Source: Rhizobacter terrae
GTDB taxonomy: Bacteria > Pseudomonadota > Gammaproteobacteria > Burkholderiales > Burkholderiaceae_C
NCBI RefSeq assembly: GCF_003852895.1
Contig: NZ_QUSW01000007.1
Coordinates: 295,411 to 359,410, forward strand
Reading direction: 5' to 3'
Length of the DNA: 64,000 bases
The position numbers and the translations under genes were made by a program. The notes beneath the pieces are model-generated. The model was not told the origin of the DNA. It saw only the letters and a program-made list of their open reading frames with translations, and made no database searches. This document shows, one piece after another, positions 1 to 64,000 of this stretch (positions are counted from its first letter, which is position 1; every line of letters begins with the position of its first letter).

Positions 1-599
1 GGACAAGCGATGGTGCCGATCTCGGCTTCGATGTTCCATGCGCGAAACGCCGGGTCCAGCCAGATGTCGTTCCAGCCCCGGAATGCCGAATCGACGTCGG
101 CATGGTAGCGAGCCAGGCGCGTGCGCAAATCGGTGGTTTCATAGGCCGTGCGCGTGGCGGCGATGGCGTCGATGCCGAAGTCTTCGGTGAAGACGTGCGC
201 AGCCAGGCTCACCACGCCAGCCACCGGAAAGCGCGACGCATGCAGCAAGGCGATGGAGCCGCCGTCGCTGTGGCCGAAGAGCCATGGGCGTTCGATGCCG
301 AGTTGCTTGAACAGGGGAGGCAGCACCTCGAAGGCTTGCTGGTGCATGAAGTCCACCGGCCAGCGCTCGCCCGGTGGCTTGGGGGTGGAGCAGCCGTAGC
401 CGTAGCGCGAGAAGACCAGGCCGCGCAAGCCATTGGCTTCGCAGAACTGCTGCGGGAAATCCTTCCACAGCGCCACCGAGCCCAGGCCTTCGTGCAGGAA
501 CACGACGGGCGGGTGCGCGGACTCCTTAGCCCCTACCCACGCGCACTCCAGCCGCAGCAGGCGGGATCGCCACTCGATCTGGACGAAGCTTTCGTTCAA
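1..599 (-). CDS. Alpha/beta hydrolase, 3' part missing (runs off left edge)
   Basis: Reading the minus strand from a TTG at 599 gives an open frame to the window edge, about 199 residues. It starts NESFVQIEWRSRLLRLE and contains an oxyanion-type HEGLGS segment and the nucleophile elbow GHSDGG, both typical of alpha/beta hydrolases. A strong Shine-Dalgarno (AAAGGA) lies six bases before the TTG, and no in-frame ATG explains the protein better. The C-terminal catalytic histidine region is outside the window. The gene is divergent from boxR and shares with it an intergenic region carrying a TGCA-N6-TGCA palindrome, so it is probably part of the benzoyl-CoA regulon. A role in hydrolysing a CoA thioester or lactone of the pathway is inference; the substrate is unknown. 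Confidence 0.85.
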   Translation of the reverse strand, partial: MNESFVQIEWRSRLLRLECAWVGAKESAHPPVVFLHEGLGSVALWKDFPQQFCEANGLRGLVFSRYGYGCSTPKPPGERWPVDFMHQQAFEVLPPLFKQLGIERPWLFGHSDGGSIALLHASRFPVAGVVSLAAHVFTEDFGIDAIAATRTAYETTDLRTRLARYHADVDSAFRGWNDIWLDPAFRAWNIEAEIGTIAC

Positions 600-642
600 G
601 GCGGGTCCTTTGGGGTCCGTGCGGCTTGCGCTGCGCCGGGCA

Positions 643-658
643 ATGCAATATGTTGCAT
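643..658. promoter_or_regulatory. Candidate BoxR operator 1 (TGCA-N6-TGCA)
   Basis: The 16-mer ATGCAATATGTTGCAT has perfect six-base arms (ATGCAA / TTGCAT) and contains TGCA-N6-TGCA. TGCA palindromes are the reported recognition elements of the BzdR/BoxR family. It lies 44 bp upstream of the hydrolase TTG and 34 bp upstream of the preferred boxR GTG, so it could serve both divergent promoters. Confidence 0.7.
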
Positions 659-691
659 GGATTGTCCACATCGAACGACCCGGGTGAACCC

Positions 692-1603
692 GTGCCCCGA
701 CCCAGACCCGCCATCGCACCGCCCGACGACAAGGACGCCTTTCTCGCTGCCCTGGGCGAGCGCACGCGCGCGCTGCGCGCACGCCGCGGCCTGACGCGCA
801 AGAGCCTGGCGCAGGCGGCGGGCGTGTCCGAGCGGCACATCGCCAACGTCGAGATGGGGGTGGGCAATGCCTCGGTGCAGTTCCTGCGGCAGGTGGCGCA
901 GGTGCTCAACTGCTCGCTGGCCGAACTGGTGGGCGACGAGACGGCGTCGTCGCCGGAGTGGCTGATGATCCGCGAGATCCTGCGCGGGCGCAGCGAGGCG
1001 GAGCTGGGCCAGGTGCGGCATGCGCTGGCCGGCATGTTCGGTGCGCCGGCCAGCCCGTCAGCCCGGCGCCAGCGGATCGCGCTGGTGGGCATGCGCGGCG
1101 CCGGCAAGAGCACGCTGGGCCAACTGCTGGCCGACGAACTGGCCGTGCCCTTCATCGAGCTGAACCGCGAGATCGAATCGCTCGCCGGGTGCGGCGTGTC
1201 GGAAATCCATTCGCTGTACGGCGAGCGTGCCTACCGCCGCCACGAACGGCGCGCGCTGGAGGAGGCGATCCAGCAGCATCCGAAGGCGGTGATCGCCACG
1301 CCCGGCGGCATCGTGTCGGAGCCGGCGACCTTCAACCTCCTCCTGGCCCATTGCCACACCATCTGGCTGCGGGCCACGCCCGAGGAGCACATGGGCCGTG
1401 TGCTGGCGCAGGGCGACACGCGGCCGATGGGCCGTTCGGGCAATGCGGAAGCGATGGCCGACCTGCGCCGCATCCTCGACAGCCGCACGCCGTTCTATTC
1501 CAAGGCGGATGCCAGCTTCGACACCAGCGGAAAGCCGTTGGATGCGGCATTGGCCGGCTTGAAGCGGGTCTTGAAGGCAAGGGCGCTGGAGCGCACCGGT
1601 TGA
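692..1603 (+). CDS. boxR: BoxR-type benzoyl-CoA-responsive regulator (HTH plus shikimate-kinase-like domain)
   Basis: A 303-aa protein from GTG 692. Residues about 15-80 form an XRE-type helix-turn-helix. Residues about 128-300 are a shikimate-kinase-like domain with an intact Walker A, GMRGAGKST, at 133-141. This fusion is characteristic of BzdR/BoxR, one-component repressors that sense benzoyl-CoA through the kinase-like domain. In-frame ATGs at 626 and 650 would give up to 325 aa but place the operator palindrome inside the coding region, so GTG 692 after a GGGTGA-like site is preferred; the start is not certain. It sits directly upstream of boxCBA, separated by 48 bp that contain a second TGCA palindrome. 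Expected role: repressor of the box genes, probably autoregulated. Confidence 0.9.
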   Translation: MPRPRPAIAPPDDKDAFLAALGERTRALRARRGLTRKSLAQAAGVSERHIANVEMGVGNASVQFLRQVAQVLNCSLAELVGDETASSPEWLMIREILRGRSEAELGQVRHALAGMFGAPASPSARRQRIALVGMRGAGKSTLGQLLADELAVPFIELNREIESLAGCGVSEIHSLYGERAYRRHERRALEEAIQQHPKAVIATPGGIVSEPATFNLLLAHCHTIWLRATPEEHMGRVLAQGDTRPMGRSGNAEAMADLRRILDSRTPFYSKADASFDTSGKPLDAALAGLKRVLKARALERTG

Positions 1604-1614
1604 CCGTGCCAGCC

Positions 1615-1634
1615 ACATGCACTAAATTGCATGT
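1615..1634. promoter_or_regulatory. Candidate BoxR operator 2 (TGCA-N6-TGCA)
   Basis: ACATGCACTAAATTGCATGT has perfect seven-base arms (ACATGCA / TGCATGT) around CTAAAT and again contains TGCA-N6-TGCA. It ends 17 bp before the boxC ATG at 1652, within the 48-bp gap after boxR, and implies a separate BoxR-controlled entry point for boxCBA. Confidence 0.7.
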
Positions 1635-1651
1635 GACCTCCGGGAGCAGTC

Positions 1652-3304
1652 ATGGACCCGTCCTTTGCCGTCGACTTCGAGACCCACCCCAGCCGTTACC
1701 GCCATTGGGCGCTTCGCACCGAGGGTGCCACCGCCACGCTGGCCCTGAAGGTGGACGAGGACGGCGGCCTGGTGCCCGGCTACAAGCTCAAGCTCAACAG
1801 CTACGACCTGGGCGTGGACATCGAGCTGCATGACGCGGTGCAGCGCATCCGCTTCGAGCATCCGCAGATTCGCACGGTCATCATCACCAGCGACCGCGAG
1901 CGGGTGTTCTGCTCGGGCGCCAACATCTTCATGCTGGGGCAGTCCACCCATGCGTGGAAGGTGAACTTCTGCAAGTTCACCAATGAGACGCGCAACGGCA
2001 TCGAGGACGCGAGCCGGCACAGCGGGCTCAAGTTCATCGCCGCGGTGAACGGCGCCTGTGCGGGCGGTGGCTACGAGCTGGCCATGGCCTGCGACGAGAT
2101 CATCCTCATCGACGACCGCTCGTCGGCGGTGAGCCTGCCCGAGGTGCCGCTGCTGGGCGTGCTGCCGGGCACGGGCGGCCTCACGCGGCTGACCGACAAG
2201 CGGCGCGTGCGGCATGACCTGGCCGATGTCTTCTGCACCACCAGCGAGGGCGTGCGCGGCCAGCGCGCGAAGGACTGGCGGCTGGTGGACGAGGTGGTGA
2301 AGCCGCAGGGCTTCGCGCAGCGCGTGCAGGAGCGGGCGCGTGAGCTCGCGGCCGCCAGCGACCGGCCGGCACAGGCCAAGGGCGTGGTGCTGCCGGCCTT
2401 GACCAGGACGTTGAAGCACGATGGCATCGCCTACCGGCACGTCGACCTGCAGTTCGACCGCGCCGCCAGGCACGCCACGATCACCGTGTCGGCGCCGATG
2501 GGCGCGCAGCCGCTGGACATCGCCGGCATCGAGCAGGCCGGCGCGCAGTGGTATGCGCTTGAGATGGCGCGCGAGCTGGACGACGCCATCCTGCACCTGC
2601 GCGCCAACGAGCCGGAGCTGGGCACCTGGATCATCAAGACACGCGGCAGCGCCGATGCGGTGAGCGCCCTGGACGCCACCTTGCTCGCGCATTCGCAGCA
2701 CTGGTTCGTGCGCGAGACCATCGGCTTGCTGCGGCGCACGCTGGCGCGGCTGGACGTGAGTTCGCGCTCGATCTTCGCGCTGGCCGACCGTGGCTCCTGT
2801 TTCGTCGGCAGCTTCTTCGAACTGGCGCTTGCGGCTGACCGCATCTACCTTCAGCACCTGCCCGACGAGTCCGAGGCGCAGCCGCGCGTGGGCCTCACCG
2901 GCATGAACCTGGGCCTGCTGCCGATGGTGAGCCACGAGACTCGGCTGCAACGCCGGCTGCATGGCCACGAGCTGAATGAAGCCCAGCAGTCGCGCGGCCA
3001 GCTGCTCGATGCCGACGAGGCGATGCGCCTGGGCCTGGCCACCGCAACGCCCGACGACATCGACTGGGACGACGAGATCCGCATTGCGCTGGAAGAGCGC
3101 GCCAGCATGTCGGCCGACGCGCTGACCGGCCTGGAAGCCAACCTGCGCTTCACCGGCCGCGAGAGCATGGAGACGCGCATCTTCGCGCGCTTGAGCGCCT
3201 GGCAGAACTGGATCTTCCAGCGGCCGAATGCCGTGGGCGAGGGCGGGGCGCTGAAGGTGTACGGCACCGGCACCAAGCCGCAGTTCGACCGCAAACGCAT
3301 CTGA
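1652..3304 (+). CDS. boxC: Benzoyl-CoA-dihydrodiol lyase BoxC
   Basis: A 550-aa protein, the usual BoxC length. It belongs to the crotonase superfamily with two enoyl-CoA-hydratase-like halves; residues 132-142 (VNGACAGGGYE) form the oxyanion-hole segment of the first half, and the N-terminal stretch HWALRTEGATATLALKVDEDG is typical of the family. BoxC opens the ring of 2,3-epoxybenzoyl-CoA hydrolytically, releasing formate and giving 3,4-dehydroadipyl-CoA semialdehyde. The ATG is preceded by GGGAG. boxB follows after 15 bp. The cytosolic enzyme acts directly after BoxAB, so the three genes form one functional unit. Confidence 0.96.
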   Translation: MDPSFAVDFETHPSRYRHWALRTEGATATLALKVDEDGGLVPGYKLKLNSYDLGVDIELHDAVQRIRFEHPQIRTVIITSDRERVFCSGANIFMLGQSTHAWKVNFCKFTNETRNGIEDASRHSGLKFIAAVNGACAGGGYELAMACDEIILIDDRSSAVSLPEVPLLGVLPGTGGLTRLTDKRRVRHDLADVFCTTSEGVRGQRAKDWRLVDEVVKPQGFAQRVQERARELAAASDRPAQAKGVVLPALTRTLKHDGIAYRHVDLQFDRAARHATITVSAPMGAQPLDIAGIEQAGAQWYALEMARELDDAILHLRANEPELGTWIIKTRGSADAVSALDATLLAHSQHWFVRETIGLLRRTLARLDVSSRSIFALADRGSCFVGSFFELALAADRIYLQHLPDESEAQPRVGLTGMNLGLLPMVSHETRLQRRLHGHELNEAQQSRGQLLDADEAMRLGLATATPDDIDWDDEIRIALEERASMSADALTGLEANLRFTGRESMETRIFARLSAWQNWIFQRPNAVGEGGALKVYGTGTKPQFDRKRI

Positions 3305-3319
3305 AGAGCGAGGCCTGCC

Positions 3320-4747
3320 TTGAGCGCAATCGACTACAGCGACAAGATTCCCAACAACGTCAACCTGTCGGAAGACCGCGCCCTGCAGCGCGCACTGGAG
3401 CACTGGCAACCCAACTACCTGAGCTGGTGGCAGGACATGGGCCCCGAGGGTGCGCAGGGCTTCGACGTCTACCTGCGCACGGCAGTGAGCACCACGCCCG
3501 ACGGCTGGGCCCACTTCGGCCACGTGAAGATGCCCGACTACCGATGGGGCATCTTCCTCGCGCAGCCGGAGGCCGACCGGCGCATCGGCTTCGGCGAGCA
3601 CCAGGGCGAGGCGGCCTGGCAGGACGTGCCCGGCGAGCATCGCGCCAACCTGCGGCGCATCATCGTCACGCAAGGCGACACCGAGCCCGCCTCGGTCGAG
3701 CAGCAGCGGCACCTGGGCCTCACGGCGCCCAGCCAGTACGACCTGCGCAACCTCTTCCAGGTCAACGTAGAAGAAGGCCGGCATCTGTGGGCCATGGTCT
3801 ACCTGCTGCACAAGCATTTCGGCCGTGATGGCCGCGAGGAGGCCGAAGCGCTGCTGGAGCGCCGCTCGGGCGACGTGGACAACCCGCGCATCCTCGGTGC
3901 CTTCAACGAGAAGACGCCGGACTGGCTGGCCTTCTTCATGTTCACCTACTTCACCGACCGCGACGGCAAGTTCCAGCTCAATGCACTGGCCGAGAGCGGC
4001 TTCGACCCGCTGAGCCGCACCACGCGCTTCATGCTGACCGAAGAGGCGCACCACATGTTCGTGGGCGAGTCGGGCGTGTCTCGTGTCATCCAGCGCACCT
4101 GCGAGGTGATGAAGGAGCACGGCATCGAGGACCCGGCCGAGGTGCGCCGGCACGGCGTCGTCGACCTGCCCACGCTGCAGCGCTACCTCAACTTCCACTA
4201 CAGCGTGACGATCGACCTCTTCGGCGCCGACCAGTCGAGCAACGCGGCGATCTTCTACAGCGCCGGGCTCAAGGGCCGCTTCGAGGAAGGCAAGCGCGCC
4301 GACGACCACCTGCTCAAGGGCGAGAGCTACCGCATCCTCGACGTGAAGGATGGTGCGCTGGTGGAGCGCGAGGTGCCCATGCTCAATGCGCTGAACGAGG
4401 TGCTGCGCGACGACTTCATCCGCGATTCCATCGGTGGCATCGGGCGCTGGAACAAGGTGATCGAGAAGGCGGGGCTGCCCTTGCGCCTGAGCGTGCCGCA
4501 CAAGGCCTTCAACCGGCAGATCGGCAGCTTCAGCGGCATGAAGATCAGCCCGGACGGGCGCGTCGTGTCCGAGGCTGAATGGGCGGCGCATGTGAACGAT
4601 TGGCTGCCCGCCGATGAAGACCGCGCCTACGTCGCCTCGCTGATGGGCCGCGTGGTCGAGACGGGCCGCTACGCGAACTGGATCGCGCCGCCGGCCATCG
4701 GCATCAACAAGCGGCCGGTGAACTTCGAGTACGTGCGGTTCTCGTGA
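3320..4747 (+). CDS. boxB: Benzoyl-CoA 2,3-epoxidase, diiron subunit BoxB
   Basis: A 475-aa protein starting at TTG 3320, of typical BoxB length. Two ExxH motifs for the diiron centre are present: E152-x-x-H155 (in VEEGRH) and E242-x-x-H245 (in TEEAHH). BoxB uses O2 and electrons from BoxA to epoxidise benzoyl-CoA at positions 2,3. The C-terminal part ([15 protein letters not shown]) is strongly family-like. The stop codon overlaps the boxA start (GTGA at 4744-4747), which implies translational coupling of the two subunits. Confidence 0.97.
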
Positions 4748-5925
4748 GCGACCTCCTCATCCGCCAGCATCTCATCGACCCCGAGGTCTGCATCCGCTGC
4801 AACACCTGCGAGGAGACCTGCCCGGTCGATGCGATCACGCACGACAGCCGCAACTACGTGGTGGACGCGGCCGTCTGCAACGGCTGCAATGCCTGCATCT
4901 CGCCGTGCCCGACGGGCAGCATCGACCACTGGCGGGTGGTGTTCAAGGACCGGGCCTACACGCTGGCCGAGCAGTTCTCGTGGGACGAACTGCCCGTGCA
5001 GCAGGAGACGCCGGATGCGGAACTGGTGAAACCCGAGGCCGCGCCGCAGGCCAATGCCGCGACCTCGCCAACCTCCACCATCGCGCCCTCGTCGGCTGCC
5101 ACGCCGCAGCTCAACCTCTTCACGCAAAAGAGCACGCTGATGGCGACGGTGGCCGGCAATTTCCGCCTCACCGAGCCGGATGCCGAGAGCGACATCCGCC
5201 ACATCGTGCTGGACTTCGGCATGCACCGCTTCCCGCTGCTGGAAGGGCAGAGCATCGGCATCATTCCTTCGGGCAGCGATGCGCAGGGCCGGCCGCACTA
5301 CCCGCGCATGTACTCCATCGCCAGCCCGCGCGGCGGCGAGCGCGAGGGCTACAACAACGCCTCGCTGACGGTGAAGCGCGTGCCCGGCGGCGTCGGTTCG
5401 AACTACCTGTGCGACCTGCAAAAGGGCGACACGGTGCAGATCACCGGCCCCTTCGGCGACCGCTTCCTCATGCCCAACCACGCGGGCTCGAACATCCTCA
5501 TGATCTGCACAGGCACCGGATCCGCGCCCATGCGCGCGATGACCGAGCACCGCCGCCGCCTGCGCGCCGCGGGGCAGGATGCGGGCGGCAAGCTCATGCT
5601 CTTCTTCGGCGCGCGCCGGCGCGAGGAGCTGCCTTACTTCGGCCCGCTGATGAAGCTGCCGCCTGAATTCATCGACACCAGCTTCGCCTTCTCGCGCGAG
5701 CCGGGCAGGCCGCGCGCCTACGTGCAGGACCGCATCCGCGAACGCGCTGCCGACGTGGCCGCGCTGCTCGCGCAGGACAGCTTCGTCTACATCTGCGGGT
5801 TGAAGGGCATGGAAGAGGGTGTGCTGCAGGCGCTGGCCGAGGCCTGCGCGCAGGCAGGCATGGACTGGCCGTCCCTGCACATGCGCTACGTGCGCGAGGG
5901 ACGCTTCCACGTCGAGACCTACTGA
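4744..5925 (+). CDS. boxA: Benzoyl-CoA epoxidase reductase BoxA
   Basis: A 393-aa flavoprotein reductase beginning at GTG 4744. Two bacterial ferredoxin motifs lie at C16/C19/C22/C26 and C45/C48/C51/C55, predicting two [4Fe-4S] clusters. An Ala/Pro/Thr-rich linker (about 85-125) leads to a ferredoxin-NADP reductase-type module with RMYSIAS (FAD binding) and [10 protein letters not shown] (NADPH binding). It transfers electrons from NADPH to BoxB. The order C-B-A with coupled B/A matches box operons of other Burkholderiales. Confidence 0.97.
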
Positions 5926-5932
5926 CCCCCCA

Positions 5933-5950
5933 CCACATCGGGCGATGTGG
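5933..5950 (+). other. Hairpin after boxA
   Basis: CCACATC - GGGC - GATGTGG forms a perfect seven-base-pair stem just after the boxA stop. There is no T-run, so it is unlikely to be a strong intrinsic terminator. It could stabilise the boxCBA message 3' end or attenuate read-through into the next gene. Confidence 0.4.
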
Positions 5951-6021
5951 CAAGCACGCTTGACCACGTCCGCATCGCGGCTCAAGCTCTCGCCTGTCTC
6001 GTTCACATCCCAAGGATGCCC

Positions 6022-6507
6022 ATGAACATCTTGCTACCTGTCGATGGATCGGACCTCTCGCTGGAGGCAGTGCATCACGCGATCCGCCTGGTGCGCGAGG
6101 GACTCAAGGCCGATTTCGTGCTGGCCAACGTGCAGGAGCGCAGCTCGCTGTACGAAGTGCTGGTGGTGCACGACGCCGACGCCCTGCGCCGCGTGGCGCT
6201 GGAAGCCGGCGAGCATGCGGTGGCCAAGGCCGATGCGCTGCTCAGCGACGCCGGCATCACGCATGACACCGAGATCGCCGTCGGCGACCCCGCCCACACG
6301 CTGGTCGAACTGGCCGAGAGCAATGCCTGCGACGTGATCATCATGGGCGCCCACGGAGAAGGCGGCAGCGGCGCGGCGCTGGGCACGGTGGCGCAGTCGG
6401 TGCTGCGACACTCGCCTGTTCCCGTGATGATCGTGCGCCCCCCGCAGGCCGAGGAAGCCAGCGCGCAAGGCGCCTCCGAAGAACAGACCGTGGATTCCGC
6501 GCCGTAG
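6022..6507 (+). CDS. Universal stress protein, UspA family
   Basis: A 161-aa single-domain Usp protein. The N-terminus MNILLPVDGS carries the first strand and the ATP-contact aspartate. The C-terminal GAHGEGGSGAALGTVAQSVL matches the G-x2-G-x9-G-[ST] nucleotide-binding pattern only loosely. ATG 6022 is preferred over ATG 6016 because AAGGA lies six bases upstream. It follows boxA by 96 bp and is often seen in aromatic-degradation clusters; its exact role is unknown. Acidic C-terminal tail of about 18 residues. Confidence 0.88.
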   Translation: MNILLPVDGSDLSLEAVHHAIRLVREGLKADFVLANVQERSSLYEVLVVHDADALRRVALEAGEHAVAKADALLSDAGITHDTEIAVGDPAHTLVELAESNACDVIIMGAHGEGGSGAALGTVAQSVLRHSPVPVMIVRPPQAEEASAQGASEEQTVDSAP

Positions 6508-6540
6508 GCTGGTGCGGTCCTTCATCCAGCAAGGAGCCCG

Positions 6541-6780
6541 ATGCAAAAGCCCGCGAAATACCTCGTGGTGATCGATGCGGCCGGCGAGATGGTCGCACGC
6601 ATGTTCGATGACCAGCGCCGCCTGCTGGCCGAGTTCGATGCCTCGTCGTCCGAAGTGGCGGTGATGACGCAGGGCCTGAACCCGCAGCGCAGTGCGGGCG
6701 ACGCCGTCTGGAACGACGCCCTGCGGGGCCACAGCGCCAGCGAACGCCAGGAGGCGGAGGTCTACATCCTCGACGTCTGA
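6541..6780 (+). CDS. Uncharacterised 79-aa protein in the box cluster
   Basis: A short open frame with a good AAGGAG site and codon usage like its neighbours. It begins MQKPAKYLVVIDAAGEMVAR and ends in an acidic EVYILDV. No catalytic motif is visible; the alternation of beta-like segments suggests a compact soluble alpha/beta fold. I recognise similar small proteins beside aromatic or ABC-transporter genes in Comamonadaceae from general familiarity only, and no function is known to me. It lies between usp and the importer genes, all on the same strand. Confidence 0.75.
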   Translation: MQKPAKYLVVIDAAGEMVARMFDDQRRLLAEFDASSSEVAVMTQGLNPQRSAGDAVWNDALRGHSASERQEAEVYILDV

Positions 6781-6854
6781 GCCGCTTTGCCGCGCGAACT
6801 CCCAGCGGTCAGTGGAAGCGATGTCGTGGCCGTTGTGGTTCGTAATTCGAACAG

Positions 6855-6885
6855 TTGTACTTATGGCGAACTCGATGCTAGCATC
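6855..6885 (+). promoter_or_regulatory. Possible promoter with 12-bp palindrome before the ABC importer
   Basis: TTGTAC (6855-6860), an 18-bp spacer and TAGCAT (6879-6884) resemble a sigma-70 promoter. The -10 lies inside a perfect 12-bp palindrome GATGCTAGCATC (6874-6885), which may be a regulator site. No TGCA-N6-TGCA motif occurs here, so control differs from boxR/boxC unless read-through dominates. Confidence 0.4.
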
Positions 6886-6925
6886 GGCTCGCTCGTCAGA
6901 AGCCATCGTTGAACGGAGACTCGTC

Positions 6926-8122
6926 ATGCAAAAGCGCCAAGAAACGCGCCAAGCTTTGCGCCGCCTTGCCCTCGCCGCACTGGCCCTGGGCCTTCCCCTC
7001 ACGCTGAACGCCCCGGCCTTCGCCGAGGCCAAGCCTTTCAAGATCGGGTTCATCCTGCCCATGACCGGGCAGTCGGCCTCCACCGGCCGTCAGGAAGAAG
7101 CCGCCATCAAGCTGTACATGGCGCAAAACGGCAGCACGGTGGCCGGCCGCAAGATCGAGGTCATCGTCAAAGACGACGGCGGCGTGGCCGACCAGACCCG
7201 CCGCATCGCGCAGGAATTGGTGGTCAACGACAAGGTGGACGTGCTTGCCGGCTTTGGCCTCACGCCGCTGGCACTGGCCACCGCGCCCATCGCCACGCAG
7301 AGCAAGACGCCGATGGTGGTGACGGCCGCGGCCACGTCCATCATCACCGAGCAGTCGCCCTACATCGTGCGCACCAGCTTCACGCTGCCGCAGGTGAGCA
7401 TCGGCATCGCCGAGTGGGCGGCCAAGAACAAGATCAGGAAGGTGGTCACGCTGGTCACCGACTACGGGCCCGGCATCGACGCCGAGAAGTTCTTCAAGAG
7501 CCAGTTCCAGCTCAACGGCGGCCAGATCGTCGCCGAGATCCGCTCGCCACTGCGCAGCCCCGACTTCGCCCCCTTCCTGCAGAAGGTGCGTGATGCGCAG
7601 CCCGACGCGCTCTTCGTGTTCCTGCCTTCGGGCCAAGGCGCAGCCTTCATGAAGCAGTTCGCCGAACGCGGGCTGGACAAGGCAGGCATCAAGCTCATCG
7701 CCACCGGCGACGTGCTGGACGATGACCAACTCAACGACATGGGCGACGTGGCCCTGGGCGTGGTGAATTCGCACCACTACTCGGCCGCGCACCCGTCGGC
7801 GTTGAACAAGAAGTTCGTGACCGACTTCCAGGCTGCCAACAAGTTCAGGCCCAACTTCATGGCCGTGGCCGCCTACGACGGCATGCGCGTCATCTACAAG
7901 GCGCTGGAAGCCACCAAGGGGCAGGGCGGCGGCGAGGCGTTGCTGGGCGCGATGAAGGGCCAGATCTTCGAAAGCCCGCGCGGCCAGGTGCTCATCGACG
8001 CGCAGACCCGTGACATCGTGCAGGACGTGTACATCCGCAAGGTCGAGCGCAAGGACGGGCAGCTGTGGAACGTCGAGTTCGACGTGCAGAAGTCGGTGAA
8101 GGATCCCGGCAAGGCCAAGTGA
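6926..8122 (+). CDS. ABC importer periplasmic substrate-binding protein, HAAT/LivJ type
   Basis: A 398-aa protein with a clear signal peptide (twin arginine-containing basic start, Ala/Leu core, cleavage near AFAEA at about 32-36). The mature protein is a type I periplasmic binding fold beginning KPFKIGFILPMTGQSAS. ATG 6926 is chosen because it begins the signal peptide and follows GGAG. It is the first gene of a complete importer (binding protein, two permeases, two ATPases). Position behind boxCBA suggests that benzoate or a related aromatic acid is the substrate; this is inference, since the family also takes branched-chain amino acids and amides. Confidence 0.93.
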   Translation: MQKRQETRQALRRLALAALALGLPLTLNAPAFAEAKPFKIGFILPMTGQSASTGRQEEAAIKLYMAQNGSTVAGRKIEVIVKDDGGVADQTRRIAQELVVNDKVDVLAGFGLTPLALATAPIATQSKTPMVVTAAATSIITEQSPYIVRTSFTLPQVSIGIAEWAAKNKIRKVVTLVTDYGPGIDAEKFFKSQFQLNGGQIVAEIRSPLRSPDFAPFLQKVRDAQPDALFVFLPSGQGAAFMKQFAERGLDKAGIKLIATGDVLDDDQLNDMGDVALGVVNSHHYSAAHPSALNKKFVTDFQAANKFRPNFMAVAAYDGMRVIYKALEATKGQGGGEALLGAMKGQIFESPRGQVLIDAQTRDIVQDVYIRKVERKDGQLWNVEFDVQKSVKDPGKAK

Positions 8123-8138
8123 GCGCGCTGCGTAGACG

Positions 8139-8999
8139 ATGCTGACACTCCTCTTCGACGGCATCGCCTACGGCATGCTGCTGTTCGTGCTCGCGGTCGG
8201 GCTGGCCGTGACGCTGGGCCTGATGAACTTCATCAACCTCGCGCACGGCGCCTTCGCCATGGCCGGTGGCTACATCACCGTGCTGCTGATGAACCGGCTG
8301 GGCGTGCCGTTCCTGGCGACGCTGCCGCTGGCCTTCCTGCTCACCGCCGCGCTCGGCGCGCTGCTGGAACGCACGCTGTACCGGCCGATGTACGCCAAGC
8401 CGCACCTGGACCAGGTGCTGTTCTCCATCGGCCTGGTGTTCATGTCGGTGTCGGCGGTGGACTACTTCATCGGCTCGCAGCAGCAGATCATCCAGCTGCC
8501 GACCTGGCTGCAGGGCCGCTTCGATTTCGAATTCGTCGGTATCGGCAAGTACAGGCTCTTCATCGTGGTGCTGTGCGCGCTGCTCACCATCGCCTTGCAG
8601 ACCGTGTTGTCGCGTACACGCTTCGGCAGCCGTCTGCGCGCGTCGGTGGACGACCCGCGCGTCGCCTCGGGCCTGGGCATCAACGTGAACCAGGTCTTCC
8701 TGCTGACCTTCGCCGTGGGCTCCGGACTCGCGGGCCTGGGTGGCGCACTGGGCGCCGAAGTGCTGGGCCTCACGCCGGACTTCCCGCTGAAGTTCATGAT
8801 CTATTTCCTCATCGTGGTGTCGGTGGGCGGCACCACCACCATCACCGGGCCGCTGCTGGCCGCGCTGCTGCTGGGCGTGGCCGACGTGTTCGGCAAGTAC
8901 TACGTGCCCAAGCTGGGCGCCTTCATCGTCTACACGCTGATGATCGTCATCCTGACTTTCCGTCCGCAGGGCCTGTTCGGACGGGCGGCCACCAAATGA
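8139..8999 (+). CDS. ABC importer permease, LivH type
   Basis: A 286-aa inner-membrane protein with about eight hydrophobic segments. It contains the family signature GLMNFINLAHGAFAMAGGY near the N-terminus and the EAA-like cytoplasmic loop around VDDPRVASGLGINVN. It starts 16 bp after the binding-protein gene and its stop overlaps the next start as ATGA (8996-8999), showing operon organisation and coupled translation. Confidence 0.93.
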   Translation: MLTLLFDGIAYGMLLFVLAVGLAVTLGLMNFINLAHGAFAMAGGYITVLLMNRLGVPFLATLPLAFLLTAALGALLERTLYRPMYAKPHLDQVLFSIGLVFMSVSAVDYFIGSQQQIIQLPTWLQGRFDFEFVGIGKYRLFIVVLCALLTIALQTVLSRTRFGSRLRASVDDPRVASGLGINVNQVFLLTFAVGSGLAGLGGALGAEVLGLTPDFPLKFMIYFLIVVSVGGTTTITGPLLAALLLGVADVFGKYYVPKLGAFIVYTLMIVILTFRPQGLFGRAATK

Positions 9000-9961
9000 C
9001 GGCATCGCCTTCCGTCGCTCAAAGCCTGGCCGCGCAATCGCGCTGGCGCTGGTGGGAGATCGCCCTGGGCGTGGCGGCGCTGGCCTCGTGGTGGCTGGTG
9101 GGCGAGCATGCCTTGCTGGCCAACGAGATCGCCATCCTCGCGTTGTTCGCGGTCTCGCTGGACCTGATCCTCGGCTATGCGGGCATCGTGTCGCTCGGGC
9201 ATGCGGCCTTCTTCGGCTTCGGGGCTTACACGGCGGCGCTGTTCGCCAAGCACGTGATGCCCGATCCGCTGGTGGGGCTGGTGGTGGCCATCGCAGCGGC
9301 GACGCTGCTGGGGCTGGTGTGCAGCCTGCTCATCCTGCGGGGCTCCGACCTCACCCGCCTGATGGTCACGCTCGGCGTGGCGCTGGTGCTGTTCGAACTG
9401 GCCAACAAGCTGGACTGGCTCACGGGCGGCATCGACGGCCTGCAAGGCGTCACCATCGCCCCGCTGCTTGGGCGATTCGAGTTCGACCTGTATGGCCGCG
9501 TGGCGTACGGGTACAGCCTGGCGGTGCTGGTCGTGGCCTTGCTGATCGCGCGGCGCGTGGTGCACTCGCCCTTCGGCGTGTCGCTCAAGGCGCTGCGCGA
9601 CAACCGGCTGCGCGCCACCAGCATCGGGATGGATGTGCACATGCGGCTCGTGGCCGTCTACGCCCTCGCCGCGGCACTGGCGGGCGCATCCGGAGCACTG
9701 CTGGCGCAGACCACCGGCTTCGCCTCGCTGGACGTGCTGGACTTCCACCGCAGCGCGGACGTGCTGCTGGTGCTGGTGATCGGCGGCACGGGCTATCTCT
9801 ACGGCGGCATCTTCGGTGCCATCGCCTTCAAGCTGCTGCACGACCTCATCTCCGCCTGGACGCCGCAGTACTGGACCTTCTGGCTGGGCCTGTTCCTGGT
9901 GCTGCTGGTGATGGTGGGACGCGAGCGCCTCGTGCGGCCGTGGACATGGTGGAGGCGTTGA
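8996..9961 (+). CDS. ABC importer permease, LivM type
   Basis: A 321-aa inner-membrane permease from ATG 8996. The motif LGYAGIVSLGHAAFFGFGAY is typical of LivM-like subunits, and the loop LKALRDNRLRATSIGMDV is the ATPase-contacting EAA loop. It pairs with the LivH-type subunit to form the channel. The stop TGA shares its last base with the start of the following ATPase gene at 9961. Confidence 0.93.
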   Translation: MTASPSVAQSLAAQSRWRWWEIALGVAALASWWLVGEHALLANEIAILALFAVSLDLILGYAGIVSLGHAAFFGFGAYTAALFAKHVMPDPLVGLVVAIAAATLLGLVCSLLILRGSDLTRLMVTLGVALVLFELANKLDWLTGGIDGLQGVTIAPLLGRFEFDLYGRVAYGYSLAVLVVALLIARRVVHSPFGVSLKALRDNRLRATSIGMDVHMRLVAVYALAAALAGASGALLAQTTGFASLDVLDFHRSADVLLVLVIGGTGYLYGGIFGAIAFKLLHDLISAWTPQYWTFWLGLFLVLLVMVGRERLVRPWTWWRR

Positions 9962-10719
9962 TGAGCACGGTGCTGGAAACCCGCTCGCTGGTGAAGCGCT
10001 TCGGCGGCCTCGTCGCCACCAACGAGGTGTCGCTGAAGGTCGAGAAGGGCGCGCGCCACGCGCTCATCGGGCCCAATGGCGCGGGCAAGACCACGCTCAT
10101 CAACCTGCTGACCGGCGTGCTGGAGCCGAGCTCCGGCAGCATCCGCCTGGATGGTGTCGACATCACGAAGCTCGCTGCGCACAAGCGCGTGCGGCGAGGC
10201 ATCGTGCGCACCTTCCAGATCAACCAGCTCTTCAGCGAACTGACGCCGCTCACCTCGCTGGCGTTGACCGTTTCTGCGCAGCAAGGGCTGAGCGCGAGGT
10301 GGTGGCAGCCGCTGGGCCGCAACGGGCAGGTCGTCGTCGAGTGCGAACGCCTGCTGCGGCAGTTCCGCCTCGACGACGTGATGGACCAGAAGGTGTCGCA
10401 ACTCGCCTACGGCAAGCGGCGGCTGCTGGAGATCGCCACTGCCATCGCCTGCAAGCCGCGCGTGCTGCTGCTGGACGAGCCGGTGGCCGGCGTGCCCGAA
10501 GGCGAGCGGCAGGAGATCTTCGACACCATCGGTGCCTTGCCCGAGGACGTGTCGGTGCTGCTCATCGAACACGACATGGACCTCGTCTTCAACTACGCGC
10601 GCACGGTGTCGGTGCTGGTCAACGGCGCGGTGTTCGCGGAAGGGGACGTGCAGTCCATCTCGCGCGACCCGCGGGTGAAGGCGGTGTACCTGGGCGAGTC
10701 CGGAGGCGCACATGGCTGA
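9961..10719 (+). CDS. ABC importer ATPase, LivG type
   Basis: A 252-aa ATPase. Walker A is GPNGAGKTT, Walker B is RVLLLDEP, followed by the family-specific VAGVPEGE and the H-loop IEHDMDLVF. The signature segment reads LAYGKRRLLEIA instead of the classic LSGGQ, normal for LivG proteins. Its 3' end overlaps the LivF-type gene by eight bases. Confidence 0.93.
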   Translation: MSTVLETRSLVKRFGGLVATNEVSLKVEKGARHALIGPNGAGKTTLINLLTGVLEPSSGSIRLDGVDITKLAAHKRVRRGIVRTFQINQLFSELTPLTSLALTVSAQQGLSARWWQPLGRNGQVVVECERLLRQFRLDDVMDQKVSQLAYGKRRLLEIATAIACKPRVLLLDEPVAGVPEGERQEIFDTIGALPEDVSVLLIEHDMDLVFNYARTVSVLVNGAVFAEGDVQSISRDPRVKAVYLGESGGAHG

Positions 10720-11419
10720 GCTGCTGCGCGTGGAGTCGCTGAAGTCCGGCTACGGCGAAGCGGTGGTGGTGCAGGGCATCTCGGTGTCGCTGCAAGCGGG
10801 CCAGTCGCTCGCACTGCTGGGCCGCAATGGCACGGGCAAGACGACCTTCCTCAACACGCTGGTGGGCGCGACTCGCCGGCATGCGGGGCGCATCTTCCTC
10901 GGGAGTGTGGAGCTGAGCACGTTGCCGCCGCATCGCCGTGCCGAAGCCGGCATCGGCTGGGTGCCGCAGGAGCGCAACATCTTCAAGTCGCTGACGGTGG
11001 AGGAGAACCTCACCGCGGTGGCGCGCCCCGGGCCGTGGACGGTCCAGCGGGCCTACGAGATGTTTCCGCGCTTGCAGGAGCGCCGCGCCAACATGGGCAA
11101 CCAGCTGTCGGGCGGTGAACAGCAGATGCTCGCCGTCGCGCGTGCGCTGGTGCTCAACCCGAAGCTGCTGCTGCTGGATGAACCGCTGGAAGGCCTGGCG
11201 CCCATCATCGTCGAAGAGCTGCTGCGCTCCATCGCACGCGTGGTCCGCGAAGAGGGCATGTCGGCCATCATCGTGGAGCAGAACCCGCGCATGATCCTGC
11301 CCATCACGCAGCGCGCCGTCGTGCTCGACCGGGGCGCGGTGGTGCATGAAGGCGACAGCGATGCGCTGTTGGCGGATTCGTCGCAGCTCGACCGCTGGCT
11401 GGCGGTGTCGCGGGGGTGA
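10712..11419 (+). CDS. ABC importer ATPase, LivF type
   Basis: A 235-aa ATPase with Walker A GRNGTGKTT, ABC signature LSGGEQQMLAVARAL, Walker B KLLLLDEPLEGLAP and the H-loop region replaced by VEQNPRM, where the usual His of LivF is Asn; many LivF-type subunits carry N or H here. A GGAGG site precedes the ATG. It ends the importer operon and converges on the DUF5063 gene after 13 bp. Confidence 0.92.
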   Translation: MAELLRVESLKSGYGEAVVVQGISVSLQAGQSLALLGRNGTGKTTFLNTLVGATRRHAGRIFLGSVELSTLPPHRRAEAGIGWVPQERNIFKSLTVEENLTAVARPGPWTVQRAYEMFPRLQERRANMGNQLSGGEQQMLAVARALVLNPKLLLLDEPLEGLAPIIVEELLRSIARVVREEGMSAIIVEQNPRMILPITQRAVVLDRGAVVHEGDSDALLADSSQLDRWLAVSRG

Positions 11420-11432
11420 GCGGGTCGTGGGG

Positions 11433-11957
11433 TCAGTCCCCGCTGCAAAGGCCGGTTGGGTCTTCCTGGGCCAGGTAGCAATGCAAGGCGCGGATGGCTG
11501 ACGAGGCGTGCTCGCCCCAGTGCACCTGGAAGTTGAAGCCCCATTCCCACAGCGCATCGTCGACCAATCCGGCCGCATGCAGTTGCAGGCCGCGGGCGAG
11601 GTGCCTGTAGATGTCCACGAGGTCGTCGGCGAGATCGCCAACCACCGGTTCATCCTGCGGCACCAGGGGGCTGAAGATCTCGCTGTAGTGCTGCAGCGGA
11701 ATGGCTGCGGCACGCAGCCGCACCGCTGAGAGTGCGACCGTCATGTCGACCGCCTGTTCCTCGCTGCGCGGCGACACGTGCTCGCTCCACGGTTGCGGCA
11801 TGGCCAGCGCCGCGGTGTAGACAGCGACCACCTGCCGCAAGGCCACCGGCGCCGTCAACGGCCCGGCATCGCTGGTGCCATCGGCCCACTCGACAAAGCG
11901 CCGGGCTTGCGCACTGAAGCGGTCCGCCACGAGCTTGCGATGGGCACGCAGATCCAT
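11433..11957 (-). CDS. DUF5063 family protein
   Basis: A 174-aa soluble protein beginning MDLRAHRKLVADRF; a TTG at 11978 would add seven residues. The central DDLVDIYRHLARGL and the terminal WEWGFNFQVHWGEHASSAIRALH are the conserved parts of this family. Function is unknown. It lies convergent to the importer operon and downstream of the IclR regulator gene on the same strand, separated from it by an 11-bp-stem hairpin. Confidence 0.8.
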   Translation of the reverse strand: MDLRAHRKLVADRFSAQARRFVEWADGTSDAGPLTAPVALRQVVAVYTAALAMPQPWSEHVSPRSEEQAVDMTVALSAVRLRAAAIPLQHYSEIFSPLVPQDEPVVGDLADDLVDIYRHLARGLQLHAAGLVDDALWEWGFNFQVHWGEHASSAIRALHCYLAQEDPTGLCSGD

Positions 11958-12040
11958 GCGCAAGAGCCTACACGACAAGGTCCGTGCGGCAGTGCAATCA
12001 CACCATCGGCAACGGGACGTCCGTCACGGCCGAGGTCACA

Positions 12041-12068
12041 TCGCGAGGCCTCTCCCGAGGCCTCGCGA
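12041..12068 (-). terminator. Strong 11-bp hairpin after the IclR gene
   Basis: TCGCGAGGCCT (12041-12051) and AGGCCTCGCGA (12058-12068) form a perfect stem with loop CTCCCG, nine bases beyond the iclR stop on the minus strand. No T-run follows, so it may be a Rho-assisted or 3'-stabilising structure instead of a classic intrinsic terminator. Confidence 0.5.
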
Positions 12069-12076
12069 CCTCAGGA

Positions 12077-12931
12077 TCACAGCACCGTGCGCAGGCTGGC
12101 CTGGGCCTGCAGCAGGGCCGGCAGGCAATCGTTCACGAGCTGGTCCATGCTCACGCGGGCGGCATGCACGCTGATGTTCATGGCGGCCAGCACTTCACCG
12201 CGGTAGCTCTTGAGCGGCACGCTGATCGTGCGCAGGCCGAGCTCCAGCTCCTGGTCCACCGTCGCATAGCCCTGCTGGCGCGCACGGGCGATCTCTGCTC
12301 GCAGGCGCTCGGGGTTGGTGATGGTGCTGGGCGTGAGCGGCGCGAAGGTCTGCTTGGCGATCCATGCATCCAGGTCGGCCTGGGGCAGCGAGGACAGCAG
12401 CACGCGGCCGTTGGCCGTGCAGTAGGCCGGCACGCGCGTGCCTGGCTGCAGCGTGGACGACACCACGCGGCCGGCGCTGGTCGCAGCGATGCAGATGACA
12501 TCGGCGCCTTCGAGCACGCCGGCCGACGACGCTTCCTTCAGGCCATAGGCCAGCTTGTGCAGCTCGGGCTGCACGATGCGCGGCAGGCGGGCCGAGTGCA
12601 TGTAGCTCTGGCCCAGGCGCAGCACCTTGGGCGTCAGCGCGTACATCTTGCGGTCGCTGGTGACGTAGCCGAGGTACTCGAGCGTGATCAGGTAGCGGCG
12701 TGCCGCGGCGCGCGTCAGGCCGCACAGCGAGGCGACCTCGGTCATCGTCAGGCGCGGACGGTCCTGGTCGAAGGCGGAGATGACGGCCAGGCCTTTTTCA
12801 AGACCGGCAATCAGGTCGCGCTTTTGAGGGCCGGGCTTGGGTGCGGTGGCTGCCGTGGTAGCGATACCAGCAACGGCGGTGGAATCGGAAACGACGTCGG
12901 TTTCGACGTCGTTGCGGTCGAATGCGTTCAT
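12077..12931 (-). CDS. pcaR: IclR-family regulator of the PcaR/PcaU/PobR group
   Basis: A 284-aa protein from ATG 12931 (GGGAG upstream). After a variable N-terminus of about 45 residues comes LIAGLEKGLAVISAFD, then a winged helix-turn-helix (TMTEVASLCGLTRAAARRYL) and the IclR effector domain with TANGRVLLSS. The LxxGLEKGLxVI pattern and RRYLxTLxxLGYV are typical of beta-ketoadipate regulators, which use 3-oxoadipate or protocatechuate-type effectors. The pcaIJF operon lies about 5 kb away on the same strand. The symbol is by family and context; a related PobR-type role cannot be excluded. Confidence 0.8.
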   Translation of the reverse strand: MNAFDRNDVETDVVSDSTAVAGIATTAATAPKPGPQKRDLIAGLEKGLAVISAFDQDRPRLTMTEVASLCGLTRAAARRYLITLEYLGYVTSDRKMYALTPKVLRLGQSYMHSARLPRIVQPELHKLAYGLKEASSAGVLEGADVICIAATSAGRVVSSTLQPGTRVPAYCTANGRVLLSSLPQADLDAWIAKQTFAPLTPSTITNPERLRAEIARARQQGYATVDQELELGLRTISVPLKSYRGEVLAAMNISVHAARVSMDQLVNDCLPALLQAQASLRTVL

Positions 12932-12981
12932 GGGTGGACTCCCGTTGATTGGGGCGTTGTTCGCCCGTTCACTGCGCAAAT

Positions 12982-13088
12982 GGACCGTGTCGGTCCGTTC
13001 AGCGCACGAATCTACCCAGAAACCGTTTCCAGAGTGTTCGCCCAACAAACCTTGGTGCGATTAACGTTCATACCGCACGACCGTGCGG
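12982..13088 (-). promoter_or_regulatory. iclR upstream region with several dyads, one PcaR-box-like
   Basis: Three elements lie upstream of the iclR ATG: GGACC-GTGTC-GGTCC at 12982-12996; a site at 13055-13069 that reads GAACGTTAATCGCAC on the minus strand; and CCGCAC-GACC-GTGCGG at 13073-13088. The middle one matches 12 of 15 bases of the Pseudomonas putida PcaR site as I recall it (GTTCGATAATCGCAC). Autoregulation of the regulator is the simplest reading. Confidence 0.5.
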
Positions 13089-13167
13089 GGTTATCTACAC
13101 TGGGAAAGAGGACCTTCCCGTCCGTAAAACTACGCACTGCGGCGCAGCAATTCTTCAGGCGAACGTT

Positions 13168-14193
13168 TCACGCGACCGGGTGGGCGTGCGCGCCGGCCAG
13201 GAGGGCATCCATGGCGATGGCCTGGTTCAGCGAATCGTCCATGCCGAAGCGCAGTGCGCATTCTCCGCGCGCAGCCGCCTCGAAGTGTTCGACCATCATC
13301 GCGTACGGATCGCAAATGGCAAAGCGTTCCACTTCGTCGCCGATGTGCAGCTCGGTCTGCACCCCCTTGCTCGCGAATGGAATCGGCAGGCGTAGGATGC
13401 CGTCCTCGCACAGGGCCTCGAAGTGGCAGAAGAAGGGCAGCGAGAAGGAGCTGTCGAGGTGGCCCAGCACGCGGCCCGAGGCGGTCTCGAAGCCCAGCAC
13501 CGCATGCGCGGCATGGTCCACGCTGCCGCCTTCGTAGAGCGAGGGATCGGTGAGGCGCGACACCACGCTCATCACCTTCGGCTCGGCCTGCGTGACCAGC
13601 CGCATGATGCTCAGCGGATAGCAACCCAGGTCGTACAGCGCGCCGCCGCCGAGCTTCGGGTCCCACCGGCAGTCACCCATGTCGCGCAGCGAGTAGGTGA
13701 AGCTGCCGCGCATCCACTTCAGCGGACCCAGGCGGCCGCTGGCCAGCACCTCTCGCAGGCGGTCGATCTGCGGATGGAAGCGGTACATGAAGGCTTCCAT
13801 CACGAGCTTGCCGGTGGCCTCGCTCGCGGCCTTCATCTGCGCGACTTCATCGGCATTCAGCGCCAGCGGCTTCTCGCACAACACATGCTTGCCGGCATGC
13901 ATCGCGCGGATGCTCCAGGGCGCGTGGCCGTGGTTGGGCAAGGCGTTGTAGATGGCGTCGACGTCGTCGCGCTCGATCAGGCCTTCGTAGCTGGTGACGT
14001 TGGCGATGCCATGCGTCTTCGCGTACGCCGCGCCGCGTGCCTCGTCGCGGCAGCCCACCGCCACGATCTCGCTGCGCGTCGCGCGCAAGGCCGGAATGAG
14101 TGCGGAGCCCGCGATGCGTGCGGCGCCGAGGATGCCCCAGCGAAGCGGCCTGGATGTGCTCATGATGGACGTGGGATGGATGAAGGCCGCCAT
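13168..14193 (-). CDS. Gfo/Idh/MocA-family NAD(P)-dependent oxidoreductase
   Basis: About 341 aa from ATG 14193, which has AAGGGA nine bases upstream; ATG 14163 (MSTSRPLRWG) is an alternative start. The Rossmann segment RWGILGAARIAGSALIPAL is at the N-terminus, followed by the family EKPLALNADE (catalytic Lys in EKP) and a C-terminal beta-sheet domain. Such enzymes oxidise or reduce sugars, inositols or dihydrodiols; the form resembles trans-1,2-dihydrobenzene-diol dehydrogenase relatives. Its gene stands alone between the IclR promoter region and an Lrp gene; substrate unknown. Confidence 0.88.
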   Translation of the reverse strand: MAAFIHPTSIMSTSRPLRWGILGAARIAGSALIPALRATRSEIVAVGCRDEARGAAYAKTHGIANVTSYEGLIERDDVDAIYNALPNHGHAPWSIRAMHAGKHVLCEKPLALNADEVAQMKAASEATGKLVMEAFMYRFHPQIDRLREVLASGRLGPLKWMRGSFTYSLRDMGDCRWDPKLGGGALYDLGCYPLSIMRLVTQAEPKVMSVVSRLTDPSLYEGGSVDHAAHAVLGFETASGRVLGHLDSSFSLPFFCHFEALCEDGILRLPIPFASKGVQTELHIGDEVERFAICDPYAMMVEHFEAAARGECALRFGMDDSLNQAIAMDALLAGAHAHPVA

Positions 14194-14244
14194 GATGCGC
14201 GATCCCTTCGCCCATCGCGCGGGTGACATGCAGGGTTCGTGCGA

Positions 14245-14724
14245 TCAGGGGCCGAGGTCGACGGGCAGCGGCGCGGCGGCCTTCACTTCCTCCATGCAGA
14301 TCATCGAGCGCACGTCGTCCACGCCGGGCACCTGCATGAGCTGGTCGGTGAGGAACTGCGACAGGCTCTTCAGGTCGCGCGCCACCACCTTGAGCAGGTA
14401 GTCGTAGTCGCCCGACACGGTGTGGCATTCGAGGATCTGCGGGAAGTCGCGGATGCTGGCCTCGATCTCGCGCACACGGCCGAACTGGCCGCCATCGATG
14501 TTCAGGCTCACGTAGGCCATCGCGCCCAGCCCCAGCGATTCGGGCTGCACCTGCGCGCGGTAGCTGCGGATCACGCCGCGGTCTTCCAGCGAGCGCACCC
14601 GGCGAAAGCACTGCGGCGCCGAGAGATGCACCTTGGCGGAAATGTCGACGTTCGAGGCACGGCCATCGGCCTGCAGCACATCAAGAATCTTGCGGTCAAG
14701 ACTGTCGAGAGGGATTTGGCTCAT
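14245..14724 (-). CDS. Lrp/AsnC-family regulator divergent to rocD
   Basis: A 159-aa protein from ATG 14724 (GGCGGAT upstream). The N-terminal helix-turn-helix (LDRKILDVLQADGRASNVDIS, RRVRSLEDRGVI) is followed by an RAM ligand-binding domain with VSGDYDYLLKVVARDL. It is divergent from ornithine aminotransferase with a 132-bp gap, so local control of rocD in response to ornithine, arginine or another amino acid is likely. Confidence 0.9.
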   Translation of the reverse strand: MSQIPLDSLDRKILDVLQADGRASNVDISAKVHLSAPQCFRRVRSLEDRGVIRSYRAQVQPESLGLGAMAYVSLNIDGGQFGRVREIEASIRDFPQILECHTVSGDYDYLLKVVARDLKSLSQFLTDQLMQVPGVDDVRSMICMEEVKAAAPLPVDLGP

Positions 14725-14773
14725 GATGATCCGCCCATGGGGGAACGAATCATGCGTCATTTGGCGGCCAGGT

Positions 14774-14822
14774 GCAATATTTGGAACGCATATTTCGCGG
14801 CTTGAGGCCTAGACTTCGGTCT
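14774..14822 (+). promoter_or_regulatory. Candidate Lrp-type sites and UUCG hairpin before rocD
   Basis: AT-rich near-repeats GCAATATTT (14774-14782) and GCATATTTC (14788-14796) stand out in a GC-rich background between the divergent lrp and rocD genes. A short stem AGAC-TTCG-GTCT follows at 14811-14822, probably in the rocD leader. Lrp-type sites are degenerate, so the assignment is tentative. Confidence 0.35.
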
Positions 14823-14856
14823 GAAGCGATTTTTGTAATCAAAACAAGGACTTGCC

Positions 14857-16140
14857 ATGACCACCGCCGCCCGCGCAGCCGCACTTTCCGCCCGTGCCGC
14901 GCAGCCCCAGGCCGACGCCATCGCGCTCGAGAACCGCCACGGCGCGCACAACTACCACCCCCTGCCGGTCGTGCTCACGCGAGGCAAGGGCGTCTACCTG
15001 TTCGATGAGGACGGCCGCCGCTACCTGGACATGATGTCGGCCTACTCCGCCGTGAGCTTCGGCCACTCGCACCCGGAACTGGTGGCCGCACTGACCGACC
15101 AGGCCGGCAAGCTGGCCATCACCAGCCGCGCCTTCCACACCGACCGCCTCGGGCCCTTCCTGGAGCTGCTGTGCCGCATGACCGGCATGGACCGCGCCCT
15201 GCCCATGAACAGCGGCGCCGAAGCGGTGGAAACGGCCATCAAGGCCGCGCGCAAGTGGGCCTACAAGGTCAAGGGCGTGCCCGAGGGGCAGGCCCACATC
15301 ATCGCTGCGCAGGGCAACTTCGCCGGCCGCACGACCACCATCGTGGGCTTCTCCACCGAGGCCCAGTACCGCGACGGCTTCGGGCCGTTCGCGCCGGGCT
15401 TTTCCACCGTGCCCTTCGGCGATGCGGATGCGCTGGAGGCAGCCATCACCCCGAACACCGCGGCCTTCATCGTCGAGCCCATCCAGGGCGAGGCCGGCAT
15501 CGTGGTGCCGCCGGCGGGCTACCTGAAGAAGGTGCGCGAGATCTGCACCAAGCACAACGTGCTGATGATCTGCGACGAGGTGCAGACCGGCCTGGGTCGT
15601 ACCGGGCGCATCCTGGCCTGCGACCATGAAGGCATCCGCCCCGACGGCCTCACGCTGGGCAAGGCGCTCGGCGGCGGGCTGCTGCCGGTCAGTGCCTTCC
15701 TGGCGCGCGAGGACGTGATGGCGCAGTTCACGCCCGGCGACCATGGCTCCACCTTCGGCGGCAACCCGCTGTCGGCGGCCGTGGGTGAGGCGGCGCTCAA
15801 GCTGCTGGAGCGCGAGCAGCTCGCCCGCCGCGCGCACGACCAGGGCGAGTACCTGATGGCGCAACTGGGCAAGCTCCACCACCCTGCCATCACCGACATC
15901 CGCGGCAAGGGGCTGCTGGTGGGCGTGGAGATCGACCCGAAGTTCGCCAGTGCGCGCGCGGTCTGCGAGGGGCTGATGGCCGAAGGCATCCTCAGCAAGG
16001 ACACGCACGGCACGGTGGTGCGCTTCGCGCCGCCGCTCGTCATCGAGCGCGAGCAGATTGATTTCGCGGTGGCGGCCGTCCAGCGCGTGCTGAAGGCGCT
16101 GGAGAGCAAGGCCAAGGTGCGCGAGACGGAAACCGTCTGA
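14857..16140 (+). CDS. rocD: Ornithine--oxo-acid transaminase
   Basis: A 427-aa class III PLP aminotransferase. It has the ornithine-aminotransferase pattern YSAVSFGHSHPELVAAL, MNSGAEAVETAIK, the EPIQGEAGIVVPP segment, the PLP aspartate in LMICDEVQTGLGRTG and the Schiff-base lysine K269 in LTLGKALGGG. It converts ornithine plus 2-oxoglutarate to glutamate semialdehyde, linking arginine and ornithine catabolism to proline and glutamate. AAGGAC precedes the ATG. Controlled presumably by the divergent Lrp protein. Confidence 0.93.
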   Translation: MTTAARAAALSARAAQPQADAIALENRHGAHNYHPLPVVLTRGKGVYLFDEDGRRYLDMMSAYSAVSFGHSHPELVAALTDQAGKLAITSRAFHTDRLGPFLELLCRMTGMDRALPMNSGAEAVETAIKAARKWAYKVKGVPEGQAHIIAAQGNFAGRTTTIVGFSTEAQYRDGFGPFAPGFSTVPFGDADALEAAITPNTAAFIVEPIQGEAGIVVPPAGYLKKVREICTKHNVLMICDEVQTGLGRTGRILACDHEGIRPDGLTLGKALGGGLLPVSAFLAREDVMAQFTPGDHGSTFGGNPLSAAVGEAALKLLEREQLARRAHDQGEYLMAQLGKLHHPAITDIRGKGLLVGVEIDPKFASARAVCEGLMAEGILSKDTHGTVVRFAPPLVIEREQIDFAVAAVQRVLKALESKAKVRETETV

Positions 16141-16145
16141 CGCGT

Positions 16146-16161
16146 CATCCCGTTTGGGATG
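16146..16161. terminator. Short hairpin between convergent genes
   Basis: CATCCC-GTTT-GGGATG forms a perfect six-base-pair stem in the 26-bp gap between the rocD stop and the 3' end of the minus-strand membrane gene. No T-run follows on either strand; a weak bidirectional terminator is possible. Confidence 0.35.
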
Positions 16162-16166
16162 CTGTG

Positions 16167-17969
16167 TCAGGCCGGCGTCACCTTGGTCCCGCAATGGGCG
16201 CAGAACCTGGCGCCCGGCAGCAAGGCCTTGCCGCACTCGGTGCAGTGCAGGCCCGGCATCGCCTGGTCGAAGTCGGCGATCGACGGCGGCTCCACCGATG
16301 ACAGGGCCGCTGCCGTGCGAGTTGCCTGCTCGATCTGCGCCGCGCTTCGGCCATCTTCCAGCCCGCGCTCGCCTGCATTGAGCGCGGCGATGCGGGCCTG
16401 GTCCTCCATCGAGCCGGGCGCGACCAGGCTGCTCTGGCTGCGGCCGAAGTTCATCAGGTGCAGTGCCAGCGCCTTGGCTTCCTTTTCGGTGGAGAACATC
16501 GCGGTGACCTGCCGCATTGCATCCTTGCCGAACACCACGGACTCGATGCGGGCGCGCCACACGCGCAGCGTCATCGACTCGGTGCGCACCACGTCGTTCT
16601 CGGTCTGCATGCGGCTCGTGAGCTGGTTGCCGGTGCCGATGCGCGAGGTCTGGTAGTTGCCGATCATCTCCACCCACACCAGCACCGACTCGAAGTTGAA
16701 GCGGCCCCACAGCCGCGCCGACTGCCTCAGGCAGAAGGCGGCGACGAAGCCGAGGATGATCGAACTGCCGAACAGCGAGAAGCGGTTGTCGCGCCAGGCG
16801 GCCAGCGCGTCGAAGTGCCGCACGAAGTACAGCGACAGGCCGGTGGCCACCATGATCAGTGCCAGCGCGTAGAGGTCCAGCAACAGCAGCCAGCGGTGCC
16901 GCTTGTCCGACAGCGCTGCAGCCAGCGTGGGTGCCTGCGTGCCAGTCACGGGCAGAGGCTGCGTCTCCTCGAACAATTCGCCGGCGAAGCTGCCGCTGGG
17001 CGTTCCCGCTGGCGTCTGCGGGTCGATGCGCGCGTAGCGGCGGTTGGGGATGCGCTCGGTCCACTCCGATTGCAGCTTGCGGTCCAGCTCGTCCATCAGC
17101 GTGGCCGGCGGACCGTTCATCGACAGGCGTGCCGTCTCGACGCTGGTGCGCGTCTGCGGCGAGCTGTCCACCTGCGCGAGCACGGCGATCATCGCCAAAC
17201 CGCAGGCGGCGAGCGCGGTGCCCAGCATGACGAAGGTCTGCACGTTCAGCGAGAAGCCGCCCAGCGGCGGCAACATGCGTGCCACGAGGCCGATGACCAC
17301 CGGGCCCACGATGGCCACCGCGACCAGCCCGATGAGCGAGGCGGTCGACAGCCGGGCGCGGTGGTCGCTGAGCACCGGCTTGACGAGGAAGAACACGCCG
17401 AAGCCGAAGTACAGGATGCCGATCCACGGCCGCGTGGTCTCATTGCCGAACACCGCCCACGAGAACAGGAAGCTGATGAAGGTCGCCCCGATGGCCGCGA
17501 GGTTGAAGATGGCACGGCGTGCCGTGTACTGCACCTCGGCCGGTGCGGTAATGAGCGTGGGCATCCAGTGGTAGAGCACGCCTTCGATCGCACCTTGCGG
17601 CTCAGGGTAGGTGAGGCCGCCCTGCCGCAGCAGTTCCTTCACCACATCGGCGGCCTGGGAACCGCCCACTGCACCGACAGGGATCTCCGGCGCCAGCGAC
17701 AAGGGGCGGCCGCGTCCGAAGAAGAAGCGAAGCCGCCGGGCTGCGGTGGCGGCTGCCGCAAAGCCGGCGGCCAGCATCATCACGCCGGCCAGCAGCGGGG
17801 CGAACGCGAAGCGCACGCCGTCTTCCTGCATTGCACCGCGCGCCCAGGCGAAGGCGGTGATGCCCGCGACGATGAGCAGCGCGCTGCACAGCCACAGCAC
17901 GCGGTTCTGAAGACGGTACGGATTGGGCAGCTCCAGCCGGTTTGATTCGGAGCTGTAGTCGTAGCTCAT
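16167..17969 (-). CDS. Uncharacterised polytopic membrane protein with C-terminal zinc ribbon
   Basis: A 600-aa protein from ATG 17969, which follows a near-perfect GGAGGAG site. Predicted membrane segments lie at about 23-43, 56-76, 153-174, 182-200, 210-231, 243-265, 340-363 and 379-395. A soluble loop separates segments six and seven, and a cytosolic tail of about 200 residues ends in a treble-clef-type zinc ribbon C576-x2-C579-x10-C590-x2-C593. I do not recognise a named family. The isolated gene lies convergent to rocD and downstream of a repeat-rich intergenic region. Confidence 0.85.
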   Translation of the reverse strand: MSYDYSSESNRLELPNPYRLQNRVLWLCSALLIVAGITAFAWARGAMQEDGVRFAFAPLLAGVMMLAAGFAAAATAARRLRFFFGRGRPLSLAPEIPVGAVGGSQAADVVKELLRQGGLTYPEPQGAIEGVLYHWMPTLITAPAEVQYTARRAIFNLAAIGATFISFLFSWAVFGNETTRPWIGILYFGFGVFFLVKPVLSDHRARLSTASLIGLVAVAIVGPVVIGLVARMLPPLGGFSLNVQTFVMLGTALAACGLAMIAVLAQVDSSPQTRTSVETARLSMNGPPATLMDELDRKLQSEWTERIPNRRYARIDPQTPAGTPSGSFAGELFEETQPLPVTGTQAPTLAAALSDKRHRWLLLLDLYALALIMVATGLSLYFVRHFDALAAWRDNRFSLFGSSIILGFVAAFCLRQSARLWGRFNFESVLVWVEMIGNYQTSRIGTGNQLTSRMQTENDVVRTESMTLRVWRARIESVVFGKDAMRQVTAMFSTEKEAKALALHLMNFGRSQSSLVAPGSMEDQARIAALNAGERGLEDGRSAAQIEQATRTAAALSSVEPPSIADFDQAMPGLHCTECGKALLPGARFCAHCGTKVTPA

Positions 17970-18040
17970 GGGACTCCTCCCCCGGCGCGCGCCGATGTAC
18001 TTGAAGCGGCGCAGTTTATAGGGCCCCCAGTCGCTGCGCT

Positions 18041-18113
18041 CCTGCCCCAGGGGCAACGCGGGGCCCCTTCGTGGCCCTTGGGCGCCGCCTGGCGGACCGG
18101 CGAAGCCGGATCC
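18041..18113. repeat. GC-rich palindromic repeat cluster (REP-like)
   Basis: Between the zinc-ribbon membrane gene and the pcaF 3' end lie TGCCCC-A-GGGGCA (18043-18055), a GGGCCCC/GGCCC stem region, and CCGGC-GAA-GCCGG (18097-18109) extended by GGA...TCC. The series of nested GC palindromes resembles interspersed REP elements of Burkholderiales intergenic regions and may act as a transcription or mRNA end. Copy number elsewhere is not known. Confidence 0.5.
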
Positions 18114-18139
18114 GCGGGCGTGGCTTGAGGGGCGCTTCG

Positions 18140-19342
<1,203 letters not shown>

Positions 19343-19343
19343 C

Positions 19344-19991
19344 TCAGTGTGTCTCCGGTGCGAGAAGCGGAACGCCGGTCAGGCGCTGCAGCTCGTCAAA
19401 GGACAAGCCGTCCACAGTCTCCACCACCTGCAATCCCCGCGCTGTCACGTCGATCACAGCCAGGTCGGTGTAGATGCGGCTGACGCAGGCGATGCCGGTG
19501 AGCGGGTAGCTGCAGCGCTCGACGATCTTGCTCTCGCCGCTCTTGGTGAGGTGGTCCATCATCACCAGCGTCTTCTTCGCGCCGATGGCGAGGTCCATCG
19601 CGCCGCCGACGGCGGGAATCGCATCGGCGCCGCCGGTGTGCCAGTTGGCCAGGTCGCCGCTTGACGACACCTGGAACGCCCCCAGCACGCAGATGTCCAG
19701 GTGACCGCCGCGCATCATGGCGAAGCTGTCGGCGTGGTGGAAGTAGGCGCCGCCGGCCAGCAGGGTGACCGGCTGCTTGCCGGCGTTGATGAGGTCATAG
19801 TCCTCTTCACCCGCCGCAGGCGCCGGGCCCATGCCCAGCAGGCCGTTCTCGGAATGCAGTAACACCTCGCGGTCACGCGGCAGGTGGTTGGCCACCAGCG
19901 TGGGCAAGCCGATGCCGAGGTTCACATAGGCGCCTTCGGGGATGTCGCGCGCCACGCGGGCCGCCATCTGGTCGCGGGTCAGCTTGTTCAT
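19344..19991 (-). CDS. pcaJ: 3-oxoadipate CoA-transferase subunit B
   Basis: A 215-aa class I CoA-transferase beta subunit. The catalytic glutamate is E48 in HSENGLLG. The rest (YVNLGIGLPTLVANHL, GGAMDLAIGAKKTLVMMDH) matches PcaJ/ScoB proteins. With PcaI it moves CoA from succinyl-CoA to 3-oxoadipate. It follows pcaI by 37 bp and precedes pcaF by one base, which favours the 3-oxoadipate assignment over acetoacetate. Confidence 0.92.
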   Translation of the reverse strand: MNKLTRDQMAARVARDIPEGAYVNLGIGLPTLVANHLPRDREVLLHSENGLLGMGPAPAAGEEDYDLINAGKQPVTLLAGGAYFHHADSFAMMRGGHLDICVLGAFQVSSSGDLANWHTGGADAIPAVGGAMDLAIGAKKTLVMMDHLTKSGESKIVERCSYPLTGIACVSRIYTDLAVIDVTARGLQVVETVDGLSFDELQRLTGVPLLAPETH

Positions 19992-20028
19992 GGGGCCGGG
20001 GCCTGGTTGGATGAGCGATGCATGGGTA

Positions 20029-20730
20029 TCAGGCCGCCTGCTTGAAGCCGGCGGGTCCGGTGGCAGTGCGGGCCACCTGCACCACGCGGTGCACGAAGAT
20101 GCCCGGGGTGACGATGTGTTCAGGGTCCAGCGCGCCGAGATCGACCACTTCGTGAACCGAGGCCACCGTGCACCGGGCCGCCATGGCCATCACCGGCCCG
20201 AAGTTGCGCGCCGTCTTGCGGTAGACGAGGTTGCCCCAGCGGTCGCCGGTCTCGGCCTTGATGAGGGCCACGTCCGCGTGGATGGGCGACTCGAAGACAT
20301 ACATGCGCCCGCCGATCTCGCGGGTTTCCTTGCCCTTGGCGAGGTCCGTCCCGTAGGCGGTGGGGGTGAAAAAGCCGCCGATGCCCGCACCCGCCGCGCG
20401 GATGCGCTCGGCGAGGTTGCCTTGTGGCACGAGTTCCAGCTCGATCTTGCCGGCACGGTACAGCCCGTCGAACACATGCGAATCGACCTGCCGCGGAAAG
20501 CTGCAGATGATCTTGCGCACCCGCCCCGTCGCCAGCAGCGCGGCCAGGCCGGTGTCGCCGTTGCCCGCGTTGTTGTTCACGATGGTGAGGTCGCGCGCGC
20601 CCTGGGCGATGAGCCCGTCGATCAGCTCCGCGGGCTGCCCGGCGCCACCGAAGCCGCCGATCATCACGGTGGCGCCGTCGCGGATGTCCGCGAGTGCAGC
20701 GGCCACGCTGTCCACGACCTTGTTGATCAT
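20029..20730 (-). CDS. pcaI: 3-oxoadipate CoA-transferase subunit A
   Basis: A 233-aa class I CoA-transferase alpha subunit from ATG 20730 (AGGAC upstream); an extra 15 in-frame residues to 20775 would cover the operator and are unlikely. It has GATVMIGGFGGAGQPAELI and the ENPxxxG-equivalent region GGFFTPTAYGTDLAKGKE. First gene of pcaIJF. Upstream is a three-half-site GTTC/GAAC element typical in layout of PcaU/PcaR operators. Confidence 0.92.
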   Translation of the reverse strand: MINKVVDSVAAALADIRDGATVMIGGFGGAGQPAELIDGLIAQGARDLTIVNNNAGNGDTGLAALLATGRVRKIICSFPRQVDSHVFDGLYRAGKIELELVPQGNLAERIRAAGAGIGGFFTPTAYGTDLAKGKETREIGGRMYVFESPIHADVALIKAETGDRWGNLVYRKTARNFGPVMAMAARCTVASVHEVVDLGALDPEHIVTPGIFVHRVVQVARTATGPAGFKQAA

Positions 20731-20758
20731 CGGTGTCGTCCTGAAAAGTTCTTTATAA

Positions 20759-20781
20759 GAACATATGTTCGTCAAAGGAAC
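20759..20781 (-). promoter_or_regulatory. Candidate PcaR operator at pcaI
   Basis: GAACATATGTTC (20759-20770) is a perfect 12-bp palindrome, and GTTCGTCAAAGGAAC (20767-20781) adds a further inverted half-site, so GTTC-type half-sites occur three times in alternating orientation. TTGACG and TATAAA on the minus strand overlap them. PcaU and PobR of Acinetobacter bind three repeated half-sites, a similar layout. Confidence 0.5.
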
Positions 20782-20887
20782 ACTTTAGAGGATTGGGGCG
20801 CGAAAGGGAAGTGTCGTCCTCACAACGCCAGGGTGGAAGCGCGACTTCGGAAATATGCACGTGCGACGCCTCGCCTAGGATTCGCCG

Positions 20888-21532
20888 ATGTCCGCGCTGG
20901 CCCCGTCTCCGCTGCTGTCGCGCCGCACCCGCTGGCCGGTGCCGGTGACCCTGGCCGTGCTCATGCACCTGACGGCGGTCGTGCTGCTGTGGTCGGCCTG
21001 GCGGGCGACGAACGATTCGCAGCCCGCGTTCGCTCCGATGATCGTTCGTTGGCTGACAGCGCCGGTCGTTCACGAGGAAGACGCAACCAGGCCACCGCCC
21101 GCAGAGCCCCGGCGTGCCGAGCCGCCTGCCTCCTTCAAGGCGCGCAGCACTTCGCAGGCCGCGACGAGCAGGCTTGCGTCGACCACGGCGCCTCAGCCAC
21201 AGGCACCCGCGGACGTGAGCGGCACAGTTCCCGCGACCACCGCACCTGCCGGCCAGCCGCTGAACCTCGATCCCGACACCATTGCCCGCGCCGCGAAGGA
21301 CGTGGTGCACAACCCCTCGCTTTCGCGCCGCTCGGACGACATCGTGGGCAAGACCGAACCGCCCACGAAGCAGGAAGTGCTGGCCGCCCGCGTGGCCCAG
21401 TCGGCCAAGAAGGACTGCCTCAAGGGCGACTACGAAGGCAAGAACGACGGCAGCTACAAGCCGCGCCTGGGCGGCCTGTTCGAGATCCCCTTCCTCGTGG
21501 CCGATGCCGTCACCGGCAAGTGCAGGAACTGA
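20888..21532 (+). CDS. Uncharacterised membrane-anchored Pro-rich protein
   Basis: A 214-aa protein with a basic N-terminus and one hydrophobic segment at about 17-38, then a long Ala/Pro/Thr-rich linker (about 55-125) and a small C-terminal region (KKDCLKGDYEGKNDGSYKP) with two cysteines. The layout (anchor, Pro-rich spacer, periplasmic tip) is TonB-like, but no TonB C-terminal motif is seen. Function unknown. Divergent from pcaI. Confidence 0.7.
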   Translation: MSALAPSPLLSRRTRWPVPVTLAVLMHLTAVVLLWSAWRATNDSQPAFAPMIVRWLTAPVVHEEDATRPPPAEPRRAEPPASFKARSTSQAATSRLASTTAPQPQAPADVSGTVPATTAPAGQPLNLDPDTIARAAKDVVHNPSLSRRSDDIVGKTEPPTKQEVLAARVAQSAKKDCLKGDYEGKNDGSYKPRLGGLFEIPFLVADAVTGKCRN

Positions 21533-21541
21533 GCACCGGTC

Positions 21542-21567
21542 AAAAAAACGCCGGGACAAGCCCGGCG
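21542..21567 (-). terminator. Intrinsic terminator for the saccharopine-dehydrogenase-type gene
   Basis: On the minus strand the stem CGCCGGG-CTTGT-CCCGGCG (21549-21567) is followed by seven Ts (21548-21542). It lies about 30 bp after the stop of the minus-strand gene at 21598 and also closes off the convergent plus-strand gene. Confidence 0.85.
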
Positions 21568-21597
21568 ATTGCAAGAGACAGACTCAACCAACCCGAT

Positions 21598-22716
21598 TCA
21601 AGCCGCCTTCGACAGCTCTTCCATCGCATAGAACCGCCCGAAGCGGTTCCCGAGGAACTTCGCCAGCGGCACGTCTTCCTGGCGCACGAAGCCCGACTGC
21701 GGCAGCTCGCCCTGGGCCAGCAGGTCCACCATCGCGCACAGGCTGCCGGCGGTGGTGATCTGGATGGCGCTGCGCATCTTGCCGGCCACCACGTGGCTGT
21801 AGATCTTGCGGGCGTAGGTGTCCTGCACCAGGCGGCCGTCCTTCATGCCGGACACCGTCACGAACACGATCACCACGTCCTGCATGGTCGTCGGCACCGC
21901 CTGCTCCAGGATGTCCTTGAGCACGTCGCGGCGGTCCTTCAGGCGCAGGTCCTGCAGCAGCGCCTTCATGATCGCGGCATGGCCCGGGTAGCGGATGGTG
22001 CGGTAGTTCAGCGTGCGGACCTTGCCCTTGAGCGTCTCGCACAGCGTGCCCAGGCCGCCGGAGGTGTTGAAGGCTTCGTACAGCACGCCGTCCAGCGAGA
22101 ACTCCTCGCGCTCTTCCAGCGCCGGCACCGTGCGCAGCTGGCCGTCGACGATGGCCTCGCAGGGCTCGCAGTACTCGTTGATGACGCCCTCGGTGCTCCA
22201 GGTCAGGTTGTAGTTCAGCGCGTTGCTCGGGTAGGCGGGCAGGGCGCCCACGCGCATGCGCACGGAGTCCAGCGAGTCGAACTGGCGGGCCAGGTCGGCG
22301 GCCACGATGGAGATGAAGCCCGGCGCCAGGCCGCACTGGGGGATGAAGGCAGTCTTGGATCCCTCGGACAGTTCCATCACGCGCTTGGTGCTGGCCACGT
22401 CCTCGGTGAGGTCCAGGTAGTGCACGCCCAGTTCGCGGGCGGCTTCGGCGACCTTGACGGTCAGGTGGTACGGGGCGGCGCTGAGGACGGCGAAGCAGCC
22501 CTTCATCGCATCGCGCAAGGCCTTCGCGTCCGTGACGTCCAGGCACAGCGTCTTCAGGCGGGGCGACTTCTTGCTGTCCGACTCGATCTCGGCCAGTTGC
22601 TCCTTGGAGCGGTCGGCCACCGTGACGCGGTAGCCGGAGTCTTCCGGGGTTTGAACCAGCAGATCAGCCACCACCGAACCGATCTTGCCGCCGCCAATGA
22701 CGAGGATGTCCTTCAT
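21598..22716 (-). CDS. Saccharopine dehydrogenase-family oxidoreductase
   Basis: A 372-aa NAD(P)-dependent enzyme from ATG 22716 with GGAGG upstream. The Rossmann motif ILVIGGGKIGSVVADLL is at residues 4-20. The central region carries DLTEDVASTKRVMELSEG and GLAPGFISIVAADLA, typical of saccharopine reductase and lysine 6-dehydrogenase relatives. A role in lysine or related amino acid catabolism is likely. The divergent Lrp protein (22864) probably controls it through the palindrome at 22835-22851, and an intrinsic terminator follows it. Confidence 0.88.
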   Translation of the reverse strand: MKDILVIGGGKIGSVVADLLVQTPEDSGYRVTVADRSKEQLAEIESDSKKSPRLKTLCLDVTDAKALRDAMKGCFAVLSAAPYHLTVKVAEAARELGVHYLDLTEDVASTKRVMELSEGSKTAFIPQCGLAPGFISIVAADLARQFDSLDSVRMRVGALPAYPSNALNYNLTWSTEGVINEYCEPCEAIVDGQLRTVPALEEREEFSLDGVLYEAFNTSGGLGTLCETLKGKVRTLNYRTIRYPGHAAIMKALLQDLRLKDRRDVLKDILEQAVPTTMQDVVIVFVTVSGMKDGRLVQDTYARKIYSHVVAGKMRSAIQITTAGSLCAMVDLLAQGELPQSGFVRQEDVPLAKFLGNRFGRFYAMEELSKAA

Positions 22717-22812
22717 GTCCGCCTCCAAGGGAATGTGTGTCAAAACTGGGGGCAATTCTCGTGCCGCTCTGTGCAAAACGCAGCTAGGCGATCGACGGTA
22801 TGGCGGCCATAA

Positions 22813-22851
22813 TTCGGCGAAACGAAGCCAAAAGTTCGTCGAATCGACGAA
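22813..22851. promoter_or_regulatory. Operator palindromes between the divergent dehydrogenase and lrp genes
   Basis: TTCGTCGA-A-TCGACGAA (22835-22851) is a perfect 17-bp dyad and TTCG-G-CGAA (22813-22821) a shorter related one; their centres are 26 bp apart. They sit between the divergent dehydrogenase gene and the lrp gene and start 13 bp before the lrp ATG. Lrp-type local regulators commonly bind such phased sites. Confidence 0.6.
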
Positions 22852-22863
22852 ACAGCCCGCACG

Positions 22864-23304
22864 ATGTCCAAAGTCCTCCTCGACGCCACCGACCGCGAGC
22901 TCATCGCCTTGCTGCGCGAGAACGCCCGCGCCTCCACCGCCGAGCTGGCGCGGCGGCTCAAGCTGTCGCGCACCACGGTGCAAAGCCGCATCGAGCGCCT
23001 GGAGCGCCAGCGCGTCATCGCCGGCTACACCATCACCGTGCCTGACGAAATCGAGGCCTCCCTGGTGCGGGCCCACGTGATGATCACCCTCGTGCCCAAG
23101 CAAAGCGGCGCCATCGAGACCGCCCTGCGCAAGATCCCGGAAGTGCGGGTGCTGCACTCGGTCAGCGGGCCTTTCGACCTCATCGCCATCGCGGCGGCCG
23201 CCTCCATTGGCGAGCTCGACGAACTCATCGACCGCATTGGCGCGCTCGACGGCGTGGAGCGCACCACCTCCGCAATCGTGCTTTCCACACGAATCGAGCG
23301 ATAA
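22864..23304 (+). CDS. Lrp/AsnC-family regulator of the adjacent dehydrogenase
   Basis: A 146-aa protein. Helix-turn-helix at about 20-55 (ASTAELARRLKLSRTTVQSRIERLERQRVI) and an RAM domain with VLHSVSGPFDLIAIAAA. The length and layout are those of a local Lrp/AsnC regulator. Divergent from the saccharopine-dehydrogenase-type gene with a 147-bp gap that holds paired palindromes, so it very likely controls that gene and itself. Confidence 0.92.
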   Translation: MSKVLLDATDRELIALLRENARASTAELARRLKLSRTTVQSRIERLERQRVIAGYTITVPDEIEASLVRAHVMITLVPKQSGAIETALRKIPEVRVLHSVSGPFDLIAIAAAASIGELDELIDRIGALDGVERTTSAIVLSTRIER

Positions 23305-23411
23305 ATCAGGGTCCACCCTGTCTGGTCGGCGGACAAGCCTCAAGCTTCAGTAACACCTGCCGACAACCCTTGCAGGCCGCCCGCGCCCATCGCGCGCGTG
23401 CGCCGAGGGAC

Positions 23412-24692
23412 ATGAAAAACGCCGGATCCACCGTTCAGATCGAGGTCGACGCACTCCAGGTTGGGATGTTCATCCATCTCGACATGGGCTGGATGTCGCA
23501 CCCGTTCCCACTCAGCAGCTTCCGCATCGCGTCGGAACAGCAGATCGCGACCATCCGCAAGCTGGGCGTGAAGAAGCTGCGATGGAGTCCCGAGCAAAGC
23601 GTGCTGGCGCAGGCCGAGGACGAGGCCCAGGCTGCCGCTGCCGCGCAGGCCCAGCAGTCCACCCAGGACGAATCCCCCGAACAGCGTGCCGAGCGCGAAC
23701 GGCGCGCTGCCACGGCCCGCGAGCGTGCCGCGCTGGCGGTGTGCGAGCGGCAGTTCACCGAAGCCACGCACGAGACCCGGGTGCTGACCGACCTTGTCGC
23801 CAGCCAGCCGCACGAGGCCCGCGACCGCGCCACGGCGCTGACCCAGGCCTTCGCGCAGAAGATGATGGGCGACGGCGAAGTCTGCATCCGCCTGCTCACC
23901 GAGGCCGCCGGCGACCGCGCCTGCGCGCACGCGGTGAACGTGACGCTGATCTCCATGCTCATGGGCCGGACCTTCGGCCTGTCTGAATCCGAGATGCTGG
24001 ACCTGGGCGTGGGTGCGCTGCTGCACGACATGGGCAAGCTGGACCTGCCCCCGCGCGTGCGCCACCGCGAAGACCACTTCACCCCGAGCGAAGCCAAGTT
24101 CTACGAAGAGCATGTGACGCACGGCGTGTCGCATGCCCTCAAGATGGGCCTCACGCCCGGCGCGACGCTGGTGATTGCGCAGCACCACGAGCATGCCGAC
24201 GGCAGCGGTTTCCCGCTCAAGCTCGGACACGAACGCATGACGCCAGCGTCGTGCATCGTCGCGCTGGTGAACCGCTACGACAACCTGTGCAATCCGCACG
24301 CCGCCTCCAAGGCGCTCACGCCGCACGAGGCCTTGTCGCTGCTGTTCGCGCAGGGCAAGAACAAGTACGACACCGCCATCCTCAGCGCCTTCATCAAGAT
24401 GATGGGCGTATACCCGCCGGGCTCCATCGTGCAGCTCACCGACGACCGCTACGGCATGGTGGTGAGCGTGAACGCCTCGCGCCCGCTCAAGCCGCGGGTG
24501 TGCGTGTTCGATGCGAACCTGCCCGAAGCCGAGGCGCCGGTCATCGACCTGGAACAGACCCCCAAGCTGGGCATCCGCCGCAGCATCCGCCCCGCGGCCT
24601 TGCCGGCCGATGCGGCGGGCAACCTGTCGCCGCGCCTGCGCGTGGCTTATTTCTTCGAAGCCGACAGAGAACAAGAGGACGCGACTGCATGA
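23412..24692 (+). CDS. HD-GYP domain phosphodiesterase with N-terminal DUF3391
   Basis: A 426-aa protein from ATG 23412 (GAGGG upstream). Residues about 8-60 form DUF3391 (VGMFIHLDMGWMSHPFPLSSF), then an Ala/Gln/Glu-rich coiled linker, then an HD-GYP domain. The metal-binding residues are intact: H205-D206 (LLHDMGK) and H258-H259-E260. The name motif reads GFP (266-268) in place of GYP, a conservative change. It should hydrolyse cyclic di-GMP. Its stop overlaps the GGDEF-EAL start as ATGA (24689-24692). First gene of the eight-gene signalling cluster. Confidence 0.92.
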   Translation: MKNAGSTVQIEVDALQVGMFIHLDMGWMSHPFPLSSFRIASEQQIATIRKLGVKKLRWSPEQSVLAQAEDEAQAAAAAQAQQSTQDESPEQRAERERRAATARERAALAVCERQFTEATHETRVLTDLVASQPHEARDRATALTQAFAQKMMGDGEVCIRLLTEAAGDRACAHAVNVTLISMLMGRTFGLSESEMLDLGVGALLHDMGKLDLPPRVRHREDHFTPSEAKFYEEHVTHGVSHALKMGLTPGATLVIAQHHEHADGSGFPLKLGHERMTPASCIVALVNRYDNLCNPHAASKALTPHEALSLLFAQGKNKYDTAILSAFIKMMGVYPPGSIVQLTDDRYGMVVSVNASRPLKPRVCVFDANLPEAEAPVIDLEQTPKLGIRRSIRPAALPADAAGNLSPRLRVAYFFEADREQEDATA

Positions 24693-26788
24693 AAGCTCCC
24701 AGCATGACCGAGGGCGTGGCGCTGGCCGGCATCGAGTTTGCAGCCGGGCTGATCGACGGCATGCTCGACGCCGTCTGGCTCATCGATGCGGCCAACTTGC
24801 GCGTGGTGGCGGCCAATGCCGCGGCCGGTGCGCTGATGGGTGCGGATGCATCCTCGCTGTGCGGGCGCGAGATCGTGGAGCTGTGCGCCACGCCTGAAGA
24901 CCTGTTCTTCTGGGGCGAAGCCGCGTCCGGCCTCACGCAGGAGATCGAGTCCGAGACCTGGCTGCGCCGCTTCGACGGCATCACCATCCCGGTCAAGCGC
25001 CGCATCAGCCGCGTGAGCATGGGCCCGGCGCACGACCTCTTCGTCGTGGTACTGCACGATTCCAGCGAACGCCGCCGCGTGGAGGACGAGCTGGAAGAGC
25101 GCATCGAGGAACTGGCCGCGACGCTCGAATCCACCGCCGATGGGGTGCTGGTCACCGACATCGCCGGCAACATCCGCTCCTTCAACCAGACCTTCGCCGC
25201 GCTGTGGGGCCTGCCGCCCGAACTGCTGCGCCGCCGCGACGACGACGCGATCATGGACGCGATGGCGCGCGCCGTGACCGACCCCTCGGCCTACATGCAC
25301 CGCGTCGCCGCCAACGAGGACACCGAGGTCCGCGAGGTGGTGGACACCGTCACCCTGCTGTCGGGCCGCGTGCTGCAGCGGGTGATGCTGCCGCAGATGA
25401 GCCATGGCCGCGTGGTCGGGCGGGTGCACTCCTACCGCGACATCAGCGAGCGGCTGGAGGCCATCCACCGCATCGAGACGCTGTCGAGCACCGACGCGCT
25501 GACAGGGCTGCCCAACCGCCGCGTGCTGGCCGACCGCGTGGACTTCTCCATCGCGATGGCGCAGCGCGAAGGCACGCCGTTCGCGCTGCTGTTCGCCAAC
25601 CTCGACCGCTTCAAGCACGTCAACGACACCCTGGGCCACGAGTTCGGCGACCGCGTGCTGATGGAGGTGGCCGAGCGCCTGAAGGCCTGCCTGCGCCAGG
25701 TCGACACCGTGACGCGCCTGGGCGGCGACGAATTCGTGATGCTGGTCCACCAGGCCGATGCGCTGGGCGCGGAGTCCGCCGCACGCCGCATCCTGGAGGC
25801 CATGCACAGGCCCTTCACCCACGGCGGCATGAGCTTCGTGGTGACCTGCAGCCTGGGCATCGTGCTGTACCCGCGCGACGGCGCCGGACTGGACGAACTC
25901 GTGCGCCGCGCCGATGACGCGATGCAGGAGGTCAAGTCTGCCGGCCGCGCCAGCTACCGCTTCCACCGCAGCTGCGAGGTGCCCGGCCAGGATGGCGGGC
26001 CGCGCAGCCGCCTGCGCCTGGACAACGCCATGCGCCAGGCGCTGGTGGAAGGGCACTTCCGCCTGCACTACCAGCCGCAGGTGGACATGAACACCGGCAA
26101 GGTGCTGGGCGCGGAGGCGCTGATCCGCTGGCACGACCCGGAGCTGGGCAACATCTCGCCCGGCGAATTCATTCCCGTGGCCGAGCAGAGCGGCTTCATC
26201 GTTCCCATCGGCGACTGGGTGCTGCGCCAAGCCGTCCACCAGGCGGCGCAGTGGTACCGCCAAGGCCGTGGCCTGGTGGTGTCCATCAACGTGTCGGCGG
26301 TGCAGTTCCACCGCGCGGGCTTCGTGGACCGCGTGGCCTCGGCGCTGCACGCCGCCGGCCTGCCGGCCGGAATGCTGGAGCTGGAACTCACCGAATCCAT
26401 CCTCATCCAGGACGCGCAAGAGGCCCTGCTGCGATTGCAGGCATTGAGCGACCTGGGCGTGAAGCTGGCCATCGACGACTTCGGCACGGGCTACTCCAGC
26501 CTGGGCTACCTCAAGCGCTTTCCCATCGACCGGCTGAAGATCGACCGCAGCTTCGTGCGCGGCCTGCCCGGCGACGAGAGCGACGTGGGCATCGTCAACG
26601 CCATCGTGAATCTCGGGCGCGCACTGCACCTGGAGATCGTGGCCGAAGGCGTGGAGACCGAGGACCAGCGCCAGTTCCTCATGCGCACCGGCTGCGAGCA
26701 ATACCAGGGCTTCCTCTTCGCCCCGGCGCTGGACAGCCGCAGCTTCGAAGCCAAGCTCGATCCTGAGAATCCGCCGGCTGGCTTGTAA
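24689..26788 (+). CDS. PAS-PAS-GGDEF-EAL cyclic-di-GMP enzyme
   Basis: A 699-aa cytosolic protein. Two PAS-like modules (about 10-130 and 135-255) precede a GGDEF domain with canonical G345-G346-D347-E348-F349 and an EAL domain with E476-A477-L478. EAL metal and catalytic residues look complete: NVS, ELTES, IDDFGTGYSS, LKID and AEGVET. In GGDEF the first metal-binding position, normally Asp in DLDRFK, is N304 (ANLDRFK), so cyclase activity may be reduced or absent. No membrane segment. Likely net activity: phosphodiesterase regulated by PAS and perhaps GTP. Confidence 0.93.
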   Translation: MKAPSMTEGVALAGIEFAAGLIDGMLDAVWLIDAANLRVVAANAAAGALMGADASSLCGREIVELCATPEDLFFWGEAASGLTQEIESETWLRRFDGITIPVKRRISRVSMGPAHDLFVVVLHDSSERRRVEDELEERIEELAATLESTADGVLVTDIAGNIRSFNQTFAALWGLPPELLRRRDDDAIMDAMARAVTDPSAYMHRVAANEDTEVREVVDTVTLLSGRVLQRVMLPQMSHGRVVGRVHSYRDISERLEAIHRIETLSSTDALTGLPNRRVLADRVDFSIAMAQREGTPFALLFANLDRFKHVNDTLGHEFGDRVLMEVAERLKACLRQVDTVTRLGGDEFVMLVHQADALGAESAARRILEAMHRPFTHGGMSFVVTCSLGIVLYPRDGAGLDELVRRADDAMQEVKSAGRASYRFHRSCEVPGQDGGPRSRLRLDNAMRQALVEGHFRLHYQPQVDMNTGKVLGAEALIRWHDPELGNISPGEFIPVAEQSGFIVPIGDWVLRQAVHQAAQWYRQGRGLVVSINVSAVQFHRAGFVDRVASALHAAGLPAGMLELELTESILIQDAQEALLRLQALSDLGVKLAIDDFGTGYSSLGYLKRFPIDRLKIDRSFVRGLPGDESDVGIVNAIVNLGRALHLEIVAEGVETEDQRQFLMRTGCEQYQGFLFAPALDSRSFEAKLDPENPPAGL

Positions 26789-26812
26789 GCCTGCAAAGCC
26801 TGCAGTAGTACC

Positions 26813-26865
26813 GGAAAGTTGGCGCTTTCCCTGGGTTTGACAACCGCACAGCGGCCTGAAGATTC
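26813..26865 (+). promoter_or_regulatory. Hairpin and possible promoter before the EAL-REC gene
   Basis: GGAAAG-TTGGCG-CTTTCC (26813-26830) is a perfect six-base-pair hairpin, followed by a consensus -35 TTGACA (26837-26842) and a poor -10 AGATTC (26860-26865) at 17-bp spacing. The 142-bp gap is the only sizeable break within the signalling cluster, so a second promoter is plausible but weakly supported. Confidence 0.35.
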
Positions 26866-26930
26866 GGGCGTTCACCTGCTGACATCGATAACGGCGGGGA
26901 ATGCGGGAATCAGCTCAGGGAGCTTGCTGT

Positions 26931-28529
26931 ATGTCGACTGTTGTGGCGCCGGTAACGGCCGCGACGGATGTGCGCCACGCACTTGCCGCGGGCCAGTTCG
27001 GGCTGGTTTTCCAGCCGCAGATCCATCTGGCCACCGGCCAGGTCGTGGGCTTCGAGGCCCTGTTGCGATGGCATCACCCACAACGCGGCGTCCTGGCGCC
27101 TTCGGAATTCCTCCCCGACATTGAACGCTGCGGTCTGGCCGCAGACGTCGCGCGCTGGGTGATCGAGCAAGGCGTGCTGCAGCTGCGCGCCTGGGAGGAC
27201 CTCGGGCATCGAGGCCTGCAGATGGCGGTGAACGTTCCCGTGAGCGTCTTCAACGACGATGGCATCACGGTGCTCCTGCAGGACCTCCTGGCGCGCCATG
27301 AAATCTCGGGCAACCAGATCGAGCTGGAATTGACCGAGCGCACGCTGACCGATGCGCTGCCCGCCGTCGTGCAGAACCTGCAGGCGCTGCGCCGCCAGGG
27401 CATTGCCGTGGCGATCGACGATTTCGGCACCGGCTATTCCAACCTGCGCCAGCTGGCGGGGCTGCCGCTGGACTGCCTGAAGATCGACCTGAGCATCGTG
27501 CAGGGCGTGGTGACCGACCCGTCGGACGCGATGGTGGCGCGCATGACCTGCGAGATCGCACGTGCGCTCAAGCTGCGCATCGTGGTCGAGGGCGTCGAGA
27601 CCGAGGGGCAGCTGCAGTTCTTCTCCAACCTGCGCTGTGAACTGGCACAGGGCTTCTTCTTCGCGCGACCGATGGAGGCCGCGGACACCATGGCCATGCT
27701 CGCCTCGGGCCGTGCCTTCGCGCCGGCGGCGCCCCAGCTGGCGGTCGGCGAGCGGCACCTGCTGCTGCTGGACGACGAGCCCAACATCCTGCGCTCGCTG
27801 CGCCGTGTCTTCCGCGGCCAGCCCTGGACGGTGCACGTCGCCCACACGCCCGACGAGGCCTTCGAGCTGCTGGCACGGCATCCGGTGGGCGTGGTCATGT
27901 CCGACCAGCGCATGCCGCTGATGCGCGGCACCGACTTCCTTGCGAAGGTCAAGCGCCTGTACCCCGACACGGTGCGCATCGTGCTGTCGGGCTACACCGA
28001 GCTGCAGTCGGTGACCGAAGCCATCAACGAAGGCGCGATCTACAAGTTCCTCACCAAGCCGTGGAACGACACGCAGCTCAACGAGGAGATCGAGCAGGCC
28101 TTCCGCCAGTTCGAGATGGTGGCCGACACCCAGCGGCTGCAGCGGCGCCTGCGCGAGATCAACAAGCAGCTGGAAAGCCGCCTGCTGCAGAACGAGGAAC
28201 GCCTGCAGCGCGAAGAGGCGGCGCTGGACGTGACGCACGAGGCGCTGGGCGTGGTGCCGGTGCCCATCCTCGGCGTCGATGCGAACGGAATGATCGCCAT
28301 CAGCAACGCCGCTGCCGACATGCTGCTGGGCGGTGGCGTGTCGCTGGTGGGCGAGCACGTCGGCGACGTGCTGCCCGAGCACGGCGACAGCAGGTTCGAC
28401 AGCCTGCACCACGGCACGCGCCAGGTGCGCATTGCCGGCACGACCTATGAAGTTCGGTGCAACGACCTGGGCGCGGCCTCGCGCGGGATGGGCACCGTCA
28501 TCACATTGATCCAGGGAGCCAATGCATGA
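26931..28529 (+). CDS. EAL-REC-PAS response regulator
   Basis: A 532-aa protein with unusual order: EAL domain first (E42-A43-L44, then IDDFGTGYSN and VEGVET), receiver domain second (D281/D282 acidic pair, phospho-acceptor D325 in MSDQRMP, and FLTKPW), then a coiled segment and a PAS-like C-terminus (about 430-530). The EAL domain has ELTER and LKIDLSIV, close to active enzymes. Phosphorylation probably tunes the phosphodiesterase or its partners. The stop overlaps the HDOD gene start (ATGA at 28526-28529). No DNA-binding domain. Confidence 0.92.
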   Translation: MSTVVAPVTAATDVRHALAAGQFGLVFQPQIHLATGQVVGFEALLRWHHPQRGVLAPSEFLPDIERCGLAADVARWVIEQGVLQLRAWEDLGHRGLQMAVNVPVSVFNDDGITVLLQDLLARHEISGNQIELELTERTLTDALPAVVQNLQALRRQGIAVAIDDFGTGYSNLRQLAGLPLDCLKIDLSIVQGVVTDPSDAMVARMTCEIARALKLRIVVEGVETEGQLQFFSNLRCELAQGFFFARPMEAADTMAMLASGRAFAPAAPQLAVGERHLLLLDDEPNILRSLRRVFRGQPWTVHVAHTPDEAFELLARHPVGVVMSDQRMPLMRGTDFLAKVKRLYPDTVRIVLSGYTELQSVTEAINEGAIYKFLTKPWNDTQLNEEIEQAFRQFEMVADTQRLQRRLREINKQLESRLLQNEERLQREEAALDVTHEALGVVPVPILGVDANGMIAISNAAADMLLGGGVSLVGEHVGDVLPEHGDSRFDSLHHGTRQVRIAGTTYEVRCNDLGAASRGMGTVITLIQGANA

Positions 28530-29335
28530 ACGTAGCCACCTCGGCGAGCAGCCGAACCAAGAGGCCTGTGCTGCCGCCACCGTTTCCGGCGGTGGCGGTG
28601 CAATTGATCCAGCAGATGCAGGACCCCGACGCCTCGGCGGCGGACGTGGGCCGGCTGATCGAGCTCGACCCTTCGCTCACCGCGTCGCTGCTGCGCCTGG
28701 TCAATTCGCCGTTCTTTGGCATGCGGCGGCAGATTGCCGGCGTCTCCGAAGCGGTCACGGTGCTGGGCATGAGCGCGGTGCGGCGCATGGTGATGTCGGT
28801 GGCGGTGGTCACGCCGCTGCGCAAGCCGGAGATCGACCCGGCCTTTGCGAAGTCGCAGTGGCACCACACGGTGAGCTGCGCCGCCATCGCGCGCCGTCTC
28901 ATTGCCGACGATGCAGCCGCCGCCGAACTGGCCTTCACGGCGGGCCTGCTGCACGACATCGGCCAGGTGCACCTGATGCAGCTGCATGGCCCGGCCTATG
29001 CGGCGCTGCATGCGGAGTCGCCCGATACCGACTGGCGCGGCATCGAGGCCGAGCGCTTCGGCCAGCCGCACGACTGGCTCGGTGCCGACCTGCTCGAAGC
29101 CTGGGGCCTGCCGCAGGTGATTGCCGATGCTGCACGCCTGCACCATGCGGCGCCTCCGCTGACCCACCTGACGCTGGTGCAGCAGGCGGTGTGCGTGGCC
29201 AATCGCCTGGCCGGCACGCCGGCCGAAGCGGCGCAGGCGGCGGTGATGTCGCCCAAGTCGCTCGTGCCGGTGAAGCAGGCCGTGGAAGAAGCCCGCGCTG
29301 AGATCGACACGATGGCCAGCCTGCTCAACGCCTAG
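28526..29335 (+). CDS. HDOD domain protein
   Basis: A 269-aa protein. The HDOD region runs from LPPPFPAVAVQLIQQMQDPD through LVNSPFFGMRRQI to TAGLLHDIGQVHLMQ. HDOD proteins relate to HD hydrolases but mostly act as protein-interaction modules in signalling; catalytic activity is generally not shown. It lies between the EAL-REC regulator and the GAF kinase, eight bp before the latter, so it may be a scaffold or adaptor for the cluster. Confidence 0.92.
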   Translation: MNVATSASSRTKRPVLPPPFPAVAVQLIQQMQDPDASAADVGRLIELDPSLTASLLRLVNSPFFGMRRQIAGVSEAVTVLGMSAVRRMVMSVAVVTPLRKPEIDPAFAKSQWHHTVSCAAIARRLIADDAAAAELAFTAGLLHDIGQVHLMQLHGPAYAALHAESPDTDWRGIEAERFGQPHDWLGADLLEAWGLPQVIADAARLHHAAPPLTHLTLVQQAVCVANRLAGTPAEAAQAAVMSPKSLVPVKQAVEEARAEIDTMASLLNA

Positions 29336-29343
29336 GACGACGC

Positions 29344-30717
29344 ATGGACGCCAACACCGGAGCCGCCTTGTCGCTCGTCGAGGAGCTGCACGAACTCAGC
29401 CGCGAGTCCGACGGCGACAGCCAGTCGCTGCAGGCCATGCTCAGCCACATCGTGCGCGGCTTCGGCGCGCAAAGCGGCAGCCTGGCGGTCGTCGATCGCC
29501 TGGAGCCCTCGCAGATGCGCATCGTGGCCGGCATCGACCTGCCCGAAGGCGTGATCGGCCAGACGGTCGCCCTGGGCACCGGCGTGCTGGGCAAGGTCGC
29601 GCAAAGCGGCGAACCCATGCTCATCAACGGCGAGCTGCGCCGGGCCGACAGCGACGGCAGCACGCCGCGCGCGCAGGGACGCCCGCGCTCGGCCATCTGC
29701 TGGCCGCTGGCCATCAAGAACCGCCGCATCGGCGCCTTGTCCATGAACCGCCTGGGCGAAGACAACCCCTTCACCGCCGACGACGTGGTGCGCGGACGCT
29801 CGCTGGTCACGCTGGTGGCGCTGGTGGTGGACAACGCCAACCTGCACAGCGAGCAGATGGAGCGCATCGAGCGGCTGTCGCAGCTCAACGAAGAGATGCG
29901 CACGATGAACGAGCGGCTGCAGACGACGCAGCAGGCCCTGCTGCAGTCCGAGAAGATGGCCTCCATCGGCCAGCTCGCCGCGGGCGTGGCGCACGAGATC
30001 AACAACCCGGTGGGCTATGTCTACTCCAACATCAGCACGCTGCAGGGCTACGTGCAGGAGCTGCTTCGCGTGGTGCGCCACCTCAGTGGCAAGGACAGCG
30101 GGCCTGCGCCGCAATGCGACGTCGACTTCCTGGAAGAAGACATTCCGCAGCTGGTGAGCGAGACGCGCGAAGGCCTGGACCGCGTCAAGAAGATCGTGCA
30201 GGACCTCAAGGATTTCTCGCGCATCGACAAGAGCGACGACTGGGAAGACGCGAACCTCGTCAAGGGCCTGGAGAGCACGCTGAACATCGTGCAGAACGAG
30301 ATCAAGTACAAGGCCTCGGTCGTGAAGGAGCTGGTGCCTCTTCCCGACGTGCCCTGCCTGCCCACGCAGCTCAACCAGGTCTTCATGAACCTGCTGGTGA
30401 ATGCGGCGCAGGCGATTCCGGCCAAGGGCACCATCACCCTGCGCTCGGGCTTCGATGCCTCGCAGGTGTGGGTGGAGGTGGCCGATGACGGCTGCGGCAT
30501 GCCCCCGGAAGTGCAGGCACGCATCTTCGAGCCGTTCTACACCACCAAGCCGGTGGGCAAGGGCACGGGGCTCGGGCTGTCGGTGTCGTACTCCATCGTG
30601 CGCAAGCACAACGGCAAGATCGTGCTCAAGAGCGCTGCCGGCCAGGGCACCAGCTTTCGCGTCGTGCTTCCGCGCGTGAGGGAAGGGCAGTTGCGAGAGG
30701 AGGCCCTCCATGGCTGA
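29344..30717 (+). CDS. GAF-domain sensor histidine kinase
   Basis: A 457-aa cytosolic kinase: GAF domain at about 20-170, coiled coil at about 178-205, HisKA with phospho-acceptor H217 in GVAHEINNP, and HATPase with NLLVNAAQAI, DDGCGM and GKGTGLGLSVSY. It is closely similar in its kinase part to the second kinase of the cluster (32618). Its stop overlaps the next receiver-domain gene by eight bases. Likely phosphorylates one or more of the three receiver domains here. Confidence 0.93.
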   Translation: MDANTGAALSLVEELHELSRESDGDSQSLQAMLSHIVRGFGAQSGSLAVVDRLEPSQMRIVAGIDLPEGVIGQTVALGTGVLGKVAQSGEPMLINGELRRADSDGSTPRAQGRPRSAICWPLAIKNRRIGALSMNRLGEDNPFTADDVVRGRSLVTLVALVVDNANLHSEQMERIERLSQLNEEMRTMNERLQTTQQALLQSEKMASIGQLAAGVAHEINNPVGYVYSNISTLQGYVQELLRVVRHLSGKDSGPAPQCDVDFLEEDIPQLVSETREGLDRVKKIVQDLKDFSRIDKSDDWEDANLVKGLESTLNIVQNEIKYKASVVKELVPLPDVPCLPTQLNQVFMNLLVNAAQAIPAKGTITLRSGFDASQVWVEVADDGCGMPPEVQARIFEPFYTTKPVGKGTGLGLSVSYSIVRKHNGKIVLKSAAGQGTSFRVVLPRVREGQLREEALHG

Positions 30718-32014
30718 TGCCATCGGGGCGGGCTTCTCGGTGCTCGCCGTCGACGACGAACCCAACATCGTGTCGGCGCTGCGCCGCACGCTGCGCTCGC
30801 GCGGCTTCACGGTGCACACGGCGCTGGGCGGCGCCGAAGGGCTGCAACTGCTCGAATCGCAGAGCGTGGACGTCATCATCTCCGACATGCGCATGCCCGA
30901 GATGACCGGCGCGCAGTTCCTGCAGGCCGCACGCGCCAAGCTGCCCGAGGCGGTGCGCATCCTGCTCACTGGCTACGCGGACATCACCTCCACCATCGAG
31001 GCGGTGAACCACGGAGAGATCTTCCGCTACCTGTCCAAGCCCTGGGAAGACGAGGTGCTGCTGTCGGTGGTGAACGACGGCCTGGAGCGCAAGCGCCTGG
31101 CCCGCGAGCGCGACCAGCTGCTCGCGCTGACGAAGGAACAGAACGCGCAGCTGCAGCGCCACGCCGAGGAGCTGGAGCTGAAGGTGCAGGAGCGCACGCA
31201 GGACCTGCAGAAGGCCAGCGACGAGATCAAGGTGGCGCATGGGCGCATCAGCGCCGATTTCCAGGGCACGGTCAAGGTGCTGTCCACCATCCTCGAACAG
31301 CGGCCGGGCCTGACCGGTGGCGTCTCGCGCCGGGTGGCCGAGAAGGTCAAGAACCTCGGGCCGCGGGTGGGCCTGTGCAACGAGGAGCTGCAGGACACCA
31401 TCTATGCCGCGCTGCTCGAAGACCTGGGCAAGCTCACCTTCTCCGAGCAATGGCTGACCACGCCGCTGCACGCGCTCAACACCCGCGACCGCGACGAGTT
31501 CATGAAGCATCCGCTGCATGCGGATGGCTACCTCATGTCGCTGCAGTCGCTGCGCGGCGCGGGCCGCGTGCTGCGCAGCCTGTACGAGCGCTGGGACGGC
31601 AAGGGCATGCCCGCACACCTCAAGGGCGATGCGATCCCGCTGGGTGCCCGCGTGCTGCGGGCCGCCAGCGAGTACGAGCGTCTGCGGGCGGGCAGCATCG
31701 AGACGCGCGCCTTCACCCACCAGGACGCCTGCAACTGGCTCAAGAACGGCAGCGAGACCCGCTTCGACCCCAAGGTGTCGGCGGCCTTCGTCGCGCTGCT
31801 GAATGAAGAGGCCAACACCGTTCCCACCAGGACGTTGCCGGTGTCCGGCCTGAAGCCGGGCATGGTGCTGGCGCAGGACCTGACCGCGGGCATCGGCGTG
31901 CTGCTGCTGTCCAAGGACCACCTGCTCGAAGAAGCCATGATCCGCCGCCTGGATGCCTTCCAGCGCCGCATCGGCAAGGACTTGCAAGTCATCGTTTATC
32001 GGAGCACCACATGA
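30710..32014 (+). CDS. Receiver-domain regulator with degenerate HD-GYP domain
   Basis: A 434-aa protein. The receiver domain is complete (D15/D16, phospho-acceptor D59 in ISDMRMP, and YLSKPW), followed by a coiled coil (about 130-180) and an HD-GYP-like domain. The catalytic HD is replaced by E237-D238 (LLEDLGK), the HHE motif by L291-Y292-E293, and GYP by GMP at 299-301. The domain is therefore probably not a phosphodiesterase and acts by binding. Overlaps its neighbours on both sides by 8 and 4 bases. Confidence 0.92.
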   Translation: MADAIGAGFSVLAVDDEPNIVSALRRTLRSRGFTVHTALGGAEGLQLLESQSVDVIISDMRMPEMTGAQFLQAARAKLPEAVRILLTGYADITSTIEAVNHGEIFRYLSKPWEDEVLLSVVNDGLERKRLARERDQLLALTKEQNAQLQRHAEELELKVQERTQDLQKASDEIKVAHGRISADFQGTVKVLSTILEQRPGLTGGVSRRVAEKVKNLGPRVGLCNEELQDTIYAALLEDLGKLTFSEQWLTTPLHALNTRDRDEFMKHPLHADGYLMSLQSLRGAGRVLRSLYERWDGKGMPAHLKGDAIPLGARVLRAASEYERLRAGSIETRAFTHQDACNWLKNGSETRFDPKVSAAFVALLNEEANTVPTRTLPVSGLKPGMVLAQDLTAGIGVLLLSKDHLLEEAMIRRLDAFQRRIGKDLQVIVYRSTT

Positions 32015-32595
32015 GCGACATCCGGATCATGCTCATCGACGACGAGCCGCACGTGCTGTCGGCCCTGCAGCGCCTGCTGCGTCAGCATCCGCCCGTGCCG
32101 GGGCAGCCCTTCGCGGTGGAGGCCTACACCTCGCCGCTGGCGGCCATCGAAGCCGCCCAGGAGCGCAGCATCGACGTGGTCATTTCGGACTACCGCATGC
32201 CCGAGCTGGACGGCGTGGAGACACTGCGGCGCATCCGCGAGCTGCAGCCACAGACGGGACGCATCCTGCTGTCGGGCTCGCGCGAGTTCGACACCGTGGT
32301 CGACGCGGTCAACGTCGCGCAGGTGGGGCGCATCGTCATCAAGCCCTGGGGCGAGGTGGAACTCGTGGCGGCCATCCGCGACGTGGTGGAGACGCGCCGC
32401 CTGCGGCTGGAGAACGCTGAACTCGCCGACGAGGTGCGTGCACAGCGCGGCCTCCTGTCGCAGCAGGATGCGGAACTGCGTCGCATCGAGAACCTGTGGC
32501 CGGGCATCACGAGGGTCGAGTGGGGCGCTGACGGCAGCATCTGCATCAGCGAGAAGGACGTGATCGATACCGGCTTCGGCCGATCGCCCGGTTGA
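32011..32595 (+). CDS. Single-domain response regulator with C-terminal coiled extension
   Basis: A 194-aa protein: receiver domain (IDDEP near residue 10, phospho-acceptor Asp in ISDYRMP, IVIKPW) and a C-terminal helical tail (about 130-194) without a DNA-binding motif. It resembles the receiver domains of the two neighbouring regulators. Start overlaps the previous stop as ATGA. Probably a phosphorelay intermediate or allosteric partner. Confidence 0.9.
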   Translation: MSDIRIMLIDDEPHVLSALQRLLRQHPPVPGQPFAVEAYTSPLAAIEAAQERSIDVVISDYRMPELDGVETLRRIRELQPQTGRILLSGSREFDTVVDAVNVAQVGRIVIKPWGEVELVAAIRDVVETRRLRLENAELADEVRAQRGLLSQQDAELRRIENLWPGITRVEWGADGSICISEKDVIDTGFGRSPG

Positions 32596-32617
32596 GCGTG
32601 GCGCGAGAGGGGTCGAG

Positions 32618-34240
<1,623 letters not shown>

Positions 34241-34247
34241 AACCCTG

Positions 34248-34273
34248 GCCGTCGCAGGAGACGGCGTTTCTTT
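34248..34273 (+). terminator. Intrinsic terminator of the signalling cluster
   Basis: GCCGTC-GCAGGA-GACGGC (34248-34265) is a perfect six-base-pair GC-rich stem followed by GTTTCTTT. It lies immediately after the last kinase gene and marks the end of the co-directional eight-gene unit. Confidence 0.8.
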
Positions 34274-34354
34274 GTACAGTGGCACCGACAGGAACCCCGA
34301 GGGGCCCGGTCCCGCACCGGAGGTGGCGTTCCTGGCCTGAAGCGACGGGGTGCC

Positions 34355-35617
34355 ATGGTTCCCATCACATCTGTGCTCGAGCGAAAGCTCTCGGACCTCC
34401 AGATTCCGCTGGCTGTTGAATTTCCATCAGGCCAGCGTGTCGGTGCGGCCGATGCCCGCGTGACGCTCAAGCTGCGCGACCTGTCGTCGCTGGCGCGCAT
34501 CGCCGCGGGGCAGGTCGGCCGCGTGGCCGAAGACCACGTGGAAGGCCGCCTGGACGTGGACGGGACCATGCGCGACGTGATGCTCATCGCCGCGCAGATG
34601 ATCGGCGCCGACCCGGTGCAGGCGCACAGCGGCGCCGCGCCGCTGCGCTGGTGGCGCGACATGATCCGCATGAGCCGCTCCAAGGTGCGCCACCGCCTGC
34701 ACATGGACGCCGAGCAGATCGCCTTCCACTACGACGTCTCCGATGATTTCTACGCGCTGTGGCTGGACCCGCGGCGGGTGTATTCCTGTGCGTACTTCGC
34801 CGACCCGGCGATGACGCTCGCCCAGGCACAGGAAGCCAAGCTGGACCACGTGTGCCGCAAGCTCATGCTGCGGCCGGGCGAGCGCTTCCTGGACATCGGC
34901 GCGGGCTGGGGCGCCTTGCTGCTGTGGGCGGCCGAGCACTATGGCGTGAAGGCGCACGGCATCACGCTCAGCAAGAACCAGTTCAACCACGTGAACCGCC
35001 TGATCGAGGAGCGTGGGCTCCAGGGCCGCGTGCGCATGGAGCTGCGCGACTACCGCGAGCTGGAGGAGGACGAGCCCTACGACAAGATCGCCTCCATCGG
35101 CATGTTCGAGCACGTGGGCCGGGCGCAGCTGCGGCCTTATTTCGACAAGATCTGGCGGCTGCTGCGTCCGGGCGGCCTGCTGATGAACCACGGCATCACC
35201 GCGGGCGGCACCGACAACACCCAGCTTGGCGCGGGCATGGGCGACTTCATCGAGCGCTACATCTTCCCCGGGGGCGAGCTGCTGCACGTGTCGCACGTGC
35301 TCAAGGTGATGAGCGAGGCGCAGCTGGAGCCGCTGGACGTGGAGAACCTGCGGCCGCACTATGCCCGCACGCTCTGGGCCTGGAGCGACAGCCTGGAAGG
35401 GCAGCTCGACCGGGCACGCGAGATCACCAGCGACCGCGTGGTGCGCGCCTATCGCCTGTACCTGGCCGGCAGCGCCATGAGCTTCGAGCGCGGCTGGATC
35501 TCGCTCAACCAGATGCTGGCATCACGGCCCAGTGGTGACCTCGCCGCCGGGACCATGCACGGGGCACAATCGGACTATCCCTTCAACCGGCGCTACATCT
35601 ACGAAAGCCCGCGATGA
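34355..35617 (+). CDS. Cyclopropane-fatty-acyl-phospholipid synthase-family methyltransferase
   Basis: A 420-aa protein. The N-terminal about 110 residues form the lipid-binding CFA-synthase-type region; the S-adenosylmethionine domain has HYDVSDDFYALWLD, YSCAYF, and the SAM-binding FLDIGAGWGALLLWAAE. It should methylate unsaturated acyl chains of phospholipids to cyclopropane or branched forms at the membrane surface. Exact product is not predictable. Its stop overlaps the DUF1840 start (ATGA at 35614-35617). Confidence 0.92.
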   Translation: MVPITSVLERKLSDLQIPLAVEFPSGQRVGAADARVTLKLRDLSSLARIAAGQVGRVAEDHVEGRLDVDGTMRDVMLIAAQMIGADPVQAHSGAAPLRWWRDMIRMSRSKVRHRLHMDAEQIAFHYDVSDDFYALWLDPRRVYSCAYFADPAMTLAQAQEAKLDHVCRKLMLRPGERFLDIGAGWGALLLWAAEHYGVKAHGITLSKNQFNHVNRLIEERGLQGRVRMELRDYRELEEDEPYDKIASIGMFEHVGRAQLRPYFDKIWRLLRPGGLLMNHGITAGGTDNTQLGAGMGDFIERYIFPGGELLHVSHVLKVMSEAQLEPLDVENLRPHYARTLWAWSDSLEGQLDRAREITSDRVVRAYRLYLAGSAMSFERGWISLNQMLASRPSGDLAAGTMHGAQSDYPFNRRYIYESPR

Positions 35618-35937
35618 TCTACAAGTTCAGGTCCAAGGCCGCAGGCGACGTCATCATGATGGGGCCCAACGGCGACGAGGTGCTTCGCATCATCGGCAAG
35701 AGTCCGGCGCCCCAGGGGATCATCGAGCCGGGCTCGATGCCGGCGGCGATTGCCGCACTGGAACGGGCCGTGGTCGACGATGATGCGAGGCGAAAGGAAG
35801 CCGAGCAGCAGGCGGCCGCCGAGGGACGGAAAATCCCGGCCGGCGAGGGCGTGAGCCTGCGGCAACGCGCCTGGCCGCTGGTTGAGATGATGAAACGCGC
35901 GCACGCCGAGGATCACGAGGTCGTCTGGGGGGTGTGA
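35614..35937 (+). CDS. DUF1840 domain protein
   Basis: A 107-aa protein typical of DUF1840: MIYKFRSKAAGDVIMMGPNG at the start, GIIEPGSMPAAIAALE in the middle and a C-terminal WPLVEMMKRAHAEDHEVVWGV. Found mainly in Betaproteobacteria and Gammaproteobacteria; function unknown. Translationally coupled to the methyltransferase gene. Confidence 0.9.
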   Translation: MIYKFRSKAAGDVIMMGPNGDEVLRIIGKSPAPQGIIEPGSMPAAIAALERAVVDDDARRKEAEQQAAAEGRKIPAGEGVSLRQRAWPLVEMMKRAHAEDHEVVWGV

Positions 35938-35965
35938 GCACCGCGAGGACGAGGAGACACGGACC

Positions 35966-36595
35966 ATGAAGCTCTGGAGCGACAGCTGGATCAACGGCGA
36001 GCGCATTCCACCGAAGTACGCCGCGGGCCGCCTGGACCCGGCCGGGGCGCCGACCTTCTCGGACAACGTCAATCCGCACCTCGCCTGGAGCGAGGTACCG
36101 CCCGGTACCCAATCTTTCGCCCTGATCTGCCACGACTTCGACGTGCCCAGCCGCGGCGACGACGTGAACAAGCCCGACCGCGAGGTGCCCGCCGACCTGG
36201 ACCGGGTGGACTTCTTCCACTGGGTGTTGGTGGACCTGCCGGCCACGCTCACCGAGATCAAGGAAGGCGAGTTCAGCCGCGGCTTCACCACGCGCGGCAA
36301 GCCCGGCCCGGCGACGCTGCACGGCGCGCGCCACGGCATCAACGACTTCACCGGATGGTTCGCGGGCGACGAGGCGATGAAGGGCGATTACTTCGGCTAC
36401 GACGGCCCCTTCCCGCCCTTCAACGACTCGCTGGTGCACCACTACGTGTTCACGCTGTATGCGCTGTCCATCGAGCGCGTGCCGGTGCAAGCCGCCTTCA
36501 CCGGCCAGCAGGTGCGTGAAGCCATCTACCCCTACGTGCGCGGCGAAGCCACCCACTCGGGCACCTACACCCTCAACAAGCGCCTGATGGGTTGA
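35966..36595 (+). CDS. YbhB/YbcL (PEBP)-family protein
   Basis: A 209-aa member of the phosphatidylethanolamine-binding (Raf-kinase-inhibitor-like) family, with NVNPHLAWSEVPPGTQSFAL, HDFDVPSR and FHWVLVDLPA, which form the ligand pocket, and HHYVFTLYALS near the C-terminus. Bacterial members have no settled function. No signal peptide is seen, so it is probably cytosolic. Confidence 0.9.
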   Translation: MKLWSDSWINGERIPPKYAAGRLDPAGAPTFSDNVNPHLAWSEVPPGTQSFALICHDFDVPSRGDDVNKPDREVPADLDRVDFFHWVLVDLPATLTEIKEGEFSRGFTTRGKPGPATLHGARHGINDFTGWFAGDEAMKGDYFGYDGPFPPFNDSLVHHYVFTLYALSIERVPVQAAFTGQQVREAIYPYVRGEATHSGTYTLNKRLMG

Positions 36596-36604
36596 TTGTT
36601 TTTC

Positions 36605-37267
36605 ATGCAGGACAAGGTCACTCGCATCATCGCGATCCGCCACGGCGAAACGGCGTGGAACGTGGACACGCGCATCCAGGGGCAACTGGACATCCCCTTG
36701 AACGACGTGGGCCGCTGGCAGGCTTCGCGCCTCGGGAAGGCGGTGGCTGACGAAGGCATCAGTGCCATCTACGCCAGCGACCTCATCCGCGCCTACGAGA
36801 CGGCGCGCGCCGTGGCCGACAGCACCGGCTGCGACATCGTCACCGACACCGGCCTGCGCGAACGCCATTTCGGCGCCTTCGAAGGCTTCACCTGGCGCGA
36901 GATCGAGGAGCGCTGGCCCGACGAAAGCGAGCGCTGGCGCAAGCGCGACCTGAGCTTCGCGCCAGAAGGCGGCGAGTCTTTGCCGGTCTTCTACGAACGC
37001 TGCGTGGGCACGGCCGCGCGGCTGGCCTTGGCGCACGTGGGGCAGACCATCGCGCTCGTGGCGCACGGCGGCGTCATGGACTGCCTGTACCGCGCCGCCT
37101 CGCGCATCGACCTGCAGGCACCGCGCTCCTGGCAGCTGGGCAATGCCAGCATCAACCGGCTGCTGCACACGCCCGAAGGCTTCACGCTGGTCGGCTGGAG
37201 CGACACCTTCCACCTCGACGACGCCGGCCTGGACGAATCGAACGACAAGGTCGGCAGCGCGGCATGA
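36605..37267 (+). CDS. Histidine phosphatase family protein (phosphoglycerate-mutase-like)
   Basis: A 220-aa protein from ATG 36605; a TTG at 36596 would add three residues. The catalytic RHGE motif is in IIAIRHGETAWN; LRERHFGAFEGFTW and ALVAHGGVMDC supply the Glu and second His. Members include broad phosphatases and cofactor-dependent mutases such as GpmB and CobC; the substrate is undetermined. It follows the PEBP gene by nine bases. Confidence 0.9.
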   Translation: MQDKVTRIIAIRHGETAWNVDTRIQGQLDIPLNDVGRWQASRLGKAVADEGISAIYASDLIRAYETARAVADSTGCDIVTDTGLRERHFGAFEGFTWREIEERWPDESERWRKRDLSFAPEGGESLPVFYERCVGTAARLALAHVGQTIALVAHGGVMDCLYRAASRIDLQAPRSWQLGNASINRLLHTPEGFTLVGWSDTFHLDDAGLDESNDKVGSAA

Positions 37268-37302
37268 GCCTGAGCGCCGCGCGGCCGCCCGGAGGTTCTC
37301 CG

Positions 37303-38400
37303 ATGACGCCGGGGGATCCGGTCTCGGCCATCGAGACGCCGGCGCTGGTCATCGACCTCGACGCCATGCAGCGCAACCTGGCGCGCATGGCCGAGTTCGC
37401 GCGCCACCATGGCATGAAGCTCAGGCCGCACGCCAAGATGCACAAGAGCGCCACCATCGCGAAGATGCAGATGGACGCAGGCGCAGTGGGCGTGTGCGTG
37501 CAGAAACTCTCGGAGGCCGAAGCGCTGGCCGCGGGTGGCGTGAGCGACGTCTACATCAGCAACGAGGTGATCCATCCGGACAAGCTGCGCCGCGTGGCAG
37601 CGCTGGCGGGGCGGGTGACGCTGTCCATCGCGGTGGATTCGACGCTGGGCGTGGAGCGGCTCGCACAGGCCTTGGCGCAAGCCGGTACCAGCGTGGATGT
37701 CTTCGTGGAGGTGGATGCCGGCCAGGGCCGATGCGGCGTGGCCCCGGCGGCCGCCGGGGCGCTGGCACAGCAGGTGGTGTCGCACGGGCTGCGTTTCGCC
37801 GGCTTGCAGGCCTACCACGGCAAGGCCCAGCACCTGCGGTCCGCGCTGGAACGCGAAGCCGCCATCCGCCACGCGGTGACGGCGGCGCGCACCGCCCAAG
37901 CCGCAGTCACGGCCAGCGGCATCGACTGCCCGCTGGTCACGGGCGCCGGCACGGGCACCTTCGTGTTCGAGGCGGCCAGCGGCGTGTACGGCGAGCTGCA
38001 GGCGGGCAGCTACCTCTTCATGGACCGCGACTATGCCGACAACCAGCCCTCACCCGGCGCGCCGGTGTTCGAGCATGCGCTGTTCATCAAGAGCGAGGTG
38101 ATCAGCCGCGGCGCCGCGCATGCGGTGGTGGATGCAGGGCACAAGTCGCATGCGATTGACTCCGGCCTGCCGCGGGTGTGGCTGCAAGACCTGGAGTTCG
38201 CCAACGGCGGCGACGAGCACGGCATTCTTCGGCCCCGCGGCGATGCGTTGCCGGCGCTGGGCGACAGCGTGTGGCTGGTGCCCGGCCACTGTGATCCCAC
38301 GGTGAACCTGCATGACCGCTACGTGGTCGTCAGCGGAGGCCTGCAGGGTGGAAGCGTCCACGCCGTCTGGCCGGTGGACGCCCGCGGCTGCGTGGCCTGA
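37303..38400 (+). CDS. DSD1-family PLP enzyme (D-threonine aldolase-like)
   Basis: About 365 aa from ATG 37303, which has GGAGG at a good distance; an earlier ATG at 37264 overlapping the previous stop would add 13 residues. The fold III alanine-racemase-like domain begins IETPALVIDLDAMQRNL with the PLP lysine in RPHAKMHKS (K45 from ATG 37303). A metal site GHCDPTVNLHD is near the C-terminus, as in D-threonine aldolase and D-serine dehydratase. It acts on a D-3-hydroxy amino acid. The stop abuts the convergent MocR gene. Confidence 0.9.
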   Translation: MTPGDPVSAIETPALVIDLDAMQRNLARMAEFARHHGMKLRPHAKMHKSATIAKMQMDAGAVGVCVQKLSEAEALAAGGVSDVYISNEVIHPDKLRRVAALAGRVTLSIAVDSTLGVERLAQALAQAGTSVDVFVEVDAGQGRCGVAPAAAGALAQQVVSHGLRFAGLQAYHGKAQHLRSALEREAAIRHAVTAARTAQAAVTASGIDCPLVTGAGTGTFVFEAASGVYGELQAGSYLFMDRDYADNQPSPGAPVFEHALFIKSEVISRGAAHAVVDAGHKSHAIDSGLPRVWLQDLEFANGGDEHGILRPRGDALPALGDSVWLVPGHCDPTVNLHDRYVVVSGGLQGGSVHAVWPVDARGCVA

Positions 38401-39834
38401 TCAATCGGCGGACCGCGCCATCGCACCGAGCGCGCGCAGCCCGCGATCCAGCCGCGGGCTCCAGCCGTAGCCGCCACTCAGCCGCAGGCAGTTGGCATGG
38501 CGGCCGCTGGCGGAGAACACCACGCCCGGCGCGAAGCAGATGCCGCGTTCCAGCGCCTGCGCGAAAAGCTGCCGCGTGTCCGCCGGCCGGGGCAGTTCCA
38601 CCCACAGCACGAAGCCACCCTCCGGCTGGGTCACGCGCGTGCCCTCGGGGAAGGATTCCTCGATCGCCCGCACCATGCGATGCAGCGTGTCCTGGAACAC
38701 GCGGCGGATGCGGCGCAGGTGGTGGTCGTAGCCGCCCGATGAGAGGAACTCCGCCAGGGCGAGCTGAGGCAGCACCGGGCTGCACAGCGTGGACGCCACC
38801 TTGGCCTCGATGACGCGCGGCATGAATCGCTCGCCCGCCGCCAGCCAGCCCACGCGATAGCCGGGCGCCAGCGTCTTGGAAAACGAACTGCAGTGCAGCG
38901 TGATGCCGTGGCGGTCCAGCGCCATGAAGGGCGTGGGCCGTTCCGTGGCGCCGAAGCCGATGTCGCCGTAGATGTCGTCCTCGATCAGCGGCACCCGATG
39001 CCGCGCCAGCAGGGCCAGCACCTCCAGCTTGCGCGCCTCGGCCAGCGTGCAGCCCAGCGGATTGCTGAAGCTCGATGCAAGCACGCAGGCGGCAATGCGC
39101 CGTGCTTCGCAAGCGGAGCGCAGTGCGTCGATGGCGATGCCCTGCCGCGCATCGGTGGGCAATTCCAGCGCCTTGAGCCCGAGCGATTGCAGTACCTGCA
39201 GCAGCCCGAAGTAGGTGGGCGATTCGATGGCCACCGTGTCGCCCGGCTTGGTCACCGCACGCAGGGCCAGCGACAGAGCCTCGGTGCATCCGCAGGTGAC
39301 GAGCACGTCGTCGGGCGACAGCGCCTGCCCCCAGCGCAGCGCACGCCGCGCGATCTCACGGCGCAGGGCCAGATGCCCGCGCGGCGGCGTGTAGATGTTG
39401 AGCTTGGCACCGTTCACGCGGGCGGCGCGTGCGAGGCAGCGGTCCAGCCGGCCGGAGGCGAGCAGTTGCGGGCTGGGGATGGCGCAGCCCAGCGGCACGA
39501 GCTTGGGGTCGGCCGCATGTTCGAGCAGCTTGAGCATCACGGCGGGCACCGCGATGTCGATGGACCGGGCCGGCGGACGGCTGGTGGTGGGCGGTCGGAT
39601 GTCGCGCGAGGCCTGCGCCACGTAGTAGCCCGACTGCGGCCGGGCCTCGATCACGCCGCGGTCTTCGAGCAGCCGGTAGGCATGCAAGGCGGTGGTGACG
39701 CTGGTGCGCCGCTGGCGGCTGATCTCGCGCAGCGAGGGCACGCGCGAACCGGGCACCAGCGTGCCGCGGCGGATCAGCTCGGTGATGAAACCGGCGAGTT
39801 CTTCGTAGCGGAAATGGGTGGAAGCGGCAGGCAT
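38401..39834 (-). CDS. MocR/PdxR-type GntR regulator with aminotransferase domain
   Basis: A 477-aa protein. The N-terminal winged helix (ELIRRGTLVPGSRVPSLREIS) is fused to a fold I aminotransferase-like domain with YFGLLQVLQSLG, LIEDDIYGDIGF and the PLP lysine in SSFSKTLAPGYRVGW. MocR proteins sense amino acids or PLP and regulate nearby, often divergent genes. Here the divergent gene is a class I/II aminotransferase, its most likely target. Confidence 0.92.
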   Translation of the reverse strand: MPAASTHFRYEELAGFITELIRRGTLVPGSRVPSLREISRQRRTSVTTALHAYRLLEDRGVIEARPQSGYYVAQASRDIRPPTTSRPPARSIDIAVPAVMLKLLEHAADPKLVPLGCAIPSPQLLASGRLDRCLARAARVNGAKLNIYTPPRGHLALRREIARRALRWGQALSPDDVLVTCGCTEALSLALRAVTKPGDTVAIESPTYFGLLQVLQSLGLKALELPTDARQGIAIDALRSACEARRIAACVLASSFSNPLGCTLAEARKLEVLALLARHRVPLIEDDIYGDIGFGATERPTPFMALDRHGITLHCSSFSKTLAPGYRVGWLAAGERFMPRVIEAKVASTLCSPVLPQLALAEFLSSGGYDHHLRRIRRVFQDTLHRMVRAIEESFPEGTRVTQPEGGFVLWVELPRPADTRQLFAQALERGICFAPGVVFSASGRHANCLRLSGGYGWSPRLDRGLRALGAMARSAD

Positions 39835-39934
39835 GGTCTGAACTGTACTGATCGCATTGTGAGTGATCTGTGACTGTTATTGCCAGCCCTTGGGCGGCAC
39901 GATCGCCGGCATCCGAACCCGCAGGAGCCTTGCC
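39835..39934. promoter_or_regulatory. Divergent MocR/aminotransferase control region
   Basis: A 100-bp gap between the divergent genes. ACTGATC and AGTGATC (39847-39853 and 39862-39868) form a near-direct repeat about 15 bp apart, flanked by further TGTACTG/TGACTG elements. MocR regulators typically bind direct repeats in such gaps. AGGAG for the aminotransferase lies at 39923-39927. Confidence 0.4.
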
Positions 39935-41068
39935 ATGCCCGACTTCCCTCGCAGCCAGATCATCAGCCTCGTCGGCGATGCGCCGCCTTACGACCTCGCC
40001 GAGAGCGTGGGGCCGGACCTTCGCCTGGGTGAACTGTTCGACGCCGACGCGCTGCGTTCACTCGCCGACCTGACGCTGGGCTACGGCACGGCGGCAGGCG
40101 ATGCCGCCCTGCGGGAGGAGATCGCGCGGGCGCACGGCGTTGCTGCCGACGACGTGGTGCTCACCACCGGCGGCATCCACGCGCTGCACCTTGTCGCCTC
40201 CTTGCTGTGCGAAGAGGGCGAGGCGGTCATCACTTCGCCGGTGTTCCCGCTTGCGCGGCATGTGCTGGAGGCAGCCGGCGCGCAGGTGCGCACGCTGCCG
40301 CTGAGCTTCGATGCCGGCTACCAGCCCGACCTCGATGCCCTGGCGGCGCTGCTCACGCCCGCCACGCGGCTCGTGAGCCTGGCCACGCCGCAGAACCCGT
40401 CCGGCGTGGCCATCCCGCTGGACACCTTGCGCGGGATCGTTGCATTGATGAAGGCGAGGTCGCCCGATGCCTGGCTGCTCGTCGACGAGACCTACCGCGA
40501 GGCCTGCATCGGCGATGCGCCCGCCGCGGCCAGCGCGCTCGAACTGGGCCCGCGCGTGATCTCCACCGCCTCGTTGTCCAAATGCCACGGGGCGTCGGGC
40601 CTGCGCATCGGCTGGGCCATCACACGCGACCGGGTCCTGCGCGAGCGGCTGCTGAACGCGAAGTTCAACACGGTGATTTCATGCGGCCGCCTCGACGAGG
40701 CCGTGGCCCTGCGTGTGCTGCGCGACCGTGACCGCATTCTCGGGGTGCGGCGGGAATTGCTGGCCGCCAACCTGGCGCACCTGCAGACGTGGCTGGATCG
40801 TGAAAGCCACCGCGTCGATGGGTTGCGGCCGGCGGCCGGCGCGTTGTGCTGCGTTCGCCTGTCGCCGTCCGTGTTCGATGACGCCGCGGTGGCACGCTTT
40901 CACGCGGCCCTGCCTTCCCACGGCGTGCGCGTGGGGGATGGCCGCTGGTTCGGCGAGAGCGCGAAGGTGTTCCGCCTGGGCTTCGGGGTCCTCGCGCCGG
41001 CCGAGTTCCAGGCCGCCCTGGTGCAGGTCTCGGCCGCGCTCGATGCCGCGCTCAGGCCGGATCAGTGA
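39935..41068 (+). CDS. Class I/II pyridoxal-phosphate aminotransferase
   Basis: A 377-aa protein from ATG 39935 (AGGAG upstream). Features: LGYGTAAGDAALREEIA, ATPQNPSGVAIPLDTL, LLVDETYREACIG and the Schiff-base lysine K216 in TASLSKCHGASGLRIGW. Substrate is not predictable; position next to a MocR regulator and a D-threonine-aldolase-like gene suggests amino acid catabolism. The last 17 bases overlap the 3' end of the convergent acyltransferase gene. Confidence 0.9.
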   Translation: MPDFPRSQIISLVGDAPPYDLAESVGPDLRLGELFDADALRSLADLTLGYGTAAGDAALREEIARAHGVAADDVVLTTGGIHALHLVASLLCEEGEAVITSPVFPLARHVLEAAGAQVRTLPLSFDAGYQPDLDALAALLTPATRLVSLATPQNPSGVAIPLDTLRGIVALMKARSPDAWLLVDETYREACIGDAPAAASALELGPRVISTASLSKCHGASGLRIGWAITRDRVLRERLLNAKFNTVISCGRLDEAVALRVLRDRDRILGVRRELLAANLAHLQTWLDRESHRVDGLRPAAGALCCVRLSPSVFDDAAVARFHAALPSHGVRVGDGRWFGESAKVFRLGFGVLAPAEFQAALVQVSAALDAALRPDQ

Positions 41069-42248
41069 CGGCAGGGGACAGCGTCTCGCCTTGAACGCGC
41101 AGCGGCTTGCGTGCAGGCGCCAGGCCGAAGAGCGGACGCAACCAGGCCAGGCGCCGCACGATCTCGAAGGTCGCGAAGCACACGCCGAGCGTCGCCAGCA
41201 TCAGCAGCGGCCCTTCAGCCGCCGGCGACAGGCCGGCGGGCTTGAGGTGGTGCGCCATCACCACGATGGCCGTCTGGTGGACGATGTAGAACGGGAATAC
41301 CGCTTCCGTGAGGTAGCGCCGCGCCGGGCTGTCGCCGGGTGACCATTGTTTGGCGAAGCCGAGGATGGCGGCGATGGCGCACCACTGGTCGGCCGCGTAG
41401 ATGACGCGCTGCAGGTTGCGCAGCCACGGCGCGACCTCGACGGAACCGGACTGCCCGAAGTACCACGCGATGAAGAGGTAGCTCGCCGCCGCGATGCACA
41501 GCGCCGGCCAGCGCCACCGCCGCAGCGACTCCCACACCGCCGCCTGGTGCGCCAGCAGGAAGCCCAGCAGGAACACCAGGCCGTATTGCGCATGGTTGAA
41601 CCAGTCGCCCTTCATCGCGTGCGTGGACGGAAACTTCGCCACCAGCGCGATGCGAATGAGCGCGAGCACGGCGATCGGCCCGATGAAGAGGACCGCGCCC
41701 GTCAGGTGCCGCCCGAGGAAGGCCGCCGATGCATCGACGGCCCGGGGTGCGAGCTTGACCAGCGCCCAGAGCAGGAGGCTGTAGACCCACAGGTAGGCCA
41801 CGAACCAGAGGTGGTTCCAGGTCGGCAGCGTGAGGCACTTGCCCGCCACGCAGTAGCCTGGGTCGGCGCGGAGATAGTCGGCCCAGAACGAGAGCATGCT
41901 TTCGTCGACGCCGGCTTTCTCGACGACTTCGTAGTAGGCCTGCGGCATCACGACCACCAGCATGCCGAAGACCAGGGGGATGAGCAGTCGCTGCGTGCGG
42001 CTGGCCGCGAAGCCCTGCGTGCCGCGGCGCATCATGAACGCCGTCGCCGTGCCGGAGACGAAGAACAGCAGCGACAGCCGCCACGGTGAGCTCAGCAGCA
42101 TCAGCGGCTCCAGGGTGTGCGACGCGAAGGGGGACTTCACATGCCAGTCCCAGGTCACGTAGTACATGCCCGTGTGGTAGGCGATGAGCAGCCCGAAGGC
42201 GATGATGCGGACCCAGTCGAGGTCGTGGCGTCGTGCGGTGTCTTGCAT
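41052..42248 (-). CDS. Acyltransferase family 3 membrane protein
   Basis: A 398-aa inner-membrane protein with about ten hydrophobic segments. It begins RRHDLDWVRIIAFGLLIAYH, the active-site His region of acyltransferase-3 (OpgC/OafA-like) enzymes, and later has FPFYIVHQTAIVVMAHHL. Such proteins transfer acetyl or succinyl groups to periplasmic glucans, O-antigen or other surface carbohydrates. The acceptor is unknown. Confidence 0.88.
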   Translation of the reverse strand: MQDTARRHDLDWVRIIAFGLLIAYHTGMYYVTWDWHVKSPFASHTLEPLMLLSSPWRLSLLFFVSGTATAFMMRRGTQGFAASRTQRLLIPLVFGMLVVVMPQAYYEVVEKAGVDESMLSFWADYLRADPGYCVAGKCLTLPTWNHLWFVAYLWVYSLLLWALVKLAPRAVDASAAFLGRHLTGAVLFIGPIAVLALIRIALVAKFPSTHAMKGDWFNHAQYGLVFLLGFLLAHQAAVWESLRRWRWPALCIAAASYLFIAWYFGQSGSVEVAPWLRNLQRVIYAADQWCAIAAILGFAKQWSPGDSPARRYLTEAVFPFYIVHQTAIVVMAHHLKPAGLSPAAEGPLLMLATLGVCFATFEIVRRLAWLRPLFGLAPARKPLRVQGETLSPAVTDPA

Positions 42249-42353
42249 GGTGGTGGGCGCCCCGGTGGTTGAAGCCGGCTGCCATCGTGCGGCGCTGCGA
42301 GCGCAGCGGCCAGCGATGCGGGACGAACCGGACTCGCGGCGGGGCGAGCCGGA

Positions 42354-43085
42354 TCAGCGTGGCATCAGCGCGTCGCGGAAGCGCCGCGAAACCGGCACGA
42401 CGCGGCCGGAGTCCAGCATGATTTCCGCGTCGCCCTTGGCCAGCGGGGCCAGGCGGCGGATGCGCATCCGGTTCACGGCGAAGGACCGGTGCACCCGCAC
42501 GAAGTCGGTGGCCCAGGCGTGCGCAAGAAAGCCCGCCAGGGTGATGCGGTCCAGCCAGCTGGCCGAGGCGGTGTGCAGCTCGATGTAGTTGTCTGCCGCC
42601 TGCACGGCTTCCACCTCCGACAGCGCCACGCGGTGAAGCGCGCCCCGGTGCTGCACCATCCAGTGCCCGGCCACGGGCTGCAGGCTGTGCAGGGCGGCGA
42701 GCAGCCCCTGGCGTTGCTGCTCCCGCTCGGGGGCGGGCAGTCGCTGCCGCAGGCGGTCGATGCAGGCGGCCAGGCGATCACGGGTGAAGGGCTTGAGCAG
42801 GTAGTCCACCACATTCAGCTCGAAAGCCTTCACGGCGAACTCGTCATAGGCCGTGGTGAACGCCACCAGCGTGCCGGCGTCGAGCAGGGCTGCCGCTTCC
42901 AGGCCGCTCATGCCCGGCATCTGGATGTCCATGAGCACTGCATCGGCCGGCGATGCGGCGAGCAGGGCCAGCGCCTCTTCGCCGCTGCCGGCCTCGCCTG
43001 CGACCTCGATGTCGGGCATGCCCGCCAGGAAGCGGCGCAGCTTGGCGCGTGCCGGCGGTTCATCGTCGACGATCAGCAGTTTCAA
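42354..43085 (-). CDS. LytTR-type response regulator
   Basis: A 243-aa protein starting at TTG 43085. The receiver domain (LIVDDEPPARAKLRRFL, phospho-acceptor in VLMDIQMPGMSG, YLLKPF) is followed by a LytTR DNA-binding domain (about 140-240) with ADNYIELHTAS and FVRVHRSFAVN. The TTG overlaps the stop of the preceding kinase gene as TTGA (43082-43085), which couples the pair. AAGGTG precedes it. Confidence 0.92.
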   Translation of the reverse strand: MKLLIVDDEPPARAKLRRFLAGMPDIEVAGEAGSGEEALALLAASPADAVLMDIQMPGMSGLEAAALLDAGTLVAFTTAYDEFAVKAFELNVVDYLLKPFTRDRLAACIDRLRQRLPAPEREQQRQGLLAALHSLQPVAGHWMVQHRGALHRVALSEVEAVQAADNYIELHTASASWLDRITLAGFLAHAWATDFVRVHRSFAVNRMRIRRLAPLAKGDAEIMLDSGRVVPVSRRFRDALMPR

Positions 43086-44173
43086 GCCGCCACCTTCGCC
43101 GGCATGCGGATGCGGAACACCGTGGCCTCGTCCTCGCGGGCGAGGCTCACGGAGGCGGCATCGCCGTGCAGCGCGACCAGCCGCTCGCGGGTGTTGCTCA
43201 GCCCGATGCCGCCGGGCCGTGAGTCGCGGCTGACCTGCCCGGCGCTGTCGGACACGCTCAGGCTCAGCACGCCGGCTTCCACCTGCGCGGCGATGCGCAA
43301 CTGCACCGGCTGGTCGGTCTGCGCCACGCCGTGCTTGGCCGCGTTCTCGATGGGCGCCATCAGCAGCAGGCTGGGAATCTCGCAGCGCAGCGCCTCTTCG
43401 CTGATCTGCACCTGGGCATCGAGCCGCCCGGAGAACCGCTGGCGCATGATGGACAGGAACGGCGCGACCAGCCGCATCTCCTCGCGCAGGCTGTGCTGCG
43501 GCGAGCGGCCTGCTTCCAGCGACAGCCGCAGCAGCTCGGCCAGTTCCGACAGGATGCGGTCGGCCCGCTCCACGTCTTCGTACATCACCGAAGACACCAG
43601 GTTGAGCGTGTTGAAGAGGAAGTGCGGCTGGATCTGTTCCTGCAGCCGCGCAATGCGTGCCGCCGCCAGCTCGGCGTTCAACCGGGCCACGTCGGCGCGC
43701 TGGCGCCGGTCGCGCAGCACCAGCAGCACGCCGTGGCAGACCGCCACGATGAGCACGTAGGACACCAGGTCCTTCGCGCCTTCGTAGCCGAGGATGTACA
43801 GCCAGTGGCCCGGGTGGTAGGCGACGTCCACGCTGGCATAGACCACTGCGCGCATGGTGTACATGAGCGCTGAGTGCGCCAGCACGTAGAGCACGGCGGC
43901 GGCGAGGTGGCCGGCGATGCGCGCCGGCACGCCGTGGTCGCCGTCGAACAGCCGGCGGTGCCAGCCGAAGATGGCCAGGGTCAGCAGCGCCGTCGACGCC
44001 GTGCTGGACAACTCCCACAGGAACGGCTCCCAAGGATGCAGGCCGCCGGAGCGCAGGTAGTGCTGCAGCTCCGCGAGGGCCAGGATGAGTCCCACCGCCA
44101 GCCAGAAGGCGGCGTAGCCCAGCCAGCGCAGGGCTGGCGGCAAGGGGAAGTCGTCGGTGGATGGCGCGCTCAC
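43082..44173 (-). CDS. LytS-type membrane sensor histidine kinase
   Basis: About 363 aa from GTG 44173; a TTG at 44230 would add an Arg-rich stretch that does not look native. Four hydrophobic segments in the first 150 residues, then the His_kinase domain with QIQPHFLFNTLNLVSSVMY (phospho-acceptor His) and an HATPase with ENAAKHGV and GGIGLSNTRERL. Partner of the LytTR regulator. Divergent from the sterol desaturase gene, a possible target. Confidence 0.88.
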   Translation of the reverse strand: MSAPSTDDFPLPPALRWLGYAAFWLAVGLILALAELQHYLRSGGLHPWEPFLWELSSTASTALLTLAIFGWHRRLFDGDHGVPARIAGHLAAAVLYVLAHSALMYTMRAVVYASVDVAYHPGHWLYILGYEGAKDLVSYVLIVAVCHGVLLVLRDRRQRADVARLNAELAAARIARLQEQIQPHFLFNTLNLVSSVMYEDVERADRILSELAELLRLSLEAGRSPQHSLREEMRLVAPFLSIMRQRFSGRLDAQVQISEEALRCEIPSLLLMAPIENAAKHGVAQTDQPVQLRIAAQVEAGVLSLSVSDSAGQVSRDSRPGGIGLSNTRERLVALHGDAASVSLAREDEATVFRIRMPAKVAA

Positions 44174-44228
44174 GGGTTGGCACGGTACCACCGCGGCGAA
44201 GCGGTGCCGACGGCGCCCACCCCACGGC

Positions 44229-44262
44229 AAACCCCGTTCGCCCCGCGCCGCGGGCAGGGTTT
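44229..44262. promoter_or_regulatory. Inverted repeat between kinase and desaturase genes
   Basis: AAACCC (44229-44234) and GGGTTT (44257-44262) flank an inner GCCC...GGGC dyad. It lies in the 153-bp divergent gap and could be a regulator site or leader hairpin. Support is limited to symmetry and position. Confidence 0.3.
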
Positions 44263-44326
44263 ACCTGAAGTCCTTTCCGGGGTCTTCCTCTACCCGGAAC
44301 GCTTCAGTACCACGATCATCCGGCGC

Positions 44327-45433
44327 ATGCTGACCGGCCCTCAAATCATCGTCCTCGCCACGCCCGTGTTCTTCCTGCTGATCGGGATCGAATTCCTGGT
44401 CGGATGGAGGCGCGGCAAGAACACCTACCGCCTCAACGACGCGATGAACAGCATCGGCCTGGGCGTGCTCAGCCAGATCACCGGCGTGTTCAGCAAGCTG
44501 TTCGCCGTGGGCATCTACACCCTGGTGTTCGAGCACGCGTCCATCTGGCAGCTCAGCGACAAGTCGCTGTGGGTGTGGATCACCGGACTCATCGCCTACG
44601 ACTTCTGCTACTACTGGCTGCACCGCGCCGGCCACACGGTGGCGCTGTTCTGGGCGGCGCACGTGGTGCACCACCAGAGCGAGGACTACAACCTGTCCAC
44701 CGCCTTGCGCCAGACCTCCAGCGGCTGGATCGGCGGCTGGCTGTTCTACCTGCCGATGGCGGTCATCGGCTTCCCGCCGCTGGTGTTCGCGGTGGTGGCG
44801 CTCGTCGACCTGCTCTACCAATACTGGGTGCACACGCAGCAGATCGGCAAGCTGGGCTGGTTCGACCGCTGGTTCTGCGCGCCCAGCAACCACCGCGTGC
44901 ACCATGCGGTGAACGACAAGTACCTGGACAAGAACTACGGCGGCATCCTCATCATCTGGGACCGCATGTTCGGCAGCTTCATCGAGGAAGACGACCACGA
45001 GGCCATCGTCTACGGCACGCGCGGGCCGCTGCGCAGCTGGAACCCGGTGTGGGCCAACCTGCACAACTACGCGGACATGCTCAAGGACTCCTGGCATGCG
45101 GCCAGCTGGATGGACAAGCTGCGCGTGTGGTTCAAGCACCCCGGCTGGCGGCCGGCCGATGTGGCGGCACGCTTTCCGAAGGAGCCGTTCGACATCACGA
45201 AGGTGAGCCTGTACGACCCGTCGATGTCCAAGGGCGCGGCGTGGGCGGCGGCGTTGCTGTTCTTCCTGGTGCTCAACGGCACCACTGCCTTCCTGTGGAA
45301 CGAGCACCTGCTGAGCCTGCCCCAGAAGCTGGCCGCCGCAGCAGCCATCGTCGCGGGCCTGTGGGCAGTGGGTGTGCTGTGCACGCCACGGGTACATGCC
45401 ATACCTGCAAAAGGGGTAACCATCCGGGCTTGA
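44327..45433 (+). CDS. Sterol desaturase/fatty acid hydroxylase superfamily membrane protein
   Basis: A 368-aa inner-membrane protein from ATG 44327. Histidine boxes of the non-heme diiron hydroxylase family are present: HRAGH, HVVHHQSEDYN and HRVHH. Around five to six hydrophobic segments, two of them after the catalytic part near the C-terminus. It should hydroxylate or desaturate a lipid; the substrate is unknown. The stop TGA overlaps the -35 of the next promoter. Confidence 0.9.
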   Translation: MLTGPQIIVLATPVFFLLIGIEFLVGWRRGKNTYRLNDAMNSIGLGVLSQITGVFSKLFAVGIYTLVFEHASIWQLSDKSLWVWITGLIAYDFCYYWLHRAGHTVALFWAAHVVHHQSEDYNLSTALRQTSSGWIGGWLFYLPMAVIGFPPLVFAVVALVDLLYQYWVHTQQIGKLGWFDRWFCAPSNHRVHHAVNDKYLDKNYGGILIIWDRMFGSFIEEDDHEAIVYGTRGPLRSWNPVWANLHNYADMLKDSWHAASWMDKLRVWFKHPGWRPADVAARFPKEPFDITKVSLYDPSMSKGAAWAAALLFFLVLNGTTAFLWNEHLLSLPQKLAAAAAIVAGLWAVGVLCTPRVHAIPAKGVTIRA

Positions 45434-45457
45434 CGCCGGTCTGGCCCCGCCTAGACT
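45430..45457 (+). promoter_or_regulatory. Sigma-70-like promoter of the 134-aa protein gene
   Basis: TTGACG (45430-45435), a 16-bp spacer and TAGACT (45452-45457), with transcription predicted near 45464, about 24 bp before the ATG. A strong AAGGAGG ribosome site follows at 45475-45481. It is one of the better promoter matches in the window. Confidence 0.6.
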
Positions 45458-45487
45458 GAGGTCGTCTTTCCGACAAGGAGGGTGCCC

Positions 45488-45892
45488 ATGGCGATCAAGC
45501 GGATGACCAAGCAGGACCTGCCGCATTCCCTGGGGGCGTTCAAGCCGGTGGGCCACGTGCTCCTGGCTTTGCGCGACGAGGACACGGCGCGCGATGCGGA
45601 ACGCGCGCTGCACGAGGCAGGCTTCGACCAGGAAGACGTTCTCCATTTCACGGCCGGTGAACATGAAGGCCGCATGGACGCGATGCTCGACCACGCCAGC
45701 GATTTCGCGGGCTTCGGCTACGAGATCGTGCTGATGCGACGCTACAAGAAGCTGTCGGCCGAAGGCTGCCGGTGGCTGCTGATCTACGCGCCCAACGACG
45801 TGGAAGCCGAGACCGTGGGCGACATCGCGCGGCGCTTCGGCTCGCCGATGGCGGTGAAGTACCACCGTCTGGTGGAAGAAGACCTGATCTGA
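45488..45892 (+). CDS. Uncharacterised 134-aa protein
   Basis: Starts at ATG 45488 behind a near-perfect ribosome site. The product begins MAIKRMTKQDLPHSLGAFKP and has an alternating alpha/beta pattern (HVLLALRDEDTARDAERALHE, then DVLHFTAG), reminiscent of general-stress proteins that carry a short ferredoxin-like domain. No catalytic motif or signal peptide. Convergent with ruvB, four bases apart. Strong expression signals suggest a stress or housekeeping role; the function is not known. Confidence 0.75.
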   Translation: MAIKRMTKQDLPHSLGAFKPVGHVLLALRDEDTARDAERALHEAGFDQEDVLHFTAGEHEGRMDAMLDHASDFAGFGYEIVLMRRYKKLSAEGCRWLLIYAPNDVEAETVGDIARRFGSPMAVKYHRLVEEDLI

Positions 45893-45895
45893 GGT

Positions 45896-46951
45896 CTAGG
45901 ACTCGAACAGGTCGCCGGCCGACTTGGGCGGTGCGACGCCCAGGTGCCTGAACGCGGCCAGCGTGGCGATGCGTCCGCGCGGCGTGCGCTGCAGGTAGCC
46001 CTGCTGGATCAGGTAGGGCTCGATCACGTCCTCGATGGTGTCGCGCTCTTCGCCGATGGCGGCGGCGACGTTGTCCAGCCCCACGGGGCCGCCGTCGAAG
46101 CGGTGGATCACGGCTTCGAGCAGCTTGCGGTCCATCACGTCGAAGCCTTGCGGATCCACGTCGAGCATGGCGAGCGCCTTGTCGGCGATGGCCTTGCTGA
46201 TCTTGCCGTTGCCCTTCACGTCCGCATAGTCGCGCACGCGGCGCAGCAGGCGGTTGGAGATGCGCGGCGTGCCGCGTGAGCGGCGGGCGATCTCGAAGGC
46301 GCCTTCATCGTCGATGGGCACGTTCAGCAGCCCCGACGAACGGTGCACGATGCGCGCCAGTTCCTCGGCCGTGTAGAACTCCAGCCGCGCAACGATGCCG
46401 AAGCGGTCGCGCAGCGGGTTGGTGAGCATGCCGGCGCGGGTGGTGGCGCCTACGAGGGTGAAGGGCTGCAGGTCCAGCTTGATCGAGCGGGCCGCGGGAC
46501 CCTCGCCGATCATGATGTCGATCTGGTAGTCCTCCAGCGCGGGGTACAGGATCTCCTCGACCACCGGGCTCAGCCGATGGATCTCGTCGATGAAGAGCAC
46601 GTCGTTGCGCTCGAGGTTGGTGAGGATGGCGGCCAGGTCCTTGGGCTTTTCAAGCACCGGCCCGGAGGTCTGCCGCAGGTTCACGCCCAGCTCGTTGGCG
46701 ATGATGTGCGAGAGCGTGGTCTTGCCCAGCCCCGGCGGGCCGAAGAGCAGCACATGGTCCATCGCCTCGCTGCGCATCTTCGCGGCGCCAATGAAGATTT
46801 CCAGCTGCTCGCGCGCCTTGGACTGGCCGACGTAGGACGCCAGCTCCTTGGGCCGCAGCGCCCGCTCGATGGCCTCCTCGTTGGGCGAGGCGGGCGCCGC
46901 GCTCACCACGCGGCGGGAGGCGGGGCTGAAGTCGTCGGTCTGGATGCTCAT
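45896..46951 (-). CDS. ruvB: Holliday junction branch migration helicase RuvB
   Basis: A 351-aa AAA+ helicase from ATG 46951. Walker A is [11 protein letters not shown], Walker B LFIDEIHR, sensor region [18 protein letters not shown], and a C-terminal winged helix ending [14 protein letters not shown]. It drives branch migration with RuvA. In most Burkholderiales ruvA and ruvB are close; here about 3.9 kb with a metal-handling gene group on the other strand separates them. Confidence 0.97.
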
Positions 46952-46999
46952 CCAGTGATTATCCGGCGGCACCGGGACCGGCTGGCACAATCCGGTGCG

Positions 47000-47449
47000 A
47001 TGTCTTCCCGGTCCTGGTCCTCACGCTTTGCGCTGTGGGCGGCGGTCTTCGCACTGCTGCTCAAGGCCGGCGTGCCCATGGCCGCGGCGATGGCGGCGTC
47101 CTTGCAGGGCGTGGCGACGGCCGAGGTGTGCCCGGTGTACGGTGTGGCGCTGCCTGGGCCGGCCGACGGGCATGCGCACCACCACCATCACCACGACCAC
47201 GGGGTGCATGCCTCGAATGACGGCAGTGGCCCGAAGGAGGACCACTCCAGGCACGAGCTGGCGGCCCACGGCGACCATTGCGCGCTCACCGCGCTGGCGG
47301 CCTTCGCGGGGCCGGATGATGTGGCCGTCAGCGTCGCCCCCGCGGCCCGGTTCACGGCCGCGCTGCCTCCCCGCCACACCGAATCCGTCCCCGATGCCTG
47401 CGCGCTCTGGGTGGCGCGCATGAAGCACGGGCCTCCCGCTTCCGCCTGA
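47000..47449 (+). CDS. DUF2946-family histidine-rich protein
   Basis: A 149-aa protein from ATG 47000. A hydrophobic N-terminal segment (about 10-35) suggests export or anchoring; a His-rich run ([10 protein letters not shown], 58-67) and further His pairs follow, with conserved cysteines at C44 and C94. DUF2946 proteins are commonly encoded beside copper-related TonB receptors. The arrangement with the receptor and a copper chaperone supports metal binding, most likely copper. Confidence 0.85.
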
Positions 47450-47561
47450 TCGTCACGCCGCTGCCGGCCTCTGGGTGCCGCCTCCTTCGAGGCGCAGTGC
47501 CCGGCCGGCCATCGTCATCGAATCCACCGGCCTCGCGCATGGCGCCAGGCCGGCTCAGGCC

Positions 47562-49898
47562 ATGAAGATTCCATCATCACGATTTCGCCTGCGAAGTTGG
47601 CAGGCGACGCTGGCGGCCGCCTTGCCACTGCTGGCCCACGCGCAGGCAGACCCGCAGTTCGCGGCCGCCGACACCACCGACGCGAGCGGACGCCCGTTGA
47701 AGAAGCTGGGCGTGGTCACCATCACCGGCGGGCGCACCACCTCGCTGCCCTCGCAGATTCCCACCACCATCGAAGGCATCACCGCCGAGGAGATCGCGCA
47801 GAAGGTCAATGCCACCGACGCCGAGGACGCGCTGAAATACCTGCCCAGCCTGCTGGTGCGCAAGCGCTACATCGGCGACTACAACCACGCCGTGCTGTCC
47901 AGCCGCGCCTCGGGCACGGGCAACAGCGCGCGGTCCATGGTGTATGCCGATGGCATCCTGCTGTCGAACTACCTGGGCAACGGCGCGAGTTTCACGCCGC
48001 GCTGGGGGCTGGTCACGCCCGAGGAGATCGAGCGCGTGGACGTGCTCTATGGGCCGTTCTCTGCCGCCTACCCGGGCAACTCGGTCGGCGCGGTGGTGGA
48101 CTACGTCACCCGCATGCCCACGCGCTTCGAGGCGCATGCCAAGGTGGGTGCCTTCACGCAGCCCTTCGACCTCTATGGCACGCACGCCACCTACCGCGGC
48201 TGGCAGGGCAGCCTGTCCATCGGCGACAAGGCTGGCGACTGGTCGTGGTGGGCCAACGTGAACCGGCTCGACAGCAATGGTCAGCCCCTGACCTTTGCCA
48301 CGCGGCTGGTGAGCGCGGGCAAGGCGCCGGACCCGGCCATCGACACGCCGGTGAGCGGCGCCGTGCCGGGCAAGGACAAGAGCAACCAGGACTGGCTGCT
48401 GCTGGGCTCGGGCACCCAGTACCACACGGTGCAGGACCATGCCAAGCTCAAGCTGGCCTACGACTTCGGCGACGCGGTGCGGCTGGCCTACACGCTGGGG
48501 CTGTGGGACGACCGTTCGGCGGGGCAGGCGCAAAGCTACCTGCGGCGCCCGGACGGCTCGGCGTTCTACAGCGGCACGGCCAACATCGGCGGACGCGACT
48601 ACACCCTCGGGGCCAGCGACTTCGCGCCATCGCGCGACAGCCTGTCCCATGTGATGCACGGCCTGTCGCTGGGCAGACGCAGCGGCGGCAGCGTGGACTG
48701 GGAGCTGGCCGCCAGTTCGTACACGATGAACAGCGACCTCGCGCGCACGCCCACCGTGGCCAGACCGGCGGCTGATGCCGGCGGTGCCGGCCGCATCACC
48801 GATGGCCATGGCACCGGGTGGGACACGCTGTCGCTCAAGGCCATCCTGCGGCCCTCGGCCGAGCATCAGGCCGACTTCGGTATCCAGCGCGAGAGCTACC
48901 GCTGGCGGCAGGCGATCAGCAACGCGGCCGATTGGCTGGGTGGTGCGGCGACCACGCCGGTGTCCAGCTTCAAGGGCAACACCGAGCTGCGCAGCGTCTA
49001 TGCGCAGGACGCCTGGACCTTCTCTCCACGCTGGAAGGCGGTGCTGGGCGGCCGGCTGGAGAACTGGGTCGCCACCGGCGGCGCGAAGACCACGGCTTCC
49101 GGGACTGCCGCGTTCCCGGACCGCAACGAGGACCACGTGTCGCCCAAGGCGGCGCTGGGCTTCCAGCTGACCGACGACTGGACGCTGAAGCTGTCCACCG
49201 GCCGTGCGGTGCGCATGCCGACGGTGGCGGAGCTGTACCAGGGCAACGGCAATGGCGACCCCGTGAGCAACCCGGACCTCAAGCCCGAGCGCTCCTGGAC
49301 CACGGAGCTCAGCGCCGAGTGGTCCACCGGGACCCGCCGCCTGCGTGCCACCTTGTTCCACGAAGACACGCGCGATGCGCTCTACGCGCAGGCCATCGCC
49401 GGCACGTCGCCGGTGGTCAACAGCACGCAGAACATCGACCACCTGCGCACGCTGGGCGTGGAGGCGGTGTTCGATGGGCAGGACCTGGTGATCAAGGGCC
49501 TGGACCTGCTGGCCAGCGTCACCTACGCGGACTCGACCATCCTTGCCAACAGCTCCTACGTGAGCGCGCCGGGCGACACGATCGGCAAGCAGCAGCCGCG
49601 CGTGCCGAAGTGGCGGGCGAGCCTCGTGTCCACTTGGCGCGTCAGCGAGCGTTGGAGCACCAGCTTCGGCGCGCGCTACGGCGGGCGGCAGTACGGCACG
49701 CTCAACAACAGCGACCCGAACGGCTTTGCCTACCAGGGGTTCTCGAAGTTCTTCACCACCGACTGGCGCATGACCTGCAAGCTCGACAAGTCATGGACGG
49801 TGGCGCTGGGCATCGACAACCTCAACAACGCGCAGTACTGGAATTTCCACCCCTATCCGCAACGCACCTACAGTGCGGAGCTGAAATACGATCTGTGA
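47562..49898 (+). CDS. TonB-dependent outer membrane receptor (probable metal uptake)
   Basis: A 778-aa protein from ATG 47562 with a signal peptide (cleavage near AHAQA, about 25-29). A TonB-box-like VVTITG precedes the plug domain (ITAEEIAQKVNATDAEDALKYL ... VLYGPFSAAYPG), then a 22-strand-type barrel ending in YSAELKYDL with the terminal aromatic/hydrophobic pattern. Placement between DUF2946 and a PCu(A)C chaperone gene suggests copper as substrate, but zinc or a chelate is possible. Confidence 0.92.
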   Translation: MKIPSSRFRLRSWQATLAAALPLLAHAQADPQFAAADTTDASGRPLKKLGVVTITGGRTTSLPSQIPTTIEGITAEEIAQKVNATDAEDALKYLPSLLVRKRYIGDYNHAVLSSRASGTGNSARSMVYADGILLSNYLGNGASFTPRWGLVTPEEIERVDVLYGPFSAAYPGNSVGAVVDYVTRMPTRFEAHAKVGAFTQPFDLYGTHATYRGWQGSLSIGDKAGDWSWWANVNRLDSNGQPLTFATRLVSAGKAPDPAIDTPVSGAVPGKDKSNQDWLLLGSGTQYHTVQDHAKLKLAYDFGDAVRLAYTLGLWDDRSAGQAQSYLRRPDGSAFYSGTANIGGRDYTLGASDFAPSRDSLSHVMHGLSLGRRSGGSVDWELAASSYTMNSDLARTPTVARPAADAGGAGRITDGHGTGWDTLSLKAILRPSAEHQADFGIQRESYRWRQAISNAADWLGGAATTPVSSFKGNTELRSVYAQDAWTFSPRWKAVLGGRLENWVATGGAKTTASGTAAFPDRNEDHVSPKAALGFQLTDDWTLKLSTGRAVRMPTVAELYQGNGNGDPVSNPDLKPERSWTTELSAEWSTGTRRLRATLFHEDTRDALYAQAIAGTSPVVNSTQNIDHLRTLGVEAVFDGQDLVIKGLDLLASVTYADSTILANSSYVSAPGDTIGKQQPRVPKWRASLVSTWRVSERWSTSFGARYGGRQYGTLNNSDPNGFAYQGFSKFFTTDWRMTCKLDKSWTVALGIDNLNNAQYWNFHPYPQRTYSAELKYDL

Positions 49899-49909
49899 GG
49901 ATCACGACC

Positions 49910-50374
49910 ATGAAGACCATCAAGACTCTCGCCGCCGTGGCGGCACTGGCGTTGGCATCGGGCCTGGCCTGGGCCCACGGCTACAAGGCGGGTGCGATCA
50001 GCATCGGCCATCCCTACGCCGCGGCCACCTTGCCCGGCCAGCCCACGGGCGGCGTCTACCTGCGGCTGGACAACCAAGGCGCGGACGACAAGCTGCTCTC
50101 GGCCAGCACCACCGTCTCCAAGAGCGTGCAGATGCACATGAGCAACATGGACGGCGACGTCATGCGCATGCGCGAGGTGGACGCCATCGAGCTGCCCGCG
50201 AAGAAGCAGGTGGAGCTCAAGCCTGGTGGTTCGCACATCATGCTGGTGGGGTTGAAGGCGCCGCTGAAGGAAGACGACAGCTTTGCGCTGACGCTCAAGT
50301 TCGAGAAGGCGGGGACGGTGGTGGTGGACGTGAAGGTGCAGCGGGTGATGCCGGGCGCCGAGCACAAGCACTGA
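49910..50374 (+). CDS. Periplasmic copper chaperone PCu(A)C
   Basis: A 154-aa protein with a signal peptide (cleavage after AWA, near residue 22). The copper-binding motif H(M)x10Mx21HxM is exact: H76, M87, H109 and M111. A His-rich tail (EHKH) adds possible metal ligands. PCu(A)C proteins deliver Cu(I) to cytochrome oxidase CuA sites. It follows the receptor gene by 11 bp, so uptake and delivery are likely co-expressed. Confidence 0.94.
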   Translation: MKTIKTLAAVAALALASGLAWAHGYKAGAISIGHPYAAATLPGQPTGGVYLRLDNQGADDKLLSASTTVSKSVQMHMSNMDGDVMRMREVDAIELPAKKQVELKPGGSHIMLVGLKAPLKEDDSFALTLKFEKAGTVVVDVKVQRVMPGAEHKH

Positions 50375-50381
50375 TGCCGCG

Positions 50382-50816
50382 ATGACGACCTTGCCTCCGA
50401 TCGCGATCACTTCGTTCGAGCCTTCGCACATCCCGCAGGCTCGTGCCTTGTGGCAGCAATCGGATGGCGTGGGTCTGAGCAGCGCCGATGAGCCGCCGGC
50501 GCTGTCGGCCTTCCTCGCACGCAATCCTGGCCTCAGCTTCGTGGCCTGGCGGGAAGGCGAGGTGGTCGGCACCATCCTGTGCGGGCACGACGGACGGCGA
50601 GGCCTCATCCACCATCTGGTTGTTGCCGAGTCATGCCGGCGCCTGGGGCTGGGGCGGCTATTGCTTCGGCATGGCCTCTCTGGGCTTGCCCGCGAAGGCA
50701 TCGAGAAGGCCCACCTGCTGGTGTTTCAGTCCAACGAGTCCGGCAAGGCCTTCTGGCGCACGGTGGGCGCCGAAGATCGCAGCAGCGTGCTGGCGCTGTT
50801 CTCGATCGCCACCTAG
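50382..50816 (+). CDS. GNAT-family N-acetyltransferase
   Basis: A 144-aa protein. The acetyl-CoA-binding segment is [20 protein letters not shown] and the fold is complete (strands [20 protein letters not shown], then [21 protein letters not shown]). Substrate unknown. It is seven bp after the copper chaperone gene and shares a CTAG stop tetranucleotide with the convergent ruvA. Confidence 0.9.
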
Positions 50817-51385
50817 CGGGCCAGCGCCTTCAGCGCCAGCTTGATCCCATCGCTCACGCTCACATCCGCCGGCAGGTTCTTCAGCGCCGCAGCGGCTTCG
50901 CGGTCGCTGTAGCCCAGCGCAACCAGCGCCTGCAGGATGTCGCCCTGCGCGTCGTTGGCCACGGCGGTGGGCACCGTCAGCGCATCGCCCAGCTTGCCCT
51001 TGAGCTCCAGCAGCAGCCGCTCGGCGGTCTTCTTGCCGATGCCCGGCACCTTCACCAGCCGGCCGCTTTCCTGCAGGCTCACGGCCTGAGCCAGCTCGGT
51101 CACGCTCAGCCCGGAGAGGATGGACAAGGCCGTGCGCGGCCCGATGCCCGAGATCTTCACCAGTTGCCGGAAGGTGCTGCGCTCCTCATGCGTGAGGAAG
51201 CCGAAGAGCACCTGCGCATCCTCTCGAACCACGAAATGCGTGAGCAGCGTGACGCGCTCGCCCAGCCCCGGCAGGTTGTAGAAGCTGCTCATGGGCACGT
51301 CGACTTCGTAGCCGACGCCGTTCACGTCGATGAGCAGTTGCGGGGGGGTCTTTTCGGCGAGAACGCCGGTGAGTCGTCCGATCAT
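50813..51385 (-). CDS. ruvA: Holliday junction DNA-binding protein RuvA
   Basis: A 190-aa protein: N-terminal OB fold ([23 protein letters not shown]), tandem helix-hairpin-helix motifs ([17 protein letters not shown] and [17 protein letters not shown]) and a C-terminal RuvB-contacting domain ([11 protein letters not shown]). It binds four-way junctions. The last bases overlap the GNAT gene by four. Confidence 0.97.
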
Positions 51386-51410
51386 CGGCGCATTATCTGC
51401 GCCGTCAGGC

Positions 51411-52064
51411 TCAGCGGCGGAACAGTCCCAGCCGCTGCGCTTCCAGTGCCGCTTCTGCGCGCGAGCTCACGTTGAGCTTGCGGTAGATCTGCTTCACGTA
51501 GTCGGCAATCGTGTGGCGCGACAGGTTCAGCTGCACGCCGATCTCGGGCAGCGTGAAGCCCTTGGCCACGCGCAGCAGCACCTCGTTCTCGCGCTCGGTG
51601 AGCGACACGTGCGGCATGTTCTGTGGCCGCTCCTGCGGGCGCGACTGCGCCGCGAAGTAGGAGATGACGCGCCGGGCGATCGAGGGAGACAGCGGCGGCT
51701 CGCCCTGGCTCATGCGCTTGAGCTGCTCGGCGATGAGTTCGCGCGCCTGTTCCTTCAGCAGGTAGCCGAAGGCGCCGGCCTGCAGCGCAGGGAAGAGATG
51801 GTCGTCGTCGTCGTGGATGGTCACGACTACCGACTGCGCCTCGGGCTGCGACTCGCGCAGCGCCGCGACCACGTCCACGCCCGAGCCGTCGGGCAGGCCC
51901 AGGTCCACCAGGGCCAGGTCGAACTTCACCGCGGTGATCAGTTCCAGCGCATCGTGCACGCGGGCCGCCTCGGAGATGAGCGACTGCGGAAACACTTGAA
52001 GCACCAGTTGCTTCATCCAGGCACGGATTTCAGGCAGGTCTTCGAGCAGCAGGATGTTGTTCAT
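51411..52064 (-). CDS. NarL/LuxR-type response regulator
   Basis: A 217-aa protein from ATG 52064. Receiver domain ([13 protein letters not shown], phospho-acceptor in [13 protein letters not shown]) and a LuxR helix-turn-helix ([41 protein letters not shown]). Partner of the kinase gene just upstream on the same strand, 95 bp away. Target genes are not evident; the divergent phoH-ybeY pair is nearby. Confidence 0.93.
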
Positions 52065-52159
52065 GGCGGTGGTCCGGTCAGGGTCGCGCGCGGCCGCGGC
52101 CAAGCCGCGACAACGCACTCCCGGATGCTACAGCGTGAGTGCCCACTGTGGGCGGCGGA

Positions 52160-54001
52160 CTACAAGGGCAGCGTGAGCCTTATCACGGTGCCGTATCCGG
52201 GTCCCGACTCCACCAGGCACTGCCCCTGCAACTGCTTGGCGCGGTGCTTCATGCTGGACATGCCGTGGCCGCGGTCGAGCTTGCCGTCCAGCTCCATGGG
52301 GATGCCCTTGCCGTTGTCCTGCACCAGCAGCCCGAAGTCCCTCTCGCCGACGCTGGATCGCACCTTGCAGTGCGATGCCCCGCTGTGCTTGATGATGTTG
52401 CTCACCGCCTCGCGCAGGATGCGGGTGGTCTGCACATAGGCCCGTGCCGGCAGCAGGTGCTCGATTTCCTCCGACGGGCCCTTCCAGTCGGTCTCGATGT
52501 TGGCCTGTCCCAGGCGCAGCACCGTCTCGGCGCGCCAGTCGGCCAGCGCATCGGCCAGGCGCACCGGCTTGCCGGTGAGGCCGCGAACCGACAGGCGCAT
52601 TTCCTCCAGCGCCTCGCGCGCCAGGGTGGAGATGCGCTCGCTCTCGCTGGTGTGCACGATGGTCAGCAGCTTGGCGCCCAGGTCGTCGTGCAGGTCGGCG
52701 GCGATGCGCTTGCGCTCCTTCTCGGTCACCTGCTCCACCCGCAGCTCGGACAGCTGCGCGAAGTTGCGCTCGATCTCGGCGGTGATCTCCTTGACGCGGT
52801 CTTCCAGACTCGAACGGTTCGCCTCGGCCGACTTCAGCGCATGGGCGAAGACTTGCAACAGCCGGATGCCCACGGCCATGAACAGCAGCGGCAGCACGAA
52901 GTGGGTGAGCGACATGCGCGGAGAAGGCAGTACCTGCAGCTGGATGCCCATCTCGACCAGCAGCGTGAAGCACACGCCAGCCAGGATGAGCAGCATCGGG
53001 CCGAAGTCCATGCGCCGCTGCCGCCACGTCATGGTGAGGTACAGCGCCATGGCCGCGAAGACTTCCAGCGTGAGCAGCGAATACCAGGCATTGGCGACGA
53101 GGAAGATGCGGGTCGGGCCTCCCATCACCAGGGTCAGCGGCATCAGCAGGCACTGGATCACCAGCGCACCCTCGATGAAGCGCGAGCGCAACGCCGCATG
53201 GCTCAGCAGGAACTGCACCGCGCAGGCCACCAGCGGCGGGTACAGGCAGGCGCCGACGAATTCGATGCTGGCCGTTTCCAGCGGCAGCTCACGCCACCAT
53301 ACCCGGGCCGACATCAGCACCCAGCCCACCAGCAGCAGGCCGAAGTACAGCAGCGAGGCCTCGCCGCGGTTCACCCACCACAGGCCCAGCATGAAGCTGC
53401 CCAGGATGAACAGCGCCAGCGAGGCCAGCTCCACCGTCTGCACGCTCCAGAAGAGCTGGCTGCGCTGCTCGGCGGCCAGCTCGGACAGCACCCCGACCTT
53501 GATCTCCGACAGGCCGCCGGCCCGCTGGCGGGCACCCACGCGCTGCAAGGCGGAGCCCACGACGCGCACGTCCAGCACGTTGCCCTGCGGCTTCAGCCAT
53601 GCGATGGGCAAGGTCACCAGGTGCGAGTACTGGCAATTGCGGGTCATCGGCTCGCGCAGGCTGCCGCCGCTGTAGATGCGCTGGCCGTTGAGGTGAACCT
53701 CGACGTTGGTGCAGGCGCGGTCGATGTAGGCGGCCAGCAGCTCGCTGGACGGCGTGCCCGGCGGGATGTCGAAGGTGGTGCGGTACCAGACGCTGCCGTC
53801 GTAGCGCGGGCGGCTTTGCGACCAGTCGTCGGGCAGCTTCACCTGCTGCGTGGTCACGCTGTCGGGAAACTCCAGGCCGGCGCTGTTGACGCTGGCGGCC
53901 TGGTTGATGACCACGGGCGCGGCCGATGCCAGCGCCCCCAGGACGAGCAGGCCCAGGGCCAGCAGGGTCCGGCAGATGAAGAGGAGGGTGCGCGGCAGCA
54001 T
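52160..54001 (-). CDS. 7TMR-DISM-type sensor histidine kinase (NarX/DesK class)
   Basis: A 613-aa protein from ATG 54001. A signal-peptide-like start ([19 protein letters not shown]) is followed by an extracytoplasmic beta-sandwich domain (about 30-170), seven membrane segments (about 185-390), a coiled coil, a HisKA_3 domain with the phospho-acceptor in [14 protein letters not shown] and an HATPase (NIIKHSG, DNGKGI, GHGMSSM). It pairs with the LuxR-type regulator downstream. The ligand is unknown; many such sandwiches bind carbohydrates. Confidence 0.9.
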
Positions 54002-54112
54002 GGGCGGCGATTGTGCAGGATGCCCGGCGTTTTCAGGCACCCGGATGGCTGCATGGCGCGGGCGGATTTCACAAGCGGCGACAATGCGGCCCCGACAGAC
54101 CCTTCCTGCACC

Positions 54113-55105
54113 GTGATCCTTCGACACGCCTTCATCCCCCTGGACAACGTGCGCCTGGCGCACCTGTGCGGCAGCATGGACCAGCACCTGCGCGACATCG
54201 AGGCGGCGCTGGACGTGAGCATCACCCGCCGCAACGAATCGTTCCGCATCGAAGGCACCAAGGCCCACGCCGAGCGCGCCGCGGCGCTGCTGCAGAACAT
54301 GTACGACCGGGCCAAGAAGCCGATTCCCGCCGAGACCTTCCAGCTCGCCCTGGCCGAGGCGGCCGGGGCCGATGCCGGCGCCAAGGCGGCCGCGCGCGGC
54401 ACGCGGTCTCCCGCCATCCACGAAGGCGAGAACGGCGAGATCCTCCTGCGCACCCGGCGCTCCGACCTGGCCGGGCGCACGCCCAACCAGCACGGCTACC
54501 TGCGCAACATCCTGGAGCACGACATCACCTTCGGCATCGGGCCGGCGGGCACGGGCAAGACCTTCCTGGCGGTGGCCTGCGCGGTCGATGCGCTGGAGCG
54601 CAGCACGGTGCAGCGCATCATCCTCACCCGCCCGGCGGTGGAAGCCGGCGAGCGCCTGGGCTTCCTGCCCGGCGACCTGGCGCAGAAGGTGGACCCGTAC
54701 CTGCGGCCGCTCTACGACGCGCTGTACGACCTGATGGGCCTGGAGCGCGTTACCAAGGCCTTCGAGAAGGGCACGATCGAAGTCGCGCCGCTGGCCTTCA
54801 TGCGCGGTCGCACGCTCAACCACGCCTTCGTCATCCTCGACGAGGCGCAGAACACCACGCCCGAGCAGATGAAGATGTTCCTCACGCGCATCGGCTTCGG
54901 CAGCAAGTGCGTGGTGACCGGCGACGTCAGCCAGATCGACCTGCCGCGCGGCACCGAGAGCGGGCTGATCGACGCCGAACGCGTGCTGCGGCGCGTGAAG
55001 GGCATCGCCACCACCTACTTCACCGCGGCCGACGTGGTGCGGCACCCGCTGGTGGCGCGCATCGTCGAGGCCTACGATGCGGCGCGTTCGTCGGAGGCGA
55101 CCTGA
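54113..55105 (+). CDS. phoH: PhoH family ATPase
   Basis: A 330-aa protein. GTG 54113 is chosen because [20 protein letters not shown] matches the usual start of this family; an in-frame ATG at 54053 would add 20 residues. Walker [10 protein letters not shown], Walker [17 protein letters not shown], and [11 protein letters not shown]. It is a probable RNA-related ATPase, typically encoded next to ybeY, as here. The stop shares one base with the ybeY start. Confidence 0.93.
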
Positions 55106-55554
55106 TGGCACGTGCCGCACGCCCCGAGCTGACCCTGTCGCTGCAGTTCGCCGACCCATCGCACCGCGAGCACCTGCCGCGACACAAGGTGGCGCGGTGG
55201 ATCCGCGCCGCGCTGTCCGCGCCGGGCGAGATCACGGTGCGCATCGTCGATGCCGACGAAGGCCGCGCGCTCAATCGCGAATACCGCGGCAAGGACTACG
55301 CCACCAACGTGCTCACCTTCGACTACACGCATGAGCCGGTGGTGAGCGCGGACCTCATCCTGTGCGCACCGGTGGTGGCCGAGGAGGCGCGCAAGCAGAA
55401 GATCACCCTCGAAGCCCACTACGCCCACCTGCTGGTGCACGGCACCCTGCACGCGCAGGGCCACGACCACGAGGAAGAGGGCGAGGCCGAGGAAATGGAA
55501 ACGCTGGAAAGCGAGATCGTGACGGGCTTGGGCTTCAAGGACCCGTACCGCTGA
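55105..55554 (+). CDS. ybeY: Endoribonuclease YbeY (rRNA maturation)
   Basis: A 149-aa protein. The metal-binding motif [11 protein letters not shown] (three histidines) is complete; [18 protein letters not shown] is also diagnostic. YbeY takes part in 16S rRNA 3'-end maturation and ribosome quality control. Coupled to phoH. Ends ten bases before the convergent corA. Confidence 0.96.
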
Positions 55555-55564
55555 CCTTCTCGCC

Positions 55565-56661
55565 TCAGTGCCTCGTCCCCAGGTACTGCTTGCGCCAGAA
55601 GAAGATGCTCAGGCTGATGCCCACCAGGGCCATCACGCCGGTCACCGACCAGAAGCCCTTGGCGCTGTGGATGAGCGGCAGGCCTTCGAAGTTCATGCCG
55701 AAGAAGCCCGTCACCAGGTTCAGCGGCAGGAAGATGGCGGTCAGCACGGTGAGCGTGCGCATGATCGCGTTGGTGCGGTGGCTCTGCGCCGCGAAATGCA
55801 TCTGCACCGCGGCTTCCGACGACGACTCCAGCCGGCGCACGTGGCTCAGCACCCGCTCGATGTGCTCCAGCACGTCGCGCGAACGCACCCGCAGCAACTC
55901 GCGTTCGCGGCGCTCGGGCGGCGTGGGCGGGTCGGGCCATTCGTCCATCGCGTCGATCCATTCCACGATGGCGCTGCGCTGGTCCTCGCAGGTCTCTTCC
56001 AGCAGGTGCAGCGTGTCGCGCGACTCCAGCAGCAGCTGCCAGGTGTCGTAGCGGCTGCGGGGGCCGAACAGCTCCTGCTGCAGCGCACCCAGCTGGCGCG
56101 ACAGCATGCGGCGCAGCGCGAGGTAGCTGTCCACCATGTGGTTGACCATGCGCAGCATCAGATCCGCCGGGCTGGTGGGCAGGCGCACGATGCCGCGTCC
56201 GCCTTCGCTGCCCTGTGCCTGGTCCTTCAGCCGGCTGGCGAAGTAGTCGCGCACCTGGCAGTCGGTGGGGTGCACGGTGACCAGCACGCGGTCGAAGAGC
56301 GCGAAGCCGACCGGGCTGGTGTCGATCGCCTGCAAGGCCTTGCGGACGTTCGACAGGGTCGTGGCGTTGTCGTCGGCGGCAGGCGGCGCGCCGCCACCGG
56401 CCGCGAGGCGGCGGAACACCAGCACGTCGTACCACGAGGTGTAGTCGTAGTGCGAGGGCAGCTGCGTGTTGAGCAGGTCCGTCACGTGCGGATCGAAGAT
56501 CTGTCCGCCGGTCCAGCGCTGCAGGAAGGTCTGCAGGTCCGGCAGCGTGGCCTCGAAGTCGCGGCGCACGGTGCCGATCCACAGGTAGCCCGAAGCAGGC
56601 AACTGCTCCGGCAGCGCACCGAGCTCCGCGAACTGGTCGCCGGCGATGTGGAAGATTCGCA

Positions 56662-56662
<1 letters not shown>
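55565..56662 (-). CDS. corA: CorA-family magnesium/divalent cation transporter
   Basis: A 365-aa protein. Large cytosolic N-terminal domain, long helix with coiled character and two C-terminal membrane segments (TVLTAIFLPLNLVTGFFGMNF and GVMALVGISLSIFFW). The selectivity motif GMN is present in FFGMNFEGLP. Its ATG shares a base with the hemB stop. It may carry Mg2+, Co2+ or Zn2+; the CorA family includes ZntB-like exporters. Confidence 0.9.
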
Positions 56663-57907
<1,245 letters not shown>

Positions 57908-58115
57908 CCGGGCTCGGTGTGGCGTGAGAGCCGCAGCTTGTGTCGAGCTGTTGGGAAAGTTCAGCAACTCTTAAGCTACCTGCCGCTCCGATACGTTCGG
58001 GCTTGCTGCGGCGCCGGCGTGGTATCGATGTGTACCAAAGCTTCGAATTGCTGCGCCACACAATTGCCGAACCGCATCCGGTCGTCGGAATGCCGCCTCT
58101 GGTCATAATCCGCCG
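57908..58115 (+). other. Gene-free stretch upstream of hemJ
   Basis: About 200 bp with no credible ORF. CATAAT just before the hemJ ATG resembles a -10 element, but no good -35 is seen at 16-18 bp. Apart from this I see no repeat, operator or RNA structure worth listing. Confidence 0.5.
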
Positions 58116-58535
58116 ATGCTCTGGATCAAAGCCTTCCACATCGTCTTCGTAGCCAGCTGGTTCGCGGGTCTTTTCTACCTGCCGCGCATCTTCGTCAACC
58201 TGGCCTCGGTGCCCGCCGACAGCCATGCCGAGCGAGAGCGCCTGCTGATCATGGCGCGCAAGCTCTACCGCTTCTCCAGCCTGCTGATGATTCCGGCCGT
58301 CGGGCTCGGGTTGTGGCTGTGGCTCGCGTACTTCCGCGACGCCGGTGCCTGGCTGCACGCCAAGATGTTCCTCGTGGTCGTGGCCATCGGCTACCACCAT
58401 GCCTGCCGCTCGCTGCTGCGCAAGTTCGAGCAGTTCGCCAATCAGCGCAGCGAGCGCTGGTTCCGCGTGTTCAACGAAATGTCCGTGCTGATCTTCGCTG
58501 CCATCGTCGTGCTGGTGGTGGTCAAGCCCTTCTGA
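58116..58535 (+). CDS. hemJ: Protoporphyrinogen oxidase HemJ
   Basis: A 139-aa membrane protein with four hydrophobic helices. The start MLWIKAFHIVFVASWFAGLFYLP has the conserved His8, and FNEMSVLIFAAIVVLVVVKPF is the family C-terminus. HemJ oxidises protoporphyrinogen IX to protoporphyrin IX in bacteria lacking HemG or HemY, usually with a heme cofactor. It is annotated in places as CopD-like. Location opposite hemB supports the heme role. Confidence 0.88.
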   Translation: MLWIKAFHIVFVASWFAGLFYLPRIFVNLASVPADSHAERERLLIMARKLYRFSSLLMIPAVGLGLWLWLAYFRDAGAWLHAKMFLVVVAIGYHHACRSLLRKFEQFANQRSERWFRVFNEMSVLIFAAIVVLVVVKPF

Positions 58536-58551
58536 TCGACCTGCGGCACCG

Positions 58552-59667
58552 ATGGCCCTCCAACGCAGCTCCGCCGTCCCGCTGGCCGGCGCCTACGCTG
58601 CGCTGATCGTCTACGCAAGCCTGTACCCCTTCACCGGCTGGACGGTGCCAGGCGTGTCGATCTGGCACTTCCTGACGCTGCCCTTCCCGCGCTGGTGGAC
58701 GGGGTTCGATCTCATCGCCAACCTGCTGGGCTACATGCCGCTGGGCGCGCTGCTGTTCGGGGCGATGATCCGCTCCGGAGAGGGGCTGGGCCGCTCGATG
58801 GTGGTGGCGGCCGTGGCGGGCACGGCGCTGTCGTTCGCGATGGAGACGCTGCAGAACTTCCTGCCCATGCGCGTCTCGTCGAACCTCGACCTCGCGCTCA
58901 ACGCGGCAGGGTCCGCGCTTGGCGCGGCCGTCGGTGCCGCCGTGCACCTGCTGGGCGGCATGCAGCGCTGGCAGGTTGTGCGTGAACGCTGGTTCATCTC
59001 CCACAGCGCGGGCGGGCTGGCGCTGCTCATCCTGTGGCCGGTGGGGCTGCTGTTTCCCGCCCCCGTTCCTTACGGCCTCGGCCAGGTGTGGCCGCGCCTG
59101 CGCGACGCACTGGCCTCCTGGCTGCAGGACAGCAGCGTGGCCGATTGGATCGCCCCCTGGCTGCAAAGCGACGGCGACGTGAGCGTGCTCTCGCCGGCCA
59201 GCGAGTTCGTGGTGGTCGCGCTGGGGCTGATGGCGCCGTGCCTCGTGGCCTACACCATCTCGCGGCCCGGCTGGCGGCGCATGGTCCTGGCGGCCAGTGC
59301 GGTGGCCGTGGGCTTCGGTGCGACCACCTTGTCCACCGCACTCAACTTCGGCCCGCAGCATGCGCTGGCCTGGCGCACGCCCACCTCGCTGGCCGCCCTG
59401 GTCACGGCATTGACGCTGGTCCTGCTGCTGGCCTACACGCCGCGGCGGGCGACGGCGGCCATCGGGCTGATGGTCCTGACCGCCATGGTCTCCATCGTCG
59501 GCCAGGCCCCGGCCGACGCCTACTTCACCGACAGCCTGCAGGCCTGGGAGCAGGGGCGCTTCATCCGCTTCCACGGCGTGGCCCAGTGGGTGGGCTGGCT
59601 GTGGCCCTATGCGGCGCTGGTGTGGCTGCTGGTCCGCATCAGCCAGAGGGATTCGGGGCAACCCTAA
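58552..59667 (+). CDS. VanZ-family membrane protein
   Basis: A 371-aa protein with about nine hydrophobic segments. The VanZ-like part (YASLYPFTGW, DLIANLLGYMPLGALLFGAM, ETLQNFLPMRVSSNLDLALNAAGSALGA) fills the N-terminal half; the rest has additional membrane helices without a known motif. VanZ confers low-level teicoplanin resistance in enterococci, but that says little about Gram-negative homologues. Confidence 0.85.
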   Translation: MALQRSSAVPLAGAYAALIVYASLYPFTGWTVPGVSIWHFLTLPFPRWWTGFDLIANLLGYMPLGALLFGAMIRSGEGLGRSMVVAAVAGTALSFAMETLQNFLPMRVSSNLDLALNAAGSALGAAVGAAVHLLGGMQRWQVVRERWFISHSAGGLALLILWPVGLLFPAPVPYGLGQVWPRLRDALASWLQDSSVADWIAPWLQSDGDVSVLSPASEFVVVALGLMAPCLVAYTISRPGWRRMVLAASAVAVGFGATTLSTALNFGPQHALAWRTPTSLAALVTALTLVLLLAYTPRRATAAIGLMVLTAMVSIVGQAPADAYFTDSLQAWEQGRFIRFHGVAQWVGWLWPYAALVWLLVRISQRDSGQP

Positions 59668-59676
59668 AATGCCCGG

Positions 59677-60009
59677 ATGACCCAGAGCTACTACCAGCGG
59701 CACATCTTCTTCTGCCTGAACCAGCGCGACAGCGGCGAGGATTCGTGCGCCAACCATGATGCGCAGGCCGGCTTCGAGCATTGCAAGAAGCGCATCAAGG
59801 CCGAGAAGCTGGCGGGCCCGGGCGGCATCCGCGTGAACAAGGCGGGCTGCCTGGACCGCTGTGCCGGCGGGCCGGTGGCGGTGGTCTATCCCGAGGCGGT
59901 CTGGTACACCTACCTGGATCAGCACGACATCGATGAGATCGTCGACTCGCACCTGAAGAACGGCGTCGTCGTCGAACGCCTGGTCCTGCCCCCGAACGTC
60001 GGCCGCTGA
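59677..60009 (+). CDS. Thioredoxin-like [2Fe-2S] ferredoxin
   Basis: A 110-aa protein beginning YYQRHIFFCLNQRDSGEDSC. Cluster ligands probably come from C13, C24 or C36, and the C58-LDR-C62 pair in KAGCLDRCAGGPVAVVYPE. Similar proteins are electron carriers or cluster-assembly partners; the specific role is unknown. It is nine bp after VanZ and its stop overlaps the next start by one base. Confidence 0.88.
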   Translation: MTQSYYQRHIFFCLNQRDSGEDSCANHDAQAGFEHCKKRIKAEKLAGPGGIRVNKAGCLDRCAGGPVAVVYPEAVWYTYLDQHDIDEIVDSHLKNGVVVERLVLPPNVGR

Positions 60010-60638
60010 TGAACTCGCAGACCCAACGCCTGACCATTGCCGGTCCGGCCGGCGACATCGAGTGCGCCATCGACCTGCCCACCGGCGACGTGCTGGGCAC
60101 GGCAGTGGTGTGCCATCCGCACCCGGTGCATGGCGGCACCATGGACAACAAGGTCGCCATCACGCTGGCCCGTGCCTTCATGGCAGTGGGCTTTCGCGCG
60201 GTGCGTTTCAACTTCCGTGGCGTGGGCGGCTCGCAAGGCGCGTGGGATGACGGCGTGGGCGAGGTCGACGACGCGATGGCCGTCATCGCCGCGCATCGCA
60301 AGCCCGGCGAGCGCTTCATGCTCGGCGGCTTTTCCTTCGGCGGCTACGTGGCGGCGCAAGCCTTCTCGCGGCTGCCGGCCGATGCAAGGCCCGAGCGCCT
60401 CGTGCTGGCGGCCCCATCCACGCAGAAGCAGAAGGTGCCCGACGTTGCGCCCGACACCATCGTCGTGCACGGCGAGTCCGATGATGTGGTGCCGCTCTCG
60501 GCCACCCTCGACTGGGCGCGCCCGCAATCGCTGCCCATCATCGTGATGCCCGGCACCGGTCACTTCTTCCACGGGCAGATCACGCAGCTCAAGAACATCC
60601 TCGTCGCACAGCTGCACACGCCGCGCGCAGTGAACTGA
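60009..60638 (+). CDS. Alpha/beta hydrolase (small CocE/dienelactone-like)
   Basis: A 209-aa protein. HPHPVHGGTMDNKV, RFNFRGVGGSQG and the nucleophile elbow GFSFGGYVA mark the family; HGESDDVVP gives the Asp and PGTGHFFHG the catalytic His. Often seen beside ferredoxin-like genes in Burkholderiales. Substrate unknown. Confidence 0.9.
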   Translation: MNSQTQRLTIAGPAGDIECAIDLPTGDVLGTAVVCHPHPVHGGTMDNKVAITLARAFMAVGFRAVRFNFRGVGGSQGAWDDGVGEVDDAMAVIAAHRKPGERFMLGGFSFGGYVAAQAFSRLPADARPERLVLAAPSTQKQKVPDVAPDTIVVHGESDDVVPLSATLDWARPQSLPIIVMPGTGHFFHGQITQLKNILVAQLHTPRAVN

Positions 60639-60665
60639 AGCCACGAAATCGGCTCCACATCTCCC

Positions 60666-61814
60666 ATGAAAAGATTCCTCGCATTCGTTCTCGCGGCGAC
60701 GCTCGCCGCTGCTGCCTCTGCCCAGGCCCCGCAGCCGCCCGAGGTGGCAGCCAAGAGCTACCTGCTGCTGGACATGACCAGCAACCAGGTGCTGGCCGAG
60801 CGTGACGCTGACGCGGCTGCCGACCCGGCCTCGCTCACCAAGCTGATGACCGCCTACATCGTGTTCAACGCGGTGAAGGAAAAACGCCTCGCGCTGACCC
60901 AGCCCATCCCCGTGTCCAAGCGCGCGTGGGAAGAACGCAAGGGCGGTGGTTCGCTGATGTTCATCGACACCACGATGACGCCCACCGTCGACGAGCTGCT
61001 GCATGGCGTGATCATCCAGAGCGGCAACGACGCTTCGGTGGCACTGGCCGAAGCCGTGGGTGGCACGCTGGACGGCTTCGTGGGCATGATGAACCGCCAG
61101 GCCCAGGCGTGGGGCCTGAAGAACACCAGCTTCAAGAACGTCACCGGCCTGACCGAAGCCGGCCACAAGAGCACGGCGCGCGACCTCGCGGTGATCGCTA
61201 CGCACATCATCACCGACCACCCCGACTTCTACACGTACTACTCCATCAAGGACTACACGTACAACAACATCGCCCAGCCCAACCGCAACCTGCTGCTGCG
61301 CCGCGACCCGACGGTGGATGGCATGAAGACGGGCTACACCGAGGCTGCCGGCTACTGCCTGATTGCGAGTGCCCAGCGCGACTTTCCCAACGGCAAGCGA
61401 CGCCTGGTCAGCGTGGTGCTGAACACCACGTCGATGGAAGCCCGCGCCAGCGAGAGCCAGAAGCTCTTGAACTGGGGCTTCCAGGCCTTCGACGACCTGC
61501 GCCTGTTCGACGTGAACAAGCCCATGGCCACGGCCCAGGTCTGGAAGGGCAAGGCCAACGAAGCGAAGCTGGGCGCCGCCAACGCGGTGTTCGTCTCGGT
61601 GCCGCGCGGCGAGGGCAACTCGCTGCAGACCAAGATCGAGCGCACCGACCCGCTGGTCGCTCCGCTGCAAAAGGGGCAGCGCGTGGGCACGCTCAAGGTC
61701 ACGACCGCATCAGGTGCCAAGGTCACCGAGGTTCCGCTGGTGGTCATGGATGGCGTCGAGCAGGCGGGCATCTTCGGCCGTGCCTGGGATGCGATGCGGT
61801 TGTGGATTAAGTGA
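60666..61814 (+). CDS. dacC: D-alanyl-D-alanine carboxypeptidase (PBP5/6 type)
   Basis: A 382-aa protein with a signal peptide (MKRFLAFVLAATLAAAASAQA). Active-site motifs: S56-L-T-K59 (SxxK), SGN in QSGNDASVA and KTG in DGMKTGYTE. A C-terminal domain (about 285-370) and an amphipathic tail ending WDAMRLWIK anchor it to the inner membrane. It trims pentapeptides in peptidoglycan. The symbol distinguishes poorly between dacA, dacC and dacD. Confidence 0.9.
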   Translation: MKRFLAFVLAATLAAAASAQAPQPPEVAAKSYLLLDMTSNQVLAERDADAAADPASLTKLMTAYIVFNAVKEKRLALTQPIPVSKRAWEERKGGGSLMFIDTTMTPTVDELLHGVIIQSGNDASVALAEAVGGTLDGFVGMMNRQAQAWGLKNTSFKNVTGLTEAGHKSTARDLAVIATHIITDHPDFYTYYSIKDYTYNNIAQPNRNLLLRRDPTVDGMKTGYTEAAGYCLIASAQRDFPNGKRRLVSVVLNTTSMEARASESQKLLNWGFQAFDDLRLFDVNKPMATAQVWKGKANEAKLGAANAVFVSVPRGEGNSLQTKIERTDPLVAPLQKGQRVGTLKVTTASGAKVTEVPLVVMDGVEQAGIFGRAWDAMRLWIK

Positions 61815-61870
61815 GCCGCGAAGCCCAAACAGGTTTAATCTGCCCACCTGAAGTTCTCCCCGGAGGCGCG

Positions 61871-62746
61871 ATGCAACCCATCCCCGACATCCTGTGCTAC
61901 CTGAACGGCGAGTACACACCGCTGAACCAGGCCAAGGTGTCGGTGCTGGACCGCGGATTCATCTTCGGCGACGGGGTGTACGAGGTGGTTCCGGTCTACG
62001 GCCGCAAGCTGTTCCTCTTCGATGAGCACATGGCGCGCCTGACGCGCAGCCTGTCCAAGGTGCGCATCGAGAATCCGCACACCCGGGCCGAGTGGCTGGA
62101 GCGCGGGCGCAAGCTGATTGCGGCACAGAGTTCCGACGATCAGTTGCTGTACATCCAGATCACCCGCGGCGTGGCCTGGCGCGACCACGTCATGCCGCCG
62201 GACATCGAGCCCACGGTGTTCATGATGTCCACACCCCTGAAGCCCGCCCCGCCCGAGCAGCGGCACCACGGCGTGGCCTGCGTGACGGCACGCGACTTCC
62301 GCTGGGAGCGCGGCGACATCAAGTCGACCTCGCTGCTGGGCAACGTGCTGGCGCGGCAGATGTCGGCCGACCACAACGCGGCCGAGACCATCATGTTCCG
62401 CAACGGCTTCCTCACCGAGGCGTCGGCCAGCAACGTCTGGGTGGTGCATGAAGGCGCGGTGCTGGGGCCGCCCAAGAGCGAGCATGTGCTGGAAGGCATC
62501 CGCTACGAGCTCATCCGCGAGCTGTGCGAGGAGGAGGGCATTGCCTACAACCTGCGCCCGGTATCCGAAGCCGAAGTGCTGGCTGCTGACGAACTGATGC
62601 TCAGCTCGGCCGGCAAGGAAGTGCTGCCCGTCACCTCGCTGGACGGCGACCCGGTGGGTCACGGCGCCCTGCGCGGCAAGCCCGGCCCGGTGTACGCCCG
62701 GCTGTACGAGGCCTACCAGCGTGCCAAGATGCTGCAGTCGATTTGA
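61871..62746 (+). CDS. D-amino acid aminotransferase (fold IV)
   Basis: A 291-aa protein from ATG 61871 (GGAGG five bases upstream). The fold IV pattern is clear: SVLDRGFIFGDGVYEVVPV, the PLP lysine K151 in GDIKSTSLLGN, and TEASASNVWVV. It interconverts D-alanine and D-glutamate precursors with 2-oxo acids; a branched-chain aminotransferase-like role is less likely given the neighbour dacC and the usual genomic order with ybeD-lipB-lipA. Confidence 0.88.
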   Translation: MQPIPDILCYLNGEYTPLNQAKVSVLDRGFIFGDGVYEVVPVYGRKLFLFDEHMARLTRSLSKVRIENPHTRAEWLERGRKLIAAQSSDDQLLYIQITRGVAWRDHVMPPDIEPTVFMMSTPLKPAPPEQRHHGVACVTARDFRWERGDIKSTSLLGNVLARQMSADHNAAETIMFRNGFLTEASASNVWVVHEGAVLGPPKSEHVLEGIRYELIRELCEEEGIAYNLRPVSEAEVLAADELMLSSAGKEVLPVTSLDGDPVGHGALRGKPGPVYARLYEAYQRAKMLQSI

Positions 62747-62776
62747 GTTTTGATGCGGCGGCACCATCTGCCGTCG

Positions 62777-63058
62777 ATGGACATGAGAGAAATTCCCCCC
62801 GAGCAATCGCTCATCGAGTACCCCTCGCAGTTCCCGATCAAGGTGATGGGACAGAACGTGGACGGCTTCGTCGAGGCCGTCGTCGCGGTGGCGCTGCAAT
62901 TCGACCCGTGCTTTGACGCCGGGACCGTCGAGCAGCGGCCCAGCAAGGGCAACAACTACCTGGGCGTGACCATCACCGTCACGGCGACCAGCCGCGAGCA
63001 GCTCGACGAGCTGTACCGCACGCTGTCCACGCATCCGATGGTCAAGGTGGTGCTCTGA
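62777..63058 (+). CDS. YbeD (DUF493)-family protein
   Basis: A 93-aa protein. [21 protein letters not shown] and the C-terminal [21 protein letters not shown] are typical of this ACT-like-fold family. ATG 62777 or 62783 are the likely starts; no strong ribosome site distinguishes them, and earlier in-frame codons give a poorly conserved N-terminus. Standard neighbour of lipB. The stop TGA overlaps the possible CTG start of lipB. Confidence 0.88.
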
Positions 63059-63753
63059 GCGCACCGCGGGTCCGGTCGCTGGGACGGGTGGAGTATGCGC
63101 CCACCCTCGAGGCAATGCGCGGCTTCACTGAGCAGCGCGGCGCCGACACCCCCGACGAGATCTGGCTGTGCGAGCACCCGCCGGTCTACACCCAGGGCGT
63201 GGCCGGGCTGCCGGAGCACATCCTCAACCCGCATGGCATCCCCGTGGTGCAGACCAACCGCGGCGGGCAGGTGACCTACCACGGGCCGGGGCAGGTCGTG
63301 GCCTACCCGCTCATCGACCTCAAGCGCCTGGGCATCTACGTCAAGGAATACGTCTACCGGCTGGAGCATTGCGTCATCAAGACGCTGGAGGGCTTCGACG
63401 TGACCGGTCACCGGGTGCCGGGAGCGCCGGGCATCTACGTGAGGCTGGACGATCCATCCGGCCATGCGCCTCTGGAAATTGCCTTGCCGGCCGAGCGTCA
63501 GGGCATCAAGGCGTCCGACCCATTCCGGGGGCTGGGCAAGATCGCGGCGCTGGGCATCAAGGTCAGCCGGCATTGCACCTACCACGGTGTGGCGCTGAAC
63601 GTCGCCATGGACCTGAATCCCTTCCATGGAATCAATCCGTGCGGCTACGCAGGGCTGGAAACGGTCGACTTGGCTACACTTCGGGTTTTCACGGATTGGG
63701 CCACCGTGGCCGAGCGACTGGGTTCCAGGCTCGCCTCGCATCTGTCGCCCTGA
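63055..63753 (+). CDS. lipB: Octanoyl-ACP:protein N-octanoyltransferase LipB
   Basis: The mature family pattern is complete: [18 protein letters not shown], the catalytic [17 protein letters not shown] with Lys and Cys, and [11 protein letters not shown]. It transfers octanoate to lipoyl domains. The start is problematic: the first in-frame ATG/GTG/TTG is GTG 63088, which cuts the conserved LGR-V region; a CTG at 63055 overlapping the ybeD stop (CTGA) would give the full N-terminus [16 protein letters not shown] list 63055 as the likely start with GTG 63088 as alternative. Confidence 0.9.
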
Positions 63754-63762
63754 GGTAAACGA

Positions 63763-64000
63763 ATGTCCACCGACAACGTGATCCGGCAGGCGCAGGACGC
63801 CGCCAGCTACGACGCATCCGCCAAGCAGAAGGCCCAGGCCAAGACGGCGCGCATTCCCATCAAGGTCGTGGCGGCCGAAACGCTCAAGAAGCCCGACTGG
63901 ATCCGCGTCAAGGCAGGATCCCCCACCACGCGCTTCTACGAGATCAAGCAGATCCTGCGTGAGCACAAGCTGCACACGGTGTGCGAGGAAGCCAGCTGCC
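63763..64000 (+). CDS. lipA: Lipoyl synthase LipA, N-terminal part only
   Basis: About 79 residues from ATG 63763 (GAGG upstream) to the window edge. [25 protein letters not shown] is the usual N-terminus, and VCEEASC starts the auxiliary [4Fe-4S] cluster motif C-x4-C. The radical-SAM part lies outside the window. Completes the lipB-lipA lipoate pathway, nine bp after lipB. Confidence 0.92.

What the first reader, a model, noticed from the sequence alone, without database searches (positions are those of the whole stretch)
23412..34273. Eight-gene cyclic-di-GMP and phosphorelay cluster without any DNA-binding output
Seen: HD-GYP, PAS-GGDEF-EAL, EAL-REC-PAS, HDOD, GAF kinase, REC-pseudo-HD-GYP, REC, membrane kinase, all on the plus strand with mostly overlapping or near-abutting starts and one terminator at the end. 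Known: each domain is common, but such a dense set is not a standard named operon to me. Inference: two sensors feed three receivers whose outputs are c-di-GMP turnover and protein contacts via HDOD. The complete absence of transcription factors makes it a self-contained post-translational circuit.
Basis: partly seen in the sequence, partly recalled or inferred. Interest (0 to 1): 0.65.

Follow-up and report, generated by a model that had tools for sequence, protein, structure and literature searches.

The report
NosR-type c-di-GMP phosphorelay gene cassette
The eight neighbouring genes are real, but they are two units: an older pair of c-di-GMP genes, and a six-gene two-kinase, three-receiver cassette related to known nitric-oxide-responsive c-di-GMP circuits; it recurs in many related bacteria with different sensors and often with its HD-GYP enzyme disabled.

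Summary
All eight genes are present as described, with no DNA-binding domain. They are not one unit. A same-genus complete genome has lrp–g1–g2–cfa with nothing between g2 and cfa, so g3–g8 (26931–34240) is a separable cassette beside a resident HD-GYP + PAS-GGDEF-EAL pair (g1–g2).

The cassette recurs. Its REC–HD-GYP protein (g6) passes NCBI's curated cut-off for the NosR family and has relatives in 66 of 401 same-family genomes (37 of 141 genera). At 59 such loci, 57 have a kinase, 41 a lone REC, 35 an HDOD and 33 an EAL–REC-type regulator or REC–PAS; two other loci have the window's order exactly.

The closest known systems are the Shewanella Hno network (two kinases; EAL and degenerate HD-GYP regulators) and NosP–NosK–NosR. 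The window lacks their NO sensors and instead has GAF and CHASE5 kinases.

Two further findings: about half of g6-family proteins keep the full metal site, but it was lost on several lineages, including this one; and the lone REC carries a conserved tail found almost only beside NosR.

Likely mechanism: two paralogous kinases control an EAL phosphodiesterase and a catalytically dead HD-GYP partner that modulates it. New variant of a known kind; biochemistry untested.

The parts
23412..24692 (+). g1: DUF3391 + HD-GYP c-di-GMP phosphodiesterase, metal ligands intact (GYP is GFP). Resident pair, not part of the cassette
   Evidence: Pfam DUF3391 7.6e-26 and HD_5 1.3e-23; present without g3-g8 in G003 at 71% identity
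24689..26788 (+). g2: PAS-PAS-GGDEF-EAL, both catalytic motifs intact. Resident pair
   Evidence: Pfam; G003 has it directly before cfa; truncated inside GGDEF in G001; aligned to 5m3c and MorA
26789..26930 (.). 142-bp boundary between resident pair and cassette
26931..28529 (+). g3: EAL-REC-(PAS) phosphodiesterase response regulator, EAL motifs intact; homologues in other genera carry a mostly degenerate GGDEF in front
   Evidence: Pfam EAL 3.7e-68, REC 5.5e-19; EAL aligned to MorA; homologues
28526..29335 (+). g4: HDOD protein without receiver
   Evidence: Pfam HDOD 1.9e-49; solved relatives include MmoQ 3p3q
29344..30717 (+). g5: cytoplasmic GAF histidine kinase
   Evidence: Pfam GAF_2 4e-11, HisKA, HATPase_c; no hydrophobic segment
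30710..32014 (+). g6: NosR-family REC + pseudo-HD-GYP (metal-site pattern V-ED-H-LY-E against H-HD-H-HH-D)
   Evidence: NF053512 476 bits, cut-off 400; site alignment
32011..32595 (+). g7: REC with long helix and conserved C-terminal hairpin motif (LENxxLAD...ELRRLE..PGITxVxWGPDGS)
   Evidence: Pfam REC 1.6e-20; tail conservation; AlphaFold mean pLDDT 85.5
32618..34240 (+). g8: membrane CHASE5-HAMP histidine kinase; absent from the cassettes of G001 and G002
   Evidence: Pfam CHASE5 3.8e-20; absence; two hydrophobic segments

Best explanation
g3-g8 is a NosR-type branched two-component cassette that controls c-di-GMP breakdown. A soluble GAF kinase (g5) and a membrane CHASE5 kinase (g8), with closely related catalytic parts, both act on the same set of receivers: the EAL phosphodiesterase regulator g3, the catalytically dead HD-GYP regulator g6, and the tailed REC g7. 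By analogy with HnoB/HnoD, g6 binds g3 and restrains or tunes its phosphodiesterase activity according to phosphorylation. g7 acts as a competing phosphate acceptor or as an adaptor through its coiled-coil and hairpin tail. g4 (HDOD) is a protein-contact partner. The output is altered, probably lowered, c-di-GMP and so a shift between attached and motile life. The cassette sits between a resident c-di-GMP pair (g1-g2) and cfa and is gained or lost separately from that pair. Shown: genes, domains, family membership of g6, conserved association, separability from g1-g2, residue loss in g6, kinase paralogy. Inferred: phosphotransfer wiring, the g6-g3 interaction, the roles of g4 and g7, and the direction of the phenotype.
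For: g6 passes the NosR cut-off. A g6 homologue occurs in 66 of 401 family genomes and 37 of 141 genera. At 59 loci: kinase 57, lone REC 41, HDOD 35, EAL-REC or REC-PAS 33, HDOD>kinase>NosR in direct order 21; L101 and L110 match the window's g3-g8 order. G003 and G004 lack g3-g8 between g2 and cfa. g5 and g8 kinase domains are 57% identical, next best in the genome 39%. EAL motifs are intact in g3; five of seven metal ligands are lost in g6. Same-family regulators sit beside FIST (L026, L027, L091, L109, L135) or H-NOX (L028). Literature: HnoD lacks phosphodiesterase activity and suppresses HnoB, with two kinases feeding the system (PMC6335343); B. pseudomallei NosK phosphorylates NosR, whose HD-GYP is degenerate (PMC12570481).
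Against: No biochemical or expression data. About half of the NosR homologues keep all metal ligands (39 of 80), so action as a dead HD-GYP is not general in the family. About 44% of family loci show no EAL-REC or REC-PAS nearby, so g6-type proteins often work without g3. g8 is missing from the two nearest cassettes, so the second input is optional.
Confidence: 0.6

Rival explanations
1. All eight genes form one operon and one circuit, with g1 and g2 adding a second phosphodiesterase and a cyclase to the phosphorelay output.
For: Same strand, 4-bp g1/g2 overlap, and order kept in G001 (L010/L089: lrp-g1-g2-g3-g4-g5-g6-g7-cfa).
Against: G003 has lrp-g1-g2-cfa and G004 has g2-cfa, both without g3-g8. 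G001 keeps the cassette with g2 cut off inside GGDEF. There is a 142-bp gap at the boundary. In the other genera sampled the cassette is not preceded by this pair on the same strand.
Confidence: 0.2
2. It is a nitric-oxide-sensing Nos or Hno system in which a distant FIST or H-NOX protein controls g5.
For: g6 is NosR-family; relatives beside FIST or H-NOX exist; the genome holds one FIST gene.
Against: No H-NOX in the genome. The single FIST is on another contig and not next to a kinase in the stretch fetched, and scores 86 bits, whereas the FIST genes lying beside NosR in G005, G145, G163 and G057 score 138-172. Both kinases carry their own sensor domains.
Confidence: 0.08
3. The receivers act mainly through HDOD and REC-tail protein contacts (for example on motility or transcription machinery), and c-di-GMP turnover is secondary.
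For: HDOD and the lone REC are at least as frequent in the cassettes as the EAL regulator; g6 is catalytically degenerate; Herbaspirillum and Duganella cassettes keep REC-PAS without an EAL in that protein.
Against: g3 keeps a full set of EAL catalytic motifs, and the best-studied relatives act through a phosphodiesterase (PMC6335343).
Confidence: 0.2

Closest known systems
Shewanella oneidensis Hno network (HnoX/HnoK/HnoS, HnoB, HnoC, HnoD)
   Same: Two kinases converge on an EAL regulator and a degenerate HD-GYP regulator (PMC6335343).
   Different: No H-NOX here; the third regulator is a REC with a conserved tail instead of the transcription factor HnoC; an HDOD gene is added. Some gamma relatives (L026, L027, L020) do have an HTH-REC.
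NosP-NosK-NosR of Burkholderia pseudomallei
   Same: A REC plus degenerate HD-GYP regulator called NosR, after which the NCBI family that g6 passes is named; both sites are degenerate (PMC12570481).
   Different: No FIST sensor in the cluster; kinases carry GAF and CHASE5 sensors; EAL-REC, HDOD and REC-tail are added.
Legionella pneumophila NosP-NahK-NarR
   Same: Kinase controlling a receiver-linked c-di-GMP enzyme (PMC8846402).
   Different: NarR is a single regulator with cyclase and phosphodiesterase activity; the review describes no HD-GYP partner, and the sensor is FIST.
RpfC/RpfG-type REC-HD-GYP systems (from general knowledge)
   Same: REC-HD-GYP regulator with a kinase.
   Different: The RpfG HD-GYP is catalytically active; g6 has lost five of seven metal ligands.

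Membership tests
NosR family (NCBIfam NF053512) | Full-length score over the curated cut-off of 400 bits | tested here: met
   g6 476 bits, model positions 1-422 of 422
NosR family (NCBIfam NF053512) | Regulation of c-di-GMP by the protein | not testable with these tools
   needs biochemistry
NosP-NosK-NosR nitric oxide system | FIST (NosP) gene with the kinase and regulator | tested here: not met
   none in the cluster; one FIST on another contig
NosP-NosK-NosR nitric oxide system | Kinase lacking a recognised sensor of its own | tested here: not met
   g5 GAF, g8 CHASE5
Shewanella Hno network | H-NOX sensor | tested here: not met
   no PF07700 match in the genome
Shewanella Hno network | Two kinases | tested here: met
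   g5 and g8
Shewanella Hno network | EAL response regulator with intact active site | tested here: met
   g3
Shewanella Hno network | Degenerate HD-GYP response regulator | tested here: met
   g6 has lost five of seven ligands
Shewanella Hno network | DNA-binding regulator HnoC | tested here: not met
   no HTH in any of the eight proteins
Shewanella Hno network | HD-GYP regulator inhibits the EAL regulator | not testable with these tools
   needs purified proteins
Active HD-GYP phosphodiesterases | H, HD, H, HH, D metal ligands | tested here: not met
   g6 reads V, ED, H, LY, E, whereas g1, the reference of the alignment, has all seven

The most novel reading that the evidence does not exclude
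This is a widespread, unnamed modular c-di-GMP cassette (EAL-REC, HDOD, kinase, NosR, tailed REC, kinase) in which sensors are exchanged freely (GAF, PAS, hemerythrin, CHASE5, Cache, FIST or H-NOX nearby), the HD-GYP member has repeatedly turned into a pseudoenzyme, and a new family of tailed REC proteins takes the place of the transcription factor of some gamma-proteobacterial versions.
Probability: 0.5. Interest if true: 0.55.

Novelty: new variant of a known kind. Interest (0 to 1): 0.42.

Why it matters
NosR and Hno circuits are described as nitric oxide systems. Here the same regulator set appears in many genera with quite different sensors, which suggests a general plug-in controller of c-di-GMP breakdown. 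The repeated loss of the HD-GYP metal site within one family, next to intact relatives, makes it directly testable how an enzyme becomes an allosteric regulator. The tailed REC protein is a conserved part with no known role.

Tried and rejected
Heme sensing by the g5 GAF: weak similarity to the DevS/DosT heme GAF domains (E about 1e-4), but by eye no histidine in the expected region; rejected. Coupling of HD-GYP decay to loss of the EAL partner: the independent-pairs test on the NosR tree gave too few pairs (median p 1); no conclusion. Distant FIST as NosP: judged unlikely. The tail motif as a general domain: a search of 151 genomes gave 25 matches, 22 beside NosR, one at a contig edge and two probable relics. 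The primary HnoD paper was not held, so its content is cited from a review. A literature search for H-NOX together with HDOD found nothing; the library is limited to open-licence papers, so absence of a name for this cassette is not proven. No fold search was run for the g7 model, because the receiver domain would dominate it.

Full report
What is there. The eight ORFs exist at the stated coordinates with the stated domains. g1 and g2 overlap by 4 bp; g3/g4, g5/g6 and g6/g7 overlap by 4-8 bp; g4/g5 and g7/g8 are 8 and 22 bp apart; g2 and g3 are 142 bp apart. None of the eight has a DNA-binding domain. Pfam calls no PAS in the C-terminus of g3, though it calls one in a homologue (L018).

Two units, not one. 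In G003, a same-genus genome on one contig, the order is dehydrogenase-lrp-g1-g2-cfa, with no g3-g8; G004 has g2 followed directly by cfa. G001 has g3-g7 but g2 is cut off inside GGDEF; G002 has g3-g7, with its contig starting inside g3. Both lack g8. So g3-g8 is a unit separable from g1-g2, and g8 is optional. cfa identities group G001 with G003 and G004 rather than with G000 and G002, so loss in G003/G004 is at least as likely as gain; this is unresolved.

The cassette recurs. g6 has matches at E<=1e-80 in 66 of 401 family genomes and 37 of 141 genera. Of 59 loci examined (window included), 57 have a kinase in the same run of genes, 41 a lone REC, 35 an HDOD and 33 an EAL-REC or REC-PAS; HDOD>kinase>NosR occurs in direct order in 21. 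L101 and L110, from two species of one other genus, have GGDEF-EAL-REC>HDOD>kinase>NosR>REC>kinase, the window's order, and L150 has it too behind one more kinase. HDOD genes number about 10 per genome, so roughly 0.65 of 27 genomes should have one within 6 kb by chance; at least 20 do (my count). The REC tail, searched in 151 whole genomes, gave 25 matches, 22 beside NosR.

What g6 is. It scores 476 bits against NCBI's nitric_RR_NosR model (cut-off 400) and is the only protein in the genome over that cut-off. Aligned to the intact HD-GYP g1, its seven metal ligands read V, ED, H, LY, E. In 80 homologues 39 keep all seven; the intact/lost state needs at least seven changes on a quick maximum-likelihood tree (the tree has many weak branches, so this is approximate). 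The window's pattern is nearly shared with G001 and G002 on a long stem (1.32 changes per site). So 'pseudo-HD-GYP' is right for this lineage but is not a property of the family.

What g3 is. Its EAL aligns to MorA with the catalytic motifs in place. Homologues in other genera usually carry a GGDEF in front, mostly with a broken signature motif (GGKEF, GQGEY, DGxF and others). The window's g3 and that of G001 have no GGDEF in front.

Kinases. The g5 and g8 catalytic parts are each other's closest relatives in the genome (57%; next best 39%). Partner kinases downstream of NosR elsewhere carry PAS (22 of 38), hemerythrin (9 of 38) or Cache (1); CHASE5 was found only in the window. Kinases placed just before NosR carry GAF (8 of 29) or PAS (9 of 29). 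This looks like sensor exchange on a constant relay.

g7. Behind the receiver lies a tail with the consensus LENxRLADxxR..G.LSxQE.E.RRLExxEPGITxVxWGPDGSV, modelled as one long helix and a short hairpin (mean pLDDT 85.5, lower in the tail). Its function is unknown.

Relation to known systems. In S. oneidensis two kinases feed HnoB (EAL), HnoD (degenerate HD-GYP, suppresses HnoB) and the transcription factor HnoC (PMC6335343). In B. pseudomallei, NosP controls NosK, which phosphorylates NosR with a degenerate HD-GYP (PMC12570481). g6 relatives next to H-NOX (L028) and FIST (L026, L027, L091, L109, L135) tie both to this family, and some gamma-proteobacterial versions have an HTH-REC. The window has neither sensor, so it is not filed as a nitric oxide system; it works like the Hno network by anatomy.

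Limits. Everything about wiring is inference. ORF calls in relatives are mechanical, and neighbourhood classes rest on profiles seeded from the window's own proteins, so distant members may be missed. Loci cut by contig ends lower the neighbourhood counts.

Noticed in passing
window 34260-34290, and upstream of cfa in L088, L089, L132, L133: A T-rich element (like TTTnTTTGTAnAGTcg) is conserved upstream of cfa in five genus members, with or without the cassette; possibly the cfa promoter rather than a terminator tail.
   Followed up: partly
window 22864-23304: Lrp/AsnC regulator on the same strand 107 bp before g1, divergent from a saccharopine-dehydrogenase-like gene; the pair is kept in G001 and G003.
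   Followed up: partly
L158 about 9530-9651 (G003) and L162 about 8108-8206 (G120): Free-standing fragments of the g7 tail without the receiver, probably relics of lost cassettes.
   Followed up: partly
L096, L099, L100, L102, L104, L107: A DUF3391-HD-GYP gene and a PAS-PAS-kinase with a g2-like PAS pair lie in opposite orientation beside the NosR cassette, as if a g1-g2-like pair joined it in another form.
   Followed up: no
A1 kinases: Nine of 38 partner kinases downstream of NosR carry hemerythrin domains, a possible oxygen or NO sensor.
   Followed up: no
L089 6199-7155 (G001): g2 homologue ends inside GGDEF, leaving a PAS-PAS protein in front of g3.
   Followed up: partly
L024 9947-13456: A Gallionella locus carries two NosR-type genes, one with an intact metal site and one degenerate.
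   Followed up: no
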